DNA of 64,000 nucleotides from positions 1,922,001 to 1,986,000 of the forward strand of contig NZ_AP031572.1 of the NCBI RefSeq assembly GCF_040436315.1. The letters run 5' to 3'. Positions within the stretch are counted from its first letter, which is position 1, and every line of letters begins with the position of its first letter. Of the stretch, positions 1-64,000 are shown one piece after another. The notes beneath the pieces were generated by a model. That model was not told the DNA's origin. It saw only the letters and a program-made list of their open reading frames with translations, and did no database searches. The position numbers and the translations under genes are program-made. Source of the DNA: Synechocystis sp. LKSZ1 (GTDB lineage Bacteria > Cyanobacteriota > Cyanobacteriia > Cyanobacteriales > Microcystaceae).

Positions 1-291
1 CCCCGCCGACTCTATCGGCCCCAGGATGTACTCTGGGAATCTTGTACTGAAGCGGATAGTCATTTCCTCGATGACGACGGCTTTGGGCAACTGTTTGGGG
101 GAGCAGCCCTGATCGGCGTTACAGGTGGTTCCAGCGCCATGCTCGAACCCTTACTGTTACGTTCCACCGCCCCGCGCGATGTTTTTGCTTGGAAGCGGGG
201 AGAAACCACCGCAAGTGCAGGGCAATTGATGGGCTACAACGGCCTCACTGCCGAGGCCCTGGCAGAACGGGCCTTGCAATTGCTCGGCTAA
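1..291 (+). CDS. C-terminal fragment of an unrecognised protein
   Basis: The reading frame is open from base 1 and ends at TAA 289-291, so only the last 96 residues are present and the start lies outside the window. The visible part contains a Gly/Ser-rich turn (GVTGGSSAML) and a conserved-looking tail (WKRGETTASAGQLMGYNG), which suggests the end of a soluble enzyme domain. I do not recognise the family. It converges on the M16 peptidase gene, with a strong hairpin between them. Confidence 0.6.
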   Translation, partial: PRRLYRPQDVLWESCTEADSHFLDDDGFGQLFGGAALIGVTGGSSAMLEPLLLRSTAPRDVFAWKRGETTASAGQLMGYNGLTAEALAERALQLLG

Positions 292-333
292 TCCTCAATC
301 TCTGAAGCCCGACAATGCACTAACCCCACCCGT

Positions 334-354
334 CCTCCCCTTGCAAAGGGGAGG
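334..354. terminator. Strong hairpin between convergent genes
   Basis: The arms CCTCCCCTT (334-342) and AAGGGGAGG (346-354) are a perfect 9-bp inverted repeat with a 3-base loop. It lies between a plus-strand gene ending at 291 and a minus-strand gene ending at 368, the usual place for a bidirectional terminator. Neither side has a clear T-tract, so it could instead be a copy of a dispersed palindromic repeat. Confidence 0.45.
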
Positions 355-367
355 AGACGTCTCTCAA

Positions 368-1846
368 TTACGGTGACGGGGCCTGCTGCGTTGTCAGATC
401 AAGGGTTGAGACGGGGCTTCCCAAACGTTGTAGCTGAGGTTGTAGGCCTTTTTCCTGGCCAACGATCAAAGTCACCATGGTTTCTGGGCGTAGATGTTTT
501 TGGGCCACTGTTTGAATTTGGTCAATCGTCGTTGCTTTAACCTGGCGTTGGTAGTCAAAAATAAAATCCGGGGGATAGCCGTAATATTCGTAGGTCATCA
601 GGCGAGACAGGGTTTGGCCGGGATTTTCAAAGCGAAAGATAAAGGAATTGAGAATGGATTCCTTGGCGTAGGTCAGTTCGGCCGGGCTAACAGGACTGGT
701 TTGGAGGCGTTTAATTTCGGCCCGCAGGGATTGGATAAATTGGGCGGTGGTTTCCGTGCGAGTCTGGCCCCCCGCCAGAAAAGTGCCGGGATAGTCGTAG
801 GCTGCTTGCCAAGATCCAGAAACGGAGTAAGCCAGGCCTTGCTGGGAGCGGATATTGTTAAACAGTCGGCCCCCAAAACCACTCAGCACGCCATTCATCA
901 CTGTCAGGGCCGGGTAGTCGGGGTCTTTGGCCAGGCCGCCGAGTTGGCCCATTAGGACGGTGCTCTGACTGAGATGAGCCTGGTCAGCCAGAAAAATATG
1001 GTCGTCATTGTGTTGGCTCGCACTGGGGGGAGCTAAATTGGGTTTAGCCGTTGTCACCCGCCAGGCCCCGAAATATTTTTTCAACAGGGCCTTCATTTGC
1101 TGACGATCAAAATCTCCCACAATACCGAGTAGGGTCGTTTCTGGCCGGATATAGGTACGATGAAAATTAATAATATTCTGCTGCTGGATGGCCCCTAGGG
1201 TGGAATATTCAACGGTGCGGGCGTAGGGACTCTCGGCCCCGTAGAGGAGTTTGCTAAATTCTCGGCTGGCAATATCACTGGGGTTATCGTTACGACGGGC
1301 AATGGCTCCCCGCAATTGATTGGTTGCCAGGGCCACTTGTTCAAGCTCGAAGGCCGGGGTTTGAATAACTTCCGCAAAGAGTTGCAGAACAAAGTCGGTA
1401 TCCTTACTTAGGGCATCAAAACTCGCAGAACCGGAACTAGTACTGATGCTAGTTTCAATGGCCGCCGCCCGCTGTTCCAGTAAACGATTGAGGTCGGCAC
1501 TGGGATGGCTCTGGGTTCCCCCAAGGCGCATCGTTATTCCCGTTAACTGCGCTAGGCCAACTTTCTCCGCCGGTTCCCAGCGAGAGCCAGCCCGAAACAG
1601 GGCATTACCCCGCACCAAGGGTAGGTGATGATCTTCAACCAAGTACACAACCAGGCCATTAGGCAGGGAATAACGTTCGTAGGCCGGTAACGTAATCTCT
1701 GGCAAGGGCGGAAAGGTTAATTCGTCATAATGGCGAGGGCCAGGATTGGCGGGGAGATCTCCCCGAGCAACGGCGGGTAGATGCAGACAGCAGACGAGGG
1801 CCAAGGCCAGGCCTAAGAGTCCCCAGAAGGAGAAACGTTTGTGCAT
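368..1846 (-). CDS. M16 family peptidase-like protein, non-catalytic type, exported
   Basis: This 492-aa protein has the two-lobe architecture of M16 (insulinase/mitochondrial processing peptidase) proteins, including the C-lobe segment SQQGLAYSVSG near residue 340. The start ATG at 1846 is preferred to a longer in-frame start because it gives a typical signal peptide (MHKR, a hydrophobic run at residues 6-26, then AVARG). At residues 98-110, where active enzymes carry HxxEH, the sequence reads LAQLTGITMRLGG, so the zinc site is missing. Family knowledge: such proteins are often the non-catalytic partner of an HxxEH subunit encoded next door. No partner lies downstream here, and the upstream gene is a zinc-ribbon protein on the other strand. 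It is probably periplasmic. Confidence 0.85.
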   Translation of the reverse strand: MHKRFSFWGLLGLALALVCCLHLPAVARGDLPANPGPRHYDELTFPPLPEITLPAYERYSLPNGLVVYLVEDHHLPLVRGNALFRAGSRWEPAEKVGLAQLTGITMRLGGTQSHPSADLNRLLEQRAAAIETSISTSSGSASFDALSKDTDFVLQLFAEVIQTPAFELEQVALATNQLRGAIARRNDNPSDIASREFSKLLYGAESPYARTVEYSTLGAIQQQNIINFHRTYIRPETTLLGIVGDFDRQQMKALLKKYFGAWRVTTAKPNLAPPSASQHNDDHIFLADQAHLSQSTVLMGQLGGLAKDPDYPALTVMNGVLSGFGGRLFNNIRSQQGLAYSVSGSWQAAYDYPGTFLAGGQTRTETTAQFIQSLRAEIKRLQTSPVSPAELTYAKESILNSFIFRFENPGQTLSRLMTYEYYGYPPDFIFDYQRQVKATTIDQIQTVAQKHLRPETMVTLIVGQEKGLQPQLQRLGSPVSTLDLTTQQAPSP

Positions 1847-1978
1847 AGTTGTTTTCTTGATGATGGAGGCAAAATCCAGATTCCGACTGCCTGGAGGAGG
1901 CAAACGACGGCTACACGTTCCTTCCCCAGACTTGCTACAGTGAGAGCATAGCAAGTATTTTCCCCCGAGGAGTCCCGC

Positions 1979-2359
1979 GTGAAGACAGTTTCTTCTCCCC
2001 TAATTGCCCTGAGTGAGTCCGGTTTAGGTTGTGGGCTGACGGCCTTGGCTTTTGCCCTGCTCCTGGGGGCCGTGGGTCTGGGCTGGGTGGTGAATGGCCT
2101 GTTGTTGGCCCTGGGATTTGTCCTTATTCTTCCCTTACTGGCCTTTTGGGGCCTGCGTTGGTGGCTGAAACAAAGTTTAATCGAGGGACCCTGTCCGGTC
2201 TGTGGTTACGAATTTACCGGCTTCAAGGGCCAGGAGTGCCGTTGCCCCAGTTGTGGAGAGGCCCTGAAGACGAGTCCCCAGGGCTTTGAGCGACTTACAC
2301 CACCGGGGACGATTGATGTTGAGGCAGTGGAAGTCGCGGTTACGGTTTTGGAAGACTAG
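1979..2359 (+). CDS. Small membrane protein with C-terminal zinc ribbon
   Basis: The 126-aa product starts at GTG 1979. Two hydrophobic segments (about residues 18-42 and 43-60) are followed by a cytosolic zinc ribbon with CPVC at 72-75 and CPSC at 89-92. The acidic tail ends VLED. I know no assigned function; the arrangement suggests a membrane-anchored adaptor. It overlaps the convergent ABC-2 permease gene by 20 bp at its 3' end. Confidence 0.7.
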   Translation: MKTVSSPLIALSESGLGCGLTALAFALLLGAVGLGWVVNGLLLALGFVLILPLLAFWGLRWWLKQSLIEGPCPVCGYEFTGFKGQECRCPSCGEALKTSPQGFERLTPPGTIDVEAVEVAVTVLED

Positions 2360-4091
2360 GCCGAGCTTGGGGACTCGCACTCAGCCAATAGGTTTCCGAC
2401 CGACCAAGATGCTGGAGGTGCCGTCGCAAGAAGGCCGACAACAGGGCCAAGGTGCTGAGTTGGGCGATTAAACTTAACCAGAAAGCGGCACCAGCACCAG
2501 CAGTACTAGCGGCCATGGGCAGAACGCTAAACCAAAGAACATGAGCCCCAAAGCTCTTGAAGAGAAGCGCAACGCCAAGGGGAATCAGTCCCGACAGCAA
2601 GAGTAGACCAACGCCCAGGAACAGCCGATTAACCGCTAGACGCAACAGGCCGTACTGGAATGCCAGGGCCAGAATCAGACTAAAACTCGCCCCGAGAATC
2701 AGGCCAAAGCCCAGGGAGAGTCGGTAATTCCCCAGGGGGAGAAAGACCATAATCGGGATCAGATAGAGAACGACAATGCCCCAGTTCGCTAACAGGGCCA
2801 ACGGTGCTGGACTCTGTTCACCCCAGAGTAAATCAGTCCAGAGAGAGCGCTGATGTTGCGGCGCTTGGTGGCGGTAACGGGCCCAGGTGCGGAGAGTATC
2901 CCGACTCAGGCTGAGGGCATTGGTCAAGACTAAGAAAAAGGCCCAGAGGATCAACTGAAGGATGACAAAATTGCCCCGCAGATACACAGCAACCTGTTGA
3001 GGATTATCCATAACCCCTTTGATGCCCATATCCTGGAAGAAAAAACCGGCCACGGTGACGATCAAGGTCAAGGTCATGCCATAGCTCTGGGCCTTACTCC
3101 AGGTGGAGCGCTGGGGACTGCGAAAACAACGTTGTAGGCCTTGAAATAGCCAGTAACTCCAAAGACTATAGTTAAGGATAATAAACGCTAAACCGCTCCA
3201 GTCCTGTTGAAAGACCGGCAGGCCATACCAACGCAGGCCAAGGAGTTGATCCGAACGCAGATAGTCTAGGCTCTGCTCGGAGAGAAAGGTCGCATCGGCC
3301 AAATAGTAGAGGGCCTGACCTGGGTAAAACAACTGTAGCCACTCCCAGAGATAGTGTCGTTCTTGATAACCTCCCTGGAGAGTCGTCAGGGTCATGGCCG
3401 TCAGCACAATTGCCAGCAGGCCGCTAATGGCAAAGGCCTGGCCTAAATTATCCTTGCCCATAGCCAAGCCGATCAGGATAGCGAGGGCAAAACAAAAGAC
3501 CGAACCGGCCCCCAGAACCGCATAAAAGCTCAGCAAAAGTGGCAGGGGAATATTGGCGGCAAGGGCCGCGACGAGGTGCAGAGGGATCGCCAGGGCCAAG
3601 AAACCATAGACCAGACTAGGCACCCCCAGCAGCTTACCCCACAGGAGTGTCAAAACAGAGCGGGGACTGAGCCGCAGAAAATTGAGGGTACCCCGGCCAT
3701 TTTCCTGGGCTAGATCCGTAATTAGCAGGTACACTCCCCCAACCCAGAGTAAAAGAATACTCACCGTACTTAGGGTTACAAACACATCAAGCCACCACAA
3801 GGGCCAATTGATGATGAGATTGCCTAAAAAGTCTTTGGTGCAAAACAGGCCGTTATAGTAACTGTTCTCATACTCCGGTGGTGGACTGCCTAGACAATAC
3901 CGATTGAAGCGGCTCAGTTTATCGGGCAGGCCAGCTTGTAGGATAAAAAACAACAGGCCCTGGGCAATGGCACTAGCTACGACCACCATTTGGCCAGTGC
4001 GGAGACTATAGCGACTTTTCAGCTCTCGATAAAGCTGGGGATTCCAATCTCCAAGGCGGTCAAGCAAGGAAACGAGGGAGGAGCTAGGCAT
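2340..4091 (-). CDS. ABC-2 type transporter permease (large cyanobacterial form)
   Basis: A 583-aa polytopic membrane protein. ATG 4091 is chosen because GGAAG lies six bases upstream, whereas the longer frame has no ribosome site. About twelve hydrophobic segments are visible in two groups. The region DLAQENGRGTLNFLRLSPRS (about residues 125-145) matches the loop of ABC-2 permeases that follows the second membrane helix. No ATPase gene adjoins, so the substrate cannot be inferred. The 3' end overlaps the convergent zinc-ribbon gene. Confidence 0.75.
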   Translation of the reverse strand: MPSSSLVSLLDRLGDWNPQLYRELKSRYSLRTGQMVVVASAIAQGLLFFILQAGLPDKLSRFNRYCLGSPPPEYENSYYNGLFCTKDFLGNLIINWPLWWLDVFVTLSTVSILLLWVGGVYLLITDLAQENGRGTLNFLRLSPRSVLTLLWGKLLGVPSLVYGFLALAIPLHLVAALAANIPLPLLLSFYAVLGAGSVFCFALAILIGLAMGKDNLGQAFAISGLLAIVLTAMTLTTLQGGYQERHYLWEWLQLFYPGQALYYLADATFLSEQSLDYLRSDQLLGLRWYGLPVFQQDWSGLAFIILNYSLWSYWLFQGLQRCFRSPQRSTWSKAQSYGMTLTLIVTVAGFFFQDMGIKGVMDNPQQVAVYLRGNFVILQLILWAFFLVLTNALSLSRDTLRTWARYRHQAPQHQRSLWTDLLWGEQSPAPLALLANWGIVVLYLIPIMVFLPLGNYRLSLGFGLILGASFSLILALAFQYGLLRLAVNRLFLGVGLLLLSGLIPLGVALLFKSFGAHVLWFSVLPMAASTAGAGAAFWLSLIAQLSTLALLSAFLRRHLQHLGRSETYWLSASPQARPSLPKP

Positions 4092-4593
4092 GGGGGTCTT
4101 CCAAAAAACAAAAGTTAAGAGGCTTTCAAGACCAGGGGCAACCAATCTAGATGAAGCCCGAGTCTATGAGCATTTTGAGAAGAATGGTGTTGTCCATAGC
4201 TGCATGATAGCGGGGAGCCACCGCGATCCGCACGTTATCAATGCCTGCATCTTCTACACTTCTCAGGCCAGTGTCAAGCTAGAGGATTAGACCAAACCCC
4301 GGGAATTAGTACACTACCTTTGTGTCAAAGAATTTAGGGACTTAGCAGCTATCTAATTAGCACTCTATGGGGATAATTGCTAATTTTTGAAAAAAGTTTA
4401 CAAATAACTCTTTTTCTAAAATCATTCCCTACAATTATAAAAATCAGTCTCTATTTATTTCATGTAATAGAGGTCAGCGCGCGCTCTGGACTGTGAACTC
4501 GATGAACAGACAACATCCTCGAAAAACAGTCTAACTATTCATGAAAAACTGGACTGAATCGACTTTCCGTGTGAATAGGAGTGTTCTTGCTCT
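4092..4593. other. 502-bp AT-rich intergenic region
   Basis: The stretch lies between divergently transcribed genes and should hold both promoters. It becomes AT-rich from about 4380 (runs of A and T, ATTATAAAAA near 4435). An AGGAG ribosome site at 4577-4581 serves the next gene. I see no convincing coding frame, tRNA or repeat. Confidence 0.5.
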
Positions 4594-4941
4594 ATGGCCT
4601 ACTCATTTGAACTCTTGGGGGTTTCTCCCCTCTTAACCTTCTTCGATCATCAACAACATAACGAACAAAATCCCCAGCGCCCCAAGGCCTATCTAGCATC
4701 CTATCGCTGTACCCTCGATAGCTTTATTCAGGCCATTGATGATATTCCCAAAAAGCCCCAGTGGAATTGGGATGAAGTTGTAGAAGCGATGGTACGCTTT
4801 TGGCTGAAACATGAAGACACAGTTCGCCACTGCGAAAACGAGTTACCCAAGGGAGGCCCAGAACCCTACTTGGTCGTAGCTCGGGTCGCCAATCTGGATG
4901 CCCTCCGCTATCAATTTGAAAGTCTATACTGGGCTGACTGA
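4594..4941 (+). CDS. Conserved hypothetical protein, 115 aa
   Basis: A soluble protein beginning MAYSFELLGVSPLLTFFDHQ, with a helical, charged middle (residues 45-75) and the ending QFESLYWAD. There is no signal peptide or membrane segment. It resembles a small protein I associate with cyanobacterial genomes, but I cannot name a function. AGGAG lies 12 bases before the ATG. It stands alone between two long non-coding gaps. Confidence 0.7.
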   Translation: MAYSFELLGVSPLLTFFDHQQHNEQNPQRPKAYLASYRCTLDSFIQAIDDIPKKPQWNWDEVVEAMVRFWLKHEDTVRHCENELPKGGPEPYLVVARVANLDALRYQFESLYWAD

Positions 4942-5104
4942 TAACTGATCTGTATCTCTATATTCCGAGAAGCCTTTCTCCGAGAAGCGAAACAAGGAGT
5001 CCATCAGTGATTTCTGAGCTGCGTCGAGTCCCTCACCAGTCTAAGTCTGTCGGGTGGGGGTTCGGCCTGTCGCTTGGGTTACCAATCAGCCAAAAGAGAT
5101 GGGC

Positions 5105-5110
5105 TATAAT
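5105..5110 (+). promoter_or_regulatory. -10 element TATAAT
   Basis: A perfect TATAAT in a gene-free region. No good -35 hexamer lies 16-18 bp upstream. Transcription would start near 5117, exactly at the left arm of the inverted repeat that closes the RNA candidate downstream. Confidence 0.35.
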
Positions 5111-5116
5111 AGAGAC

Positions 5117-5193
5117 TGTCAATTAACGAGGTTATCATCGCGCCTACAGCAGAAAAAGCCTCCCTAAGATATTAGAAATCTGGATTAATTGAC
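5117..5193 (+). ncRNA. Candidate small structured RNA
   Basis: GTCAATTAA (5118-5126) and TTAATTGAC (5185-5193) pair perfectly, and inside them GAGG (5128-5131) can pair with CCTC (5159-5162). The transcript would begin about 7 bases after a perfect TATAAT. A short T-run follows at 5209-5212. I cannot match it to 6S RNA, Yfr RNAs or another known family, so this is a structural guess only. Confidence 0.2.
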
Positions 5194-5417
5194 GCCCTTA
5201 CCTATCAGTTTTAACTATGAACTGTCTCATTACTGCTGTTACTGGTTTTGACTGAATGCCCTGATATCCAAGGCTTACACCGAGAAAAAGAATTTTTTTA
5301 GGTTCCGATTTGAGAAAGTTTTAAGATAGTCCCCTGCTGAGTTGATGCGCAACATTGCTCTCTTAAAGTTTTCTTAACCAACTACTCACTCAATGATGAA
5401 TTCCTGAGGTAACGTGC

Positions 5418-5864
5418 GTGATTGCGATTTCCCTACCTCCCCAAAAACGGAGTTGGAGTACACTCAGTTTCTCATCAACGCTCTACCTTTGCCCCATTCT
5501 CGATCTTTTGCTGGCCCATGTTCCGCCAACGCTTCAAGCTGAAATCCGCCTAGGATTACAAGAGGCCCTGGTTAACGCCGCAATCCATGGTAACCAACTA
5601 GATCCCAGTAAAGCGATCGTGGTGGAATTTTCCGTTTCCCGAGAGGGCCTCTGTTGGGTCATTTCTGACCAAGGGAGTGGTTTTATCCCCCATTGCCATT
5701 GTGCTTCCTGCTCTTCTACTGAAATAGCACCTCTACCTCCAGACGAAGCAGAATCCGGACGAGGTCTAAGTATTCTCCATCAGATTTTTGACCAAGTCGA
5801 TTGGAATACCAAGGGAACTCAACTGCGTCTCAGTAAGCGACTACCGAGAATGCAAATGGCCTGA
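5418..5864 (+). CDS. Anti-sigma regulatory factor, RsbW-like serine kinase (HATPase)
   Basis: The 148-aa protein is a minimal GHKL/HATPase_c_2 domain. The N box is EALVNAAIHGN (residues 49-59), G1 is DQGSG (84-88) and G2 is SGRGL (113-117). Family members bind a sigma factor or phosphorylate an anti-sigma antagonist on serine. The GTG start at 5418 is supported by GAGGT seven bases upstream. Unusually, the ATP-lid region between G1 and G2 contains HCHCASC (residues 92-98), three cysteines and two histidines within seven residues, which could bind metal or respond to redox. No antagonist or sigma gene is adjacent; a sigma factor gene lies at 41412. Confidence 0.85.
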   Translation: MIAISLPPQKRSWSTLSFSSTLYLCPILDLLLAHVPPTLQAEIRLGLQEALVNAAIHGNQLDPSKAIVVEFSVSREGLCWVISDQGSGFIPHCHCASCSSTEIAPLPPDEAESGRGLSILHQIFDQVDWNTKGTQLRLSKRLPRMQMA

Positions 5865-6033
5865 ATCAGTCCCTCCTAGAAGACGCCCTCTATCGCATCA
5901 TTTCCCGCTCGTTTTCTCCTTTCTAGGGCGCTGTGCCTAAGCGATACGTTGGGAGGAGGCTACTTTTTGATAGATCTGGGCGGTTCCTGGGAAAAAATTT
6001 TGGATAATCCAGAAAAGAATTTACAAAATTTAA

Positions 6034-6039
6034 TATAAT
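6034..6039 (+). promoter_or_regulatory. -10 element upstream of ndhD
   Basis: TATAAT within TTTAATATAATAGC, 40 bp before the ndhD start. The spacing suits a transcript with a roughly 30-base leader. No clear -35 hexamer is seen. Confidence 0.4.
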
Positions 6040-6078
6040 AGCCTCAATAACGACTAGGTATTTTTTCTCATTGCCCTA

Positions 6079-7740
6079 ATGACGGAACAACTTCCTTGGC
6101 TTTCGATCCTGATCCTCCTGCCGCTGGTGGCCGCCTTCCTCATCCCGCTGTTACCAGATAAAGAAGGAAAACAAGTCCGCTGGTATGCCCTCGGTGTGGC
6201 GCTAGCGGATTTTATTTTGATGATTTATGTTTTCAGTCGGAACTACGACATTACCAGTAGTTCCCTACAGTTAGCGGAAAAGTATCCCTGGATTCCGCAG
6301 TTTGGCCTAAGCTGGAGCGTCTCTGTGGATGGAATTTCCATGCCCCTAGTATTGCTGGCAGGCTTGGTCACGACCCTATCTATCTTTGCGGCCTGGCAGG
6401 TTAATCACAAACCCCGCCTATTTTATTTTTTAATGCTGGTGCTCTATGCGGCCCAAATCGGTGTCTTCGTAGCCCAGGACATGCTACTCCTGTTCATTAT
6501 GTGGGAACTGGAACTGGTTCCCGTTTACCTTCTTGTTTCTATCTGGGGGGGGCAAAAGCGTCAGTACGCTGCGATGAAATTCCTGCTCTACACCGCTGCC
6601 GCCTCGATCTTTATCTTGGTGGCGGCCCTGGGTATGGCGTTCTACGGCAATCAAGTCACCTTTGATATGGTGGAATTGGGTCTGAAAAATTATCCCCTGG
6701 CCCTGGAACTCTTTCTCTACGGTGGCCTGTTGTTGGCCTTTGGGGTCAAGCTGGCGGTTTTCCCCCTGCATACTTGGCTCCCCGATGCCCACGGTGAAGC
6801 TTCAGCACCGGTTTCTATGATTCTGGCGGGTGTGCTTTTGAAGATGGGGGGCTATGGCCTCCTGCGGCTAAACCTGGGGATTCTTGACCAGGCCCACGTT
6901 TACTTTGCACCTATTTTGGTGATCCTAGGCGTTGTCAATATCGTCTACGGGGCCTTTACTTCCTTTGCCCAGACCAACATGAAACGACGTTTGGCCTATT
7001 CGTCGGTTTCTCACATGGGTTTTGTCCTACTGGGGATTGCCTCCTTCACGGATCTTGGCATTAGCGGGGCCATGCTCCAGATGCTTTCCCATGGTCTGAT
7101 TGCAGCGGTACTCTTCTTCCTGGCCGGGGTAACCTACGACCGTACCCACACCCTTTCTTTGCCGGACATGGGCAATATTGGTAAAGTGATGCCCACCGTC
7201 TTTGCCCTCTTCACCATGGGGTCGATGGCTTCCTTGGCCCTGCCGGGCATGAGCGGTTTTGCCAGCGAACTTTCGGTCTTTGTCGGCATCACCACTAGCG
7301 ACCTCTACAGCACTACCTTCCGTACCGTGACGGTATTCCTGGCAGCTGTCGGCCTGGTGTTAACGCCCATCTATCTCCTCTCTATGCTCCGTCAACTCTT
7401 CTACGGCACCGGTAGTCATCCCCTCTGTAATTTAGAAGGGCAGAAAGTTCAGGGCTCAGGAGAACTCGAGGCCGTTTGTTTTGGCACTAGTTGTGTGTTA
7501 CCCGCGCAGGCCCATTACGATGACGCCCGGCCCCGAGAGGTCTTTATTGCAGCTTGTTTCTTGATTCCGATTATTGCTGTGGGCTTCTATCCCAAACTGG
7601 CGACTCAGATCTACGACGCCACGACGGTGGCCGTGAATCAAGAAATTCGGGCTTCCTACGACGAATTTGCCCAAGCAAAAGGCCTGACCTATGCAGAATC
7701 CCCCCTCAAGGCGCCGGAAATTTTAAGTTTGCGCCCCTAG
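6079..7740 (+). CDS. ndhD: NAD(P)H-quinone oxidoreductase subunit 4 (NdhD)
   Basis: The 553-aa antiporter-like NdhD subunit of the thylakoid NDH-1 complex is involved in proton translocation during respiration and cyclic electron flow. About 14 transmembrane helices are visible. The hallmark segments are present: a Glu-containing helix ([20 protein letters not shown], residues 138-157), [14 protein letters not shown] (about 232-245) and the Lys-containing helices. The lumen-side C-terminal tail carries an insert near 445-480. Its length and sequence fit the respiratory NdhD1/NdhD2 group rather than the CO2-uptake NdhD3/D4 group, but I cannot settle which paralogue. No other ndh gene is adjacent. 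An intrinsic terminator follows. Confidence 0.95.
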
Positions 7741-7782
7741 GAATGCCATGAGGGCCTAGTCTGTAACCTTACTCCTCCTCCG

Positions 7783-7801
7783 ATCCCCCGTTTTGGGGGA
7801 T
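7783..7801 (+). terminator. Intrinsic terminator after ndhD
   Basis: ATCCCCC (7783-7789), loop GTTTT and GGGGGAT (7795-7801) form a perfect 7-bp stem followed by a short T-rich run, 42 bp after the ndhD stop. Confidence 0.75.
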
Positions 7802-7845
7802 TTGCTATTCCTGGGTGTTATTCCTTATTTGTTCCTGATTGCTTC

Positions 7846-8475
7846 ATGGTTGCAAGTCACCGCCTTGTTCCCCTCCTATTTCTACCAGCTGGCATCGGTC
7901 TTTTACACCCCATTCTGATCGATGGCCCCCTCGACCAACGGTTATTAGCGCTAGGATTTTTACTGCTCGCAGTGGATCAGGCCCGGATGGCCCGCCTCGA
8001 TCTAGCGAACATTACAACCGTTCAGATCCAGTTAGCAGAAAGGGGCCTAGCAACGTTCTCTCCTTCGTTAACGACCTTTACTCGACTCACCTGGGGAACC
8101 ATTCTCTGGGAATTGCTGGGATTCTATAGCGGGGCCTTTCATCTGGGCTGGGGCATTATTCTGGTACTCAGCAGTCAAGTCTTCTTCAATGCCTTGGCAA
8201 CAATTTCCCTCACACCGGGAGCGCCAGAACCCCTCCAGCCAAAACCGTTAGGGGAAAAATGGGGGCTGGTAGTCGCGAATAGTTGTGGTATCGGTCTGAT
8301 CCTGCTTTGGATGGCAGACGTTATGCCCTGGGCCATCGTCCTCGGCCTGTGGGCCATTGCCTGTATCTACGCGGGAGGCAAAATTTTACAAAGCATTAAT
8401 CCTTCTGGCCTGTTGGCCAGACACCCCGAGGAAGAGTCCATTTCTACGATAGACGCGACTACAGCAAACCATTGA
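7846..8475 (+). CDS. Hypothetical integral membrane protein, 209 aa
   Basis: Five to six hydrophobic segments are visible (about residues 8-22, 31-45, 85-100, 105-125, 140-165 and 165-180) with a short polar C-terminus. I do not recognise a family. The ATG at 7846 follows the ndhD terminator, so it is probably transcribed separately. Its 3' end overlaps the convergent ycf46 gene by 17 bp. Confidence 0.7.
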   Translation: MVASHRLVPLLFLPAGIGLLHPILIDGPLDQRLLALGFLLLAVDQARMARLDLANITTVQIQLAERGLATFSPSLTTFTRLTWGTILWELLGFYSGAFHLGWGIILVLSSQVFFNALATISLTPGAPEPLQPKPLGEKWGLVVANSCGIGLILLWMADVMPWAIVLGLWAIACIYAGGKILQSINPSGLLARHPEEESISTIDATTANH

Positions 8476-9958
8476 AGCGACTATCGCGGGAGGCCAAACG
8501 GGCCTTACCGGCGGCGGCCCAGGCCTGGAGTTGTTGAATTTGCTCTTGGGCCGTCCGGGCCAAGGGAATCAGTTGACTAGCGGCTTCTAAAATATCATCG
8601 GTGGTGAAATCTCGATTTTGACTAAAGCCCAAGTGCATAGCTTCGATCAGAATTTGCTCAATTTCCGCCCCAGAAAAATCGGGGGTTTCGTAGGCAAGCC
8701 GCTTCAGGTCGTAGGCCGGTAAATTATGGGGCCGCAGACGGGATAAGTGGACATTGAAAATGGCTTCCCGCTCTTGCTCGGAGGGCAGGCCAACAAAGAA
8801 AATCTCATCGAAACGGCCCTTGCGCAGTAACTCCGGGGGCAATGATTGGATATTATTAGCCGTTGCCACCACAAACACCGGCGAGGTTTTTTCCGCTAAC
8901 CAGGTGATAAAAGTCCCAAACACCCGACTAGTAGTGCCGCCATCTCCCCGACCATCTACCCCCGCAAAGGCTTTGTCAATTTCATCAATCCAAAAAATGC
9001 AGGGGGCCAGGGCTTCGGCTAAGGCGATCATTTGACGGGTTCGGGCTTCGGATTCCCCCACTAGGCCGCCAAATAAACGGCCTACATCCAAACGAAGCAG
9101 GGGCAGATGCCAATGGTGGGCAATGGCCTTAGCGGTCAGAGACTTCCCCGTACCTTGGATGCCGACTAGCAGAAGGCCGCGGGGATAGGGCAGGCCATAA
9201 CTACGGGCCCGTTCGCCAAAGGCCCCGCCTCGACGCAACAGCCATTCCTTGAGATTATCGAGGCCGCCGATGTCGCTGATCCGTTCCGTAGCGGGATAGA
9301 AGTCAAGAATTTGGGTCTGGCGAATTGATTGTCGTTTTTCTTCTAGGATTAACTCCACATCCTCCGGCTCAATGTGGCCATGGCTGGCCAGACAGCGGGT
9401 CAAAACACGCCGAATTCGCTCCAAGGATAGGCCCTGGGCCGAGCGGGCTAGTTCCTCTAACAATTTTGAGTCAAGAGTTTGGCCCATGGTCAACAGGAGT
9501 TTTTGGATTTCGGCCTGAATTTCTGAGCGGGCCGGCAAGGGAAAATCCAGAACAGTGATCACCTCCGTTAACTCGGCAGGAATGCGCACATCCGGGGAAA
9601 GTAACACTAAGTTTTTAGGCTGGGACTTCAGGGAACGGGCAAGATTCCGCAACTTCCGGGCAATGGCAATGTCCTCTAGAAAACGATGGAAGTCGCGCAG
9701 GATAAAAATGCCTCCTATGTTAGCGGGCAGTTTTTCCACTAACTCCAGGGCCTGGAGTGGGTTGCGTTTGCCGACTCCTTCACTATTAGGGTTACCTTGA
9801 TAACCTTCTACAAAATCCCAACAATAAACAGCTCGATTGCCGAGTTTTTGGGCACAATCCCGAATAACGGCCTCTACTCTTTCCTCTTCACAGGTCGGAA
9901 TGTAGAGTAGGGGATAACAAGCCCGGAGAAGGAGTTCAAATTCTCCCTGGAAATCCAT
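8459..9958 (-). CDS. ycf46: AAA+ ATPase, Ycf46 family
   Basis: The 499-aa protein has an N-terminal degenerate ATPase-like region (residues 1-215) and a C-terminal AAA module. Walker A is GIQGTGKS (266-273), Walker B is IFWIDEID (321-328), and an arginine-finger and sensor region lies near LRKGRFDE (about 380-387). This matches Ycf46, encoded in some algal plastids and in cyanobacteria. Homologues have been linked to regulation of inorganic-carbon use, but the biochemical target is unknown. It is probably cytosolic. The upstream gene on the same strand is the LptF/G-type permease, 139 bp away, with an imperfect hairpin in between. Confidence 0.88.
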   Translation of the reverse strand: MDFQGEFELLLRACYPLLYIPTCEEERVEAVIRDCAQKLGNRAVYCWDFVEGYQGNPNSEGVGKRNPLQALELVEKLPANIGGIFILRDFHRFLEDIAIARKLRNLARSLKSQPKNLVLLSPDVRIPAELTEVITVLDFPLPARSEIQAEIQKLLLTMGQTLDSKLLEELARSAQGLSLERIRRVLTRCLASHGHIEPEDVELILEEKRQSIRQTQILDFYPATERISDIGGLDNLKEWLLRRGGAFGERARSYGLPYPRGLLLVGIQGTGKSLTAKAIAHHWHLPLLRLDVGRLFGGLVGESEARTRQMIALAEALAPCIFWIDEIDKAFAGVDGRGDGGTTSRVFGTFITWLAEKTSPVFVVATANNIQSLPPELLRKGRFDEIFFVGLPSEQEREAIFNVHLSRLRPHNLPAYDLKRLAYETPDFSGAEIEQILIEAMHLGFSQNRDFTTDDILEAASQLIPLARTAQEQIQQLQAWAAAGKARLASRDSRFNGLL

Positions 9959-10051
9959 GATTTTGTTCCCACATACAAAAGCTTTTTCTAGCCTACAGGC
10001 AAAGGCCCTGGGACGAAAATGACTGGGATCGCGGACAAGAACTTAACCTTG

Positions 10052-10086
10052 ATTGGGGTCTATCTCTTGCCTCGGCATAGACCAAT
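10052..10086 (-). terminator. Imperfect hairpin between permease and ycf46
   Basis: ATTGGGGTCTAT (10052-10063) pairs with ATAGACCAAT (10077-10086) except for a two-G bulge. It lies just downstream of the permease stop on the minus strand. There is no T-tract, so termination is uncertain. Confidence 0.3.
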
Positions 10087-10097
10087 GGTGTGACCAG

Positions 10098-11282
10098 CTA
10101 AACATGATGATTGAATTGATAAATTAACCACAGACCAAAACCCAGGCCGATTAGGTTTGGCCCCCAGGCCGCTACCACCGGGGATACCCATTCAATCATG
10201 CCTAAACTTCCCAGCAAAAAACTGAGTAAATAGTAGATAAAAATAACCGCAATACTTAGACCAAAACTTTTTGCTCGGCTGACTTTTTGGGGCTGAGTTC
10301 CCAGAGCCGAGCCCACCAAGGCAAACACCATACAAACAAAAGGAAAAGCTATTTTTTGCTCAGTTCTAACTTGGAAAAAATTAAGCTTTTTGGTATCCCC
10401 AATGAGGCGCAAAATATCCATATATTGCCGAGCCTGGATGATGTTCATTTCGTAGGGGTCACGACTTTGGCGGGCGAAATCAAAGGCGGCCTTGGGCAGA
10501 TCGAGGGTCTGGTGTTGAAAGGGTAGGGCCTCTTGGTAGGAGCTATCCGGCGAGAGTTTATAGAGTGTCCCCTCAAAAAACTCCCACTTTTGTTGTTGCT
10601 CATTCCAAGTAGCCTGGTGGGAGATCAAAATTTGTTTTAAATTAGTTCCAGCCCAGCTCAATACGGTCAGTGCCTGCATCGTTTTACCATCGAAGCGCTC
10701 GGCGTAAACCAAGTTTTTCAAGCGACGACTGGTTTGCCCATTGGCCAGGGTCAGGGTTTCAAATTCAGGATAAAAAATATCGCGGGTCTGCCAAAAGGGA
10801 TGCTCTTCTTGAATCGCATTAACGAGAATGCTGGTGGCTTGATAGTTAGCGGCAGGAACAACCCATTCATTCATCATAAAGGTTCCGACCGTAACCCCCA
10901 GGCTCAAAATAATCGCCGGCAAAACAATTCGGTACAAACTAACACCACAACTACGCAGGGCAATGATTTCACTGTCACTGCTTAGGCGGCCAAAGGTCAT
11001 CAAGGTGGTCAGCATGACCGAAATAGGAAGCGCGTAGGCCACAAATTCCGGCACTTTGAGAATCAGAATTTCCAGGGCCTTGAGCACCGGCAATTGTTTT
11101 TCCACAATTTTGTTAGCCAGATCCGAAAGATTGCCCACCGCAACCCCCAGGGTGGCGACGAGTCCAACGCTAAAAATAAACGGCGGGATCAGTTGCGTGG
11201 CCAGGTAGCGGTCCATAATCGACCCGTAGGGCCGAAAAACGAGAGTCGTGTACCAGGAGGGTAAAAACTTAGGGAGGAGCAT
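10098..11282 (-). CDS. LptF/LptG family permease (YjgP/YjgQ)
   Basis: The 394-aa protein has the family layout: two N-terminal transmembrane helices (about residues 32-55 and 82-105), a periplasmic beta-jellyroll region (about 140-285), and C-terminal helices (about 310-390). LptF/G form the membrane part of the LptBFG ABC transporter that lifts lipopolysaccharide from the inner membrane toward the outer membrane. Cyanobacteria usually have a single such gene serving both roles. An internal start at ATG 11216 (MDRYLATQ) is possible; I keep the longer form because many homologues have a short N-terminal extension. No lptB is adjacent. Confidence 0.85.
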   Translation of the reverse strand: MLLPKFLPSWYTTLVFRPYGSIMDRYLATQLIPPFIFSVGLVATLGVAVGNLSDLANKIVEKQLPVLKALEILILKVPEFVAYALPISVMLTTLMTFGRLSSDSEIIALRSCGVSLYRIVLPAIILSLGVTVGTFMMNEWVVPAANYQATSILVNAIQEEHPFWQTRDIFYPEFETLTLANGQTSRRLKNLVYAERFDGKTMQALTVLSWAGTNLKQILISHQATWNEQQQKWEFFEGTLYKLSPDSSYQEALPFQHQTLDLPKAAFDFARQSRDPYEMNIIQARQYMDILRLIGDTKKLNFFQVRTEQKIAFPFVCMVFALVGSALGTQPQKVSRAKSFGLSIAVIFIYYLLSFLLGSLGMIEWVSPVVAAWGPNLIGLGFGLWLIYQFNHHV

Positions 11283-11328
11283 GACCAGAAAAATACGATG
11301 TGGCTATTGTATCAGGCCCATGAAAAAT

Positions 11329-11356
11329 GACTGTCCCCCTTTCCAGAAGGACAGTC
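11329..11356 (-). terminator. Intrinsic terminator after psbY
   Basis: Read on the minus strand, GACTGTCC, a 12-base loop, GGACAGTC and then ATTTTTC. The arms (11329-11336 and 11349-11356) are perfect. The hairpin lies 48 bp beyond the psbY stop. Confidence 0.7.
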
Positions 11357-11404
11357 CATTACCCAATCGTTGAATTGAGGGCCAAGGTTGGCCAAGCTGA
11401 TTGA

Positions 11405-11524
11405 TCAGTTTTCGCGGCTAAGAACATCCTGAAATTGTCTGATTGCGGCGGCACCAATATTAAAAAGGGCCCAGGCACCAGCAATCAGCAGCGGACTAAG
11501 AACAATAATGACGCGCCAATCCAT
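11405..11524 (-). CDS. psbY: Photosystem II protein Y (PsbY)
   Basis: A 39-aa reading frame: [18 protein letters not shown], then [12 protein letters not shown] and an ending of LSREN. The MDWR start, one transmembrane helix and the NIGAAA motif match PsbY, a small peripheral subunit of photosystem II near cytochrome b559. GAGGT lies 12 bases upstream of the ATG. An intrinsic terminator follows, and an AT-rich stretch (11525-11586) containing TATATATA precedes it, so it probably has its own promoter. It is easily missed because of its length. Confidence 0.9.
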
Positions 11525-11586
11525 AGTTTATTTTTACCTCGTATGTCTAGAAAAATTAAAATTTTTTGATCACTACTATATATATC

Positions 11587-12123
11587 CTAATCCTGACCCC
11601 TTGGGAATCCAAGCGCCGTCCCTTTGCCCGCATGCACTAAGGCCAGTTGGGCGTAATGCTGGGCGTGTTGGATCAAGTCCTGGGCCTCCACTTCCGTGAC
11701 TTCTCGTACTACTTTACCGGGAACTCCCATCACCAGAGAGCGGGGGGGAATATTCTTTGTGACCACTGCCCCAGCGCCAATAACACTGCCGGCTCCCAAG
11801 CGCACTTGGTTAAGGATAATGGCCCCAATGCCAACCAGACAGCCCTGCTCAATGTGGGCACTGTGGATCACCGCCCGATGGCCCACCGTAACCCAATCCT
11901 CTAGACAGGTGACGGCACCAGGATCGCCATGGAGAATGGCCCCGTCCTGAATATTGGTTCCAACACCGACCTCAATCCGTTCGAGATCCCCCCGCAGAAC
12001 AGCCCCATACCACACACTACTTCTAGGGGCGAGATAGACGTTACCGATCACAGTGGCATTGGGGGCCACAAAGGCCGCGGCAGACAGATCGGGGACAGTC
12101 AAAGAAATATTCCAGTCGGACAT
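11587..12123 (-). CDS. Gamma-carbonic anhydrase-like hexapeptide-repeat protein
   Basis: A 178-aa left-handed beta-helix protein, with hexapeptide repeats of the form [LIV]GxGA over residues 20-135. The three histidines that bind metal in Methanosarcina Cam are conserved here as H65, H82 and H87 (the last two five residues apart). The C-terminal helix (150-170) is typical of trimeric members. The family includes genuine gamma-carbonic anhydrases and ferripyochelin-binding-like proteins of unknown activity; activity cannot be decided from sequence. It differs from CcmM because it lacks the Rubisco small-subunit-like repeats. It is divergent from the next gene, with a shared 91-bp promoter region. 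Confidence 0.85.
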   Translation of the reverse strand: MSDWNISLTVPDLSAAAFVAPNATVIGNVYLAPRSSVWYGAVLRGDLERIEVGVGTNIQDGAILHGDPGAVTCLEDWVTVGHRAVIHSAHIEQGCLVGIGAIILNQVRLGAGSVIGAGAVVTKNIPPRSLVMGVPGKVVREVTEVEAQDLIQHAQHYAQLALVHAGKGTALGFPRGQD

Positions 12124-12181
12124 GACGGATTACCAGGAGGAAGAGACCAGACTTAAAAACGGAGCAATTAGATTAAGTCGA

Positions 12182-12187
12182 TATAAT
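12182..12187 (+). promoter_or_regulatory. -10 element TATAAT for the 169-aa gene
   Basis: TATAAT lies 28 bp before ATG 12215. Its position supports that ATG as the start rather than the in-frame upstream ATG at 12122, which would be upstream of the transcript. Confidence 0.4.
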
Positions 12188-12214
12188 AGTGCCGATGCTT
12201 GCGTTGAGTTTGCC

Positions 12215-12724
12215 ATGCTGAATCCCAGTTTACAGTATCCGCCCTTTGGCCCTGAAATTCAGTGTCCCCATTGTCGCCAGCTCATTCCGGCGCTGACCCT
12301 CACCGATAGCTATCTTTGTCCTCGCCATGGGGCCTTCGAGGTAGATGTCAACACCAAGGAACTCGTTCATTTACAATCGGGACGGCATTGGCGCCTGTGG
12401 CAGGGGGAATGGTACCGCCAGCATACCCACCCGGATGGTATCCGCTTTGAGATCCATGAAGCACTAGATCGTTTGTATGGTGAAGGATACCGGGCGACCA
12501 AGGTCATTATTGCCCATCGCTACAAGGCCCTGGTCAGTGCTTACTTAGAGCGCAATCATTCCCGTCGTAGCCTCGAAGAAAATACGCTACCCCGCCTCTA
12601 CGGTCTACCGGTGGAGTTTAGTGCAGCCCAGGCCGCGGAGCCGTGCTGGGAGGTCATTAATTTTGACCTAGAAAAAGAACTGGGGGTCCCCAAACGCTAT
12701 CCTTACTTTCGTCTGTTTGAATAG
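12215..12724 (+). CDS. Cyanobacterial conserved protein, TIGR02652 family
   Basis: The 169-aa soluble protein begins MLNPSLQYPPFGPEIQCPHC, the characteristic opening of this cyanobacterial family. CPHC (residues 17-20) with a later CPRHG (about 34-38) suggests a small zinc site. Function is unknown. The frame extends upstream, but the TATAAT at 12182 and family length favour ATG 12215. The next gene starts four bases after its stop, so the two are probably co-transcribed. Confidence 0.85.
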   Translation: MLNPSLQYPPFGPEIQCPHCRQLIPALTLTDSYLCPRHGAFEVDVNTKELVHLQSGRHWRLWQGEWYRQHTHPDGIRFEIHEALDRLYGEGYRATKVIIAHRYKALVSAYLERNHSRRSLEENTLPRLYGLPVEFSAAQAAEPCWEVINFDLEKELGVPKRYPYFRLFE

Positions 12725-12728
12725 GGCC

Positions 12729-13157
12729 ATGCAGTTACATCACGTTTCCATCCGCACGGCCGACATTCACCGGGCTCTGGCCTTTTACGAAGCCCTCGGC
12801 TTTTCCGTACAAGAACGCTTCACTACCGGCTTTACTCTGGCCTGTTGGCTAGAGGGCCTGGGTAGTCGGCTGGAACTGATACAAATTCCTGAACCGAAAC
12901 CGGCCCTCGATGCTTTTCACGATGAGCACTACGTCGGCTACTATCACCTATCCTTTGAATTGCCCCCGGATGGGCCAAGTCTAGGCCATTGGCTAGAAGG
13001 GTTTGAGATAAAGCTCCAAGCCCTGGCTCTGCCCTGGAAACTCCTACTGGCCCCGCAACCACAGATGATCGGCGACCATCTCTATGAAGTGTTATTCTTG
13101 GCCGACCCGGATGGCCTGGCCCTAGAGTTTATCCGGCGATTGCCCCGCCTCGGCTAA
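12729..13157 (+). CDS. Glyoxalase/VOC family protein
   Basis: The 142-aa protein shows the two beta-alpha-beta-beta-beta units of the vicinal oxygen chelate fold. His4 (MQLHHVSI) and an acidic residue in LEFIRR near the C-terminus are positioned as metal ligands, and LADPDGLALEF is the typical last strand motif. Members include glyoxalase I, dioxygenases and resistance proteins; the substrate is unknown. ATG 12729 is used because the longer frame would begin inside the previous gene. Confidence 0.85.
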   Translation: MQLHHVSIRTADIHRALAFYEALGFSVQERFTTGFTLACWLEGLGSRLELIQIPEPKPALDAFHDEHYVGYYHLSFELPPDGPSLGHWLEGFEIKLQALALPWKLLLAPQPQMIGDHLYEVLFLADPDGLALEFIRRLPRLG

Positions 13158-13167
13158 GATTCAGTTT

Positions 13168-13554
13168 TTAGCTTAGGGATAATGCCTGGTATTCCTGTTG
13201 GAGGAGGCTAACCAGCATTTCATTGCCGGCGGCTTGGGCCGCTTGAATGCGTCGCTCGATATTCTGGCGGATATTATCCTGGTGCTGTTGCGCTAGCTCC
13301 GTGGGTTGAATCTCGGGAGGAGTATAGAAATTAAGGGTCGGACAGAGGTTAAGGTAATCTTCGGGGCTATAGTCGGGGGCCCGATAGCTAACGCCCCGAT
13401 AGCGCAGGCCATTTTGGGGGAAAGTTTGGGCTAGATGACGAGGATAGGCCGCTTTGGTGACAGTGGCCGGTTGCGGGGGAGGGGGCTCTGGGCTTTGCAG
13501 AACTGGATTGACCAGCGTTTTTTCGTAGGGGGTACCGCGATAGGATAATTTCAT
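13168..13554 (-). CDS. DUF4278 domain protein
   Basis: The 128-aa protein opens with MKLSYRGTPYE, the DUF4278 signature, and has a second copy of the motif (LRYRGVSYR) near residue 50. A Pro-rich linker (21-31) and a C-terminal amphipathic helix (90-125) follow. The family is common in cyanobacteria and has no assigned function. It is convergent with the VOC gene across a 10-bp gap. Confidence 0.8.
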   Translation of the reverse strand: MKLSYRGTPYEKTLVNPVLQSPEPPPPQPATVTKAAYPRHLAQTFPQNGLRYRGVSYRAPDYSPEDYLNLCPTLNFYTPPEIQPTELAQQHQDNIRQNIERRIQAAQAAGNEMLVSLLQQEYQALSLS

Positions 13555-13662
13555 AGGACTCAGTTGGCGGTGCTTTTAAAATAGTAACTTATTAATCTGT
13601 ATCTATTTTTACATTTTAACCCTCATCTGACCACTGTCCATCCTGCCCAGTGGCCGACTACT

Positions 13663-14187
13663 ATGACCGACCTTCCCTTCCTAGACCCCTATCGACTGGT
13701 AACGGGCTCTAGTCGAGATCAGGCTCAATTACTCACTTTTTTGCGCTGTACCTATCAGGAATTGTTTCCCCAGCAAAAGGCCTTTGACCATCTCGCCCAG
13801 ACAGTTGAACAGTATTTCTCGGCTCGTTCCCCACTCTGGTGGGTGCAGTCACGTTTAGAGCTGAATCCAGTACCCGTTGCTGGCCTGTGGTTAGGGAATG
13901 CCATCGACCAAGTCACAGGAGAACGCTACAGTCATATTTTTATGCTCTATGTGGTACCGACTCATCGGCGTCAGGGTATTGCCACGGCACTACTCCGGCA
14001 TGCCCAGCAATGGAGCCAGGCCAGGGGGGAACGGCAATTGGGCCTACAGGTATTTCCCCACAATACGCCGGCCCTGGAACTGTACCAAAAGCTCGGCTTT
14101 CAGACCCATGCCATCACCATGCTCCAAACCTGGCCCCCTAGGACGAATGTTCAAACACATTGCCAAACTGTTCTAGATCCAAATTAA
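13663..14187 (+). CDS. GNAT family N-acetyltransferase
   Basis: A 174-aa single GNAT domain. The acetyl-CoA pyrophosphate loop is RRQGIA (residues 102-107), preceded by the strand FMLYVVP and followed by NTPALELYQKLGF (about 134-146), the usual motif B. The acceptor substrate is unknown. Its last 50 bp overlap the convergent RNase D gene. Confidence 0.88.
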   Translation: MTDLPFLDPYRLVTGSSRDQAQLLTFLRCTYQELFPQQKAFDHLAQTVEQYFSARSPLWWVQSRLELNPVPVAGLWLGNAIDQVTGERYSHIFMLYVVPTHRRQGIATALLRHAQQWSQARGERQLGLQVFPHNTPALELYQKLGFQTHAITMLQTWPPRTNVQTHCQTVLDPN

Positions 14188-14776
14188 CAAAAACCGGTAA
14201 ACAGTCAAAACAGCGTTGGGCCAAGTTCAACCGGTCTTCCCGCTCTAGCATGGCTTGTAGACGTTGTTTCACGGGGATCAAATAACGGACATCGTTGGCA
14301 GCGTAGCTCAGTTGAGACATAGAGAGATTCTCAAGGTTACCCCAATCGGAACTCTGGGCATTTTTATCCAGTTCAACGTGCAGGATTTCCTGCACCAAGC
14401 TTTTCAGACCATGGGAAGCGGTGTAGGTACGGGCCAGTTTACTGGCAATTTTAGTACAAAATACCGGGTGAGTTTTGATGTCGAAAGTGTGTTTGAGCTG
14501 GGCCAGGTCAAAGCGAGCATAGTGAAAAATTTTCAGCACCTGGGGACTTTCCATCAACTGGGTCAGGTTGGGGGCCTGGGTTTGGCCTTTGTGGACTCGG
14601 ATCACCGTTACCAGGCCCTTGGGGTCACAGATTTGCACCAAACAGAGGCGATCTCGGTGGGGATTGAGGCCCATGGTTTCCGTATCGACGGCAATTTCGG
14701 GGGCCGTCAGCAGTTGGGCCAGGACTTGGGGGGGGAGGTCGTGATCAAAGGCTTGGAATTGCGTCAGGGTCGTCAT
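14138..14776 (-). CDS. Ribonuclease D-like 3'-5' exonuclease (DEDDy)
   Basis: A 212-aa exonuclease domain without the HRDC domains of full-length RNase D. All catalytic residues are visible: D31 and E33 (DTET), D90 (HYARFD), Y158 and D162 (YAANDV). It probably trims structured RNA such as tRNA precursors in the cytosol. ATG 14776 is preferred over a start 30 codons upstream because MTTLTQF begins the conserved domain region and the extension is Cys- and Pro-rich without homology. Confidence 0.88.
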   Translation of the reverse strand: MTTLTQFQAFDHDLPPQVLAQLLTAPEIAVDTETMGLNPHRDRLCLVQICDPKGLVTVIRVHKGQTQAPNLTQLMESPQVLKIFHYARFDLAQLKHTFDIKTHPVFCTKIASKLARTYTASHGLKSLVQEILHVELDKNAQSSDWGNLENLSMSQLSYAANDVRYLIPVKQRLQAMLEREDRLNLAQRCFDCLPVFVNLDLEQFGNVFEHSS

Positions 14777-14970
14777 AGAAGCTATTACGAAAAAGAACAA
14801 GAAGGCTGGCTCCCCAGGTCGGGGTTTGTCGCATTCGCACTGAAAGCAAGCAAGCGCCAGGGCCAATATTCAGTTTGGCAGAGCCGGGCCCTGAATGAAC
14901 CCGGTCAAGGCCTTTTTAAAAGTCACTAAACCTGGATACGAGGGCCGGTAATGAAGGCCGGGAAAGCCGA

Positions 14971-14976
14971 TAGAAT
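14971..14976 (+). promoter_or_regulatory. Possible -10 element for carB
   Basis: TAGAAT lies 40 bp upstream of the carB start in an otherwise GC-rich gap. No clear -35 is seen. Confidence 0.3.
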
Positions 14977-15015
14977 AATTGGGATTCATTCCTTCCCTCT
15001 CTACGGATAGTTGCC

Positions 15016-18000
15016 ATGCCACGCCGCGATGATTTGCAGAAAATTTTAATTTTAGGGGCCGGGCCCATCGTCATCGGCCAGGCCTGTGAATTTGATTATT
15101 CCGGAACTCAAGCGTGCAAGGCCTTAAAGGAAGAAGGCTATGAAGTGGTTTTGATCAATTCCAATCCCGCTTCGATCATGACCGATCCGGAGTTGGCCCA
15201 TCGGACGTATATTGAACCCCTAATCCCGGAAATTGTGGAAAAGGTAATCGAGAAGGAACGGCCCGATGCCCTCTTACCTACCATGGGTGGCCAAACGGCC
15301 CTGAATTTAGCAGTGACGTTATCTAAGTCAGGGGTACTGGAAAAGTACGGTGTCGAACTGATCGGGGCCAAATTGCCGGCCATTGAAATGGCGGAAGACC
15401 GGGATTTATTTAAGCAGGCCATGGCCCGCATCGGCGTTCCCGTCTGCCCCTCCGGCATTGTTAATAATATGGAAGATGCCCGTAGAATTGCCCTAGAAAT
15501 TGGTTCCTATCCCCTGATTATTCGTCCCGCTTTTACCTTGGGAGGAACCGGGGGCGGCATTGCCTATAACCAGGAAGAATATGAAACCATGGCCCAGTAC
15601 GGTCTGGAACAGTCGCCAGTGAGCCAAATCCTGGTGGAAAAATCCCTCTTGGGTTGGAAAGAGTACGAGCTAGAGGTGATGCGAGACCTGGCGGATAACG
15701 TGGTAATTATCTGCTCCATTGAGAACTTTGACCCCATGGGGGTGCATACGGGCGATTCTATTACTGTGGCCCCGGCCCAAACTTTGACGGATAAGGAATA
15801 CCAGCGCCTGCGAGACTATTCCAAGGCCATTATTCGGGAAATTGGCGTAGAAACCGGCGGCTCCAACATTCAATTTTCGGTGAATCCCGCCAATGGCGAT
15901 GTGATCGTGATTGAAATGAACCCCCGCGTTTCCCGTTCCTCGGCCCTGGCCTCTAAGGCTACGGGCTTTCCTATTGCCAAGTTTGCAGCCAAATTGGCCG
16001 TGGGCTATACCCTCAACGAAATTTCCAACGACATTACTCAGAAAACGCCCGCGTCCTTTGAACCCACCATTGATTATGTGGTGACGAAAATTCCTCGCTT
16101 TGCCTTCGAGAAATTCCCCGGTTCCCAACCTATTCTCACTACCCAAATGAAGTCCGTGGGTGAGGCCATGGCCATTGGCCGTACCTTTCAAGAATCTTTT
16201 CAAAAGGCCCTGCGCTCCCTAGAAACCGGCCGCTTTGGCTTCGGTTGTGACCGCAAAGAAACCCTGCCTACCCTGGCCCAAGTCCGTTCCCACCTGCGTA
16301 CCCCCAATCCCGAACGGGTCTTTTCTCTGCACCAGGCCCTGACCCTGGGGATGAACGTCGAGGAGATCCATGAATTAACAGCTATTGACCTCTGGTTCCT
16401 GGATAAATTGCAGGAACTCGTCGAAACTGAAAAATTCCTCAAGCAACGATCCTTGACGGCCCTGACGGCCGAACAAATGCGCGAGATTAAGCAACAGGGT
16501 TTTAGTGACCGCCAAATTGCTTTTGCCACCAAAACGACGGAAGACGAAGTACGAGCCTACCGTAAATCCCTGGGAATTGTGCCGGTCTATAAAATGGTGG
16601 ACACCTGTGCGGCGGAATTTGAGGCCCTGACGCCCTACTACTATTCCACCTACGAGCCAGAAGAAAGCGAAGTCCTCCCTTCTGATAAACCCAAAGTCAT
16701 GATTCTCGGGGGCGGCCCCAACCGTATTGGGCAGGGAATTGAATTTGATTACTGCTGTTGCCACGCGGCCTTTTCCCTGAGTGATGCAGGCTATGAAACC
16801 ATCATGGTCAACTCCAATCCAGAAACCGTTTCCACCGACTACGACACCAGCGACCGCCTCTATTTTGAACCCCTGACCAAGGAAGATGTGCTTAACATCA
16901 TCGAAGCGGAAAACCCCGTGGGGGTGATTGTGCAATTTGGGGGCCAGACTCCCTTAAAACTCGCCGTTCCCCTACAAAAATACCTGAGTAGCCCTGATTG
17001 CCCCGTCCAAACAAAAATTTGGGGAACGTCTCCCGACTCCATTGATACTGCCGAAGACCGGGAACGCTTTGAGCAGATTTTGCATACTCTCCAGATTAAC
17101 CAACCCCCCAACGGGATTGCCCGCAGTTACGCAGAATCTCGGGTCGTGGCCAATCGCATTGGTTATCCTGTCGTTGTACGACCTTCCTACGTCCTCGGGG
17201 GCCGGGCCATGGAAATTGTCTATTCCGATGAAGAACTAGAACGTTACATGGTCTATGCCGTACAAATCGAACCGGATCACCCCATCTTAATCGATAAATT
17301 CCTGGAAAATGCCATTGAAGTGGATGTGGATTCCATCACTGACCAGACGGGCCAGGTGATTATCGGTGGCATTATGGAACACATCGAAGAAGCGGGGATT
17401 CACTCCGGCGACTCGGCCTGCTCCATTCCCTACACTAGTCTGTCGGATAACGTTGTTGCCACCATTCGCCAATGGACTCAACAATTGGCCAAGGCCCTGA
17501 ACGTGGTGGGCCTGATGAATATTCAGTACGCTGTTCAGGGGGAACAAGTCTATATTCTAGAGGCGAATCCCCGCGCCTCCCGCACCGTCCCCTACGTTTC
17601 CAAAGCCACTGGTGTTCCCCTAGCTAAAATCGCCTCCCTGGTGATGTCGGGCAAAACCCTAGCGGAATTGGGAATGACTGAAGAACCCCAACTGCGCCAT
17701 GTTGCTGTAAAAGAGGCCGTCCTGCCCTTTGCCAAATTCCCTGGGGCCGATACCCTGCTGGGGCCAGAAATGCGCTCCACCGGCGAAGTGATGGGTATTG
17801 ATACGGACTTTGGTAAGGCTTTTGCGAAGGCCGAATTGGGGGCCGGCGTTGACCTGGCCACCACGGGCACGGTCTTTGTCTCCATGAACGACCGGACGAA
17901 GGCTGCCGCTGTCCCCGTTGTTCGCGATTTACTGGAGTTGGGCTTTAAAGTGGTTGCCACAGCGGGAACCCAGAAAATCCTAGCCGAAAATGGCATTGAA

Positions 18001-18258
18001 GGCATTGAAGTGGTACTAAAACTCCATGAAGGCCGGCCCCACGTTTTGGACTGGATTAAAAATAATTGGATTCAGTTCATTATCAATACGCCCAGCGGTG
18101 AGGAATCCCAACTGGATGGCCGCACAATTCGTCGGGCCGCCGTGGACTACAAATTACCGATTATCACCACCATTGCTGGGGCCAAGGCCACCGTGGCCGC
18201 GATCAAAAGTTTGCAGACCCATCCCCTAGAGGTCAAGGCCCTGCAGGACTATTTGTAG
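15016..18258 (+). CDS. carB: Carbamoyl-phosphate synthase large subunit
   Basis: A full-length 1080-aa CarB that makes carbamoyl phosphate from bicarbonate, ammonia and two ATP for arginine and pyrimidine synthesis, in complex with CarA. Domains in order: N-terminal carboxyphosphate half with ATP-grasp (1-400; [19 protein letters not shown] at 14-32), oligomerisation region (400-550), carbamoyl-phosphate half (about 555-935; [15 protein letters not shown] near 565), and an MGS-like allosteric domain (about 940-1080). carA is not in the window. The gene stands alone, with GC and GGCC density like its neighbours. Confidence 0.98.
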
Positions 18259-18376
18259 GCGAATCTGTTCCAGGCACCATCTTGCCTAAGGAGATAGCTC
18301 TCACGACTGCCGGTTGGAATCGTTACGGCTGACGCCAGAACGGTGTACGGCTCTGGTCTCAAAATAGCCTGCTGCC

Positions 18377-19441
18377 TCAAGCAGACTGTTTTGTCGCAAT
18401 CTGGGCTAAGTTAGCCTGGATGGTCTGGACGTCTAGATTTTTGCCGATAAACACCAATTGGGTTTGGCGGGTTTCTCCAGGTTGCCAGCGTCGGTCGTAG
18501 AAACTATCGAGGTTGGCCCCGACCCCCTGGATCACGAGACGCATGGGCTTACTGGGCACAGAAACAAAGCCCTTGATGCGGTAAATTTCCTGCTGTTGTA
18601 CCAGTTGCTGTAGGTGTGCAATCAGGCCCTGGGGGTCGTAGGCCTGGTCAGAGACAAACTGAGTAGACTGAATTTCATCATCGTGGTCGTGGTCTTCCTC
18701 GTGGTCGTGATGGCTGGGGCGTTCGCTCAAATTATCTTCCACGGCAGCCTGGAAACCTAGGAGGATATCAGGATTGATTACTCCTTGCTGACAGGGAATA
18801 ATTTTGACCCCAGGCCGGAGTTCCTGCTTGAGCCATTTTTCAACGGTCTGACGTTGCGGTGCTTGGAGTTGGTCAGTTTTGGTTAAGAGTACCAAGTCCG
18901 CACAGGCTAGTTGATCTTCAAAAAGTTCTTCTAGAGGCGTTTCATGATCTAAATTAGGGTCAGCTTGCCGTTGCTGGAGCAGGGCCGCTAAATCACCCAC
19001 CAATTGGCCCTGGGCCAGGGCCTGACCATCTACCACCGTAATCACCCCGTCCACCGTAGCGTATTGCCGAATATCCGGCCAACGAAAGGCCTGTACTAAG
19101 GGTTTGGGCAAGGCCAAGCCAGAAGTTTCAATAACGATGCAATCCAGTTCCTCGCGCCGTTGGAGCAGGGCCTGCATCACTGGATAAAATTCCTCCTGCA
19201 CTGTACAGCAGAGGCAACCATTGGTAAGTTCAATAATTTGACTGCTGGGATTTACGGATTCCGTCTCGTCATCGCAGACTTGACAGGACTTGAGCAATTC
19301 TCCATCAATGCCAACATCGCCAAACTCATTCACCAAAACAGCAATCCGCCGCCCTTGGTTATTTTGCAGGAGATGACGAACGAGGGTCGTTTTTCCTGCG
19401 CCCAGAAAACCTGTGATTACCGTAACCGGAATTTTAGTCAT
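18377..19441 (-). CDS. COG0523 (CobW/ZNG1-type) metal GTPase
   Basis: A 354-aa G3E-family GTPase. Walker A is GFLGAGKT (11-18), the family metal motif is GCLCC (75-79), the guanine-specificity motif is TKTD (187-190), and a CobW C-terminal domain covers about 265-350. A histidine/aspartate tract (HHDHEEDHDHDDE, 244-256) and a second CxxC (C53, C56) add metal-binding capacity. COG0523 proteins insert or deliver metal, zinc in many cases and cobalt in CobW. No cobalamin genes are nearby, so zinc handling is the likelier role. I do not see a clear Zur site in the 136-bp gap upstream. Confidence 0.88.
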   Translation of the reverse strand: MTKIPVTVITGFLGAGKTTLVRHLLQNNQGRRIAVLVNEFGDVGIDGELLKSCQVCDDETESVNPSSQIIELTNGCLCCTVQEEFYPVMQALLQRREELDCIVIETSGLALPKPLVQAFRWPDIRQYATVDGVITVVDGQALAQGQLVGDLAALLQQRQADPNLDHETPLEELFEDQLACADLVLLTKTDQLQAPQRQTVEKWLKQELRPGVKIIPCQQGVINPDILLGFQAAVEDNLSERPSHHDHEEDHDHDDEIQSTQFVSDQAYDPQGLIAHLQQLVQQQEIYRIKGFVSVPSKPMRLVIQGVGANLDSFYDRRWQPGETRQTQLVFIGKNLDVQTIQANLAQIATKQSA

Positions 19442-19577
19442 TATTGCTGTTTAAGATGAAATGGAGATGATTTTGTCCCCCTCGTCCATGACGAAGAGAA
19501 GGCTTGGGGGTAAAGGCTAAAATAATTTGCGCACCTTGGGCAACATGGCGACAAGCTTTTAACTGACATGGCGTTCC

Positions 19578-20384
19578 CTACAATAACCCATCCATCAGGG
19601 CCAGGATCTCCTCTGTTTCTGGTGTCAGAGCGTCGGGCTGGGGAGTCCGTTGCTGATGGGCCATCCAGAGGTCTCTTAAGGCAATTAACTTCAAACTGTT
19701 TTCAGCGAAGGTTTGGGCAATGGCCAAGGCCCCGGCGAGATAGCCGGTGGCACCGAGATCCATCATGGCGGAGCGACGCAGTTGTAGGTCAGGGCCTTGC
19801 AAAGCTTGAATCAGACGTTCCGCGTAGGTCGGGGCAAGGGTCAATTGATAAAGAGCCCGGGCGGCCGCGTACTGTACCTTAGGGGCAAAATGATCGAGAA
19901 ATGGTTCTAGCTGAGGAACCGCTTCCTTGGCCTGGAGAGTTCCCAGGGCCTCTAGAATGGCCTCGTAGGGCTGGGCCAGATGGGGTTTACCGGGCACCAA
20001 TTGTGCTGCTTCAACGCCACCAGCCAATAAGTTGAGGAGGGCCGGAATGGCCTGAGAGTCCTGTAATTCTCCCAAGGCTCGTACTGCCGCTTCGCGGACG
20101 TAGTAATCGTCGCAATCTAGGGCCTGGATTAGGGCCGGAACCACCGTCGGGTCGGCTAATTTACCCAAGGCCTTAGCCGCATTACGTCGCAAAGGATAGC
20201 CGCCATCGGGAGAGCGGTCGGTCTCATCCTGTAGGGCCGCGACGAGAGCGGCAATTGCAGTGGGGTCGGTCACGCGAAAACGGCCAATCCACCAGGCCGC
20301 ATAGTAGCGAGCACTGGGATCTTCCGTCTGTTGTAGATTGGTCAAAGCCTGTTCGACGGTATAAGCGGCAGAAACGTCGGTCAT
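19578..20384 (-). CDS. cpcE: Phycocyanin alpha-subunit phycocyanobilin lyase subunit CpcE
   Basis: A 268-aa HEAT-repeat protein with the CpcE signature sequences DPSARYYAAWWIGRFR (22-37), SPDGGYPLRRNAAKALGKL (about 58-76), YYVREAAVRALG and LRRSAMMDLGATGYL (about 207-221). CpcE with CpcF attaches phycocyanobilin to Cys84 of alpha-phycocyanin. No cpcF or cpcBA is in the window. The gene follows a prohibitin gene by 3 bp on the same strand, so the two are probably co-transcribed. Confidence 0.9.
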   Translation of the reverse strand: MTDVSAAYTVEQALTNLQQTEDPSARYYAAWWIGRFRVTDPTAIAALVAALQDETDRSPDGGYPLRRNAAKALGKLADPTVVPALIQALDCDDYYVREAAVRALGELQDSQAIPALLNLLAGGVEAAQLVPGKPHLAQPYEAILEALGTLQAKEAVPQLEPFLDHFAPKVQYAAARALYQLTLAPTYAERLIQALQGPDLQLRRSAMMDLGATGYLAGALAIAQTFAENSLKLIALRDLWMAHQQRTPQPDALTPETEEILALMDGLL

Positions 20385-20387
20385 TGT

Positions 20388-21236
20388 TTAGGAGGCAGTC
20401 GGATTGTTTAAATTAAACAGGAAGGGGATGGCCCCTTGGTTTTTATCTCCGCCCAGCACAAGAACGTTGGGCATTTGGGCCCCACCTTCCCGCCAGGCCT
20501 CAATGGCCTCTTTTTGTAACACCAGTTCTCCCCCCTGGGCCTTCAGGGTTTCCGCCAAGAGCCGTTGGGCCTCGGCCTTCCCTTTGGCGCGATTAACATC
20601 TGCCTGGGCCTGTTGCTCTGCTTCCTGCGCCACATAGACGGCCCGCTGGGCTCGCTGTTCGGCGATTTGTTTTTCTTCCACGGCCCGGGCAAATTCCGGA
20701 GAAAAATTGAGGTCTACTACACTCGTATCCAGAACAATAATACCGTACTTTTCTAAGCGGGAATCCAGGGCCATATCAAAATCCTCTTTTAATTCGGAGC
20801 GCTTGGTAATAGCCTCTTCCACCGTCCGCCGTGCCGCCGCAATCTTAAAAGACTCCTGAGTCTGGGGGGCAATAATTTTGGCTACGATATTTTGTAAAGA
20901 CCCTTGGGTGCGTCGAATATTGACAACCTGAGTCGGGTCGAGACGGAAATTAATGGCAAAGCTGGCCGAGAGGTCTTGCAGATCTTTTGTCGAGCTTTGG
21001 GCCGGCACTTCAAACTTTTGTACCGTCACATCATAGATATCCACAGAGGATACAAAAGGGGGCTTATAATGCAGACCTTCTAGTAACGCCCCATCCTGAG
21101 CCTTACCCAAGATACTTAAAACCCCAGCTTGACCAGGGTTAATAATCACAAAAGCATTCAAGGCAATTAAGACCAGGAGGGCCGCAAGAATGCCTCCCAC
21201 AATGGGCTGCCAGCTTTCGGCAGAGGATTTCCGCAT
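20388..21236 (-). CDS. Prohibitin family (SPFH) membrane protein
   Basis: The 282-aa protein has one N-terminal transmembrane helix (about residues 11-32), an SPFH domain (33-200; INPGQAGVL at 33-41) and a C-terminal Ala/Gln/Glu-rich coiled coil (200-250). Prohibitins form large membrane rings that scaffold proteases such as FtsH. ATG 21236 (MRKSSAES) is preferred to an upstream in-frame ATG because it places the anchor at the terminus as in homologues. It is the first gene of a pair with cpcE. Confidence 0.9.
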   Translation of the reverse strand: MRKSSAESWQPIVGGILAALLVLIALNAFVIINPGQAGVLSILGKAQDGALLEGLHYKPPFVSSVDIYDVTVQKFEVPAQSSTKDLQDLSASFAINFRLDPTQVVNIRRTQGSLQNIVAKIIAPQTQESFKIAAARRTVEEAITKRSELKEDFDMALDSRLEKYGIIVLDTSVVDLNFSPEFARAVEEKQIAEQRAQRAVYVAQEAEQQAQADVNRAKGKAEAQRLLAETLKAQGGELVLQKEAIEAWREGGAQMPNVLVLGGDKNQGAIPFLFNLNNPTAS

Positions 21237-21355
21237 AATGTTGTCCTTAATACAATGGCAAGGTAATGCTCTCCCATGCTGACAGAGAATTGGGGCGCTA
21301 GGCAAGCCCGAACCCCTTGGGATGGCATGATTGACCGGAAGAAACTTCGACCAAT

Positions 21356-21679
21356 CTAGAGTCGGGTAATGCGAACGGGGATGCGACCATGATTTTTATT
21401 GGCGATACGTCGAAAGGCGGCACTGCTCAAATCGAGAGAACAAGCACAACGGTCTGTTACTGTGACAATAACAGAGCGGCCAGTTCTTTGATGGGTGACC
21501 CGTAGGCGGGTTCCTAGGGGATAGCGGGGATGGGCAGCAACATAGTGGTTGGGATTATAGGGTCTGCCATTGGCCATGCGTTTGCCAGCAAAACTAGGCC
21601 CGTAAAAGGTTGCGGTTTGGGCCGAAACGGATACAGGTAATGATAGAGTCAGCAAAATCGCTACGAGAAAAAGACGCAA
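21356..21679 (-). CDS. RlpA-like double-psi beta-barrel protein, exported
   Basis: A 107-aa protein with a signal peptide (residues 1-20, ending VSA-QT) and a short DPBB domain. The start of the domain reads ATFYGPSFAGKRMANG, the middle is PLGTRLRV, and VTDRC appears near 73-77. RlpA proteins are septal-ring lipoproteins or lytic transglycosylases acting on peptidoglycan. This one has no lipobox and no SPOR domain, so it is a minimal periplasmic form. It is divergent from the next gene. Confidence 0.85.
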   Translation of the reverse strand: MRLFLVAILLTLSLPVSVSAQTATFYGPSFAGKRMANGRPYNPNHYVAAHPRYPLGTRLRVTHQRTGRSVIVTVTDRCACSLDLSSAAFRRIANKNHGRIPVRITRL

Positions 21680-21784
21680 ATCAGATTTCCTCCAGAATTG
21701 TAAACAACGTCACGTTATTATACCTAGGCTTTTCTGTTTTTGCCGAGAGATGTAGTATTTTTGCTCTTTCCCCTTTGGGTCTGG

Positions 21785-21830
21785 CCCCCCATTTTGGGGG
21801 TCTAGAGACGACAATAGAAGTAGTCTCTAG
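21785..21830 (+). promoter_or_regulatory. Two hairpins in the leader before gene 21842
   Basis: CCCCC-ATTTT-GGGGG (21786-21800) is followed at once by CTAGAGAC (21802-21809) and its complement GTCTCTAG (21823-21830). The second stem ends directly against the ribosome site GGAG (21831-21834). Because both flanking genes are transcribed outward, a terminator is not expected here; a leader structure controlling translation is plausible. Confidence 0.4.
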
Positions 21831-21841
21831 GGAGTTTTCTG

Positions 21842-22180
21842 ATGTTTAAGCCACTTATTCTCACTGTCCCCCTGGCCCTACTTACCTTGATAGGAATTGC
21901 CCATACAGCTAGCGCTGTCCCCTATCGTGTCTACTCCACCGGAAGCCCTGGATTCACCCGTGGGGTCGTGATTCCACCATCGAACAACCTGGGTTACGAT
22001 GTCTATCGCTATCCCCAGGGCGGTTACTACCAGCAGCCGGGTAATAATTTCACTACAATTACCGATAACAATGTCTGGATGCCTTGTGTACGCAACCGAG
22101 GCTATTACCAAAACTATCCCTATCACTATCCTCGAGGTAATGCCTACCCGCCTTACAACCGAGGATATGCCAGGTGGTAA
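21842..22180 (+). CDS. Small secreted Tyr/Pro/Gly-rich protein
   Basis: The 112-aa precursor has a signal peptide (residues 1-25, ending TASA-VP). The mature part is low-complexity: about 16 Tyr, many Pro, Gly and Asn, with repeats such as YYQNYPYHYPRG, and one Cys. It is probably a periplasmic or extracellular protein of unknown role. GGAG lies 7 bases before the ATG, next to a leader hairpin. I do not recognise a family. Confidence 0.75.
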   Translation: MFKPLILTVPLALLTLIGIAHTASAVPYRVYSTGSPGFTRGVVIPPSNNLGYDVYRYPQGGYYQQPGNNFTTITDNNVWMPCVRNRGYYQNYPYHYPRGNAYPPYNRGYARW

Positions 22181-22216
22181 CTCGGCCAGTCATTCCATGT
22201 GAACGATAGTAAAAAA

Positions 22217-25200
22217 TTATCCCATTTTTTCCTGATTTGGCAGAGGGGCCGAATCGTCGGGGGAATGGTCTGTCAAAGCCAGACTTAATTGCACGTAGGG
22301 GAGAGTGGTCATCGTCGGAACGGGTGATTGTAGTCGTAGCCAAAAATCCTCTAGCCAGCCCTCAGAGCTTCCCGGTAATTGCCGGTCTCGTTCCAGCCAT
22401 TGTTGCAGAACCGTTTCCCGACCATCCTGGGGCGGCACCAGACGATACACTCGCACCGATTTTTGGTTGAATCGCTTCCGTTTTAGGGGGGCCAGACCGT
22501 AGCCAATACAGTCCAAAAAGCGGCGTAGAATGGTGATCGGGCCCGCATTTTTAGCCAAGCCAATGCCCATTACGGTTTTAATATCCTGACGATTGCGCAG
22601 GGCGATCTCCGCCAGACGTTGTAGATCCGCATCAAGGGCGCAGAGCTCCCGTTGGGGATTGGCGAGGAGAATAGGGAGTCCCAAGACGTCTAGGGTGCCA
22701 ATTTTGGCCCCGAGCTGGGAGCCGTTGAAGTCGGGGAGAAAAAGACTGCCGTGGCCCTGATCGATCAGCGTCCGGGCGATCTTGGTATCCCGGTCAGCGA
22801 GGTAGGGACGACCGAGGGTGAGAAAGTAATGCAGGCGAATTCTTTGATACCAGCCCTGATCATCCTTCTGAACCAGTTCTGGGGTCACGGGTACCCCATA
22901 GCGTTGCTGGAGTTCGTAGCGACGCAGGGCGTGACGCTCGTTAGGACTTTTGATTAATCGTTTTTTCAAGGCCTCGAAGTCCTCGACACTTAGTAAAGGC
23001 GCCGTGGCAATGGCCTCGCATTCGGCCTGGTAATTTTGCTCACGCACGGCCTGGATGGCTTCGGCTAATTGTTGACTACCGGGTAGTGGCTCTTGGTTAG
23101 AGGAATCATTGTCTTCTTTGGCCCCCTGGGACTGGGGCGGGGGGGGATAGCCCAGGAGTTGGTGGCCTTCCTGTTGGAGCAGGGCCAATACCGAGTCTCG
23201 ATAGTGGATCATGGCTGCATTGACACGGACGGCCATTCGGGCCCAACAGAGGAGGGATTCTGCTTGAAAGCCGGTATCCAAATCATCGAGATCCGCCAGA
23301 TCGGCCTGTTGGAGCAGGCGAATATTTAAGTCCGTTAAGCGTTGGCCCGAGGTCAACAGGGCCGGTATGGAAGTGGAGCCGTTGCCCACCTGATTAAAGC
23401 CGTAGCTGGCTACCCAGAGATAGCGGGGAATATTTTCTCGAATTCGGCCCAGGGCCTGGCAAACGGAGGTGGCGGTCTGGACTCCCTGGGCAATGGCCCA
23501 AACAGCGGTAAAGTGGCCCTTGAGGTCAATACTGACACCGGTTTCAATGGCCGGGCTAGCCAATACTACATCGTATTGGGGTAGTAGATCATTTAATTGG
23601 GACACGGCATTATAGGCGGGGTGGCTGGGGTCAGAAAGGGATTCTGCATCTAACCGCAGGATCTTGACTTGGGGAAATTGTCGCTGGAGATAGGCTTCGA
23701 GGTTGCGGGTTCCCCAGGCACTGGTGAGCTTTTGGGCCGATAGGCAGACAAATGGCCGGCCCCCATCTCGAATGTGTTGTACCAGATGCTTGACTAGGCG
23801 ACGGGGATCATTTTCGCCGTAATGATAGACAGGCCAAGCCTCGGTACTATCAGGTTGCCAATCATTACAGATCAGGTAGGGATCAAGAGGAATCCCCGCC
23901 AGGGCCGTTAGGTAATCGAGGGATACATCGCTGAGATCGGCATCCGCCACGATTAAGCGGCCGTCACCACTCAGAGCCGTTTGCAGTAACTGCTTGAGGG
24001 ATTTGAGAATGGCTACCCGGTGGGAGCGGCAAGTATCACCATTCAGAGCATGCCACAGTACCTGCTCCACTTCATCAATAATGATTAGGCTGTCGGCCCA
24101 ACGTTTGGGGTTGAATTGGGCCTGGGATTGGGGATGGAGCGAGTCGATACAAAGCCCATAGCCGTAGATAGTTCCCTGGGGGCCATCTTTGACGTCAGTA
24201 ACATAGTCTAAATTAAAGCGCTGACAGAGTTCCTGCACCAGACGAATACGATGGCCAATTAAGAGAACAGGGCGATGCTCTGCCATGGCCTGGCCCACCA
24301 CTCGGCTTAGCCATTGGCTTTTTCCGGTTCCCTTGGGAGATTTCACGGCGATCAAGTTAGCAGAAGCCGGTAACGGCAGATCCGGAAGATAACGCGCCGT
24401 GAGGGCCAGGGACGGCCCATAGGTAAGGCGGTTAAAACTTTTGGCCTGCCACACCTCTAGGGACAGGGCCTGGTCATAAACCTGTTCCAAGATGGTTAGG
24501 CCCTGTTGGGCGATTAGGTCATCAATGCCTTTGCCCCAGACCGGATTCCAGGTCATGACCTTCACCAGACACTGATTTTGCTGGAACAAATAGCCCAGAC
24601 GTCTAACAGCCAGGTGAACCTGTTGGATAGTTTTTGGCTTGGGGTCTTGGTCAAAAACAATGTAGATCGGTCGTTGGGGCACCGCCAACTTTTGCAGGGC
24701 CGGGATTAGATGGGATTTACCAATGCGTCGTCCTAGGGCATCCTTCGGAGTCCGGTAGCCACTGTGAACCCCTGGCAGAGCAATGGCCGCCAAGCCGGCT
24801 GTCAGTAAAGACCCAGCCTTTTTGGCCCCTTCGGTAATACAGAGAGGGATCTGGGGATTCTGCATGAGCCATTGCCAAAAACCCCCATCTTCTTGCTCTG
24901 GGTCTAGGTCTTCCGCTAGGATGGACAGCCCAGCCCGCTCAGCAATGCGTTGCCAAAGATGTAAAGGAACCCGCAAAGCAAAGAGGCCCGTCGGGGCCTG
25001 GGGAGGATGTTCATACTTGATCACCTTGCCCTTTTCCTGATGGATGCGAGGAGAGTTGGGCTTAAAACAGCCCCAGAGATCCCGCTCCCCCGATAGTAAA
25101 TCAATACCTGAACACCACCAACCCCCAGCTACGGTATGTTCATAGCGATTGAGGATGGATTGACTGACCCGGCCGTCATTTCGCCGAGGCAACGTATCCG

Positions 25201-25306
25201 CGTACAGCAGATGCTCCGAAGCCTCGTTCCCCTGGAGAGAAGTCACGTTAAGATGAATAAGCTGGTCGTCAACACAGCTTGCCTGCCATTCCTGTAAGTA
25301 ATCCAT
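22217..25306 (-). CDS. Plasmid-type replication protein, CyRepA-like
   Basis: A 1029-aa protein. Domains: N-terminal region (1-150), a Toprim-like DUF3854 segment (ITEG at 157-160 and FDQD at 218-221), and a helicase-like ATPase with Walker A SPKGTGKS (323-330) and DEVE (411-414). Helicase motifs follow, including ASPAIETGVSIDLKG and QALGRIREN, then a long helical C-terminus. This layout fits the cyanobacterial CyRepA replication initiators found on small plasmids. ATG 25306 is used; a TTG seven codons upstream is possible. There are no partition, toxin or transposase genes nearby, and GGCC density matches the host, so it looks resident. It may be an old plasmid integration or a chromosomal paralogue. 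Confidence 0.75.
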   Translation of the reverse strand: MDYLQEWQASCVDDQLIHLNVTSLQGNEASEHLLYADTLPRRNDGRVSQSILNRYEHTVAGGWWCSGIDLLSGERDLWGCFKPNSPRIHQEKGKVIKYEHPPQAPTGLFALRVPLHLWQRIAERAGLSILAEDLDPEQEDGGFWQWLMQNPQIPLCITEGAKKAGSLLTAGLAAIALPGVHSGYRTPKDALGRRIGKSHLIPALQKLAVPQRPIYIVFDQDPKPKTIQQVHLAVRRLGYLFQQNQCLVKVMTWNPVWGKGIDDLIAQQGLTILEQVYDQALSLEVWQAKSFNRLTYGPSLALTARYLPDLPLPASANLIAVKSPKGTGKSQWLSRVVGQAMAEHRPVLLIGHRIRLVQELCQRFNLDYVTDVKDGPQGTIYGYGLCIDSLHPQSQAQFNPKRWADSLIIIDEVEQVLWHALNGDTCRSHRVAILKSLKQLLQTALSGDGRLIVADADLSDVSLDYLTALAGIPLDPYLICNDWQPDSTEAWPVYHYGENDPRRLVKHLVQHIRDGGRPFVCLSAQKLTSAWGTRNLEAYLQRQFPQVKILRLDAESLSDPSHPAYNAVSQLNDLLPQYDVVLASPAIETGVSIDLKGHFTAVWAIAQGVQTATSVCQALGRIRENIPRYLWVASYGFNQVGNGSTSIPALLTSGQRLTDLNIRLLQQADLADLDDLDTGFQAESLLCWARMAVRVNAAMIHYRDSVLALLQQEGHQLLGYPPPPQSQGAKEDNDSSNQEPLPGSQQLAEAIQAVREQNYQAECEAIATAPLLSVEDFEALKKRLIKSPNERHALRRYELQQRYGVPVTPELVQKDDQGWYQRIRLHYFLTLGRPYLADRDTKIARTLIDQGHGSLFLPDFNGSQLGAKIGTLDVLGLPILLANPQRELCALDADLQRLAEIALRNRQDIKTVMGIGLAKNAGPITILRRFLDCIGYGLAPLKRKRFNQKSVRVYRLVPPQDGRETVLQQWLERDRQLPGSSEGWLEDFWLRLQSPVPTMTTLPYVQLSLALTDHSPDDSAPLPNQEKMG

Positions 25307-25699
25307 TGCCGGGCCTGCCTGAACCAATCAAGCACTATATATAGCGTGAGGGATTCCAATTCTAGGGCTAAAACGCTAAATGTGGAAGGAGCAAAATTTC
25401 ACAAATTCAGTCAAAATCTGCCCTGATCACGAATAGGCAGAGGGCTAGCGGCAATAACCCTGGATTCACATATCTTTACTTGAGAAATCGGTTGATGGGA
25501 TTGCTAACAAAGTGTATATCTGCAAGTCTCCCAGACAAGGGAATTTAGTCATTCTTGCCGCAGAACGTCATTTAGCGGTTAATCCCAATAGTTCCAATAT
25601 TGCTCCCTTCCTTGTCAAGGCTGCTTGGACTTTTGCGGAGAAGATCCACAAAGATTCGATAAAATGACCTTTGAGTTGACTCCCTACTAAATCCTGATA
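25307..25699. other. 393-bp region between the divergent replication gene and ilvE
   Basis: The region carries both promoters. CTATATATAG (25335-25344) is a perfect palindrome 29 bp upstream of the replication-gene start and could serve as its -10 region. The motif CGCTAAA/TTTAGCG occurs at 25374-25380 and 25571, but not as an ordered iteron array. No RNA gene or small coding frame was found. Confidence 0.4.
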
Positions 25700-26614
25700 A
25701 TGCACACCTTTTTGCCGATCGCCTATTTTGAAGACCACTTCATCCCCTTTGCAGAGGCTAAGCTGTCCGTTGCGACCCATGCCCTCCATTATGGAACAGC
25801 GGCCTTTGGGGGTTTGCGCGGCATCCCTGACCCTGAAAATCCTCGCCACATTCTCCTGTTTCGCCTCGACCGCCACTGTCAGCGGCTCAGCAACAGCGCC
25901 AAGTTTTTGCACTACGACATTTCTGCGGCCAAAATTGAGCAGATCATCACGGATTTTGTTCGGAAGAATCAACCCAAGAGTTCCTTCTATATCCGACCCT
26001 TGGTCTATAGTTCCGGTTTGGGGATTGCGCCCCGCCTCCACAATATCGAAAAAGACTTTTTAGTTTATGGCCTGGAAATGGGGGATTACTTGGCCGCCGA
26101 TGGGGTCAGTTGTCGTTTGAGTTCCTGGCATCGCCAAGAAGATCGTAGTTTCCCGTTGCGGGGTAAGATCAGTGCCGCCTATATCACCTCGGCCTTGGCC
26201 AAGACGGAAGCAGTGGAATCGGGCTTTGACGAAGCCATTTTGATGAATAGTCAGGGGAAGGTCTGCGAAGCCACAGGGATGAATATTTTTATGGTGCGCC
26301 ATGGCCAACTTATTACCCCTGGCCCTGAGCAGGATATTCTAGAAGGCATTACCCGTGAGAGTATTTTGTCCTTGGCTCAGGATCTGGGCCTTTCCACCGT
26401 CCAGCGCTCCATTGATAAGTCGGAGTTGCTGATTGCCGATGAAGTCTTTCTCAGTGGGACGGCCGCCAAGATCACCCCGGTTAAACGCATTGAGAGCTTT
26501 GTTTTGCCGACGGAACGGCCCATTACCCAACAGTTAAAAACGGCCCTGACCGCCATTACTGAAAATCGGAATCCCCAATACGCCCATTGGGTAAATACCA
26601 TTTCCCTAGACTAG
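25700..26614 (+). CDS. ilvE: Branched-chain amino acid aminotransferase
   Basis: A 304-aa fold-type IV PLP enzyme that transfers amino groups between glutamate and the 2-oxo acids of Leu, Ile and Val. The catalytic lysine lies in RGKISAAY (about residue 155). EATGMNIF (about 193-200) and LSGTAAKITPV (about 251-261) are the PLP-phosphate-binding segments of this family. The length matches the usual 300-310 aa. A D-amino acid or aminodeoxychorismate lyase activity is less likely given the overall match to IlvE. Confidence 0.93.
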   Translation: MHTFLPIAYFEDHFIPFAEAKLSVATHALHYGTAAFGGLRGIPDPENPRHILLFRLDRHCQRLSNSAKFLHYDISAAKIEQIITDFVRKNQPKSSFYIRPLVYSSGLGIAPRLHNIEKDFLVYGLEMGDYLAADGVSCRLSSWHRQEDRSFPLRGKISAAYITSALAKTEAVESGFDEAILMNSQGKVCEATGMNIFMVRHGQLITPGPEQDILEGITRESILSLAQDLGLSTVQRSIDKSELLIADEVFLSGTAAKITPVKRIESFVLPTERPITQQLKTALTAITENRNPQYAHWVNTISLD

Positions 26615-26671
26615 ACTTTTAGTCAGACCCTTCGTATCCTGTCTACCCACCCCACCTACGTTAGGAATCCT

Positions 26672-27550
26672 GTGTCTTATCGCCATCGTTGCCTTGCCAT
26701 TTTATTTGGTTTGGGATTAGTCAGCGGAGCCGGCCCCAGTTATGCCCAGGCTCTGTTACCCTATGCTCCCAATCTTGACAGCCGTCAACTCGAACAGCAG
26801 GGTATTACTCTGACCGAAGATGTCCTCCAATTAGTACGATTCCAGCAGTATGATCTGGCTCTGCCCCGAGCCAAGCTAGCAACCCAATTGGCCCCGAACC
26901 GATTTCAGACTTGGTTTATTTTAGGAACCCTCTATCTGCAAGAAAAAGAAATTGACCGGGGAATTGAAGTTTTACTCAAAGCCCAGGCCTTAGCCCCCGA
27001 AGAAGCCGGCATTAAATTTACCCTTGGTAGTGCCTATTTCCAAAAGGGGGATTATCCTGCCGCTATCTCCGCTCTCCAGGCTGGCCTCCAGCAGAAGCCT
27101 GATAGCACCTCGGCTCTGTTTGATTTAGGTAATGCTTACCTGAAGCTGAAGCAATATCCTGAGGCCATTACTACGTTTGAGAAGGCGGTTGGCACCGATA
27201 AAAGCTTCTGGCCAGCCATCAACAACATTGGACTAATCCAGTATGAACGAGGCGATAGCGAAAGCGCTCTCCAACAATGGCAACGGGCCTTGGCCCTGGA
27301 TCCGGAACAGTCGGAACCCCAATTGGCCGTAGCGGTACTCCTCTACAAGCAAGGCAAGACCGCCGAAGGTCTCCAGCAGGGAGAAGCGGCCCTGAAGCGG
27401 GATAGTCGCTATGCTGAGCTTAAATTCCTGGAAGAAAATCTCTGGGGCGAAAAACTATTGCAGGATACCCGGGTCTTTTTTGCAAACCCTACTATGCAGG
27501 CCCTGATTAAAAATTTACCCCCCGTTGTTGAGGAAAAAGACCAAGGCTAG
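26672..27550 (+). CDS. Exported TPR-repeat protein
   Basis: The 292-aa precursor starts at GTG 26672 with AGGA six bases upstream. A signal peptide (1-25, ending SYA-QA) precedes at least four tetratricopeptide repeats between about residues 85 and 240 (for example SALFDLGNAYLKLKQYPEAI). TPR arrays bind protein partners; the partner is unknown. The stop TAG shares a CTAG palindrome with the convergent Rrf2 gene. Confidence 0.85.
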   Translation: MSYRHRCLAILFGLGLVSGAGPSYAQALLPYAPNLDSRQLEQQGITLTEDVLQLVRFQQYDLALPRAKLATQLAPNRFQTWFILGTLYLQEKEIDRGIEVLLKAQALAPEEAGIKFTLGSAYFQKGDYPAAISALQAGLQQKPDSTSALFDLGNAYLKLKQYPEAITTFEKAVGTDKSFWPAINNIGLIQYERGDSESALQQWQRALALDPEQSEPQLAVAVLLYKQGKTAEGLQQGEAALKRDSRYAELKFLEENLWGEKLLQDTRVFFANPTMQALIKNLPPVVEEKDQG

Positions 27551-28002
27551 ATGTAATACATAAAGCCAGCTTCGCCATAGGCCTGACGACGGTCACAGAG
27601 GTCTTTTAAGGAGCAATTCTCTAGTATCGATTGGGCGGCCAAGCTGGCCTTTTGCCATTCGTCGCGGATTAGTTGGCTCTCCGGAGTTAGGCGCTCCGAT
27701 TCGGTTCCCCATTGATGTTCCCCTTCGATGGTGGCCACTACATCCAAAATCTTGATCTGTTCTGGATCCTGGGCCAGAAGGTAGCCGCCCTTAGCACCCC
27801 GCTGACTTTTGAGTACCCCCCCGCGGCGTAATTGGCCGAGAATCTGTTCGAGATAACGCTCAGGAATCGGTTGCTTGTCCGTAATATCCCCGACGGTTAG
27901 GGGGGTTTGTCGGCTGTGCTGACTAGCAATTTCTAACAGCGCAAGCAGGGCGTACTCTACCTTGGAGGGCAGGTCGAGGAGGACGTAGCTGGAAGTTTTC
28001 AA
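27547..28002 (-). CDS. Rrf2 family transcriptional regulator
   Basis: A winged-helix regulator of about 151 aa. No ATG suits the conserved N-terminus (SKVEYALLALLEIAS). TTG 28002, giving KTSSYVLLDLPSKVEYA, fits the normal Rrf2 length; a longer ATG frame to 28197 would overlap the divergent topoisomerase gene. The recognition helix region is PIPERYLEQILGQLRRGG and the wing is RGAKGGYLL. Unlike IscR it has only two clustered cysteines (ENCSLKDLC), so an Fe-S cluster of the IscR type is uncertain. A dyad CGTATC-N17-GATACG at 28028-28056 could be its operator. Confidence 0.85.
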   Translation of the reverse strand: MKTSSYVLLDLPSKVEYALLALLEIASQHSRQTPLTVGDITDKQPIPERYLEQILGQLRRGGVLKSQRGAKGGYLLAQDPEQIKILDVVATIEGEHQWGTESERLTPESQLIRDEWQKASLAAQSILENCSLKDLCDRRQAYGEAGFMYYI

Positions 28003-28027
28003 AACAAGGTTAGGGAATGACGGTTTT

Positions 28028-28056
28028 CGTATCGGGTTACTTTCTTTTAGGATACG
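28028..28056. promoter_or_regulatory. Dyad symmetry upstream of the Rrf2 gene
   Basis: CGTATC (28028-28033) and GATACG (28051-28056) form an inverted repeat with a 17-base spacer in the 148-bp gap between the Rrf2 gene and the topoisomerase gene. Rrf2 proteins often autoregulate by binding such dyads, so this is a candidate operator. Confidence 0.3.
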
Positions 28057-28150
28057 GGGTTGAGGGCTGTCAAGACTAGGGCGGCGATATTCGAGACAAC
28101 CAATGCTAGGATTAGCCCCTAGGTGATGGAAAAGACAGTACAGAAAACCG

Positions 28151-30727
28151 ATGGCAAAACAACTCCCCTTGGCTGACTCCAGCCGGATTCTTCCCACGGA
28201 ACTCCATGAGGAAATGCAGCGTTCCTACCTGGAATACGCCATGAGTGTGATTGTGGGCCGGGCCTTGCCGGATGTGCGGGATGGCCTGAAGCCGGTACAC
28301 CGCCGCATTCTCTACGCCATGTATGAACTGGGGTTGACCCCCGACCGGCCCTTCCGTAAATGTGCGCGGGTGGTGGGGGACGTTTTGGGGAAATACCATC
28401 CCCACGGGGATCAAGCCGTCTATGATGCCCTGGTGCGCATGGTGCAGGACTTTTCCAGTCGCTATCCCCTACTGGCGGGCCATGGTAATTTTGGTTCGGT
28501 GGACAATGACCCTGCCGCCGCCATGCGCTACACCGAAACGCGCCTAGCCCCCCTGGCCATGACGGCGGTGCTCCAGGAAATTGACGAAGCGATTATTGAT
28601 TTTAGTCCCAACTTTGATAGTTCCCAACAGGAGCCCACGGTGCTCCCGGCCCAGTTACCGATTCTGCTCCTTAATGGTTGCTCAGGCATTGCGGTGGGGA
28701 TGGCCACCAATATTCCGCCCCATAACCTGGGGGAAGTAGTCGATGGGCTAGTGGCCCTGATCGATAATCCTAATTTGTCCGACCAGGCCCTCTGGCAATT
28801 GATTCCCGGCCCTGATTTTCCCACTGGCGGCGAAATCCTCGACAGTGAAGGCACTCAAATGGCCTATCAAACTGGCCGGGGACTGATTCCCGTGCGGGGG
28901 GTGAGTCACCTAGAAACCATTCGCGGGGAAAAGCGCCGTAGTCATACCCGTACCGCCATTGTCGTCACCGAGTTACCTTACCAGGTTAATAAGGCGGCCT
29001 GGATTGAAAAGGTGGCCAGTCTCGTCAATCAACAAAAGTTAGAGGGCATCGCCGATCTCCGGGATGAAAGCGACCGGACAGGGATGCGGGTAGTAATCGA
29101 ATTGAAACGAGATGCTGACCCCCAGGCCATCCTGAGCACGCTCTATCGCACCACGGCTCTGCAGAGTAATTTCGGGGTGATTTTCTTGGCCTTGGTCAAT
29201 AATCGACCGGTTCAGCTTTCCCTACGGCAAATTTTGCAAGAATTTCTCCATTTTCGGGAAGAGACCCTGATTCGCCAGTATCGCCACGAACTGAGTCAGG
29301 CCCAGCAACGGCTAGAAGTCCTGTCCGGCTTGCGTACTGCCCTGGGCTATCTGGATCAGGTGATGGAAATTCTGCGCTCGGCTCCCGATGGCCCGACAGC
29401 CAAGGCCCAATTCCAGGTGCATCTCGACTTAACCCCTGTTCAAGCCGATGCGATTTTGGCTATGCCCCTCCGTCGTATTACTGGCCTAGAACAGCACAAA
29501 CTAGAACAAGAATATACTGCTCTGGCCCATCGAGGGCAACAACTGGAAACCCTCCTAGACAATCGCCGGGAACGCCTCAAGGGCCTAAAAAAAGAACTGC
29601 GCCAACTCAAAAAACAATTCAGTGACCCGCGCCGCACTCGTATTCTGCAATCCATGCCTCTCCTGCCGGCAGTGGCCCAAACGCCAGAACCAGAACCGCC
29701 GAGTTCTATCCCTCTCCTGGAACCGCCCAAACCCCCAACTGCAAATCGGCAAGTTCTAACGCCCTCTCTTCCGTCCCCCCAACAGGTTTCTCTGGCCTTG
29801 TTTACCCCCCAGGCCCCGCCGGAGAGTGCAATTTTGCAGATTACCAGAACAGGGGAAGCGTCTTGGTGCCTCCCAGAGCAAGTAGTTCCTCGTTCAGATC
29901 TGGTCTTTCAGGCCTCGATTCAGGCCCAGAATCACCTGTGGGTGTTTAGCCAACTTGGCAAGGTGTATCCCCTGGCCGTGGCCAAACTTCCCCCGGCCGC
30001 TAGCCAGGCCTCAATTTCCCTAATGTCCTTATTACCCAAGGGGGCCCAGAGCGAACCATGGGTGACTCAGCTCTTTCCCCTCGCGCCTGAACAGGATTTA
30101 TTACTCCTGACCCGCCAGGGTCGTTTAAAGCGTTTAGCGACCACAGAATTGGCTGAGCTAGGGCCACGGGGCCTGAGTTTACTCAAGCTCAAGGAGGATG
30201 ATCATCTGCAATGGGTGCTGAGCCTGGCCGCGGAAACCAGCCCGTCGCAGAATCTGTTGTTGGCCACCAGTTCCGGCCGCCTCCTGCGGGTTCTCTTGAC
30301 CCTCGACCAAATTCCCCGCCTTGGACGAACCGCCCAGGGCCAGACGGCATTACGACTCCGTCCCCAAGAGGCTCTGATCGGGGCTTTAGTGGTGGATGCT
30401 ACAGCTCAAGTTGGCCTCTTGACTCAGCAGGGCTACGGCAAAGCCCTAGCAGTGGACACGCTTCGTTTGGCTAAATTAGAAGATTTGGGGACGACGGTGA
30501 TCCAATTCCTGACACCAACAGATCGCTTACTGGCCCTGTGGCCTCGACCCGTCGGTCTGGCCCTGAGAACCAGCCTTGGACGAGATTTATCGGTGCAGGA
30601 CAATCAATTGACGCTTTGGGGCAAGGATGGCCCTGGAGATTACCTGGTTCCCCTGGAAGCAACGGAGCAAATTTTGTGGGCCAATCCTTGGGCAGTGGAT
30701 ATTGGCCCTTTGTCACCCACGAGTTAA
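28151..30727 (+). CDS. Type IIA DNA topoisomerase subunit A (GyrA/ParC paralogue)
   Basis: The 858-aa protein has the breakage-reunion domain (about residues 35-480) with the catalytic tyrosine in AAMRYTET (about 126-133) and [21 protein letters not shown] Pro-rich linker (about 510-550) and a C-terminal beta-pinwheel follow. I cannot find the QRRGGKG GyrA box that lets gyrase wrap DNA; the nearest stretch is [10 protein letters not shown]. This points to the second, ParC-like A subunit that cyanobacteria carry beside true GyrA. It nicks, passes and reseals DNA with a GyrB/ParE partner not present here. Confidence 0.92.
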
Positions 30728-30735
30728 CAAAAAAA

Positions 30736-32304
30736 CTACCAGGAGCGCAGGGCTCGTAGTTGCGGTGTTTTCTTGAGTTGATGGGCCTCCATCCGGGTCA
30801 GGACATCTGCCAGAATGGTCACGGCCTCAGCAATAAATGGGCCCTTATTGAGCATCACACATTCGGCCCGTTCGGCCATGGCCGCATCGGTCATTTCACC
30901 CCGCGACGGAGCGCCATTTTTGACTAAGCTTTCCAGGACTTGGGTGGCCCAAATCACCGGCACATGGGCCGCTTCACAGAGCCAAAGAATTTCTTCTTGA
31001 ATTTCCGTCAAGCGTTGATAGCCAATTTCCACCGCCAAGTCTCCCCGCGCAATCATCACCCCAAAGGGCTGTTGCCCAGCAGCGCGAACGATCAACTCCG
31101 GTAAGTTACGGACGGCTTCATCGGTCTCAATTTTGGCAATGATGGGCGGGAGGGGGGCCGTGGCCCCAAGAAGGTCTTGGAGTGCGACTTGCAGTAGCTC
31201 GATATCGGCGGGCTTTTGGACGAAGGAATAGCCAATCAAATCGGCCTGGGTGGCAGCAAACTGAAGGTCTTGGCGGTCTTTGTTGGTCAGGGGGCTGAGG
31301 TTAAGGGCCGTGCCCGGAAAATTCAGACCTTTCTCGGGCCGTAGTTTTACCCCTTTTGGGCTGGCGTGGGTCACTTGCAGAAGCAGGCCGGAGTGCTGGG
31401 GAATTTCGCTGTAGTCCGTCGCCACCACGCGGGTTCTGAGCTTGCCATCATCGATGTAAACCGCCGCCCCCACCGTTAAACTATCCAGGACTTCTGGCGT
31501 TGTACAACTCGTACAGAAGCGGTCGATGGGGGAAGCTGGGACGGACTCTTCATCCTGCTCGGCCGGGAGCGGTAGGGCCTGGCGCAGAAGCACAAGGTAG
31601 TCATCACGAAACAGCCGTCGTTGTTCCCCCGGATAAAATACTGGCCCTGTCCGAATTTTGGGCCCGGCTAAATCCATCAAGATCCGGCAGGGTTGACCGA
31701 CTTCTTGGCTGGCCCGGCGGACATGGTCAATCATGGCCTGCCAAATCTCCGGGTCATCGTGGGCACAGTTGATGCGGACACAGGCCGCCCCCCGTTTGAG
31801 GACTTCCCGCACCAGCTCATAATTCTCTGCGGCTTCTGTGGGCAGGGTGACCATAATGCGCACCCTTTGGGGGAGCCGGGCCGGGCCAAAGAGTTCTTCG
31901 GTATGTTTCTCTAACAGATGGCGGCCCTCTAAAAATTCTGCTAGCTGGGGACGACGAATCCGGTTGGGTAATCCCGTTTGGCACAGGGCCGACAGGGTGG
32001 CCATCACGGCCATCAAGCTGGGCATGACCCGGCCTTCCAATCGCCCTAAAGAAGACAGGCCCCAAGGCATCAGGGCTGCCTGCAAGGGTCGCAGGTCGTG
32101 GCGGCGGAGGGCCAGGTAATGGGCCAAATTTAGGGCACTGGACAAAAATTCAGAGCGATGGATATGGCCCTGCCATTGGTGAAAGGTCGCTTCCCCGCTC
32201 GCTTCAACGTCTTCATAAAGTACTTGTAACGTTTGTAACAGGCCTTGGGGAGTTTGGAGGGTTTGGGGAGTGAGGTGGGTCGGGTCGAGGGGGGACACTA
32301 ACAT
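30736..32304 (-). CDS. Pyruvate kinase-like protein with N-terminal extension
   Basis: A 522-aa protein whose residues 147-505 match the pyruvate kinase TIM barrel and B domain. Seen are VRINCAH (176-182), DLAGPKIRTG (211-220), the catalytic lysine with the Mg-binding glutamate (K391, E393), ARGDLAVEIG (419-428) and SRGEMTD (467-473). Two features are odd. About 140 N-terminal residues are unrelated to pyruvate kinase. The C-terminal domain that binds fructose-1,6-bisphosphate or AMP is absent, the protein ending about 40 residues after the barrel motif. It may be an unregulated kinase or have another role. It converges on the topoisomerase gene with an 8-bp gap. Confidence 0.85.
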   Translation of the reverse strand: MLVSPLDPTHLTPQTLQTPQGLLQTLQVLYEDVEASGEATFHQWQGHIHRSEFLSSALNLAHYLALRRHDLRPLQAALMPWGLSSLGRLEGRVMPSLMAVMATLSALCQTGLPNRIRRPQLAEFLEGRHLLEKHTEELFGPARLPQRVRIMVTLPTEAAENYELVREVLKRGAACVRINCAHDDPEIWQAMIDHVRRASQEVGQPCRILMDLAGPKIRTGPVFYPGEQRRLFRDDYLVLLRQALPLPAEQDEESVPASPIDRFCTSCTTPEVLDSLTVGAAVYIDDGKLRTRVVATDYSEIPQHSGLLLQVTHASPKGVKLRPEKGLNFPGTALNLSPLTNKDRQDLQFAATQADLIGYSFVQKPADIELLQVALQDLLGATAPLPPIIAKIETDEAVRNLPELIVRAAGQQPFGVMIARGDLAVEIGYQRLTEIQEEILWLCEAAHVPVIWATQVLESLVKNGAPSRGEMTDAAMAERAECVMLNKGPFIAEAVTILADVLTRMEAHQLKKTPQLRALRSW

Positions 32305-32616
32305 AATCGATGTCTCCTGTCGGGATAGTCTAGAGCCACAGTTTTCGTTGTTGTTTCATTCGTTTTCCGTGGGGTTAGGCTCTGTTGCTATCCCTAAGCT
32401 TAAAAGTTTTGGATCTTAGTCTCTAGGTCTCAATTCCATTGTAGGAGCCTTGGTCAGTGGCCAAACCCTTTGAGCTAGCCAGCATCAAACTTCGTAATGG
32501 CCGGTAAGAAATGAATTGGATGTTTGGCTCGGGAAAAGACCTCGTTTGGTTCCGATGACAAACGTAACAGGCCTTCCATCAAAAACGGTAAGATGCGGGG
32601 ATGATCGTTTGTTGAG
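32305..32616. other. 312-bp intergenic region between divergent genes
   Basis: Presumed promoters for the pyruvate kinase-like gene and icd. I found no perfect -10/-35 pair, no GTA-N8-TAC NtcA site and no structured repeat. Short frames here lack coding character. Confidence 0.4.
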
Positions 32617-34044
32617 ATGTCTATGTACGAGAAACTCCAGCCCCCCAGTGTCGGCTCCAAAATTACCTTTGAGAATGGTAAGCCCCAGGTTCCCAATGAT
32701 CCGATTATTCCCTTTATTCGGGGGGATGGTACGGGAGTCGATATTTGGCCGGCCACGGAAAAGGTGATTAATGCGGCGGTGGCCCAGGCCTACGGCGGCC
32801 AGCGTCAAATCCATTGGTTTAAAGTCTATGCTGGGGATGAGGCCTGTGATCTGTATGGAACTTACCAATACCTACCCCAGGATACCCTAACGGCAATTCA
32901 GGAATACGGCATTGCCATCAAAGGCCCCCTGACAACCCCCATTGGTGGCGGCATTCGTTCCCTCAATGTGGCCCTGCGCCAAATCTTCGATCTTTACAGT
33001 TGTGTGCGCCCCTGTTGCTACTATACGGGAACGCCCTCGCCCCACAAAAGCCCGGAAAAATTGGATATTATCGTTTACCGGGAAAATACTGAAGACATTT
33101 ACCTCGGCATTGAATGGCCCGAAGGTAGTGATGGCGCTAAAACCTTAATTGCCTACTTAAATAACGAATTAATTCCGGCCACGCCGGCCCTGGGCAAAAA
33201 GCAAATCCGCCTCGATTCCGGTATTGGCATTAAGCCCGTTAGTAAAACAGGTTCCCAACGACTGATCCGTCGCGCCATCCAACACGCCCTCCGTCTGCCG
33301 AAGCCCAAGAATCAAGTGACCTTGGTACATAAAGGTAACATTATGAAGTTCACGGAAGGGGCATTCCGGGATTGGGGCTATGAATTAGCGACCACGGAAT
33401 TTCGGGGGGATTGTGTTACGGAGCGAGAATCCTGGATTTTGGGCAATAAGGAGAAAAATCCTGATCTCAGCATTGAAGAGAATGCCCGCAGGATTGACCC
33501 CGGCTACGATGCTTTAACCGAGGAAAAAAAAGCGGCGGTGCGAGAAGAAGTAGAACAAGTACTTGCAACCATTTGGGAGTCCCACGGTAATGGCCAGTGG
33601 AAAGAGAAGGTAATGGTCAACGACCGTATTGCTGACAGTATTTTTCAGCAAATCCAGACCCGGCCCGATGAGTATTCTATCCTGGCTACCATGAACCTGA
33701 ATGGGGATTACCTTTCTGATGCGGCAGCGGCCATTGTTGGGGGCCTGGGCATGGGCCCTGGGGCCAATATCGGCGATCATGCCGCTATTTTTGAAGCTAC
33801 CCACGGCACGGCACCGAAGCACGCGGGACTAGACCGCATTAATCCTGGCTCAGTCATTCTCTCGGGGGTGATGATGCTGGAGTTTATGGGCTGGCAGGAG
33901 GCCGCTGATCTGATTAAAAAAGGGATTGCAGCGGCCATTGCTAATGGAGAAGTAACCTACGATTTAGCTCGGATGATGGAACCTCCTGTGGAACCGTTAA
34001 AGTGCTCGGAATTTGCTCAGGCCATCATCAACCATTTTGGCTAG
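32617..34044 (+). CDS. icd: Isocitrate dehydrogenase (NADP+)
   Basis: The 475-aa cyanobacterial NADP-dependent enzyme converts isocitrate to 2-oxoglutarate, the carbon skeleton for ammonium assimilation. Substrate-binding residues are visible in [13 protein letters not shown] (about 109-121) and the Mg/NADP region in [14 protein letters not shown] (about 366-379), then [12 protein letters not shown] roughly 45-residue insertion (about 280-325) is typical of cyanobacterial icd. ATG 32617 is used; ATG 32623 is also possible. It shares a CTAG stop with the convergent sppA gene. Confidence 0.96.
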
Positions 34045-34865
34045 GGCCGATAAAGCCAGAGGGGTTGGCCCTGGGTGGCCAGTTCAAATTCTAACCAGGC
34101 CCAACTGGCCCCGACCGGGGCCGTCGAGATAACATTGCCAGTAAGTTTTTTGACGAGGGACTTGGGTTCTTCGATGGTTTGGCATTCGGCCTTATCTGGG
34201 TCAAGGCCAGCCAATTCAGCGGCCCAAGAGCGGGCATCTTCTTCGGTGCCCAAACGATCAACAACGCCTAGTTCTAAGGCCTGGTGACCCGTAAAAATCC
34301 GGCCATCGGCAAAGCTCCTCACTGTATCGAGGGAAAGCTTACGGGCCTGAGCTACGGTTTCGATAAATTGTTGGTAGCTGTTATCAATCAGGGCCTGAAG
34401 AATGGCCTGTTCTTCGGGCTGTAATTCCCGGTCAAAGGCCAAAATATCCTTGTAAGGGCCAGATTTAATGACCTTAAAGGAAACGCCAATCTTCTCCAGT
34501 AACCGTTCTAAATTATTACCTCGCAGAATCACACCAATACTACCGGTAATCGTGCCAGGGTTGGCCACAATGTAGTGGGCCCCCATGCCAATATAGACCC
34601 CCCCTGAGGCCGAAATATTGCCAAAACTGGCCACAATCTTGACGCTTTCCCCTAGTTTTTTCAGGGCCGCATAGATTTCCTGGGAATCCCCCACTGTCCC
34701 GCCAGGGGAATCAATTCGCAATAACAGAGCAGGATATTGTTTCTCCTTAATGGTTTTCAGGGCCTTGAGCACTTGTTGGCGAGTACTGCCACCAATGGCC
34801 CCGCTAATTTCTAGACGGGCAATTTGTTTTTTGGGGTTTGGCTTAAAGGGCCAGATCATATTCAA
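34041..34865 (-). CDS. sppA: Signal peptide peptidase SppA (short form)
   Basis: A 274-aa S49 serine protease with one catalytic domain. The nucleophile is S87 in SASGG and the general base is K139 in GPYKD, the SppA Ser-Lys dyad. [10 protein letters not shown] (52-61) and GTITGSIGV (104-112) are family motifs. It lacks a clear N-terminal transmembrane helix, unlike the long form. It would degrade signal peptides at the membrane; in cyanobacteria SppA-type proteases have also been linked to acclimation of antenna proteins. Confidence 0.9.
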
Positions 34866-34988
34866 TAATACCTATGCTTGATGTGGGTTGGAGGTCTCTT
34901 TATTGGATCAACTGGCCCTAATCTCTGCCTGGGGAAGGGATTTTGGGTGAGGGTTGCCAAAGCGGGATATTTCCGCGGTCATTGCTCT

Positions 34989-35483
34989 TTATTCCCCGTA
35001 TTCTTGCAAGAAACTCAGGAAATCCGTTAGGGCTGATCGGGTATCCGGGTTAGGGGCGAGTTGATGTCGTGTTTGGAGAATAAAGCCTCTATTTTGGATT
35101 CGAGCACGGCTAGCCGCTCGTTCTCTTTCTTGATCTGCTCGGTCTCGTTCTCGATCTGCTTTTTCTCGTTCTTCAATCGCTCGGTTTCGTTCCTCGTCTG
35201 CAAGATGATCGCGTCGAGTTTCGCGTTCTCTTGCTTCAGCCACGCGGTTTCCTTGTGCAATCTCTCGGTTTCGGATTCGATTTCCAGCGTTCCACTCAAG
35301 GCCGAGATTAACCACGAGAGCCGCTGTGCCCAACGCAAACGCAAGGAAACTCCATGCGAGGATGGTGAGGGGGATGAGTTGGATGGGGGTGGTGTCGATG
35401 TTGCCATAAAACCTCAGTAGGGCTGCAACGGCATAGAGAAAGGTGGTCAGAGAACGGGGCAGGAGGGCTAGAAAGCTTGCCAT
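34989..35483 (-). CDS. Membrane protein with heptad-repeat tail (two frames open)
   Basis: The 164-aa frame starts with two hydrophobic segments (residues 4-24 and 34-60), followed by an Arg/Glu/Asp-rich helix (about 70-130) and a short tail ending LQEYGE. The helical part is encoded by about eight degenerate 21-nt units (35109-35276). A second minus-strand frame (35027-35407, 126 aa) reads the same repeats as a more canonical coiled coil with Leu or Ile every seventh residue (ETERLKNE, IENETEQIKKENERL). Either the first frame is the gene, or a frameshift joins the membrane part of one frame to the coiled coil of the other. Function unknown. Confidence 0.6.
   Translation of the reverse strand: MASFLALLPRSLTTFLYAVAALLRFYGNIDTTPIQLIPLTILAWSFLAFALGTAALVVNLGLEWNAGNRIRNREIAQGNRVAEARERETRRDHLADEERNRAIEEREKADRERDRADQERERAASRARIQNRGFILQTRHQLAPNPDTRSALTDFLSFLQEYGE
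35109..35276. repeat. Eight degenerate 21-nt tandem repeats
   Basis: Aligned in 21-base steps from 35109, the units keep a CGGTnTCGTTC-like core (for example 35130-35150, 35151-35171, 35172-35192). The period equals seven codons, so every frame gives heptads. Confidence 0.75.
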
Positions 35484-35605
35484 GATTCTAATCTAAGATA
35501 ACGCAGTCGGTTTTGCCCCTCGGCGATGTTTCTTTCACCCAAATTCCGGTCAATGCAAATGAGCCAAGGGGAGTCAGGTTCGGCCCCTTTCCCTCTGTAT
35601 TCCCG

Positions 35606-36739
35606 TTAGCGGCCGAGGGTCAATTCTTCCCGTTTCCCTAATATTCCTTGGGGCCGCCAGACCATCAAGACCATCAAAATTAAACCAATGACCATCACCC
35701 GGAAGGCCCCTGCTTGGCTCTGGTCTAACCAACCCAGTTGGGGCAAGTAGGTGCGTGTTAGGGCATCGTAGGCCCAGAAGATAATGGCCCCCAACACCGT
35801 TCCCGCATTACTGCCCGCTCCCCCCAAGACCACAATAATCCAGGCGTGGAAGGTCAATAGGGGCTCAAAATTACTGGGGTAGATAGTTGTTAACTGCCAG
35901 GCAAACAGGGCCCCCGCCAGGCCCGCAATGGCTCCCCCCAGCATGAAGGATTGTAATTTATAGCCAAAAACGTTTTTACCCAAGGCCCGAGGAATTTCTT
36001 CGTCCTCACGAATGGCCTTGAGGATGCGTCCCCAGGGGGATTGTTCTAGAAAATCGAGGGCAACGTAGAGGCTCGCTAGCAGGGCCAAGGTCAACAGCAT
36101 TAAGCCAGCCTTGTAACTGTACTGATAGAGGGCAATCACGCCGGGAATATAGGCCGCTAGGATCAGCCCCGTGGCGATCACCCCCCAAATCACCAAGGTC
36201 AACGGTTTGCGGGGTTGATAACTTTTGCCTTGAATTTGCTGCCCCTCGCGGTATTGCTGACGTAGACTTCGGAGCAATAGATATTCGGCATAGACGGCCA
36301 GGGCAGTAAACAGCAGGATCAAGCCCAGACGAACAACCAAATTGGGCTGAAAATCTAAGGGGAGTGGATAGCGCTGTACCCCAAAGGCCCCCCGCGTTAA
36401 CCACTCTTCGTTGAGGGCAATCAGGCGGATGACCTCGGATACCCCAATGGTGACAATAGCCAGATAATCCTCCCGCAGTCGCAGGGTAGATGTCCCAATC
36501 AACAGGCCTAGGAGGGAGGAGAGGCCAATACCCACCAGAACTGCCAAGGGAATCGGGACTCCCTGGAGGCTGAGGAGGGCCGTTGCGTAGGCCCCTAGGG
36601 TCATAAAAGCCACATGGCCGAAGTTAATCAGGCCCGTAAAACCCCATTGCAGGTTTAACCCGAGGGCAAAGATGGCGTAAACGGCCGCCGATGTGACTAA
36701 AAAAACCAGGTAACCACTGCTGGCCGCAAAATCTGCCAC
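35606..36739 (-). CDS. Branched-chain/neutral amino acid ABC transporter permease (LivM/NatC type)
   Basis: A 377-aa permease starting at GTG 36739 with GAGGAG 12 bases upstream. About ten hydrophobic segments are visible. GLNLQWGFTGLINFGHVAFM (27-46) and the EAA-like loop GRILKAIREDEEIPRALGKN (about 237-256) are LivM signatures. An extra charged loop near 165-180 (REGQQIQGKSYQPRK) resembles the cyanobacterial N-I neutral amino acid permease (Nat). The other Nat subunits are not in the window. It is the last gene of the minus-strand run after frr, 58 bp downstream. Confidence 0.88.
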   Translation of the reverse strand: MADFAASSGYLVFLVTSAAVYAIFALGLNLQWGFTGLINFGHVAFMTLGAYATALLSLQGVPIPLAVLVGIGLSSLLGLLIGTSTLRLREDYLAIVTIGVSEVIRLIALNEEWLTRGAFGVQRYPLPLDFQPNLVVRLGLILLFTALAVYAEYLLLRSLRQQYREGQQIQGKSYQPRKPLTLVIWGVIATGLILAAYIPGVIALYQYSYKAGLMLLTLALLASLYVALDFLEQSPWGRILKAIREDEEIPRALGKNVFGYKLQSFMLGGAIAGLAGALFAWQLTTIYPSNFEPLLTFHAWIIVVLGGAGSNAGTVLGAIIFWAYDALTRTYLPQLGWLDQSQAGAFRVMVIGLILMVLMVWRPQGILGKREELTLGR

Positions 36740-36797
36740 GGTTGACTCGACTCCTCTAAATTTGAACTTGACTGCCTGGGGAAAGATGGCCAGGCTT

Positions 36798-39489
<2,692 letters not shown>

Positions 39490-39497
<8 letters not shown>

Positions 39498-40269
39498 AGC
39501 GGGTTAATTGCAGGCGATAACGGTCTTTTTTCGTAATGCTCACGTCCCCGATTTCTAAGCGGCCCTTGCCCCGGAAGGTCACCAGATCCCCGGCCTTGAG
39601 GCTATAGCTGGGTTGCGTGATTTCCTTCCAATTGACCCGCACATCCCCCCGACTAATGGCCTCTGCCATCTTACTGCGGGACAGGCCAAACCCGGCAGAG
39701 GCAACGGCATCCAATCTTAGAGACGCTTCCACCGTCGTCATTTCCTTTTTTTGGGGCGGGCGAATCTTTAACTCACTAGAATCAATAACCCGGGTCTTCA
39801 CTGGGACAGAACGAACCTGAACGAGATGAAGCGTTAAAAAATCGGCCATTTCCGGTAAGACGATGGCCTGGGCCCCCCGCTCTCCCAGCAAAATAATATC
39901 GCCGACTTTATCCCGCACAATCCCCGTTCCCAGGATGGCTCCGAGAAAGTCCCGATGGCTAGCGGAATCAAAGAGAAAATTACCGACAATTTCCAAATAG
40001 GCTAGGGGAATTTGGGCCAGATCGAGGCCTAAATCCGCTCGATTAATGGCCAAGCGCTGGCGTTCGGCCTGGGGATAGCCGCCCCAGTTTAGGGTTTCTA
40101 GTTCAGTTAAACGGCCAAGACGTTCCTGGGCCTCCACCAAGACCGGCGGCGACAAAAAATCCGTGACGGCCATTTCCCACGTCCGCAGGGCCTGGTCGGC
40201 CAGGTCAATAATGCGGGCCATTTCTTCCCGGTATTCGACCCCTTTGAGTAGACTGTCTCGCGGTAACAT
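39490..40269 (-). CDS. Photosystem II S4 domain protein (TIGR03069 type)
   Basis: A 259-aa protein with an N-terminal cyanobacteria/plastid-specific region (1-180) and a C-terminal S4 RNA-binding domain (about 182-245; [18 protein letters not shown], then [11 protein letters not shown]). TIGR03069 proteins are restricted to oxygenic phototrophs and are named for a proposed role with photosystem II; the molecular function is not established. It is located in a run with tRNA-modification and translation genes, which fits an RNA-binding role. ATG 40269 is 13 bp from the previous stop. Confidence 0.85.
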
Positions 40270-40282
40270 CCTTGCCTATTCC

Positions 40283-40807
40283 CTACGCATAGTCCCCATC
40301 GGGGGCCGTATAACCCTGGAGTTTTTCGGGCTGGAGGGGACGCAAGAGGTCTGTGGCCCTGGCCCGCAACGCTGCCCCGCCGGTAACCACCACCAGATAC
40401 TTGCCCATTTTTAAATAATTCCGATAGGCCTGGGCATCACCACCACCGCCAAAGCTCAGACCAACACCACCGCCAACAAAATAGCTGCCCATGGCCCCGC
40501 CGATGGCCCCCAGGAGACCGCCGAGAATATGATTACCGGGATCACCGGCCCAGTCGAGAGTATGCAGGCCCGTAATTTGATTGAAGCCGTAGCCCGCCAC
40601 AAATCCAAAGGGAACCAGCCAATAGGCCATGAAAATCGCCCGCTGGCGACCCACCTGCTGGGGATCAATCAAGCCAAATTCATCGGCGGAACGGTAGCCT
40701 TGGCCAAGAATGGTGACTTGTTGAGAAGTAAAACCCTGGGCTTCGAGGGTAGTATAGGCGAGTTCTGCTTGGATACGGTCGCTAAGAACAGCGATGAGAT
40801 AGGACAT
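40283..40807 (-). CDS. Gly-rich membrane protein, 174 aa, unknown
   Basis: ATG 40807 (MSYLIAVLSDRIQAE) is chosen over a frame extending 43 codons upstream, which is Lys-rich and unlike a protein start. The N-terminal 60 residues look like a small ferredoxin-like or stress-protein fold. A hydrophobic, Gly-rich segment (about 65-130; GGLLGAIGGAMGSYFVGGG) could form one or two glycine-zipper membrane helices. The C-terminus (GKYLVVVTGG) resembles the N-terminal fold. I do not recognise the family. It is the first gene of the minus-strand run. Confidence 0.7.
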   Translation of the reverse strand: MSYLIAVLSDRIQAELAYTTLEAQGFTSQQVTILGQGYRSADEFGLIDPQQVGRQRAIFMAYWLVPFGFVAGYGFNQITGLHTLDWAGDPGNHILGGLLGAIGGAMGSYFVGGGVGLSFGGGGDAQAYRNYLKMGKYLVVVTGGAALRARATDLLRPLQPEKLQGYTAPDGDYA

Positions 40808-41411
40808 AAAAATGAAGGTCGCTGGGCAAGTCAATGCTTTTGTGAGGGGAACCTCCTTTTTACTATAGGGCAAGGGATACCGCTTCCTCTTCTTCGTTAC
40901 GTTGAGGAGCAACGAGGGCTGTTCACCAAGATTCACATTTCTTTAACGTTCCTTTCCATTTTTTTAATGATTTCACAACTTTTCTGGCCTCCCTTCTAAA
41001 CCCCCAGTTTTGTTTTAAGCAACACAAAATTTTGTGGCATTTTTGCTAGCCTAGGGTTGCCCATTGTGGCTAAGGTAGAGAGAGCCTGCGGGGAATATCG
41101 CCAATGTTGACGAAGTCTGCACCTGGCTGACCCCTTTGATTGCTGGGTTGATTGCTTATTTCAGTTAGACGCTTTCCCTTGGCTAATTTTCTTCCGAATC
41201 GACAATCTAAGTCCTAAGAATTTACCGCTAAACTCCAGGGATAGACCTTAAAAAATACTTAAAAAATACTGTCCTTGAAAAATTAATGGCACAATCGGCT
41301 CAATTACTTTTCTGAGTCCCTGCCTCGCTTTTCCTTTGACTTCCCTTGCAGGCCAGTGCCGACTGATTGCTCACCGGATTCCCGATATCCCTACCTTTTC
41401 CGTTTTTCCCC
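40808..41411. other. 604-bp intergenic region upstream of the sigma factor gene
   Basis: The gap separates divergent genes. At 41247-41268 the 11-mer CTTAAAAAATA is repeated exactly in tandem, giving helically phased A-tracts, followed by a weak -35-like TTGAAA at 41275. An ACACAAAATTTTGTGG palindrome lies near 41022-41037. No RNA gene or small coding frame was recognised. Confidence 0.5.
41247..41268. repeat. Tandem 11-bp A-tract repeat
   Basis: Two perfect copies of CTTAAAAAATA (41247-41257 and 41258-41268), about 145 bp upstream of the sigma factor start. Phased A-tracts bend DNA and can act as UP elements. Confidence 0.7.
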
Positions 41412-42515
41412 ATGATCTACGACGACACCTTTAACAGCCCGAACCTACCGCCGGTGGTAGACCTGACCCAGATGCCCCTCAATCTGGAGGATCAAACGGT
41501 CGCCGTCGATTTTTCCGAGCTTGTGGAACAATTTGGCAAGGCCTCGGGTTACAGCAAAAGTCCATCGGATGATACCGTCGGTGCTTTTTTTAAGGAAATG
41601 GCCCGCTATCCCCTGCTCAATGCAGAGGAAGAGGTCATCCTGGCTCAGCAAGTCCAATCCCTGGTGCAGGCAGAGGAAAAACGTCAGGCCCTTGAACAGG
41701 CCCGCCAGGCCCCTTTGACTAAGTTGGAATGGGCCGAGGCCATGGGCTTTAGTAACGAGCGTCAGTTTGAGGCCTGGCTCTACCGGGGCCGTTCGGCTAA
41801 ACGCAAAATGATTCGCTCGAATTTGCGCCTTGTGGTCTCCATTGCCAAGCGTTACCTAAATCGTGGCGTACCATTCCTCGATCTCATTCAAGAAGGGGCC
41901 ATTGGTCTGAATCGGGCCTCGGAAAAATTTGACCCCAACAAGGGCTATAAGTTTTCGACCTATGCCTACTGGTGGATTCGCCAGGCCATTACCCGTACTA
42001 TTGCCAACGATGCTCGTACTATCCGTCTGCCGATCCACATCGTTGAGAAACTCAATAAACTCAAAAAGGCCCAGCGCTTACTTAAACAAGAACTCCAGCG
42101 CAACCCCAATGAGCAGGAATTGGCCCAGGCCCTCGAAATTCCTCCCAGTCAACTGCGGCATCTCTTGCAACTCCGTCGCCAATCCCTTTCCCTCAACCAT
42201 CGAGTGGGGAAAGGAGAGGATACCGAGCTGGTGGATCTGCTGGAAGACCAGGATGTGCCTCTACCCGAAGACCTAATTAACGAGGCCATGCTCCGCCAGG
42301 AAATCTTTGAGGTGTTGGGGGATGTCCTCACCGAGCGAGAAAAGGAAGTAATCTGCCTGCGCTATGGCCTAGCCAGTAACCAGACCTACACCCTAGAGGA
42401 AGTGGGGGTGATGTTTAATCTTTCGCGGGAACGGGTGCGCCAAATCCAGAGCAAGGCCATGCGGAAATTGCGTCGTCCCCAAGTGGCCCGGCGACTCAAG
42501 GGTTGGTTGACCTAG
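41412..42515 (+). CDS. Group 2 RNA polymerase sigma-70 factor
   Basis: A 367-aa sigma factor with region 1.2 (DDTVGAFFKEMARYPLL, about 53-69) and region 2 (RKMIRSNLRLVVSIAKRYLNRGVPFLDLIQEG). Region 2.3-2.4 includes YKFSTYAYWWIRQAITR, region 3 covers about 195-260, and the region 4 helix-turn-helix is YTLEEVGVMFNLSRERVRQIQ. Its length and short N-terminus exclude the principal SigA and indicate a non-essential group 2 factor (SigB-E type); the subtype cannot be fixed. ATG 41412 (MIYDD) is preferred to a start 15 codons upstream. It shares a CTAG stop with the convergent ATPase gene. Confidence 0.92.
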   Translation: MIYDDTFNSPNLPPVVDLTQMPLNLEDQTVAVDFSELVEQFGKASGYSKSPSDDTVGAFFKEMARYPLLNAEEEVILAQQVQSLVQAEEKRQALEQARQAPLTKLEWAEAMGFSNERQFEAWLYRGRSAKRKMIRSNLRLVVSIAKRYLNRGVPFLDLIQEGAIGLNRASEKFDPNKGYKFSTYAYWWIRQAITRTIANDARTIRLPIHIVEKLNKLKKAQRLLKQELQRNPNEQELAQALEIPPSQLRHLLQLRRQSLSLNHRVGKGEDTELVDLLEDQDVPLPEDLINEAMLRQEIFEVLGDVLTEREKEVICLRYGLASNQTYTLEEVGVMFNLSRERVRQIQSKAMRKLRRPQVARRLKGWLT

Positions 42516-43285
42516 GGAATCGGGCCAGAAGTACTGCCGGTAAAAAACTGCTTGAGGAGAGGATGGTCAGATTGATAGGCCGCTTCGGTAGGGCCGTCCC
42601 ATTGGATTTTGCCGTCGTAGAGAAAAATAATCCGCTGAGTGGTATTTTCGATGGTGCTAAATTGATGGGTCACGATCAGGTAAGCACAACAGGCCTGGTC
42701 TTGTACCAAAAGGTGATGGATTAGGCGCTCAACCCGTGTGGAGGCGATGGGGTCTAGGCCAGCCGTAGGTTCATCGTAGAGTAGGATTCTTCCCTGGCCC
42801 TGGGTTTCTTCGGGATGGGCCAGGATTGCCCGAGCCAAGCTCACCCGCTTACGCATCCCCCCGGAAAGTTCCGCCGGCAAGCGGTCGCCAATCCCGGGTA
42901 AGCCGACGAGGGCCAATTTTTCCTCCACCAGTTGACGAATCAGTACCGGAGAGAGGCGGGAGTGGCGGTAGAGGGCAAAGCCCACATTCTCATCTACCGT
43001 GAGGGAATCAAACAGGGCCGATTGCTGAAAGACCAGGCCAACCCCCAGGGCACTTTCCCCCTGTTCAATGGTGCGCCGTCGCCACTGCCCTTGCACAAAA
43101 ACGGCCCCGGCATCGGGTTGTTGCAGGCCCGCAATAATCCGCAGAATCGTTGACTTGCCGGTTCCCGAAGGGCCAATCACACCCACGGCTTCCCCCGGAT
43201 AGATTTTGAGGTCTACGTTGTCGAGGATCACTTTACTGCCAAAACGCTGGCAGACCCCTTGTAATTCAACGACGGGCTCCGGCAT
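42512..43285 (-). CDS. ABC transporter ATP-binding protein, Mla/TGD3 type
   Basis: A 257-aa ATPase with Walker A GPSGTGKS (38-45), the signature LSGGMRKR and Walker B ILLYDEPTAGLDP. The LSGGMRKRV form and DENVGFAL match MlaF and plastid TGD3, ATPases of MCE-type lipid transporters between the cell envelope membranes. The MlaE-type permease and MCE protein are not adjacent, so the assignment rests on sequence. It follows the DegT aminotransferase gene by 7 bp. Confidence 0.88.
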   Translation of the reverse strand: MPEPVVELQGVCQRFGSKVILDNVDLKIYPGEAVGVIGPSGTGKSTILRIIAGLQQPDAGAVFVQGQWRRRTIEQGESALGVGLVFQQSALFDSLTVDENVGFALYRHSRLSPVLIRQLVEEKLALVGLPGIGDRLPAELSGGMRKRVSLARAILAHPEETQGQGRILLYDEPTAGLDPIASTRVERLIHHLLVQDQACCAYLIVTHQFSTIENTTQRIIFLYDGKIQWDGPTEAAYQSDHPLLKQFFTGSTSGPIP

Positions 43286-43292
43286 TGGCTGG

Positions 43293-44426
43293 CTAAGCTC
43301 CTAGGTGACGGACGAGGGCCGCTCCGACCCGCTCCGCTTCGGCCTCCGTCATGCCTGAGGTGAGGGGAGGACAAATATGCCTCGGACACCAATACTCGGC
43401 CTGGGGAAAGGACTGGCCCGCACAAATTCCTGCAAAGACGGGTTGCTGATGGCAGGGAATTTCATAAACGGTTCCCCCTAGGAAGATTTGCTCCTCGGCC
43501 AGGGCCTGTTTAACCTCTAGGGTTGTTTTGCCCTCCGGTAACAGAACAATAAGTTTATATTGACTGGCCCGATCCATGTGATCGGTACTGACAAAGGTCA
43601 AGCCCGCAGCCCGCAGGGGAGCCGTAATTAATTCGTAGGCCCGTTGGCGACGGGTGAGCATCTGGTCTAACTTGGCCAGGTGGATTTGGCCAAGAACCGC
43701 ATGGATCTCCGTCATCCGGGTACTATTGCCAAAATCCGTATGCAGGCCACCAAAATTCATCCCCCGTTTGCCCTGGTTCCGTAGCGAGCGGGCAATTAGG
43801 TCTTCCTGCTCATCATTGAGGGTGATCATGCCCCCTTCAAAGGTGGTCATAACCTTGGTGGGAAAGAAGGAAAAAGCGGCCCCATCCCCTAAATTGCCGG
43901 CCTGGACATCGTTGAGCTGACTGCCGTGGGCGTGGGCTGTATCTTCTAGAACAAACAGGCCCTTTTGATGACAATAATCCACGACTTGGGGAAATTCCGG
44001 GGAAATCACCCCGCCAATGTGCACCCACAGCACCCCGGAGAGGGGTTTGGCGTAGGTTTGGCCCTCTACCGCGGCCTGAACCATGGCTAGGGAAGGGGCA
44101 AAGGTTTTCGGCTCCATATCGAGGTACTGGACCTCCCCGCCGACCCGGAGTACGGCGGCAACAGTGGCAAAATTCGTGTTGGTGGGAACTAAAACCGTTG
44201 TATTTTCTGCTTGCTTGAGACGGAGCAGGATTTCTAGTCCAGAGGAACCACTATTGACAGAGACAGCGTAGCGAGTGCCGACGTAGGCCGCAAAGGCCTG
44301 TTCAAAGGCCTGACTATGGGGCCCGAGGATTAAGGTTCCTGATTTGAGGATTTGACGCGCTTCCGAGAGAAACAACTCAATCTCTTCGTCGGTAATATCG
44401 AAGTAAAAGGGCTTAATTGGTTCCAC
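43293..44426 (-). CDS. DegT/DnrJ/EryC1/StrS family aminotransferase
   Basis: A 377-aa PLP enzyme of the sugar aminotransferase family. NSGSSGLEILLR (58-69) holds the phosphate-binding region, EDTAHAHGS (161-169) the PLP-stacking segment, and FFPTKVMTTFEGGM (187-200) the catalytic K191. Such enzymes make amino sugars for surface polysaccharides or antibiotics, though a few members use other substrates. No sugar-nucleotide genes are close; the next gene on the strand is an ABC ATPase, 7 bp away, suggesting co-transcription. The substrate is unknown. Confidence 0.88.
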   Translation of the reverse strand: MEPIKPFYFDITDEEIELFLSEARQILKSGTLILGPHSQAFEQAFAAYVGTRYAVSVNSGSSGLEILLRLKQAENTTVLVPTNTNFATVAAVLRVGGEVQYLDMEPKTFAPSLAMVQAAVEGQTYAKPLSGVLWVHIGGVISPEFPQVVDYCHQKGLFVLEDTAHAHGSQLNDVQAGNLGDGAAFSFFPTKVMTTFEGGMITLNDEQEDLIARSLRNQGKRGMNFGGLHTDFGNSTRMTEIHAVLGQIHLAKLDQMLTRRQRAYELITAPLRAAGLTFVSTDHMDRASQYKLIVLLPEGKTTLEVKQALAEEQIFLGGTVYEIPCHQQPVFAGICAGQSFPQAEYWCPRHICPPLTSGMTEAEAERVGAALVRHLGA

Positions 44427-44632
44427 GGTAATTGCAAGCGAATAGGCTGGGACTATTTTATCGCCATATTAGCTTTCAGGATTGATGAGTCAAACCGTAA
44501 CACTTAGCTACAATCTATTTTTTTTAAGTAAAGAGCCACTTCTGCACCCCTGTCGCTCTGTCGTCCTTGGCCAAAGTAACGCAGAAGGAAGAGATGGAGA
44601 AAGTTGACCCAAAGGGCTTCAGGGCCAAGGCC

Positions 44633-44812
44633 CTAGAATAAGGACTTTTTCATCAAGTCACGGATTAGGTTATCTCGAACCATCAATTGCTGCATAGCAT
44701 CTAGAAGATGGTTGATAACGGCATCCCGGTCTAGATCCTGATATTCCTGCTGGAGGCACTGCAATTGAAATTGCTGTTCCAAGGATAATTCAAAAGCATT
44801 ACTGTTCATCAT
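44633..44812 (-). CDS. nblA: Phycobilisome degradation protein NblA (second copy)
   Basis: A 59-aa protein: MMNSNAFELSLEQQFQLQ, then LQQEYQDLDRD, and LMVRDNLIRDLMKK at the end. The FEL-LEQQF start and the MVRDNLIRDLM tail are the NblA signature. NblA binds phycobiliproteins and ClpC so that phycobilisomes are degraded during nitrogen or sulfur starvation. AAGGAG lies before the ATG and overlaps the stop codon of the upstream copy, only 11 bp away. A hairpin AGGGCC-AA-GGCCCT overlaps its stop. Confidence 0.85.
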   Translation of the reverse strand: MMNSNAFELSLEQQFQLQCLQQEYQDLDRDAVINHLLDAMQQLMVRDNLIRDLMKKSLF

Positions 44813-44823
44813 GGTGTAACTCC

Positions 44824-45012
44824 TTAGCCCAGGGGCTGGATAGGGGCTTGTTGCATCAAGTCTCTGAGGACATTGGTTTTGATCATCAGCAGACGAGAGG
44901 CCTGAACCAGTAATTCCAAAGCCTGGTCTCGGCTCATGCCCTGGGCCGCATCGTGTAGGCGCCGAAATTCAAACTGCTGTTCCATAGTGAGCTCAAAGGA
45001 TTGAGATTCCAT
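44824..45012 (-). CDS. nblA: Phycobilisome degradation protein NblA (first copy)
   Basis: A 62-aa protein: MESQSFELTMEQQFEFRRLH at the start and MIKTNVLRDLMQQA near the end. ATG 45012 has a strong AGGAGGT eight bases upstream; the frame extends further but without homology. With the second copy it forms a tandem pair, as in other unicellular cyanobacteria that carry nblA1 and nblA2. The two copies differ clearly in sequence, so it is not a recent duplication. Confidence 0.88.
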   Translation of the reverse strand: MESQSFELTMEQQFEFRRLHDAAQGMSRDQALELLVQASRLLMIKTNVLRDLMQQAPIQPLG

Positions 45013-45555
45013 CGGGATGACCTCCTGACTGTTGATGTTAAGTAAAGTAACAAATAAATTGACAAAGTGTCTAGGGTGTGAAACTAGATTGTCGAGGAGT
45101 TGTCTTTGTTCCCGCCCTGGGAGGCGATGCACACGGCTTCATTTTTAGCAATACATAATTGTAAAGTTTGCTCAAAATGAACAAAATCCTGAGCGGTAGT
45201 GACGAAATGACTGGATAGTTGGCTAAATTCCTGGAGAATTCCCCCAATTGTTTGACGAAGGGGATAGCGAATCTGTAATAATCTAGGGGGGCCATGGACT
45301 CAGCGAGTTCTCAGCACCAGCCTTTAAGTCTCTCCTTCGATGCAAGTCCGGCTCTTCCCATCCCAGCGCAACCCAAGAGGTAGATTCATTTTGACGGCAA
45401 GGGTCGATAATGGTGTAGCAGGTGACGTTTTAAAAATAGAGGGAATTCCCATCGGTGATTCTTCCTCCGGTGTCGTACCTTTGATGCGGTTGGGGACTGT
45501 GCCCTGTTTATCAAACTTTTCTTTTATATCTAATATTCCTGGAGGTCTGTAACCC
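45013..45555. other. 543-bp region between divergent nblA and RRM genes
   Basis: It holds the nblA promoter on the minus strand and a leader for the RNA-binding protein gene on the plus strand. GTTAAGTAAAGTAAC (about 45036) has inverted GTTA/TAAC ends close to the nblA start. I do not see a GTA-N8-TAC NtcA site. TTGACG (45391-45396) with TGTAGC 17 bp later is a weak promoter candidate for the RRM gene. GGAGG lies at 45541-45545. A 74-codon minus frame here (45071-45295) is judged non-coding. Confidence 0.4.
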
Positions 45556-46047
45556 ATGTCCGTTCGTCTCTACGTCGGTAATTTGCCCAAAGAAGCCATT
45601 GAGCGCGAAGCATTACAAGAAGTTTTTGCCGAAGCCAACGCCGTGGTTTCGACCAAGGTGATCAAGGATCGTAAAACGGGAAAATGCCGAGGCTTTGCCT
45701 TCGTGACAGTTTCCACTGACGAAGCCGCTGATGAATTTATCGAAAAGTATAACGGCCAATCCTTTATGGATAGCGAGCTAAAAATTGAAAAGGCCCTGCC
45801 CCGGGAAAAAGGCAAAAAAGAAGACGAGGAAGAGGGAGCAGAAGGCCCTAGCCTCGAAGCCAATAGCGATGAAACTGCCGCTCCCACCAGCAAGGCGAAG
45901 AAGTCAGATAAAAAGCGGGGGGGACGGACTCGGAATCAAGGCCAAGCTAACGTGGTGTCTAGCGGTCTGGAAGGATTTCAGCCCGATCCTCGCTGGGCTA
46001 GCCAACTGGCCCTCCTCAAGGAGCAACTCGCGGCCACTAATAACTAA
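45556..46047 (+). CDS. RRM RNA-binding protein (Rbp3-like)
   Basis: A 163-aa protein with one RNA recognition motif (1-80): RNP2 LYVGNL (5-10) and RNP1 KCRGFAFV (43-50). It is followed by an acidic/basic low-complexity linker (85-135) and a conserved C-terminal helix (DPRWASQLALLKEQL). Cyanobacterial RRM proteins with this long C-terminus resemble Rbp3, reported to help place photosynthetic mRNAs at thylakoids; the shorter Gly-rich Rbp proteins respond to cold. GGAGG is 10 bases before the ATG. rpiA follows 38 bp later. Confidence 0.88.
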   Translation: MSVRLYVGNLPKEAIEREALQEVFAEANAVVSTKVIKDRKTGKCRGFAFVTVSTDEAADEFIEKYNGQSFMDSELKIEKALPREKGKKEDEEEGAEGPSLEANSDETAAPTSKAKKSDKKRGGRTRNQGQANVVSSGLEGFQPDPRWASQLALLKEQLAATNN

Positions 46048-46085
46048 CAACCCAGGCAATATTCTGAAGTAACGTTGAGATCACA

Positions 46086-46799
46086 ATGCCAGAAACAGCA
46101 ATAGACCTAACTAAGCTTATGAAGGAAGCCGTGGGCCGAGCCGCTGCGGCCCGAGTGCAATCCAATTCCATTGTGGGGTTAGGGACAGGTTCCACTACCG
46201 CCTACGCCCTACAGTTCATTGGGGAACGGCTTCAAAATGGGGAACTCAGTAATGTGGTGGGGATTCCTACCTCCTTCCAAGCTGAGGTATTGGCCCGCAA
46301 GTATGGGATTCCCTTGACGACTTTAGATGTGGTAGACCGCATTGATATTGCCATTGATGGGGCCGATGAAGTAGATCCTCAAAAAAACTTAATTAAGGGG
46401 GGCGGAGCCGCCCACACCCGCGAAAAAATCGTCGATGCGCTTGCCGATGTCTTTCTCGTCGTCGTCGATAGCGGCAAGCTGGTAGAAAACTTGGGATCTA
46501 CCTTTTTACTGCCTGTGGAGGTGATTCCCATGGCCCTGACTCCGGTGATGCGGGCCTTGGAAAAATTGGGGGGCCAACCCGAATTGCGTATGGGGGTCAA
46601 AAAAGCTGGCCCCGTGGTGACCGACCAAGGCAATTTAGTGATTGATGTTAAGTTCGACCGCATCGACAATCCAGCGGAACTCGAAAAAACGATTAACAAC
46701 CTACCGGGAGTTCTAGAGAATGGCCTCTTTGTCGGGGTTGCTGATGTGGTTTTAGTCGGTGAAGTGATCGACGGCAAACCCTCGGTGCGGGAGTTTTAA
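46086..46799 (+). CDS. rpiA: Ribose-5-phosphate isomerase A
   Basis: A 237-aa RpiA that interconverts ribose-5-phosphate and ribulose-5-phosphate in the Calvin cycle and pentose phosphate pathway. [12 protein letters not shown] (about 31-42) binds phosphate, and IDGADEVD (about 87-94) and [14 protein letters not shown] (about 99-112) hold the catalytic Asp, Lys and Glu. It shares the palindromic stop TTAA with the convergent gene. Confidence 0.96.
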
Positions 46800-47206
46800 C
46801 CTCTGGCATGGGATGTCCCAGGGTTAGAAAAAGACGATAACTTTTGGCAAAGACGCTGGGCCAGGCCCCCAGACTTGAGCGGCTCAAGATATCCGTCGGT
46901 GTTGACCTTGACTCGGTCTCGACAATTGTAGCGCTGGGGGGCCTGGGGGATCCCATCCATCGTTACCACCACTCGATACTCCCAGGGATATTTGGCACTG
47001 CGTTTGACGGTCTCCAGGCAAAGGGTGTGGGGCCCTTCAATACGACAAAGGTTCACTTGGGCAAAGGCCGGTGCCATACTCCCGCCAAGCCACCCGAGGC
47101 CGCTATAGTAACCGGCCAGGAGCAGACAAGCCGAAAGATTGACGACGAATTTAGGAATTCTGACTAATCTGGGAATATATCCTAACCCACCAGGGAAACT
47201 GTTCAC
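46796..47206 (-). CDS. Hypothetical exported protein, 136 aa
   Basis: The start GTG 47206 overlaps the stop of the upstream gene in GTGA, a coupling arrangement. A hydrophobic stretch (about residues 18-45) ends in PAFAQ, compatible with a signal peptide with a long basic N-region. The mature part has four cysteines (CRIEG, TLCLE, NCRDR, RLCQK), likely two disulfides. I do not recognise the family. Confidence 0.65.
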
Positions 47207-47454
47207 AGTCTTTCAACACTGCCGAAGAAAATCGGCTCTACCCGAATGGCCACGATGGCCGCTGGCCGAACTACCATGTACTCCCCTTGAATATTTTTGA
47301 TCGGAACCGTGACAAATTCCTGGGAATCGTACTTAGGGACAACCTCTTTACTGTACCATTGTTGAAATTCTTGAATATTCAAAAAACGAACTTCCTCCCG
47401 ATGGCCATTGGACAGGAAAAGATGGATTGCGTACTCGTCGGGTTTCTGAGGCAT
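47203..47454 (-). CDS. Conserved hypothetical protein, 83 aa
   Basis: A soluble protein opening MPQKPDEYAIHLFLSNGHRE, with mixed alpha/beta character (EVRFLNIQEFQQWY; FVTVPIKNIQGEYMVVRP). There is no signal or membrane segment. It looks like a small protein conserved in cyanobacteria, function unknown. Its TGA stop overlaps the GTG start of the next gene. Confidence 0.7.
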   Translation of the reverse strand: MPQKPDEYAIHLFLSNGHREEVRFLNIQEFQQWYSKEVVPKYDSQEFVTVPIKNIQGEYMVVRPAAIVAIRVEPIFFGSVERL

Positions 47455-47521
47455 AGCTAATTTAGCAAATCATTCACTCAGAATTATCAACGATGGCGGC
47501 ATCCCACGGAGCAAAACTTTG

Positions 47522-48778
47522 ATGGATCTAACCATTGCGATCCAATTAGCAACAGCCCTAGCCTTGGGGATGATTATCGGTCTAGAACGGGGATGGTCTA
47601 CCCGTACAGACCCAGACCAGCAGGGAAGTGGGGGAGTTCGGAGTTTTGGCTTAGTCGGCTTATTAGGCGCGATCACGGCCCTCTTGGCCAACCAATGGGG
47701 TTGGGGCATTCTCGGGCTAGCCTTCCTTGGCTTGGCCCTTTTGGCCACAACGGCCTACGCTTTGACTGCCCGTCATTCCCAGGATTACGGCACAACTACG
47801 GAACTGGCGTTATTAATCACCTTTGTTTTGGGCGCTTTAGTCGTCAGGAATTTGGCCCTGGAGGCCGTGGCGGCCGCCGTTGTTGTCACCTGGTTATTAC
47901 GGGCCAAACAAAATATCCAAAAAACCCTCGTCTTTCTCCAGTCAGAGGAATTAATCGCCACCTTGCAGGTGCTCCTGATTGCCACGGTGGCCCTGCCCCT
48001 CTTGCCGAACCGTGACCTGGGGCCTTGGCAAGCCATCAATCCCAGGGCTGTAGGCTGGCTGGTTTTACTGATTATGGGCATTTCCTACGGAGGCTATTTT
48101 GCCCTGCGACTCTGGCGCAATCAAGTGGGCCTGTTGCTAGCCGGTTTACTGGGAGGCCTGGCTTCCTCCACGGCTACCACCCTGGCCCTGGCACGACTGG
48201 CGCGACAAAACTGTGACCAGATTCCTAGCTTAGCGGCGGGTATTGTCTTGGCCACCGGAACCATGGCCCCCCGCTTGTTTTTGGAGATTACATTCCTTCA
48301 GCCGGCCTTGGCCCAATCCCTACTGCTCCCCCTGGCCGCTCTGGTGATTGTCCCCTTGATCGGTGGCCTGGGAATTCTCTATCGCTATCCCTCCCCCGCA
48401 ACGCCATCCCCTTGGCCCGTCACCAACCCGGTCGATCTACTCAGTGCTAGCCAGTATGCTGGTTTGTTGGTGGTTCTTTCTATCCTCATTCAGGGAGTCC
48501 GTTCAGCCCTCGGAACAGCGGGTGTCTATGGCCTGGCGGCTCTTTCCGGCCTAGCTGATGTAGATACGGTAAGCATTGCCCTAGCGCGTTCCGTTAATCA
48601 GGATTTGGCCCTACAGACCGCCCAGCAGGCCATTTTCTTAGCGGTGGTGATGAACACTTTGATCAAAATTGCGCTGGCTTGGTTGATTGGCGGCCGGCAA
48701 TTGGCCCAATGGTGCGGGGCCGTCCTACTGATGAGTCTGGGGGTGAGTGCCCTGGGTATTGCATATATAGGCAGATGA
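47522..48778 (+). CDS. MgtC/SapB-DUF4010 membrane protein
   Basis: A 418-aa polytopic protein. Residues 1-135 match MgtC/SapB (IQLATALALGMIIGLERGWS at the start; GGVRSFGLVGLLGAITALL), and residues 160-415 match DUF4010 with about seven helices (YGGYFALRLW; GLLGGLASSTATT). MgtC proteins inhibit F-type ATP synthase or help growth at low magnesium in other bacteria; the fused form's role is unknown. ATG 47522 is used instead of a TTG one codon upstream. Confidence 0.88.
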   Translation: MDLTIAIQLATALALGMIIGLERGWSTRTDPDQQGSGGVRSFGLVGLLGAITALLANQWGWGILGLAFLGLALLATTAYALTARHSQDYGTTTELALLITFVLGALVVRNLALEAVAAAVVVTWLLRAKQNIQKTLVFLQSEELIATLQVLLIATVALPLLPNRDLGPWQAINPRAVGWLVLLIMGISYGGYFALRLWRNQVGLLLAGLLGGLASSTATTLALARLARQNCDQIPSLAAGIVLATGTMAPRLFLEITFLQPALAQSLLLPLAALVIVPLIGGLGILYRYPSPATPSPWPVTNPVDLLSASQYAGLLVVLSILIQGVRSALGTAGVYGLAALSGLADVDTVSIALARSVNQDLALQTAQQAIFLAVVMNTLIKIALAWLIGGRQLAQWCGAVLLMSLGVSALGIAYIGR

Positions 48779-48917
48779 ATAGAGGAAATCAAAATGCAAT
48801 ACCCCGAGTGTCAATCTACCGATGACGCTATTAGCGTTTATTTTCTGGGCTTTGTTGTCGATCCAGAGAGCTAGGATGGTAGGTAGGGCCAGAAGCGACT
48901 AGTTCAGTGGAGGATCT

Positions 48918-50567
48918 ATGCCGAGAAAATTGCGTGGATTATGGTTCAGCATCATCCTCATCATGGCTACTGTCTGTATCTTACTAACGGCTAATCTTCA
49001 GGGTTTGGTACTGGCCCAAGTCTCCCCTTCTCCCGTTGCATCTCCTCCGACGTTGTCGGCAATTGTTCTCGATGGGCAACCGCTCATAACCATTCAAGGG
49101 CCTCTCGGTAGTTTAGATGCAGTAAAAAGAGCCGAACGAGGGAGTCGATATTTACAGGAATTTGCTGATGATCAGTCTCTCTCCCTGGATTCCCTTGAAA
49201 TTTACACCGGGGATAATGACGGAATTCCCCTCAGTAGCATCAGTGCTGGTAGTATCAACATCTTAACCATTTCTAATCGTGATGCCGAAAAAGCGGGTCA
49301 GTCGCGGAGGGCCCTGGCCACGGCCTACGCCCAGAAGCTCCGGCAAGCGGTGGAGCGTTATCGACAGGAGCGGAATGTTCGCTATCTTCTGCAAGCAGCG
49401 GTCTGGAGCCTCCTAGCAACAGTTCTTCTAATACTGTTTTTATTGATCATCAATCATTTTTTTGCTGGGCTTTATCGGCGTTTCCAGGTCTGGGAACAGT
49501 CTTATATTCACCCTGTTCGTTTGGGCAACTGGGAACTCATCCGCGCTAATCAATTAGATGATATTTTCAGGGGATTAGCCTGGTTATTGCGGGCGATTTT
49601 GATTCTCAGCTTATTACTAGGCTATTTTTCTTTTGTCCTACATCAGTTTCCCTGGACAAGACGTATTATTCAGCTTTTTGAAGGCTATTTTCTCGAAAGC
49701 CTACAAGCCAGTGGAAAGGCTTTTACGAATTATTTACCCAGCTTATTAACTATTCTTTTTGTTTGTTTAGTTACCTATTTCTTTCTACGTTTAGCCAAGC
49801 CATTTTTCCATGAGTTAGGAGTTGGTACCTTTTCCTTACCAGGCTTTTACCCAGAATGGGCCCAACCGACCTATCGCATTGTTATTTTTTTGGGTATTGC
49901 TTTAGCAGCCGTTATTGTTTTTCCATTATTACCCGGTTTTCAGTCTCCAGCTTTTCAAGGAATTTCTGTCTTTTTAGGATTATTGATTTCCTTAGGTTCA
50001 ACGTCTGTTATTGCCAACCTAATTTCTGGCAGTGTTTTAATCTATACTCGGGCTTTCCGGGTTGGTGATCGCATTAGAATTGGTGACATTACAGGCATTG
50101 TTCTAGAAACAACATTACTGGTAACTCGTATTCAAACGCCCACCAATATTATTGTTAGCATTCCCAATGCTCAAATTAGTACTAGTTCAATTGAAAACTT
50201 TAGTTTTGGCTATCGAGAGTTTCAGAAACCCCTTATCTTGCGAGTTCCAGTTTATCTAGGCTACGAGGTCGCTTGGCGTGATGTCTATCAGGCCCTGATC
50301 CAGGCGGCCCTGAAAACCAATGGGATTTCAGCGTCTCCTTCTCCATTTGTTTTACAAGGGGAATTAAATGAAGTATATGTCACCTATTTTCTAAATGCCT
50401 ATATTGATGTTAATTATTTTAAAGATAAAGAGTTAAAAGAGGTTGAATTGAGTCGTTCCCAGTTGAATGAAAATATCCGAGACTGTTGTGCAGAGGCCGG
50501 CATTCGTATCTTTGCCCCGAGTTACGAAGCCGACCCAACTAACTATGGCCCTGCTGTTGATCGTTAA
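48918..50567 (+). CDS. MscS family mechanosensitive channel with periplasmic N-terminus
   Basis: A 549-aa protein: signal peptide or first helix (about 9-34), a periplasmic region (35-155), four to five membrane helices (about 160-375), then the MscS pore helix and beta domain. The pore-lining helix carries small residues (GISVFLGLLISLGSTSVIAN, about 349-368), and RVGDRIRIGDITGIV (about 380-394) is the signature after it. It releases solutes on hypo-osmotic shock. Bases 49400-50200 are more AT-rich and poorer in GGCC than most of the window. Confidence 0.9.
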   Translation: MPRKLRGLWFSIILIMATVCILLTANLQGLVLAQVSPSPVASPPTLSAIVLDGQPLITIQGPLGSLDAVKRAERGSRYLQEFADDQSLSLDSLEIYTGDNDGIPLSSISAGSINILTISNRDAEKAGQSRRALATAYAQKLRQAVERYRQERNVRYLLQAAVWSLLATVLLILFLLIINHFFAGLYRRFQVWEQSYIHPVRLGNWELIRANQLDDIFRGLAWLLRAILILSLLLGYFSFVLHQFPWTRRIIQLFEGYFLESLQASGKAFTNYLPSLLTILFVCLVTYFFLRLAKPFFHELGVGTFSLPGFYPEWAQPTYRIVIFLGIALAAVIVFPLLPGFQSPAFQGISVFLGLLISLGSTSVIANLISGSVLIYTRAFRVGDRIRIGDITGIVLETTLLVTRIQTPTNIIVSIPNAQISTSSIENFSFGYREFQKPLILRVPVYLGYEVAWRDVYQALIQAALKTNGISASPSPFVLQGELNEVYVTYFLNAYIDVNYFKDKELKEVELSRSQLNENIRDCCAEAGIRIFAPSYEADPTNYGPAVDR

Positions 50568-50733
50568 TTCTAGTGGGGCCCCGTGAGACCAAGGGAAATC
50601 GATCCATTCTGTTCTTATTTGGGGAGTATTAACGATACCTTAAGTTTTTTCATCGGTTGTGTCAGGGCATATTTTCTTCCTTACCCTTGAGGTAGATTAA
50701 TTAATTCTCCAGTTTTCAGTAGCAGGTTTAGCG

Positions 50734-53478
50734 ATGACGAACAACCCCGAACGCCAACGTCTCCTCGAGGCCCGTGACCCCCAAACCCCTTGGAAAAAGT
50801 GGGGCCCTTACCTCAGTGAACGGCAGTGGGGAACGGTGCGGGAAGATTACAGTGAGAATGGAGATGCCTGGAACTACTTTACCCATGACCAAGCCCGCTC
50901 CCGAGCCTATCGTTGGGGGGAGGATGGCCTAGGGGGAATTAGTGATGATCATCAAGTCCTTTGTTTTGCACTGGCCCTATGGAATGGTAATGATCCTATC
51001 CTGAAAGAACGGTTGTTTGGTCTCAATAATAGCGAAGGAAACCATGGGGAAGATGTCAAGGAATACTATTTTTATTTGGATAGTACGCCTACCCATTCCT
51101 ACATGAAATATCTCTACAAGTATCCCCAGGCCGCTTTTCCCTACGAAGACCTGGTGAGGACGAATCAACAACGTAGTCGAGAGGAGTTGGAATACGAACT
51201 ACTGGATACAGGTATTTTTGACGATGATCGTTATTTCGATATTTTTGTGGAGTATGCCAAAGCCGATGTAGAGGACATTTTAATCAAGATTAGTGTTTGT
51301 AATCGAGGGCCAGAAGCAGCGCCTCTACACCTCCTACCAACCCTGTGGTTTCGCAATACCTGGTCTTGGGCTGATGCTAGTTCTAAGCCGCTCCTGCAAA
51401 AAATTGGTCATGCAGAACAAAGCATTATCCACGCCCACCATACGGATCCCCTATTCCAGGAATTTCTATCGGATTACTATCTCTACTGTGAGGGCCCTGT
51501 TCCCCTCCTATTTACAGAAAATGAAACCAACCAGGCCCGTCTTTTTGGCGAACTCAATGCCAGTCCCTACGTCAAGGATGGCATCAACAATTATGTCGTC
51601 CATAGACAAGAGGAAGCGGTCAATCCGGCTCAAAATGGGACAAAAGTCTGTCCCCACTATCAACTGATCGTGCCTGCCGGCGGAACGGAGGTTGTTCGTT
51701 TGCGGTTGTCTCGCTCAACACCAACGCAACTCAGTCAGCCCTTTAGCAGATTTGAGGCCCTAGTCCAAGCTCGTTTGCAAGAAGCCGACGTCTTTTACGA
51801 CTCGATTACACCGACCCAGATGACAGAAACATTCCCCGAGCGAGCTATTCTGATGCGGCAGGCCCTGGCCGGGATGCTCTGGACAAAGCAGTATTTCTAC
51901 TACGACGTCGATAAGTGGCTAGAGGAACACAATGTGACCCCTTGGTCAGGCCCGGAGCAACGACACCGAGTTCGTAATGGCGAATGGTTTCATGCCTATT
52001 GTGATGACATCATCTCGATGCCGGATAAGTGGGAGTATCCTTGGTTTGCCGCCTGGGATCTGGCCTTTCACATGTTGCCCTTGTCGAATGTAGACTCGGA
52101 TTTTGCTAAGGCACAGTTGGATTTGATGCTCCGCAACGACTACCTGCATCCTAATGGTCAAATCCCAGCCTACGAGTGGAATTTTGGCGATGTCAACCCT
52201 CCAGTGCATGCCTACGCCACCATGCAGATTTACCTCATGGATAAGGCTCGCAATGACGGTCAGGGAGATATTGACTTCCTCAAGTATGCCTTTTCTAAAC
52301 TGCTGGTCAACTTTACCTGGTGGGTCAACCGCAAGGACCGGGGCGGCAACAATGTGTTTGAAGGGGGTTTTTTAGGGTTGGATAACATTGGTGTGTTTGA
52401 TCGTAGTTCCCCACTCCCCACAGGCGGTTATCTAGAGCAAGCAGACGGCACGGCCTGGATGGTTTTTTTCAGTCAGCAGATGCTACGGATTGCTGTAGAG
52501 TTAGCCATGCATGACCCGCTTTATGAAGAATTTGTAAGCAAGTTTTTTGAGCATACCATGTGGATTGCGGGGGCCATGGATCGCCTTGGAGAACATCAGG
52601 ATGAAATGTGGGACGAAGAAGATGGTTTCTTCTATGATGTCCTGCGTTTGCCCGATGGTACAGCTTTTCGCCTCAAGGTACGGTCCATGGTGGGACTACT
52701 CCCCCTAGCGGCCGTGGCTATTTTTGAAGCGGCGGACTTGACCAAGGTACCCAACTTTGTCAAACGTGCTCAACAATTTTATCGCCGTCATCCCGAATTA
52801 CTAGCCAATATGCATTTACCGAGTCAACCGGGGACAGGGGGGCGGCGGATGTTGTCTGTGTTTACTGAAGAGAAATTGCGCCGTGTTTTGGCTCGCATGT
52901 TGGACGAAAATGAATTTCTTAGTCCCTATGGTATTCGTTCCCTTTCCCGTTACCATCAGGAGCATCCCTTTGTCTTTGTTCACAATGGTCAGGAATTCCG
53001 AGTGGACTACTTGCCTGGGGATTCTAATTCGGGGATGTTTGGCGGCAATTCTAACTGGCGGGGCCCCGTCTGGATGCCCGTCAATTTTGTACTGATAACA
53101 GCACTCTATCGGCTCTATGCTTTCTACGGAGACGACTTCAAGGTGGAATGTCCTACCGGTTCGGGACAGTATATGACCCTGTTTGAGGTGGCCGATGAAC
53201 TCGGCGATCGCCTAACTCACATCTTTCTGCCCGATGAAAATGGTCGTCGTCCCGTCTATGGCAGTTCGGAAAAATTCCAAACGGATCCGTACTGGAAGGA
53301 CTATATCCTTTTCTACGAATACTTCCATGGCGACAATGGGGCAGGCATCGGTGCAAGTCACCAAACCGGCTGGACGGGTTGCATTGCCCGCATTATTCAG
53401 ATCATGGGGGAGATCACCACAGATATGTTTACGACGGCAGAGGGAGAGATAGCTGTCATGAAGAAAATGGGCAAGTAA
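50734..53478 (+). CDS. Glycoside hydrolase, GH63/MGH1-like
   Basis: A 914-aa protein with an N-terminal beta-rich region (about 1-350) and a C-terminal (alpha/alpha)6 barrel. WFAAWDLAFHMLPL, with Asp442 as a likely catalytic residue, and WRGPVWMPVNF (about 774-784) match GH63-type glucosidases and their bacterial relatives. GH63 and relatives cut alpha-glucosidic or mannosyl bonds, including the compatible solutes glucosylglycerate and mannosylglycerate in some bacteria; the substrate here is unknown. There is no signal peptide, so it is cytosolic. It is followed by a GH13 gene and preceded by an MscS channel. Confidence 0.82.
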   Translation: MTNNPERQRLLEARDPQTPWKKWGPYLSERQWGTVREDYSENGDAWNYFTHDQARSRAYRWGEDGLGGISDDHQVLCFALALWNGNDPILKERLFGLNNSEGNHGEDVKEYYFYLDSTPTHSYMKYLYKYPQAAFPYEDLVRTNQQRSREELEYELLDTGIFDDDRYFDIFVEYAKADVEDILIKISVCNRGPEAAPLHLLPTLWFRNTWSWADASSKPLLQKIGHAEQSIIHAHHTDPLFQEFLSDYYLYCEGPVPLLFTENETNQARLFGELNASPYVKDGINNYVVHRQEEAVNPAQNGTKVCPHYQLIVPAGGTEVVRLRLSRSTPTQLSQPFSRFEALVQARLQEADVFYDSITPTQMTETFPERAILMRQALAGMLWTKQYFYYDVDKWLEEHNVTPWSGPEQRHRVRNGEWFHAYCDDIISMPDKWEYPWFAAWDLAFHMLPLSNVDSDFAKAQLDLMLRNDYLHPNGQIPAYEWNFGDVNPPVHAYATMQIYLMDKARNDGQGDIDFLKYAFSKLLVNFTWWVNRKDRGGNNVFEGGFLGLDNIGVFDRSSPLPTGGYLEQADGTAWMVFFSQQMLRIAVELAMHDPLYEEFVSKFFEHTMWIAGAMDRLGEHQDEMWDEEDGFFYDVLRLPDGTAFRLKVRSMVGLLPLAAVAIFEAADLTKVPNFVKRAQQFYRRHPELLANMHLPSQPGTGGRRMLSVFTEEKLRRVLARMLDENEFLSPYGIRSLSRYHQEHPFVFVHNGQEFRVDYLPGDSNSGMFGGNSNWRGPVWMPVNFVLITALYRLYAFYGDDFKVECPTGSGQYMTLFEVADELGDRLTHIFLPDENGRRPVYGSSEKFQTDPYWKDYILFYEYFHGDNGAGIGASHQTGWTGCIARIIQIMGEITTDMFTTAEGEIAVMKKMGK

Positions 53479-53509
53479 CGGCTGGTCTGGAAAAGTGGGG
53501 GTAGCCGTT
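53477..53509 (+). terminator. Possible terminator after the GH63 gene
   Basis: AACGGCT (53477-53483) and AGCCGTT (53503-53509) form a 7-bp stem beginning in the stop codon, followed by GTTTCTGG. The loop is 19 bases, so the structure is moderate. Confidence 0.35.
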
Positions 53510-53596
53510 GTTTCTGGCTAGTTTTTAGCTTCTGTCTTCCCCAAAAAGAAAAAGGAAATCGTTAAGGGACTCTAGAAAATTTAATCAATCAACCAG

Positions 53597-55072
53597 ATGA
53601 ACAGCTATCCTTCTCTTTACCAGATCAATACCCGCGTCTGGCTCAATCGGCTATCCCGCCAGATCGGTCGCCCGGCTACCCTCAATGACATTCCCGATGC
53701 CGCACTCGATGAATTTGCCGATTTAGGATTCCACTGGATTTATTGCCTCAGTGTTTGGCAGACTGGCCTGATGGCGCGTCAAGTCTCCCGTTCTAATCCC
53801 CAATGGTTAGCTGAATATCGAGAACTGCTACCGGACTTGCAAGCGGAAGACATCTGTGGCTCTGGGTTTGCCATCACCAGCTATACCCTCAATACCAGCC
53901 TGGGAGAAACCGATTCTTTGGTTCGCCTGCGCGATCGTCTGCATCAACGGGGCCTGAAGTTAATGTTGGATTTTGTCCCTAACCATACTGCCCCGGACCA
54001 CGCCTGGGTTCAGGAACACCCAGGATACTATGTCTTTGGTACAGAAGACCAATTGGCCCAACAGCCCCAAAATTACATCAAGCTCGACCTTCCCCAAGGG
54101 CCAACAATTTTGGCCTATGGCCGCGATCCCTACTTTGACGGTTGGCCAGACACCCTACAGCTTAATTATGGCAATTCGGCTTTACAGGCAGCTCTGGTGG
54201 CAGAACTCTTGAAGATCTCCCATTGGTGTGATGGTTTACGCTGTGACATGGCCATGCTGGTATTACCGGAAATCTTTCAACGAACCTGGGGCATTGCCAC
54301 CGACCCCTTTTGGCCCCAGGCGATCACTGCCGTTCGCCAGCAACACTCCGATTTTGTTTTTATGGCCGAGGTCTATTGGGATATGGAATGGACGCTACAA
54401 CAACAGGGTTTTGACTATACCTACGATAAGCGCCTCTACGACCGCCTCAAGGAACAATCGGTACAAGCCGTGCGAGAACATTTCTGGGCGGATTTGTCCT
54501 ACCAACAACGATCAGCTCGCTTTCTAGAAAATCACGACGAAGCCCGAGCCGCCAGTACCTTTCCCCCGGAGATTCACCGAGCGGCCGCTATTCTGACTTT
54601 TTGTTGCCCGGGCCTCCGCTTTTTCCACCAGGGCCAGTTACAGGGCTGGACTCAAAAGATTTCCGTCCACTTGGGACGAGGGCCTGAGCAACCAACGGAT
54701 CTCTGCCTGGAAGATTTCTATCAAAAACTCCTATCCGTCTTACGTCGGGAGATACTCCAAAAAGGGGCCTGGCAAATCCTTGGGGTTAATCCGGCCTGGG
54801 AAAGCAACTGGACAGCGTCAGCTTTACTGGCTTTTGCTTGGCAGGGCCAGGGGGTGGACTCTATCCTAGTAACGGTTAACTATGCACCGCACCAGAGCCA
54901 AGGCTATGTCCCCCTCCCCTGGATAGCGCTAGAGACGTCGAGTTATCACCTCCAAGACCTCATGGGGACAGCGGATTATCATCGGAGTAGCTCCGATCTA
55001 CACGGGCCCGGACTCTATCTTGATTTACCAGCCTGGGGTTATCACATTTTTAGCTTGATTCCAGTTCCCTAG
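53597..55072 (+). CDS. GH13 family alpha-amylase-like glycosidase
   Basis: A 491-aa TIM-barrel enzyme with the four GH13 regions: DFVPNHT (about 127-133), GLRCDMAM with nucleophile D217, MAEVYW with acid/base E258, and ENHDEARA with D314. The N-terminal opening YQINTRVWLNRLS fits the subgroup of short cytosolic amylase-like proteins. It has no signal peptide or starch-binding domain. The substrate may be glycogen-derived maltodextrin or a glucosyl solute. It follows the GH63 gene by 118 bp on the same strand. Confidence 0.88.
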   Translation: MNSYPSLYQINTRVWLNRLSRQIGRPATLNDIPDAALDEFADLGFHWIYCLSVWQTGLMARQVSRSNPQWLAEYRELLPDLQAEDICGSGFAITSYTLNTSLGETDSLVRLRDRLHQRGLKLMLDFVPNHTAPDHAWVQEHPGYYVFGTEDQLAQQPQNYIKLDLPQGPTILAYGRDPYFDGWPDTLQLNYGNSALQAALVAELLKISHWCDGLRCDMAMLVLPEIFQRTWGIATDPFWPQAITAVRQQHSDFVFMAEVYWDMEWTLQQQGFDYTYDKRLYDRLKEQSVQAVREHFWADLSYQQRSARFLENHDEARAASTFPPEIHRAAAILTFCCPGLRFFHQGQLQGWTQKISVHLGRGPEQPTDLCLEDFYQKLLSVLRREILQKGAWQILGVNPAWESNWTASALLAFAWQGQGVDSILVTVNYAPHQSQGYVPLPWIALETSSYHLQDLMGTADYHRSSSDLHGPGLYLDLPAWGYHIFSLIPVP

Positions 55073-55087
55073 ATGATTGTCCAGAGA

Positions 55088-55191
55088 CTTTTCCATACGG
55101 TAGGAAAAAAAGGGCTTATGGAAAAGCCGCTAACCCTAATCAGCAAAAGCCTTACAGTGCTTGATTCTGAGGCTTTAAGGGGTAAAGCGGC
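55088..55191. repeat. Nested inverted repeats (structured element)
   Basis: Hairpin 1: CTTTTCCATA (55088-55097) with TATGGAAAAG (55117-55126), a perfect 10-bp stem. Hairpin 2: GCCGCT (55126-55131) with AGCGGC (55186-55191), helped by CCC/GGG pairing inside, and an inner stem AAAGCCT (55146-55152) with AGGCTTT (55170-55176). Such layered symmetry suggests a structured RNA or a miniature mobile element end. It lies 15 bp after the amylase gene. Confidence 0.5.
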
Positions 55192-55287
55192 CGTCTAGCA
55201 ATCGGAGGGTGATATTGACTTTATGTCTTAACTTCCAAAATAGTTTAAATCTCTCAGGATTTATGTATTGTATTTAACCAAATGGCC

Positions 55288-56256
55288 CTAGGAAACCGGG
55301 CGCTGGGCGTAGGCATGAAAGGGTTCTTTGATAAAACGAATGTAAAGATGTTTAAAGGTGGAGCGCAACACTCGAGGCAGACCAAAATCGATGGGGAGTA
55401 AGGCCTCGGGAAGTTTCCAGTCCTGCACTTGCAAACTGCTGGGATGGGCTAGGGGGAAGGTTAAGTCCTTCCAGGCTGGCGTGAGACCGAGACGCTCCTG
55501 GGCCACCAAAGTTGGGATAAGGGCTGGGTCAACCTGAAGAATATCGGCCAGAACGGCATCAAGGGCAAAAACATTCGTCGCGGCGGCCAGCAGGCCGAGG
55601 GGCCGGGGAGAGCCATTCATCGGGCCATTGCCTTCGTGGGCAATAATGCCATCCACAATGGTGAGGTCGGGTTGGATAGCGCGGGCGGTTTCCACTAGCA
55701 TTTCACCAAAGCGGGTTGCATCTTTACCGGCTTCCATATGCCACCAGGCTTTCATTTTGCCCGGCACACAGCCAAAGAGATTTTTCACCCCGAGGGTCAT
55801 GGTGAGTTGGACATGGGATTTGATCTTCGGCAAATTAATCACCACATCGGCCTCCATGGCTTCCTTAGAAAGACGCAGATGATGAAAGGCCTGGCTTTCC
55901 GTTCCATAGCGATGGCCATGGAATTCCACCACAGGCAAATTTAGTTCCTGGATCAACGGCAGATAACCATTGGATTCCACCACGCCCCGTGCCGTACCAA
56001 AGGCCGGACTGTCGCCCAGAAAGGGTCGGCCCCCAGCGGCCTGTACCAGCTTGGCTACACAATAAACCAGTTCCGGTCGGGTAATACATTCCTGGCCCGG
56101 TCGGCCGGCCGTCAGCAAATTGGGTTTTAGCAGGACGCGGGAGCCGGGTTTAACCCAGGTGGTGATGCCACCCCAGGGAGCCAACAGTCGTTCCAGTGCC
56201 AAACTTAAGCTCTCCAAGTCGTAGGAAGCAGTGGATAATAGAGAAATAGGAATCAT
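55288..56256 (-). CDS. DUF362 domain protein
   Basis: A 322-aa soluble protein with the DUF362 core: LLKPNLL (42-48), a GGRPFLGDSPAFG segment (about 76-88), and INLPKIKSHVQLTMTLGVKNLFG (about 137-160). Members elsewhere may carry a 4Fe-4S ferredoxin domain, which is absent here. Function is unproved. The upstream 181-aa gene on the same strand ends 31 bp away, so co-transcription is likely. Confidence 0.88.
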   Translation of the reverse strand: MIPISLLSTASYDLESLSLALERLLAPWGGITTWVKPGSRVLLKPNLLTAGRPGQECITRPELVYCVAKLVQAAGGRPFLGDSPAFGTARGVVESNGYLPLIQELNLPVVEFHGHRYGTESQAFHHLRLSKEAMEADVVINLPKIKSHVQLTMTLGVKNLFGCVPGKMKAWWHMEAGKDATRFGEMLVETARAIQPDLTIVDGIIAHEGNGPMNGSPRPLGLLAAATNVFALDAVLADILQVDPALIPTLVAQERLGLTPAWKDLTFPLAHPSSLQVQDWKLPEALLPIDFGLPRVLRSTFKHLYIRFIKEPFHAYAQRPVS

Positions 56257-56287
56257 TGCGGTTTTTAGGATGGAAGTCCCCCTGATT

Positions 56288-56833
56288 TTAAGTCTTTGTA
56301 ATCAGGGCTGACCATAGCCAACGGGGGCCGTAGGGATTACTGCAGAATAAAAGATCCACCAGAAATTTAAAGGCCTGGGGACGCGCGGGAGACGGTAGGC
56401 CAAGGCGTTGGCATTGATCTTGATAGCGAACCTCGAACTTCTCTAGGTAAGTTCCCAGTAAAGCCGTTTTACTCGGGTCTTTGCCTTGCTCTTGCATTTG
56501 CTCCAAAAGGGTGACGGCCCGCCGTAAAATCTCCTGGTGTTGCTGGGCCAGCTTGGCCACGATGAGAACTAAGGAACGGGCTTCTTCAAAACTAAAGGCG
56601 GATGTTGCTCCTGGCTCGGCCGGGCCAAGGTAACGACTGAGGGGCGGTAGGCCGTCTAGGGCAAGAGCTTGACTGGCCTGATTCCAACTGCTTTCTTCCA
56701 ATTCCGTTAAGGCCCAGAGAGAAAGTAAAAGGCCTTGAAGATAGCCTTGAATCAGCGGTAATTGATGGGCATCGGCCGTAATCACCAGAGGAAGTTCAAG
56801 CCCATTGTTGCTGTTAACCATACTTGCTTTCAC
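56288..56833 (-). CDS. Conserved hypothetical protein, 181 aa
   Basis: A predicted all-helical soluble protein: residues 20-55 and 85-140 are amphipathic (SLVLIVAKLAQQHQEILRR), and the C-terminus reads FLVDLLFCSNPYGPRWLW. I think it is a cyanobacterium-specific family but cannot name it with certainty. The alternative start MVNSNN is four codons downstream. It is divergent from the antiporter gene, with an 83-bp gap. Confidence 0.65.
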   Translation of the reverse strand: MKASMVNSNNGLELPLVITADAHQLPLIQGYLQGLLLSLWALTELEESSWNQASQALALDGLPPLSRYLGPAEPGATSAFSFEEARSLVLIVAKLAQQHQEILRRAVTLLEQMQEQGKDPSKTALLGTYLEKFEVRYQDQCQRLGLPSPARPQAFKFLVDLLFCSNPYGPRWLWSALITKT

Positions 56834-56916
56834 CGACAGGCTTTACTCCCACGAAACTACACTCCACGCCTAAAATATTCTAGTCTGGCTTATTCACAAT
56901 CGGGAGTTCCCTATCC

Positions 56917-58482
56917 ATGAGTCTCGGCTCAGCGGCTGACGCGGCTATTCAACAAAACCTAGAACAGTTTGTTATTGTCCTCTCTGTCTCTCTTTCTGTC
57001 GCTACCCTATCCCGTATTGTTCCGTGGCTCCGTCAAATTCCTTATACTCTCCTGCTCGTTATTGTGGGCCTGGGCCTCTCCTTTGTCGATGTCCGCCTGG
57101 TGAATCTTTCGCCCCAACTGATTCTGGAAATCTTTTTACCGCCCCTACTGTTTGAGGCCGCTTGGAATGTCCGTTGGCCCGACCTCAAGGCTAACTGGTT
57201 CCCCGTCACGCTCTTCACTATTTTTGGGGTAATTATTTCGATTGTGGCCATTGGCTTTAGCCTGAGTCAATTTACCAGCCTCACCCTGCCGACGGCCCTA
57301 TTGGTGGCGGCGAGCCTATCGACCACCGATCCTGTCTCCGTAGTAGGGCTGTTTCGGCAGTTGGGGGCCAGCAAAAAACTGAGCATTCTAATGGAGGGGG
57401 AAAGCCTGTTTAATGACGGGGTGGCCGTCGTGGCCTTTGTCCTGTTGGTGAGCTTGCCCTTCGGCTCCGAGTTAATTTCGGTGCCCATTGTTCTGCCGCT
57501 TTTTTTAAGCTTTGTTGGCATTGGCCTAGGCATTGGTTGTCTGATTGGCTTTGGAATTTCCTACCTCACCCAACGCTTTGACCTGCCTCTCGTAGAGCAA
57601 TCCCTGACCTTGGTCGCGGCCTATGCCACCTATCTGATTACAGAAGAATTGGGGGGCTCGGGGGTTATCGGTGTAGTGACGGTAGGCATCATTCTGGGCA
57701 ACTATGGCTCCCTTAATGGCATGAATCCCCGGACTCGCCAGCTAGTATCGGAATTTTGGGAGTTTCTCGCCTTTTTTGTCAATTCTATTGTATTTTTGCT
57801 GATTGGTGACCAAGTCCGGTTGGTTAATCTGGTAGACAGTTTTGGGGTGACCTGTGTTTGCATCTTGGCCGTCGTCGGATCCCGCTTTTTAACCATTTTT
57901 GGTTTTAGCGCCCTTAGTAATTGGCTGGTGCAATCCAACATTGGCTACAAAGAGCAGACGGTGCTCTGGTGGGGCGGCCTCCGGGGCTCGGTCTCCGTGG
58001 CCCTGGCCCTGAGTGTGCCAGGGGCCCTCAGCCAACGCCAAGAGATTATTAATGTGGTCTTTGGGGTGGTGTTATTTACCCTATTGGTGCAGGGCCTGAC
58101 CATGCAGGGCCTGTTAGAGCGCTTTAATCTCATTGGCGACCAACAACTCAGTCGTAGTTATTCTGAACTCTTGGCCCGTCAGGTGGCCCTGAAGCGAATT
58201 CTCAATTACCTCGACCAGTTGACCCTCTCCAGCGAAGATAACGTTGAGTTGTACCAATCCCAACGGGATGCCATCGAAGCTCGACTCCAACAGGTCGAAC
58301 AGGAGGTACAGGCCCTCAAGGCTGCAAATCCCCAATTGGAAACCATCATGCGAGAGCAACTCCAAGAAACCCTGCTGAATCTAGAAGCCGACACCTACGC
58401 CGAACTGATCCGGGCCGGTCGTCTCAATCAAGACCTACCGCCCCTCTTGAGTGATTTATTAGCCGAAACCCAAACGGCCTAG
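56917..58482 (+). CDS. Na+/H+ antiporter, CPA1 family (NhaS1/NhaP-like)
   Basis: A 521-aa antiporter with about 12-13 helices (14-420) and a cytosolic C-terminal tail rich in Gln/Glu (425-515). Key acidic residues are visible: D138 in TTDPVSV and D167 in ESLFNDGVAVV, the CPA1 transport site. WWGGLRGSVSVALAL (about 349-363) is the conserved late helix. The sequence closely resembles cyanobacterial NhaS1. It exchanges Na+ or Li+ for H+ across the plasma membrane. Confidence 0.9.
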   Translation: MSLGSAADAAIQQNLEQFVIVLSVSLSVATLSRIVPWLRQIPYTLLLVIVGLGLSFVDVRLVNLSPQLILEIFLPPLLFEAAWNVRWPDLKANWFPVTLFTIFGVIISIVAIGFSLSQFTSLTLPTALLVAASLSTTDPVSVVGLFRQLGASKKLSILMEGESLFNDGVAVVAFVLLVSLPFGSELISVPIVLPLFLSFVGIGLGIGCLIGFGISYLTQRFDLPLVEQSLTLVAAYATYLITEELGGSGVIGVVTVGIILGNYGSLNGMNPRTRQLVSEFWEFLAFFVNSIVFLLIGDQVRLVNLVDSFGVTCVCILAVVGSRFLTIFGFSALSNWLVQSNIGYKEQTVLWWGGLRGSVSVALALSVPGALSQRQEIINVVFGVVLFTLLVQGLTMQGLLERFNLIGDQQLSRSYSELLARQVALKRILNYLDQLTLSSEDNVELYQSQRDAIEARLQQVEQEVQALKAANPQLETIMREQLQETLLNLEADTYAELIRAGRLNQDLPPLLSDLLAETQTA

Positions 58483-58631
58483 CTAGTAGTTGAGTTTACA
58501 AATCCTCCAATCTACGAACCATTCACAGCTGACCAAATTAGGAAAAGCTTACCGGTAATTGGCCAAGACTTTGCCCTTGTAGAATGCCTTGAGTGTCCGG
58601 TAACCTGAGCCGTGAAGCAAAATAGCCAAGG

Positions 58632-59906
58632 ATGGGTTTGGTACAATCAACACTACTATCCGCTCTACCCGAGAACGTTCCGATGCTATCTACCCTTCCC
58701 CAAGGAACTGACCTTGACACCACGCAAATTCGCCTCGCCATCCGGGGCCTCCATCCCCAGCTAATTCACTGGCGACGACAACTGCATCAGTTTCCTGAAT
58801 TGGGTTTTCAGGAAAGGTTAACGGCGGACTTGATTCATCGCACTCTGCAAGACCTCGGCATTGAGCATCAAACAGAGGTTGCTAAAACCGGCATTGTGGC
58901 TTTGATTGATAGCGGCAGGCCTGGCCCTGTGCTGGCGATTCGGGCCGATATGGATGCCCTGCCCGTAACGGAGGAAAGCGAGGTTTCCTACCGCTCCCAG
59001 CATTTGGGCATTATGCATGCCTGTGGTCACGATGGTCATACGGCCATTGCCCTGGGAACAGCCCAGTACCTGGCCCAGCATCGTGATAGTTTTCGGGGGC
59101 AGGTCAAAATTATCTTTCAACCCGCAGAGGAAGGGCCGGGGGGAGCCAAGCCAATGATTGAGCAAGGGGCCTTGGACAACCCCAGAGTGGATGGGATTGT
59201 GGGCCTGCATCTTTGGAATAATCTACCCTTGGGAACTGTGGGGGTCTGCGCTGGGCCCTTGATGGCAGCAGTGGAAACCTTTAGTTGCACGATTTTGGGC
59301 CGGGGCGGCCACGGGGCCATGCCCCATCAAACCGTGGATTCCATTGTGGTGGCGGCCCAGGTAGTAACGGCCCTGCAAACCATTGTGGCCCGCAATATTA
59401 ACCCCCTAGAGGCGGCGGTGGTGACGGTGGGAGAACTCCAAGCCGGGAGTGCTCTCAATGTGATTGCTGATACGGCCCGGATGCGGGGAACCGTCCGCTA
59501 CTTTGACCCCAAATTCCAGCACTATTTTGCTCCCCGTCTGGAAACGATGATCAAGGGCATTTGTGAGGCCCAGGGGGCCAGTTACGAATTCCACTACCAC
59601 CATTTATACCCTCCCGTGATTAACGATCCGGGGATGGCTGACCTCATCCGCTCCGTGGCCTTGGCAGTACTCGAAACCCCCGCCGGCTTAGTGCCGGATT
59701 GTCGCACCATGGGGGGAGAAGACATGGCCTTCTTTTTGCAAGAGGTACCAGGCTGTTACTTCTTTCTGGGTTCAGCCAACCCGCGCCAGGGTCTTGATTA
59801 TCCTCACCACCATCCCCGCTTTAATTTTGATGAAGCGGCCCTGCCCATCGGAGTCGAAATGTTTGTACGGTGTGTCGAGCAGTTTAGTGCAGGCTGGCCA
59901 GCCTAG
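58632..59906 (+). CDS. M20 family amidohydrolase (N-acyl amino acid/IAA-amino acid hydrolase type)
   Basis: A 424-aa metallopeptidase-fold hydrolase. Metal-binding positions are visible: RADMDALPV (104-112), HACGHDGH with C131 and H133 (129-136), and QPAEEGPGG with E166/E167. A lid domain (about 215-330; GRGGHGAMPH) separates the catalytic halves, and MGGEDMAFF lies near the end. Family members release amino acids from N-acyl or indoleacetyl conjugates. ATG 58683 is an alternative start, since the first 17 residues are poorly characteristic. Confidence 0.9.
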   Translation: MGLVQSTLLSALPENVPMLSTLPQGTDLDTTQIRLAIRGLHPQLIHWRRQLHQFPELGFQERLTADLIHRTLQDLGIEHQTEVAKTGIVALIDSGRPGPVLAIRADMDALPVTEESEVSYRSQHLGIMHACGHDGHTAIALGTAQYLAQHRDSFRGQVKIIFQPAEEGPGGAKPMIEQGALDNPRVDGIVGLHLWNNLPLGTVGVCAGPLMAAVETFSCTILGRGGHGAMPHQTVDSIVVAAQVVTALQTIVARNINPLEAAVVTVGELQAGSALNVIADTARMRGTVRYFDPKFQHYFAPRLETMIKGICEAQGASYEFHYHHLYPPVINDPGMADLIRSVALAVLETPAGLVPDCRTMGGEDMAFFLQEVPGCYFFLGSANPRQGLDYPHHHPRFNFDEAALPIGVEMFVRCVEQFSAGWPA

Positions 59907-59926
59907 GAGTTTGAGGGACAATCACT

Positions 59927-60124
59927 ATGGCTAAAATACGCATTCAAAAAACCTGGACTACCGGCCGCTACCTCGCCTTGGTCTGGGGCGTCACCCTGAC
60001 GCTGTACCTACTACGGGGCCTGGGCTTGGTCACCTTTTTACCCGGGGGAATCATCGCAGGCCTGTGGGGTCTGAGTCTGGTCGGGAGCGGCTTGTACTTA
60101 CTTAGATTAAGCCGTCGTTGGTAG
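59927..60124 (+). CDS. Small membrane protein, 65 aa
   Basis: Two hydrophobic segments (about 14-36 and 38-58) are flanked by basic ends (MAKIRIQKTW; RLSRRW). It starts 20 bp after the amidohydrolase stop and is probably co-transcribed with it. No family recognised. Confidence 0.6.
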   Translation: MAKIRIQKTWTTGRYLALVWGVTLTLYLLRGLGLVTFLPGGIIAGLWGLSLVGSGLYLLRLSRRW

Positions 60125-60267
60125 TTTGCTAGAAATCTTGAAAGTCTGGCCCAGGGAAAGCCTATACTTGAGGATGAGCATTTTCGACCAAAACACGATT
60201 AGTTTGTATCATTTGCTCGTCGCTAACTGGCATTATGATTAATTGCCCATTCATCCCCTAGCCTACT

Positions 60268-61068
60268 ATGACCGGAAAAGTTTTAGAGAGTAATCCGAAG
60301 GGTCTGTTAGTTCTGATTCTCCCCGTCGCCACAGTCATGGTTCTCCTCTACAAAGCTTGGCGAATTATTTTAGTGCTAGTGGCCCTCCTTCTGGCCTGGG
60401 CCGCCTGGGATACCTACCAATGGCGACAAAAATGTGCTCAGATCGACCCTGTCTTTAACCAACTGATTCGGGACAACCAGGGCATTGTCACCAAAAATGA
60501 TCTCCTCAATTTGGATATTGCCAAGGGCCGGGCTGCCCAGCGCTATCTCGACGATAAAGTGAAGGAATACGGGGCCTACCGACGAGAGGTTAAGGGCATT
60601 TCTGTTTACTACTTCATTACCTCTTCCACCCTGGGAACTATTTTTGATGACAGCGAACCGGAGGAAACCGAGGTTGCCGCTCCCCCAGAAACCCCCGTTG
60701 CGCCCCAACTCCCCATTGCCAGTGCGCCGGCCGTAACCTTGTCCGTACCAGAAACCCCGGCTCTTTCTTTAGAAGCAGAAGTCAATAATCCCCCGGCTAC
60801 TCCCTTTGCCAGTCTGGTGGATATCAAAGAAGAACGGAAACAAGCCACGGCCCTTACGCCAGAACCAGAAACCCTTGCCCCGTCGTCCCCAGGCCCAGAA
60901 GGTTTAACGCTGATTCAATCGGAGTTAGCAAAGCGTCTCGACACTACCTCCAGTACTATCGCTCGTCGCAAGGATGCCCCCGACTTTACGGAATGGAGCC
61001 AAACGAAAGATCCGGATGGTCTGGCCTGGATCTATGACCCCGAGACAAAACTATTCACGACGACCTAA
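60268..61068 (+). CDS. Membrane-anchored protein with Pro-rich linker and HTH-like C-terminus
   Basis: A 266-aa protein. Residues 12-48 contain one or two membrane helices; 50-125 are charged and helical (QLIRDNQGIVTKNDLLNL); 128-205 form a Pro/Ala/Glu-rich linker; the last 55 residues (about 212-266) contain LIQSELAKRLDTTSSTIARR, shaped like a helix-turn-helix, and then FTEWSQTKDPDGLAWIYD. The C-terminal module may bind DNA or protein. I do not know a function. GC and GGCC density are normal for the window. Confidence 0.65.
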   Translation: MTGKVLESNPKGLLVLILPVATVMVLLYKAWRIILVLVALLLAWAAWDTYQWRQKCAQIDPVFNQLIRDNQGIVTKNDLLNLDIAKGRAAQRYLDDKVKEYGAYRREVKGISVYYFITSSTLGTIFDDSEPEETEVAAPPETPVAPQLPIASAPAVTLSVPETPALSLEAEVNNPPATPFASLVDIKEERKQATALTPEPETLAPSSPGPEGLTLIQSELAKRLDTTSSTIARRKDAPDFTEWSQTKDPDGLAWIYDPETKLFTTT

Positions 61069-61212
61069 GACCGATTCCCTTGCCGAGCTAGCACGATAGG
61101 GATTAATGCTCTCCTTTTCAGGACAAGGCTCCTCTGGGGAGAATGACCGACCTTTTCCTAAAAATGTACTATTCTCCATGATCTCTCGTCAGGTCAAAAC
61201 CCAGTCAATGTT

Positions 61213-61830
61213 ATGAAACCTCTCTTTACGATTGGTCACTCTAACCATAGCCCTGAAAAATTTATTGAGCTTCTAGAGCGACATGGAATTACGGCCCTGG
61301 CGGATGTTCGTTCTTCCCCGTATAGTCGCTACTTGCCCCACTTTAACCGGAAATCTCTAGAAACTCTCCTGCCGCAAGCCGACATTCGCTATGTTTTTCT
61401 CGGGGATCAGTTAGGTGCTCGTCCCAACAATCCTAATTGTTATGTTGACGGCAAGGCCCTATACGAGAGAATTGCCCAAACGACGGCTTTTCAACAGGGA
61501 CTACAGCGGCTGTTAAAAGGCTCCCAAAATTATCGTATTGCGCTGATGTGCGCCGAAAAAGATCCCTTGACTTGTCATCGGGCAATCTTAGTCTGTCAAC
61601 AGCTTCTACCCTTTAATCTAGAAATTGGCCATATTCATAGTAATGGTGAGCTGGAATACCATGAAAATCTAGAAGAAAGAATGCTTAAATTGCATGGTCT
61701 GCAAGATCTAGACACTACGATGCAACTTTCTCTCTTCTCCGGTGATACTCCTCCTCTATCAGAGCGGGCGGAACGGCTCCACCAAGCCTATCACCTCCAA
61801 GGTGAGCGCATAGCCTATGTTGAAAAATAA
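61213..61830 (+). CDS. DUF488 family protein (first of two)
   Basis: A 205-aa protein with the DUF488 motifs TIGHSNHS (6-13), ADVRSSPYSRYLPHF (about 30-44) and CAEKDPLTCHRAI (about 113-125). The family fold is Rossmann-like and the conserved Cys-His-Arg suggests an active site, but no activity is established. It overlaps the next gene by 14 bp. The GGCC count (3) is lower than in neighbours. It opens a three-gene group with a second DUF488 and a dual-OB protein. Confidence 0.88.
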   Translation: MKPLFTIGHSNHSPEKFIELLERHGITALADVRSSPYSRYLPHFNRKSLETLLPQADIRYVFLGDQLGARPNNPNCYVDGKALYERIAQTTAFQQGLQRLLKGSQNYRIALMCAEKDPLTCHRAILVCQQLLPFNLEIGHIHSNGELEYHENLEERMLKLHGLQDLDTTMQLSLFSGDTPPLSERAERLHQAYHLQGERIAYVEK

Positions 61831-62269
61831 TACCATCAAGCTTTTTACCATTGGTTTTACCCGAAAGTCAGCAGAGGTTTTTTTTGAGAAACTCCGAGCC
61901 GCAGGCGTTGCACGACTTATTGATACCCGACTAAACAATACATCTCAACTATCAGGGTTCGCTAAACAAGCTGACCTCCAATATTTTCTGCGTCAAATCA
62001 CTCAGGTTGACTATGAACATCAACTATCTTTAGCGCCTAATAAGGATATTTTAGATGCCTACAAACAAAAGAAAATAAGTTGGCAAGATTATGAAAAAAG
62101 CTATTTAGAACTACTCAAAAAGCGATCAGTAGAATCAATCTTCGACTCAGATAAGTTGGCAAATGCCTGCCTATTATGCAGTGAAGATAAACCCCATTAT
62201 TGTCACCGACGCTTGGCGGCAGAGTATTTACGGCAAAAATTTGAAAGCATTGAGATTTTGCATTTGTAG
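61817..62269 (+). CDS. DUF488 family protein (second of two)
   Basis: A 150-aa compact member: FTIGFTRKSAE near the start, LIDTRLNN (about 35-42) in place of DVRSSP, and CLLCSEDKPHYCHRRLAAEYL near the end. The CxxC-E-CHR arrangement is the same as in the first copy, but the middle differs strongly, so the two are old paralogues or were acquired together. The ATG at 61817 overlaps the first gene by 14 bp. The coding region contains no GGCC and is AT-rich, which suggests transfer. Confidence 0.88.
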   Translation: MLKNNTIKLFTIGFTRKSAEVFFEKLRAAGVARLIDTRLNNTSQLSGFAKQADLQYFLRQITQVDYEHQLSLAPNKDILDAYKQKKISWQDYEKSYLELLKKRSVESIFDSDKLANACLLCSEDKPHYCHRRLAAEYLRQKFESIEILHL

Positions 62270-62404
62270 ATTTGGACTTTTTTATGACAGCAGTCCCCAG
62301 TCTATATAAAATATGTGATCATATTTGATCCTGCCTTGCTTATTATCAATCTCCAAGGACGATAGCGATATTGTAGAAAATTGAAATTCCCTTTGTAACA
62401 GAAT

Positions 62405-63196
62405 ATGGCAGAAATTATTTGTCTTGCTAATTCATACAAAAATCAGGGTCGCTGTATTGCCGGAATCTCGCTAAGAACGGGACAATGGATTAGACCCATC
62501 TCTGACCTCGATGATGGTCGCATCCCTCTGAATCATAGTCACATTCCAGTATCAAGTATTAACTTACTTGATGTGATTGAAGTTCCTCTCGATCAAGAGT
62601 GCCAGCACGGACATGAGTGTGAAAACTATCGTTACCATCATCATCCATGGTGTATTGTGCGTCAGGCAAGCATTACCGAAGTACTACGTTATCGTGAAAA
62701 TAGATTACTGCATTCTAGCTTTAAGAAAGCAATTCCCTTTAGTTATTTTCAAGAGAATGCCCCTATTAAATCATTGCAACTCATTAAAGTCAAAGAATTT
62801 GAATGCCGACAGAATAGTTACTACAAATGGCGAGGGCTTATTCATGATCAAAGATACGGGCTGGAAAACATTGAGTTCAGCATTACCGATCCTTTTATTT
62901 TGGAAAAATTAAACAATGATGAAACAGTAAGTAGTCATTGTTTGTTGACCTTGAGCTTTGGTCAACCTTGGAGGGCCAGTGAAGATGAAGATTGGAAATG
63001 TTATCGCTTAATCGCAGGGATCATTGAACTGCCTCCTAAACTAGATAGCATTTTAGTAGAAATGGAGCGACTGGGCTGGCAAGAAAACGATGGAAGAAGA
63101 TATTTACAGCAAAAATTTGATAAACAATCTCGTTATCAATTGACTGAAGAGGAATGTCAAGAATTTCTTGACCATTTAGAGAAGTTATCGCAATAA
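62405..63196 (+). CDS. Dual OB domain-containing protein
   Basis: A 263-aa protein beginning AEIICLANSYKNQGRCIAG, with GQWIRPIS shortly after, the opening I associate with dual-OB-fold proteins that occur next to DUF488 genes. Two beta-rich halves (about 1-110 and 120-215) are followed by a helical tail (220-263). A His/Cys-containing loop (CQHGHECENYRYHHH, about 66-80) may bind metal. One GGCC occurs in the gene. It lies 135 bp after the second DUF488 gene with an AT-rich gap (TATATAAAATATG near 62304) that may hold its own promoter. Confidence 0.8.
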   Translation: MAEIICLANSYKNQGRCIAGISLRTGQWIRPISDLDDGRIPLNHSHIPVSSINLLDVIEVPLDQECQHGHECENYRYHHHPWCIVRQASITEVLRYRENRLLHSSFKKAIPFSYFQENAPIKSLQLIKVKEFECRQNSYYKWRGLIHDQRYGLENIEFSITDPFILEKLNNDETVSSHCLLTLSFGQPWRASEDEDWKCYRLIAGIIELPPKLDSILVEMERLGWQENDGRRYLQQKFDKQSRYQLTEEECQEFLDHLEKLSQ

Positions 63197-63439
63197 TTTA
63201 AGACTGACTGTATTTTAAAAGAAAGCCAAAAGAAAGAGGCTATAATTATTGACCGTGGCATTAGTATCGCAGTAAAATTATCTTCGAGCAAAACCAACAT
63301 TTTCACGAAGTGATATCAGCAATGTGGCGCAATAAAGAGAAGACTCCCTATCGAAGGGCTTCTCGCGATCAAGCTTGTATTCTGTGGACGGTTTGCCCTA
63401 CATTGAAAAGCCGCTATCTCTGTCGCCCACATTTTTACC

Positions 63440-64000
63440 ATGTCTAACACTGCGCCTGCTTGGTTACTACGGGGAACCCAGGAAATTTTTCCCCATCAGC
63501 CGGATTCCAGCCATCCCCAGGAAAATCTCACGGCCCTGTTAGAGCAGAGTGGGCGCCCCCTGCGGATCAAACTCGGCATTGACCCCACTGGCACGGATAT
63601 TCACCTGGGCCATAGTATTCCTTTTCGCAAGCTCCGGGCCTTTCAGGATGCGGGCCATACGGCGGTGGTAATCATTGGCGATTTTACGGCCCAGATCGGT
63701 GACCCTACGGGCAAGTCGGAAGTCCGCAAACAGTTGACGGCGGAACAGGTACGGGCCAATGCGGAAAATTATCTAGAGCAATTGCGGCCGATCCTGGATT
63801 TTGAAACACCGGGACGTTTAGAAATTCGCTACAATTCCGAATGGCTCGATAGCCTGAACCTCGCTAAAATCCAGGAACTGCTGGCCACGATGACCGTGAG
63901 CCAAATGTTGGCAAAGGAAGGCTTTGCTGAACGCTTTGCCAAGGAAACCCCGATTTTTCTGCACGAGTTTCTCTATCCTCTGATGCAGGGCTACGATTCT
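63440..64000 (+). CDS. tyrS: Tyrosyl-tRNA synthetase, N-terminal part
   Basis: The first 187 residues of a class I synthetase run off the window edge. [14 protein letters not shown] (46-58) contains the HIGH-type motif (H55-L-G-H58), followed by [14 protein letters not shown] (about 78-91) and [11 protein letters not shown] at the cut. The KMSKS loop and the S4 domain, if any, lie outside. It attaches tyrosine to tRNA-Tyr. GGCC density returns to the window's usual level here, marking the end of the AT-rich island. Confidence 0.95.

Follow-up and report, generated by a model that had tools for sequence, protein, structure and literature searches.

The locus and its composition

The window, as we call the whole stretch of 64,000 nucleotides from Synechocystis sp. 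LKSZ1 that was analysed (genome G000), carries three intact open reading frames, A, B and D, all on the plus strand, with a 14-bp overlap between A and B. The original prediction had placed two adjacent, overlapping plus-strand DUF488 genes and a dual-OB gene here, and this arrangement was confirmed by the ORFs and by Pfam. The features of the block are listed below, with the basis of each assignment in brackets.

61213..61830, plus strand: gene A, DUF488 enzyme of 205 aa, PADLOC PDC-M45B (ORF, Pfam, PADLOC)
61817..62269, plus strand: gene B, DUF488-N3a enzyme of 150 aa, PADLOC PDC-M45C (ORF, Pfam, PADLOC, predicted PTP-like fold)
62270..62404, plus strand: spacer between B and D, 135 bp, GC 0.33 (composition)
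62405..63196, plus strand: gene D, DuOB protein of 263 aa, PADLOC PDC-M45A, with the dual-OB region at about residues 1-208 (Pfam, PADLOC, model)
63029..63193, plus strand: C-terminal three-helix domain of D, residues 209-263, Red-beta-CTD-like (structure comparison)
63197..63439, plus strand: spacer between D and tyrS, 243 bp, GC 0.41

The length of the B-D spacer is variable and ranges from -13 to +366 bp in relatives.

The segment from 61801 to 63420 had been described as AT-rich and as containing a single GGCC against 13 per 600 bp near the window start. Both counts hold (7-14 copies per 600 bp were found near the start), and the GC content of the segment is the lowest in the window (0.384 vs 0.518 for the window as a whole). 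One copy of GGCC is also the minimum among all 1620-bp stretches of the window (median 23), and the tetranucleotide deviation of 0.509 is the window maximum (median 0.244). The background for these comparisons was the window together with sampled regions.

The claim that the composition is foreign is only partly borne out. The extreme values are confined to B (GC 0.38) and D (GC 0.385), whereas A is mildly low (GC 0.46), and low GC is typical of the family. In 11 genomes, ten of them besides that of the window, the mean GC offset from the flanks was -0.04 for A, -0.08 for B and -0.04 for D, and the GC of the trio genes followed that of the host (r 0.88-0.93). Since GC below that of the flanks is usual for this cassette family, composition by itself is no proof of recent import. 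The offset of B and D in the window, about -0.14 relative to the window flank, exceeds the family average, which fits acquisition without proving it. Around the A-B-D block neither flanking repeats nor transposon ends were found; the repeat search at the block returned a 20-nt direct repeat inside B and D, probably due to chance, and a weak inverted pair. Better evidence for import comes from the patchiness of the cassette and its shifting genomic sites, which are described below.

Family assignment and prior cataloguing

Both A (E 7e-26, 91.7 bits) and B (E 5e-19, 69.4 bits) matched Pfam DUF488 well above the cut-off of 22.2 bits. B also passed the cut-off of DUF488-N3a, which belongs to the active N3 subclade, whereas A remained below it (18.8 vs 27 bits). 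D was assigned to the Pfam family DuOB with E 3.3e-38. When the trio and the neighbouring 266-aa gene were scanned with PADLOC (PADLOC-DB 2.0.0), each of the three proteins was matched by the corresponding model of a single entry, PDC-M45: A by PDC-M45B (E 1.4e-75), B by PDC-M45C (E 6.1e-65) and D by PDC-M45A (PDLC04653, E 4.3e-29). The DuOB component is thus present, as are both DUF488 components, overlapping one another and next to D. The match to D extends only across residues 3-208, and the window protein differs from the catalogued component in its added C-terminal Red-beta-CTD-like domain.

Judged by these matches, the block is a PDC-M45-type cassette, already listed as a candidate phage defence system. 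It had been put forward as an undescribed system; this does not hold, as each of the three parts has its model in PADLOC-DB and Pfam lists the families. Phage defence candidates (PDCs) come from 'guilt-by-embedding' and are mostly unvalidated (PMC12988326). In the literature searched we found no paper naming PDC-M45, or DUF488 jointly with DuOB, and no phage-protection experiment.

Active sites of the DUF488 enzymes and predicted fold of B

The predicted Cys-His-Arg site proved to be invariant in both enzymes. In A it forms the motif C113-AEKDPLT-C121-H122-R123 (codons from 61549), which was kept in 91/91 A proteins; in B the motif is C118-LL-C121-SEDKPHY-C129-H130-R131-R132, or CxxC-x7-CHRR (codons from 62168), kept in 97/97 B proteins. 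Burroughs and Aravind, in their classification of the rhodanese-phosphatase superfamily, reportedly proposed DNA-end-processing roles for the DUF488 clade.

No solved structure related by sequence to A or D was found. The model of B (pLDDT 90) is predicted to have a PTP-like fold, at middling Z: its neighbours include SsoPTP (Z 7.3, 110 residues aligned, rmsd 3.3), laforin (Z 7.5) and PRL-1 (Z 7.0), tied with proteins beyond the PTP group, namely diphthine synthase (Z 7.2) and tetrapyrrole methylases (Z 8.2). C121 closes a strand and H130-R131 open the next helix, and from this secondary structure we infer that the Cys and Arg of B may be arranged as in a phosphate-binding loop.

In similar samples, the mean column identity of B was 64% vs 31% for DuOB. 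On seven Caldilineaceae contigs with common flanking genes (83-100% identical), D-A-B was present in three and B alone in four. From this conservation, and from the loci that retain B but neither A nor D, B is the apparent core enzyme of the cassette. In phages, the search for B gave only weak DUF488 matches of 25-35% identity.

The DuOB protein and its C-terminal domain

The model of D (pLDDT 96) had no Foldseek matches with E < 0.001. The neighbours of its OB-like domains, at a low Z of about 4-5, were OB proteins with ssDNA or DNA ends as ligands (telomere end-binding protein, RPA, SSB and RecO) and the phage-restriction factor BrxL. A long-form DuOB in another locus (L085:6438-7298) ends in ...EDDIPY, like an SSB-type acidic tail, which may be chance.

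The C-terminal residues 209-263 of D resemble the C-terminal domain of lambda Red-beta (6m9k_F) in their three-helix fold, with Z 8.3, rmsd 1.6 and 20% identity over 55 aligned residues; for such a small helical domain a Z of 8 falls within the caution range of the tool. Unlike Red-beta, D is devoid of the annealase domain, and a sequence profile of the D tail gave no match to Red-beta chains in the PDB, the only match being a designed miniprotein at E 0.7. In Pfam the tail gave a weak GemA match under the cut-off. The domain is missing from many DuOB proteins, including all non-cyanobacterial ones in our alignment. The protein partners of the C-terminal part of Red-beta are lambda Exo and, potentially, SSB (PMC9512822).

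The genome of the window encodes two further proteins that end in the same domain, recognisable by sequence in both. One is a UvrD-like helicase of 1003 aa (G000:C1 about 176859-179870, L181:859-3870), which is weakly GajB-like in PADLOC. The other is an slr1353-like protein of 283 aa with a proline-rich linker (G000:C1 about 2.453 Mb, L179:796-1647), and the other Synechocystis species have homologues of it that carry the tail domain. That three proteins, of which two seem to be DNA-related, share this tail suggests that they dock at one partner; our best guess for it is SSB.

Co-inheritance of the three genes

Relatives of B were found at no fewer than 526 confirmed loci, with one genome per species scanned, and the best 80 were sampled. 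It was found that the three genes do not mostly occur separately, since 75 of these 80 best loci hold the full trio. The phyla represented among them are Cyanobacteriota, Chloroflexota, Pseudomonadota, Nitrospirota, Verrucomicrobiota, Acidobacteriota and others. The order A-B-D was seen at about 49 of the best 80 loci, all cyanobacterial except for one Nitrospinota locus, and D-A-B at about 26, in other phyla, one of these with a divergent DuOB that was recognised from its sequence.

Among 386 cyanobacterial genomes, a strong B (M45C) was present in 39, a near-full-length DuOB in 37 and both in 36, so that B was accompanied by DuOB in 36/39 and DuOB by B in 36/37. The unpaired genomes include some with split, truncated or stop-bearing genes. 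Apart from synteny among close kin, no neighbour family beyond the trio recurred at the sampled loci, which indicates that the unit is self-contained. These results, together with those in the following section, show that A, B and D are a co-inherited, horizontally mobile functional unit. Of the original idea of an acquired enzyme pair with a nucleic-acid-binding module, what stands is the mobile unit with two cysteine enzymes and a protein of nucleic-acid-binding type; the word 'undescribed' does not.

Mobility and decay within the genus

We compared five species of the genus Synechocystis. The trio is intact in two of them, the species of the window and G001, at unrelated sites. In species G003 only remnants were seen, corresponding to A residues 1-36 and DuOB residues 201-261 with two genes between them, one for a PIN-domain protein and one for a 270-aa protein that fits no known family (L183:4737-6044). 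In G002 the first half of A remains, adjoining the same carboxysome-shell-like gene as the G003 remnant; the decayed cassette of these two species lies at a third genomic site. Neither A nor DuOB was detected in species G004. The remnants mean that absence from relatives includes loss and not gain alone.

The block is not syntenic in the close relatives: in none of the four other species does the flanking 266-aa gene lie next to tyrS, so that none of them offers a clean empty site. In two other genomes (L021 and L044), an internal deletion has fused A to the 3' part of DuOB with nothing in between; the fusion at L044:2109-2915 (minus strand) is an open frame of 268 aa without the catalytic loop of A. 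In the tree of B, the window sequence, RI_101 and two strains of Microcystis aeruginosa group together and lie outside the main cyanobacterial group, to which Microcystis viridis belongs; this placement implies transfer. It is clear that the cassette moves and decays within the genus of the window.

B and DuOB on plasmids

Stand-alone relatives of B, 50-55% identical to the window protein and with the same CxxC-x7-CHRR site, were found on plasmids, either right behind uvrA or ahead of uvrB, within formaldehyde-resistance islands with frmR/frmA/fghA (L151, L152, L153, L156). The uvrA-B junction, with at least 80% of the query covered, was present in 83 PLSDB records. The carriers are conjugative hospital plasmids, including those of E. 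coli. The B of this unit is 50-54% identical to that of the window and has the same active site; the unit differs from the cassette in that A and DuOB are missing and B is coupled to uvrA or uvrB and frm genes.

Two small plasmids, Citrobacter pCF1807-5 and Acinetobacter pApiAE13b (L150:5344-7004 and L154:4998-6683), carry another arrangement, in which DuOB is followed by a B-type DUF488 as in the cassette, but mSLOG-DUF4326 takes the place of gene A. The full D-A-B trio is found on plasmids as well, in one case among type III CRISPR genes: on the Allochromatium plasmid pAt1 (L157:1-10432), D-A-B lies between csm6 and csx16/cas1.

The uvr-linked genes bear on the possibility that the trio is a mobile DNA-repair accessory and not a defence system. 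Where exposed DNA carries adducts or has blocked ends, the three proteins would recognise and reset these in concert with nucleotide-excision repair, and their mobility would reflect exposure to genotoxins, not phages. The link of B to uvrA favours repair chemistry, and the tail domain of D is shared with the UvrD-like helicase of the same genome. However, the uvrA-B records are nearly all at least 99% identical and represent about one event, although the arrangement with uvrB on Aeromonas and Comamonas plasmids is a second one; no uvr gene recurs as a neighbour of the full trios at the sampled loci, and decay and shifting sites in one genus better fit a dispensable defence cassette. We regard a pure repair role as a real but less likely alternative.

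Defence context and proposed mechanism

The neighbourhoods of the cassette were searched for defence genes with PADLOC. Ten trio regions (137 neighbours) were compared with ten regions 1 Mb away (140 proteins), and no enrichment of defence genes near the trios was seen; both sets held defence genes, the controls including type III CRISPR loci. Patchiness, decay and the PADLOC assignment nevertheless favour defence, which we consider likelier than pure repair.

In a toxin-antitoxin or abortive-infection system, one DUF488 protein would be a toxic nucleic-acid- or nucleotide-processing enzyme restrained by the other DUF488 protein or by DuOB. The compact operon with overlapping genes, the patchy spread, the presence on small plasmids and the frequent decay of the cassette are in line with this, but B stands alone at four Caldilineaceae loci and on many plasmids, where it is evidently tolerated without a partner, and both enzymes have full active sites, making such a system improbable. 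Even less probable is a system that modifies DNA to label it as the host's own, DuOB being the DNA-recognition part: PTP/rhodanese-fold enzymes and an OB protein could perform sulphur or phosphate transfer on DNA, and mSLOG-DUF4326 is a partner on plasmids, but no restriction nuclease, methylase or sulphur donor recurs near the trio at the sampled loci.

The reading we prefer, to which we give about an even chance, is that the cassette processes DNA lesions or ends and serves chiefly in conflicts with foreign DNA. The OB domains of DuOB would bind single-stranded or end-exposed DNA, and in the cyanobacterial form the Red-beta-CTD-like tail would dock the complex at a replication/repair hub, most plausibly the C-terminal tail of SSB or a helicase or exonuclease. 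Action would then take place where ssDNA is exposed, for example during phage replication. A and B, which would share a PTP-like fold with a phosphate-loop-like Cys followed by Arg, may work one after the other or as a heterodimer, and their target may be a sugar-phosphate or nucleotide group, terminal or modified, on the bound DNA. B would be the indispensable enzyme, and A, or mSLOG-DUF4326 on some plasmids, would provide a second step or the sensing of the substrate. The outcome would be that invading DNA is blocked, and the chemistry of B would have been recruited separately next to UvrA against formaldehyde-damaged DNA.

A more specific version of this proposal holds that DUF488-B is a new DNA lesion- or end-processing enzyme that DuOB brings to exposed DNA for anti-phage defence (by way of an SSB-docking, Red-beta-CTD-like tail in cyanobacteria), and that it was reused by plasmids with UvrA against formaldehyde. 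In this full form the proposal is speculative and, we think, unlikely to be correct. Three observations that we did not find in the literature searched make the function of the cassette testable: the tail common to D and the UvrD-like helicase points to the site of recruitment, the loci with B but with neither A nor D single out B as the putative core enzyme, and the uvrA-linked B on conjugative plasmids of E. coli opens the way to an assay with formaldehyde. If this reading of DUF488-B were true, one chemistry would tie phage defence to crosslink repair. With at least 526 confirmed relatives of B, the PDC-M45 cassette is very widespread, and the value of these findings is that they give fresh hints of what such a common cassette may do.
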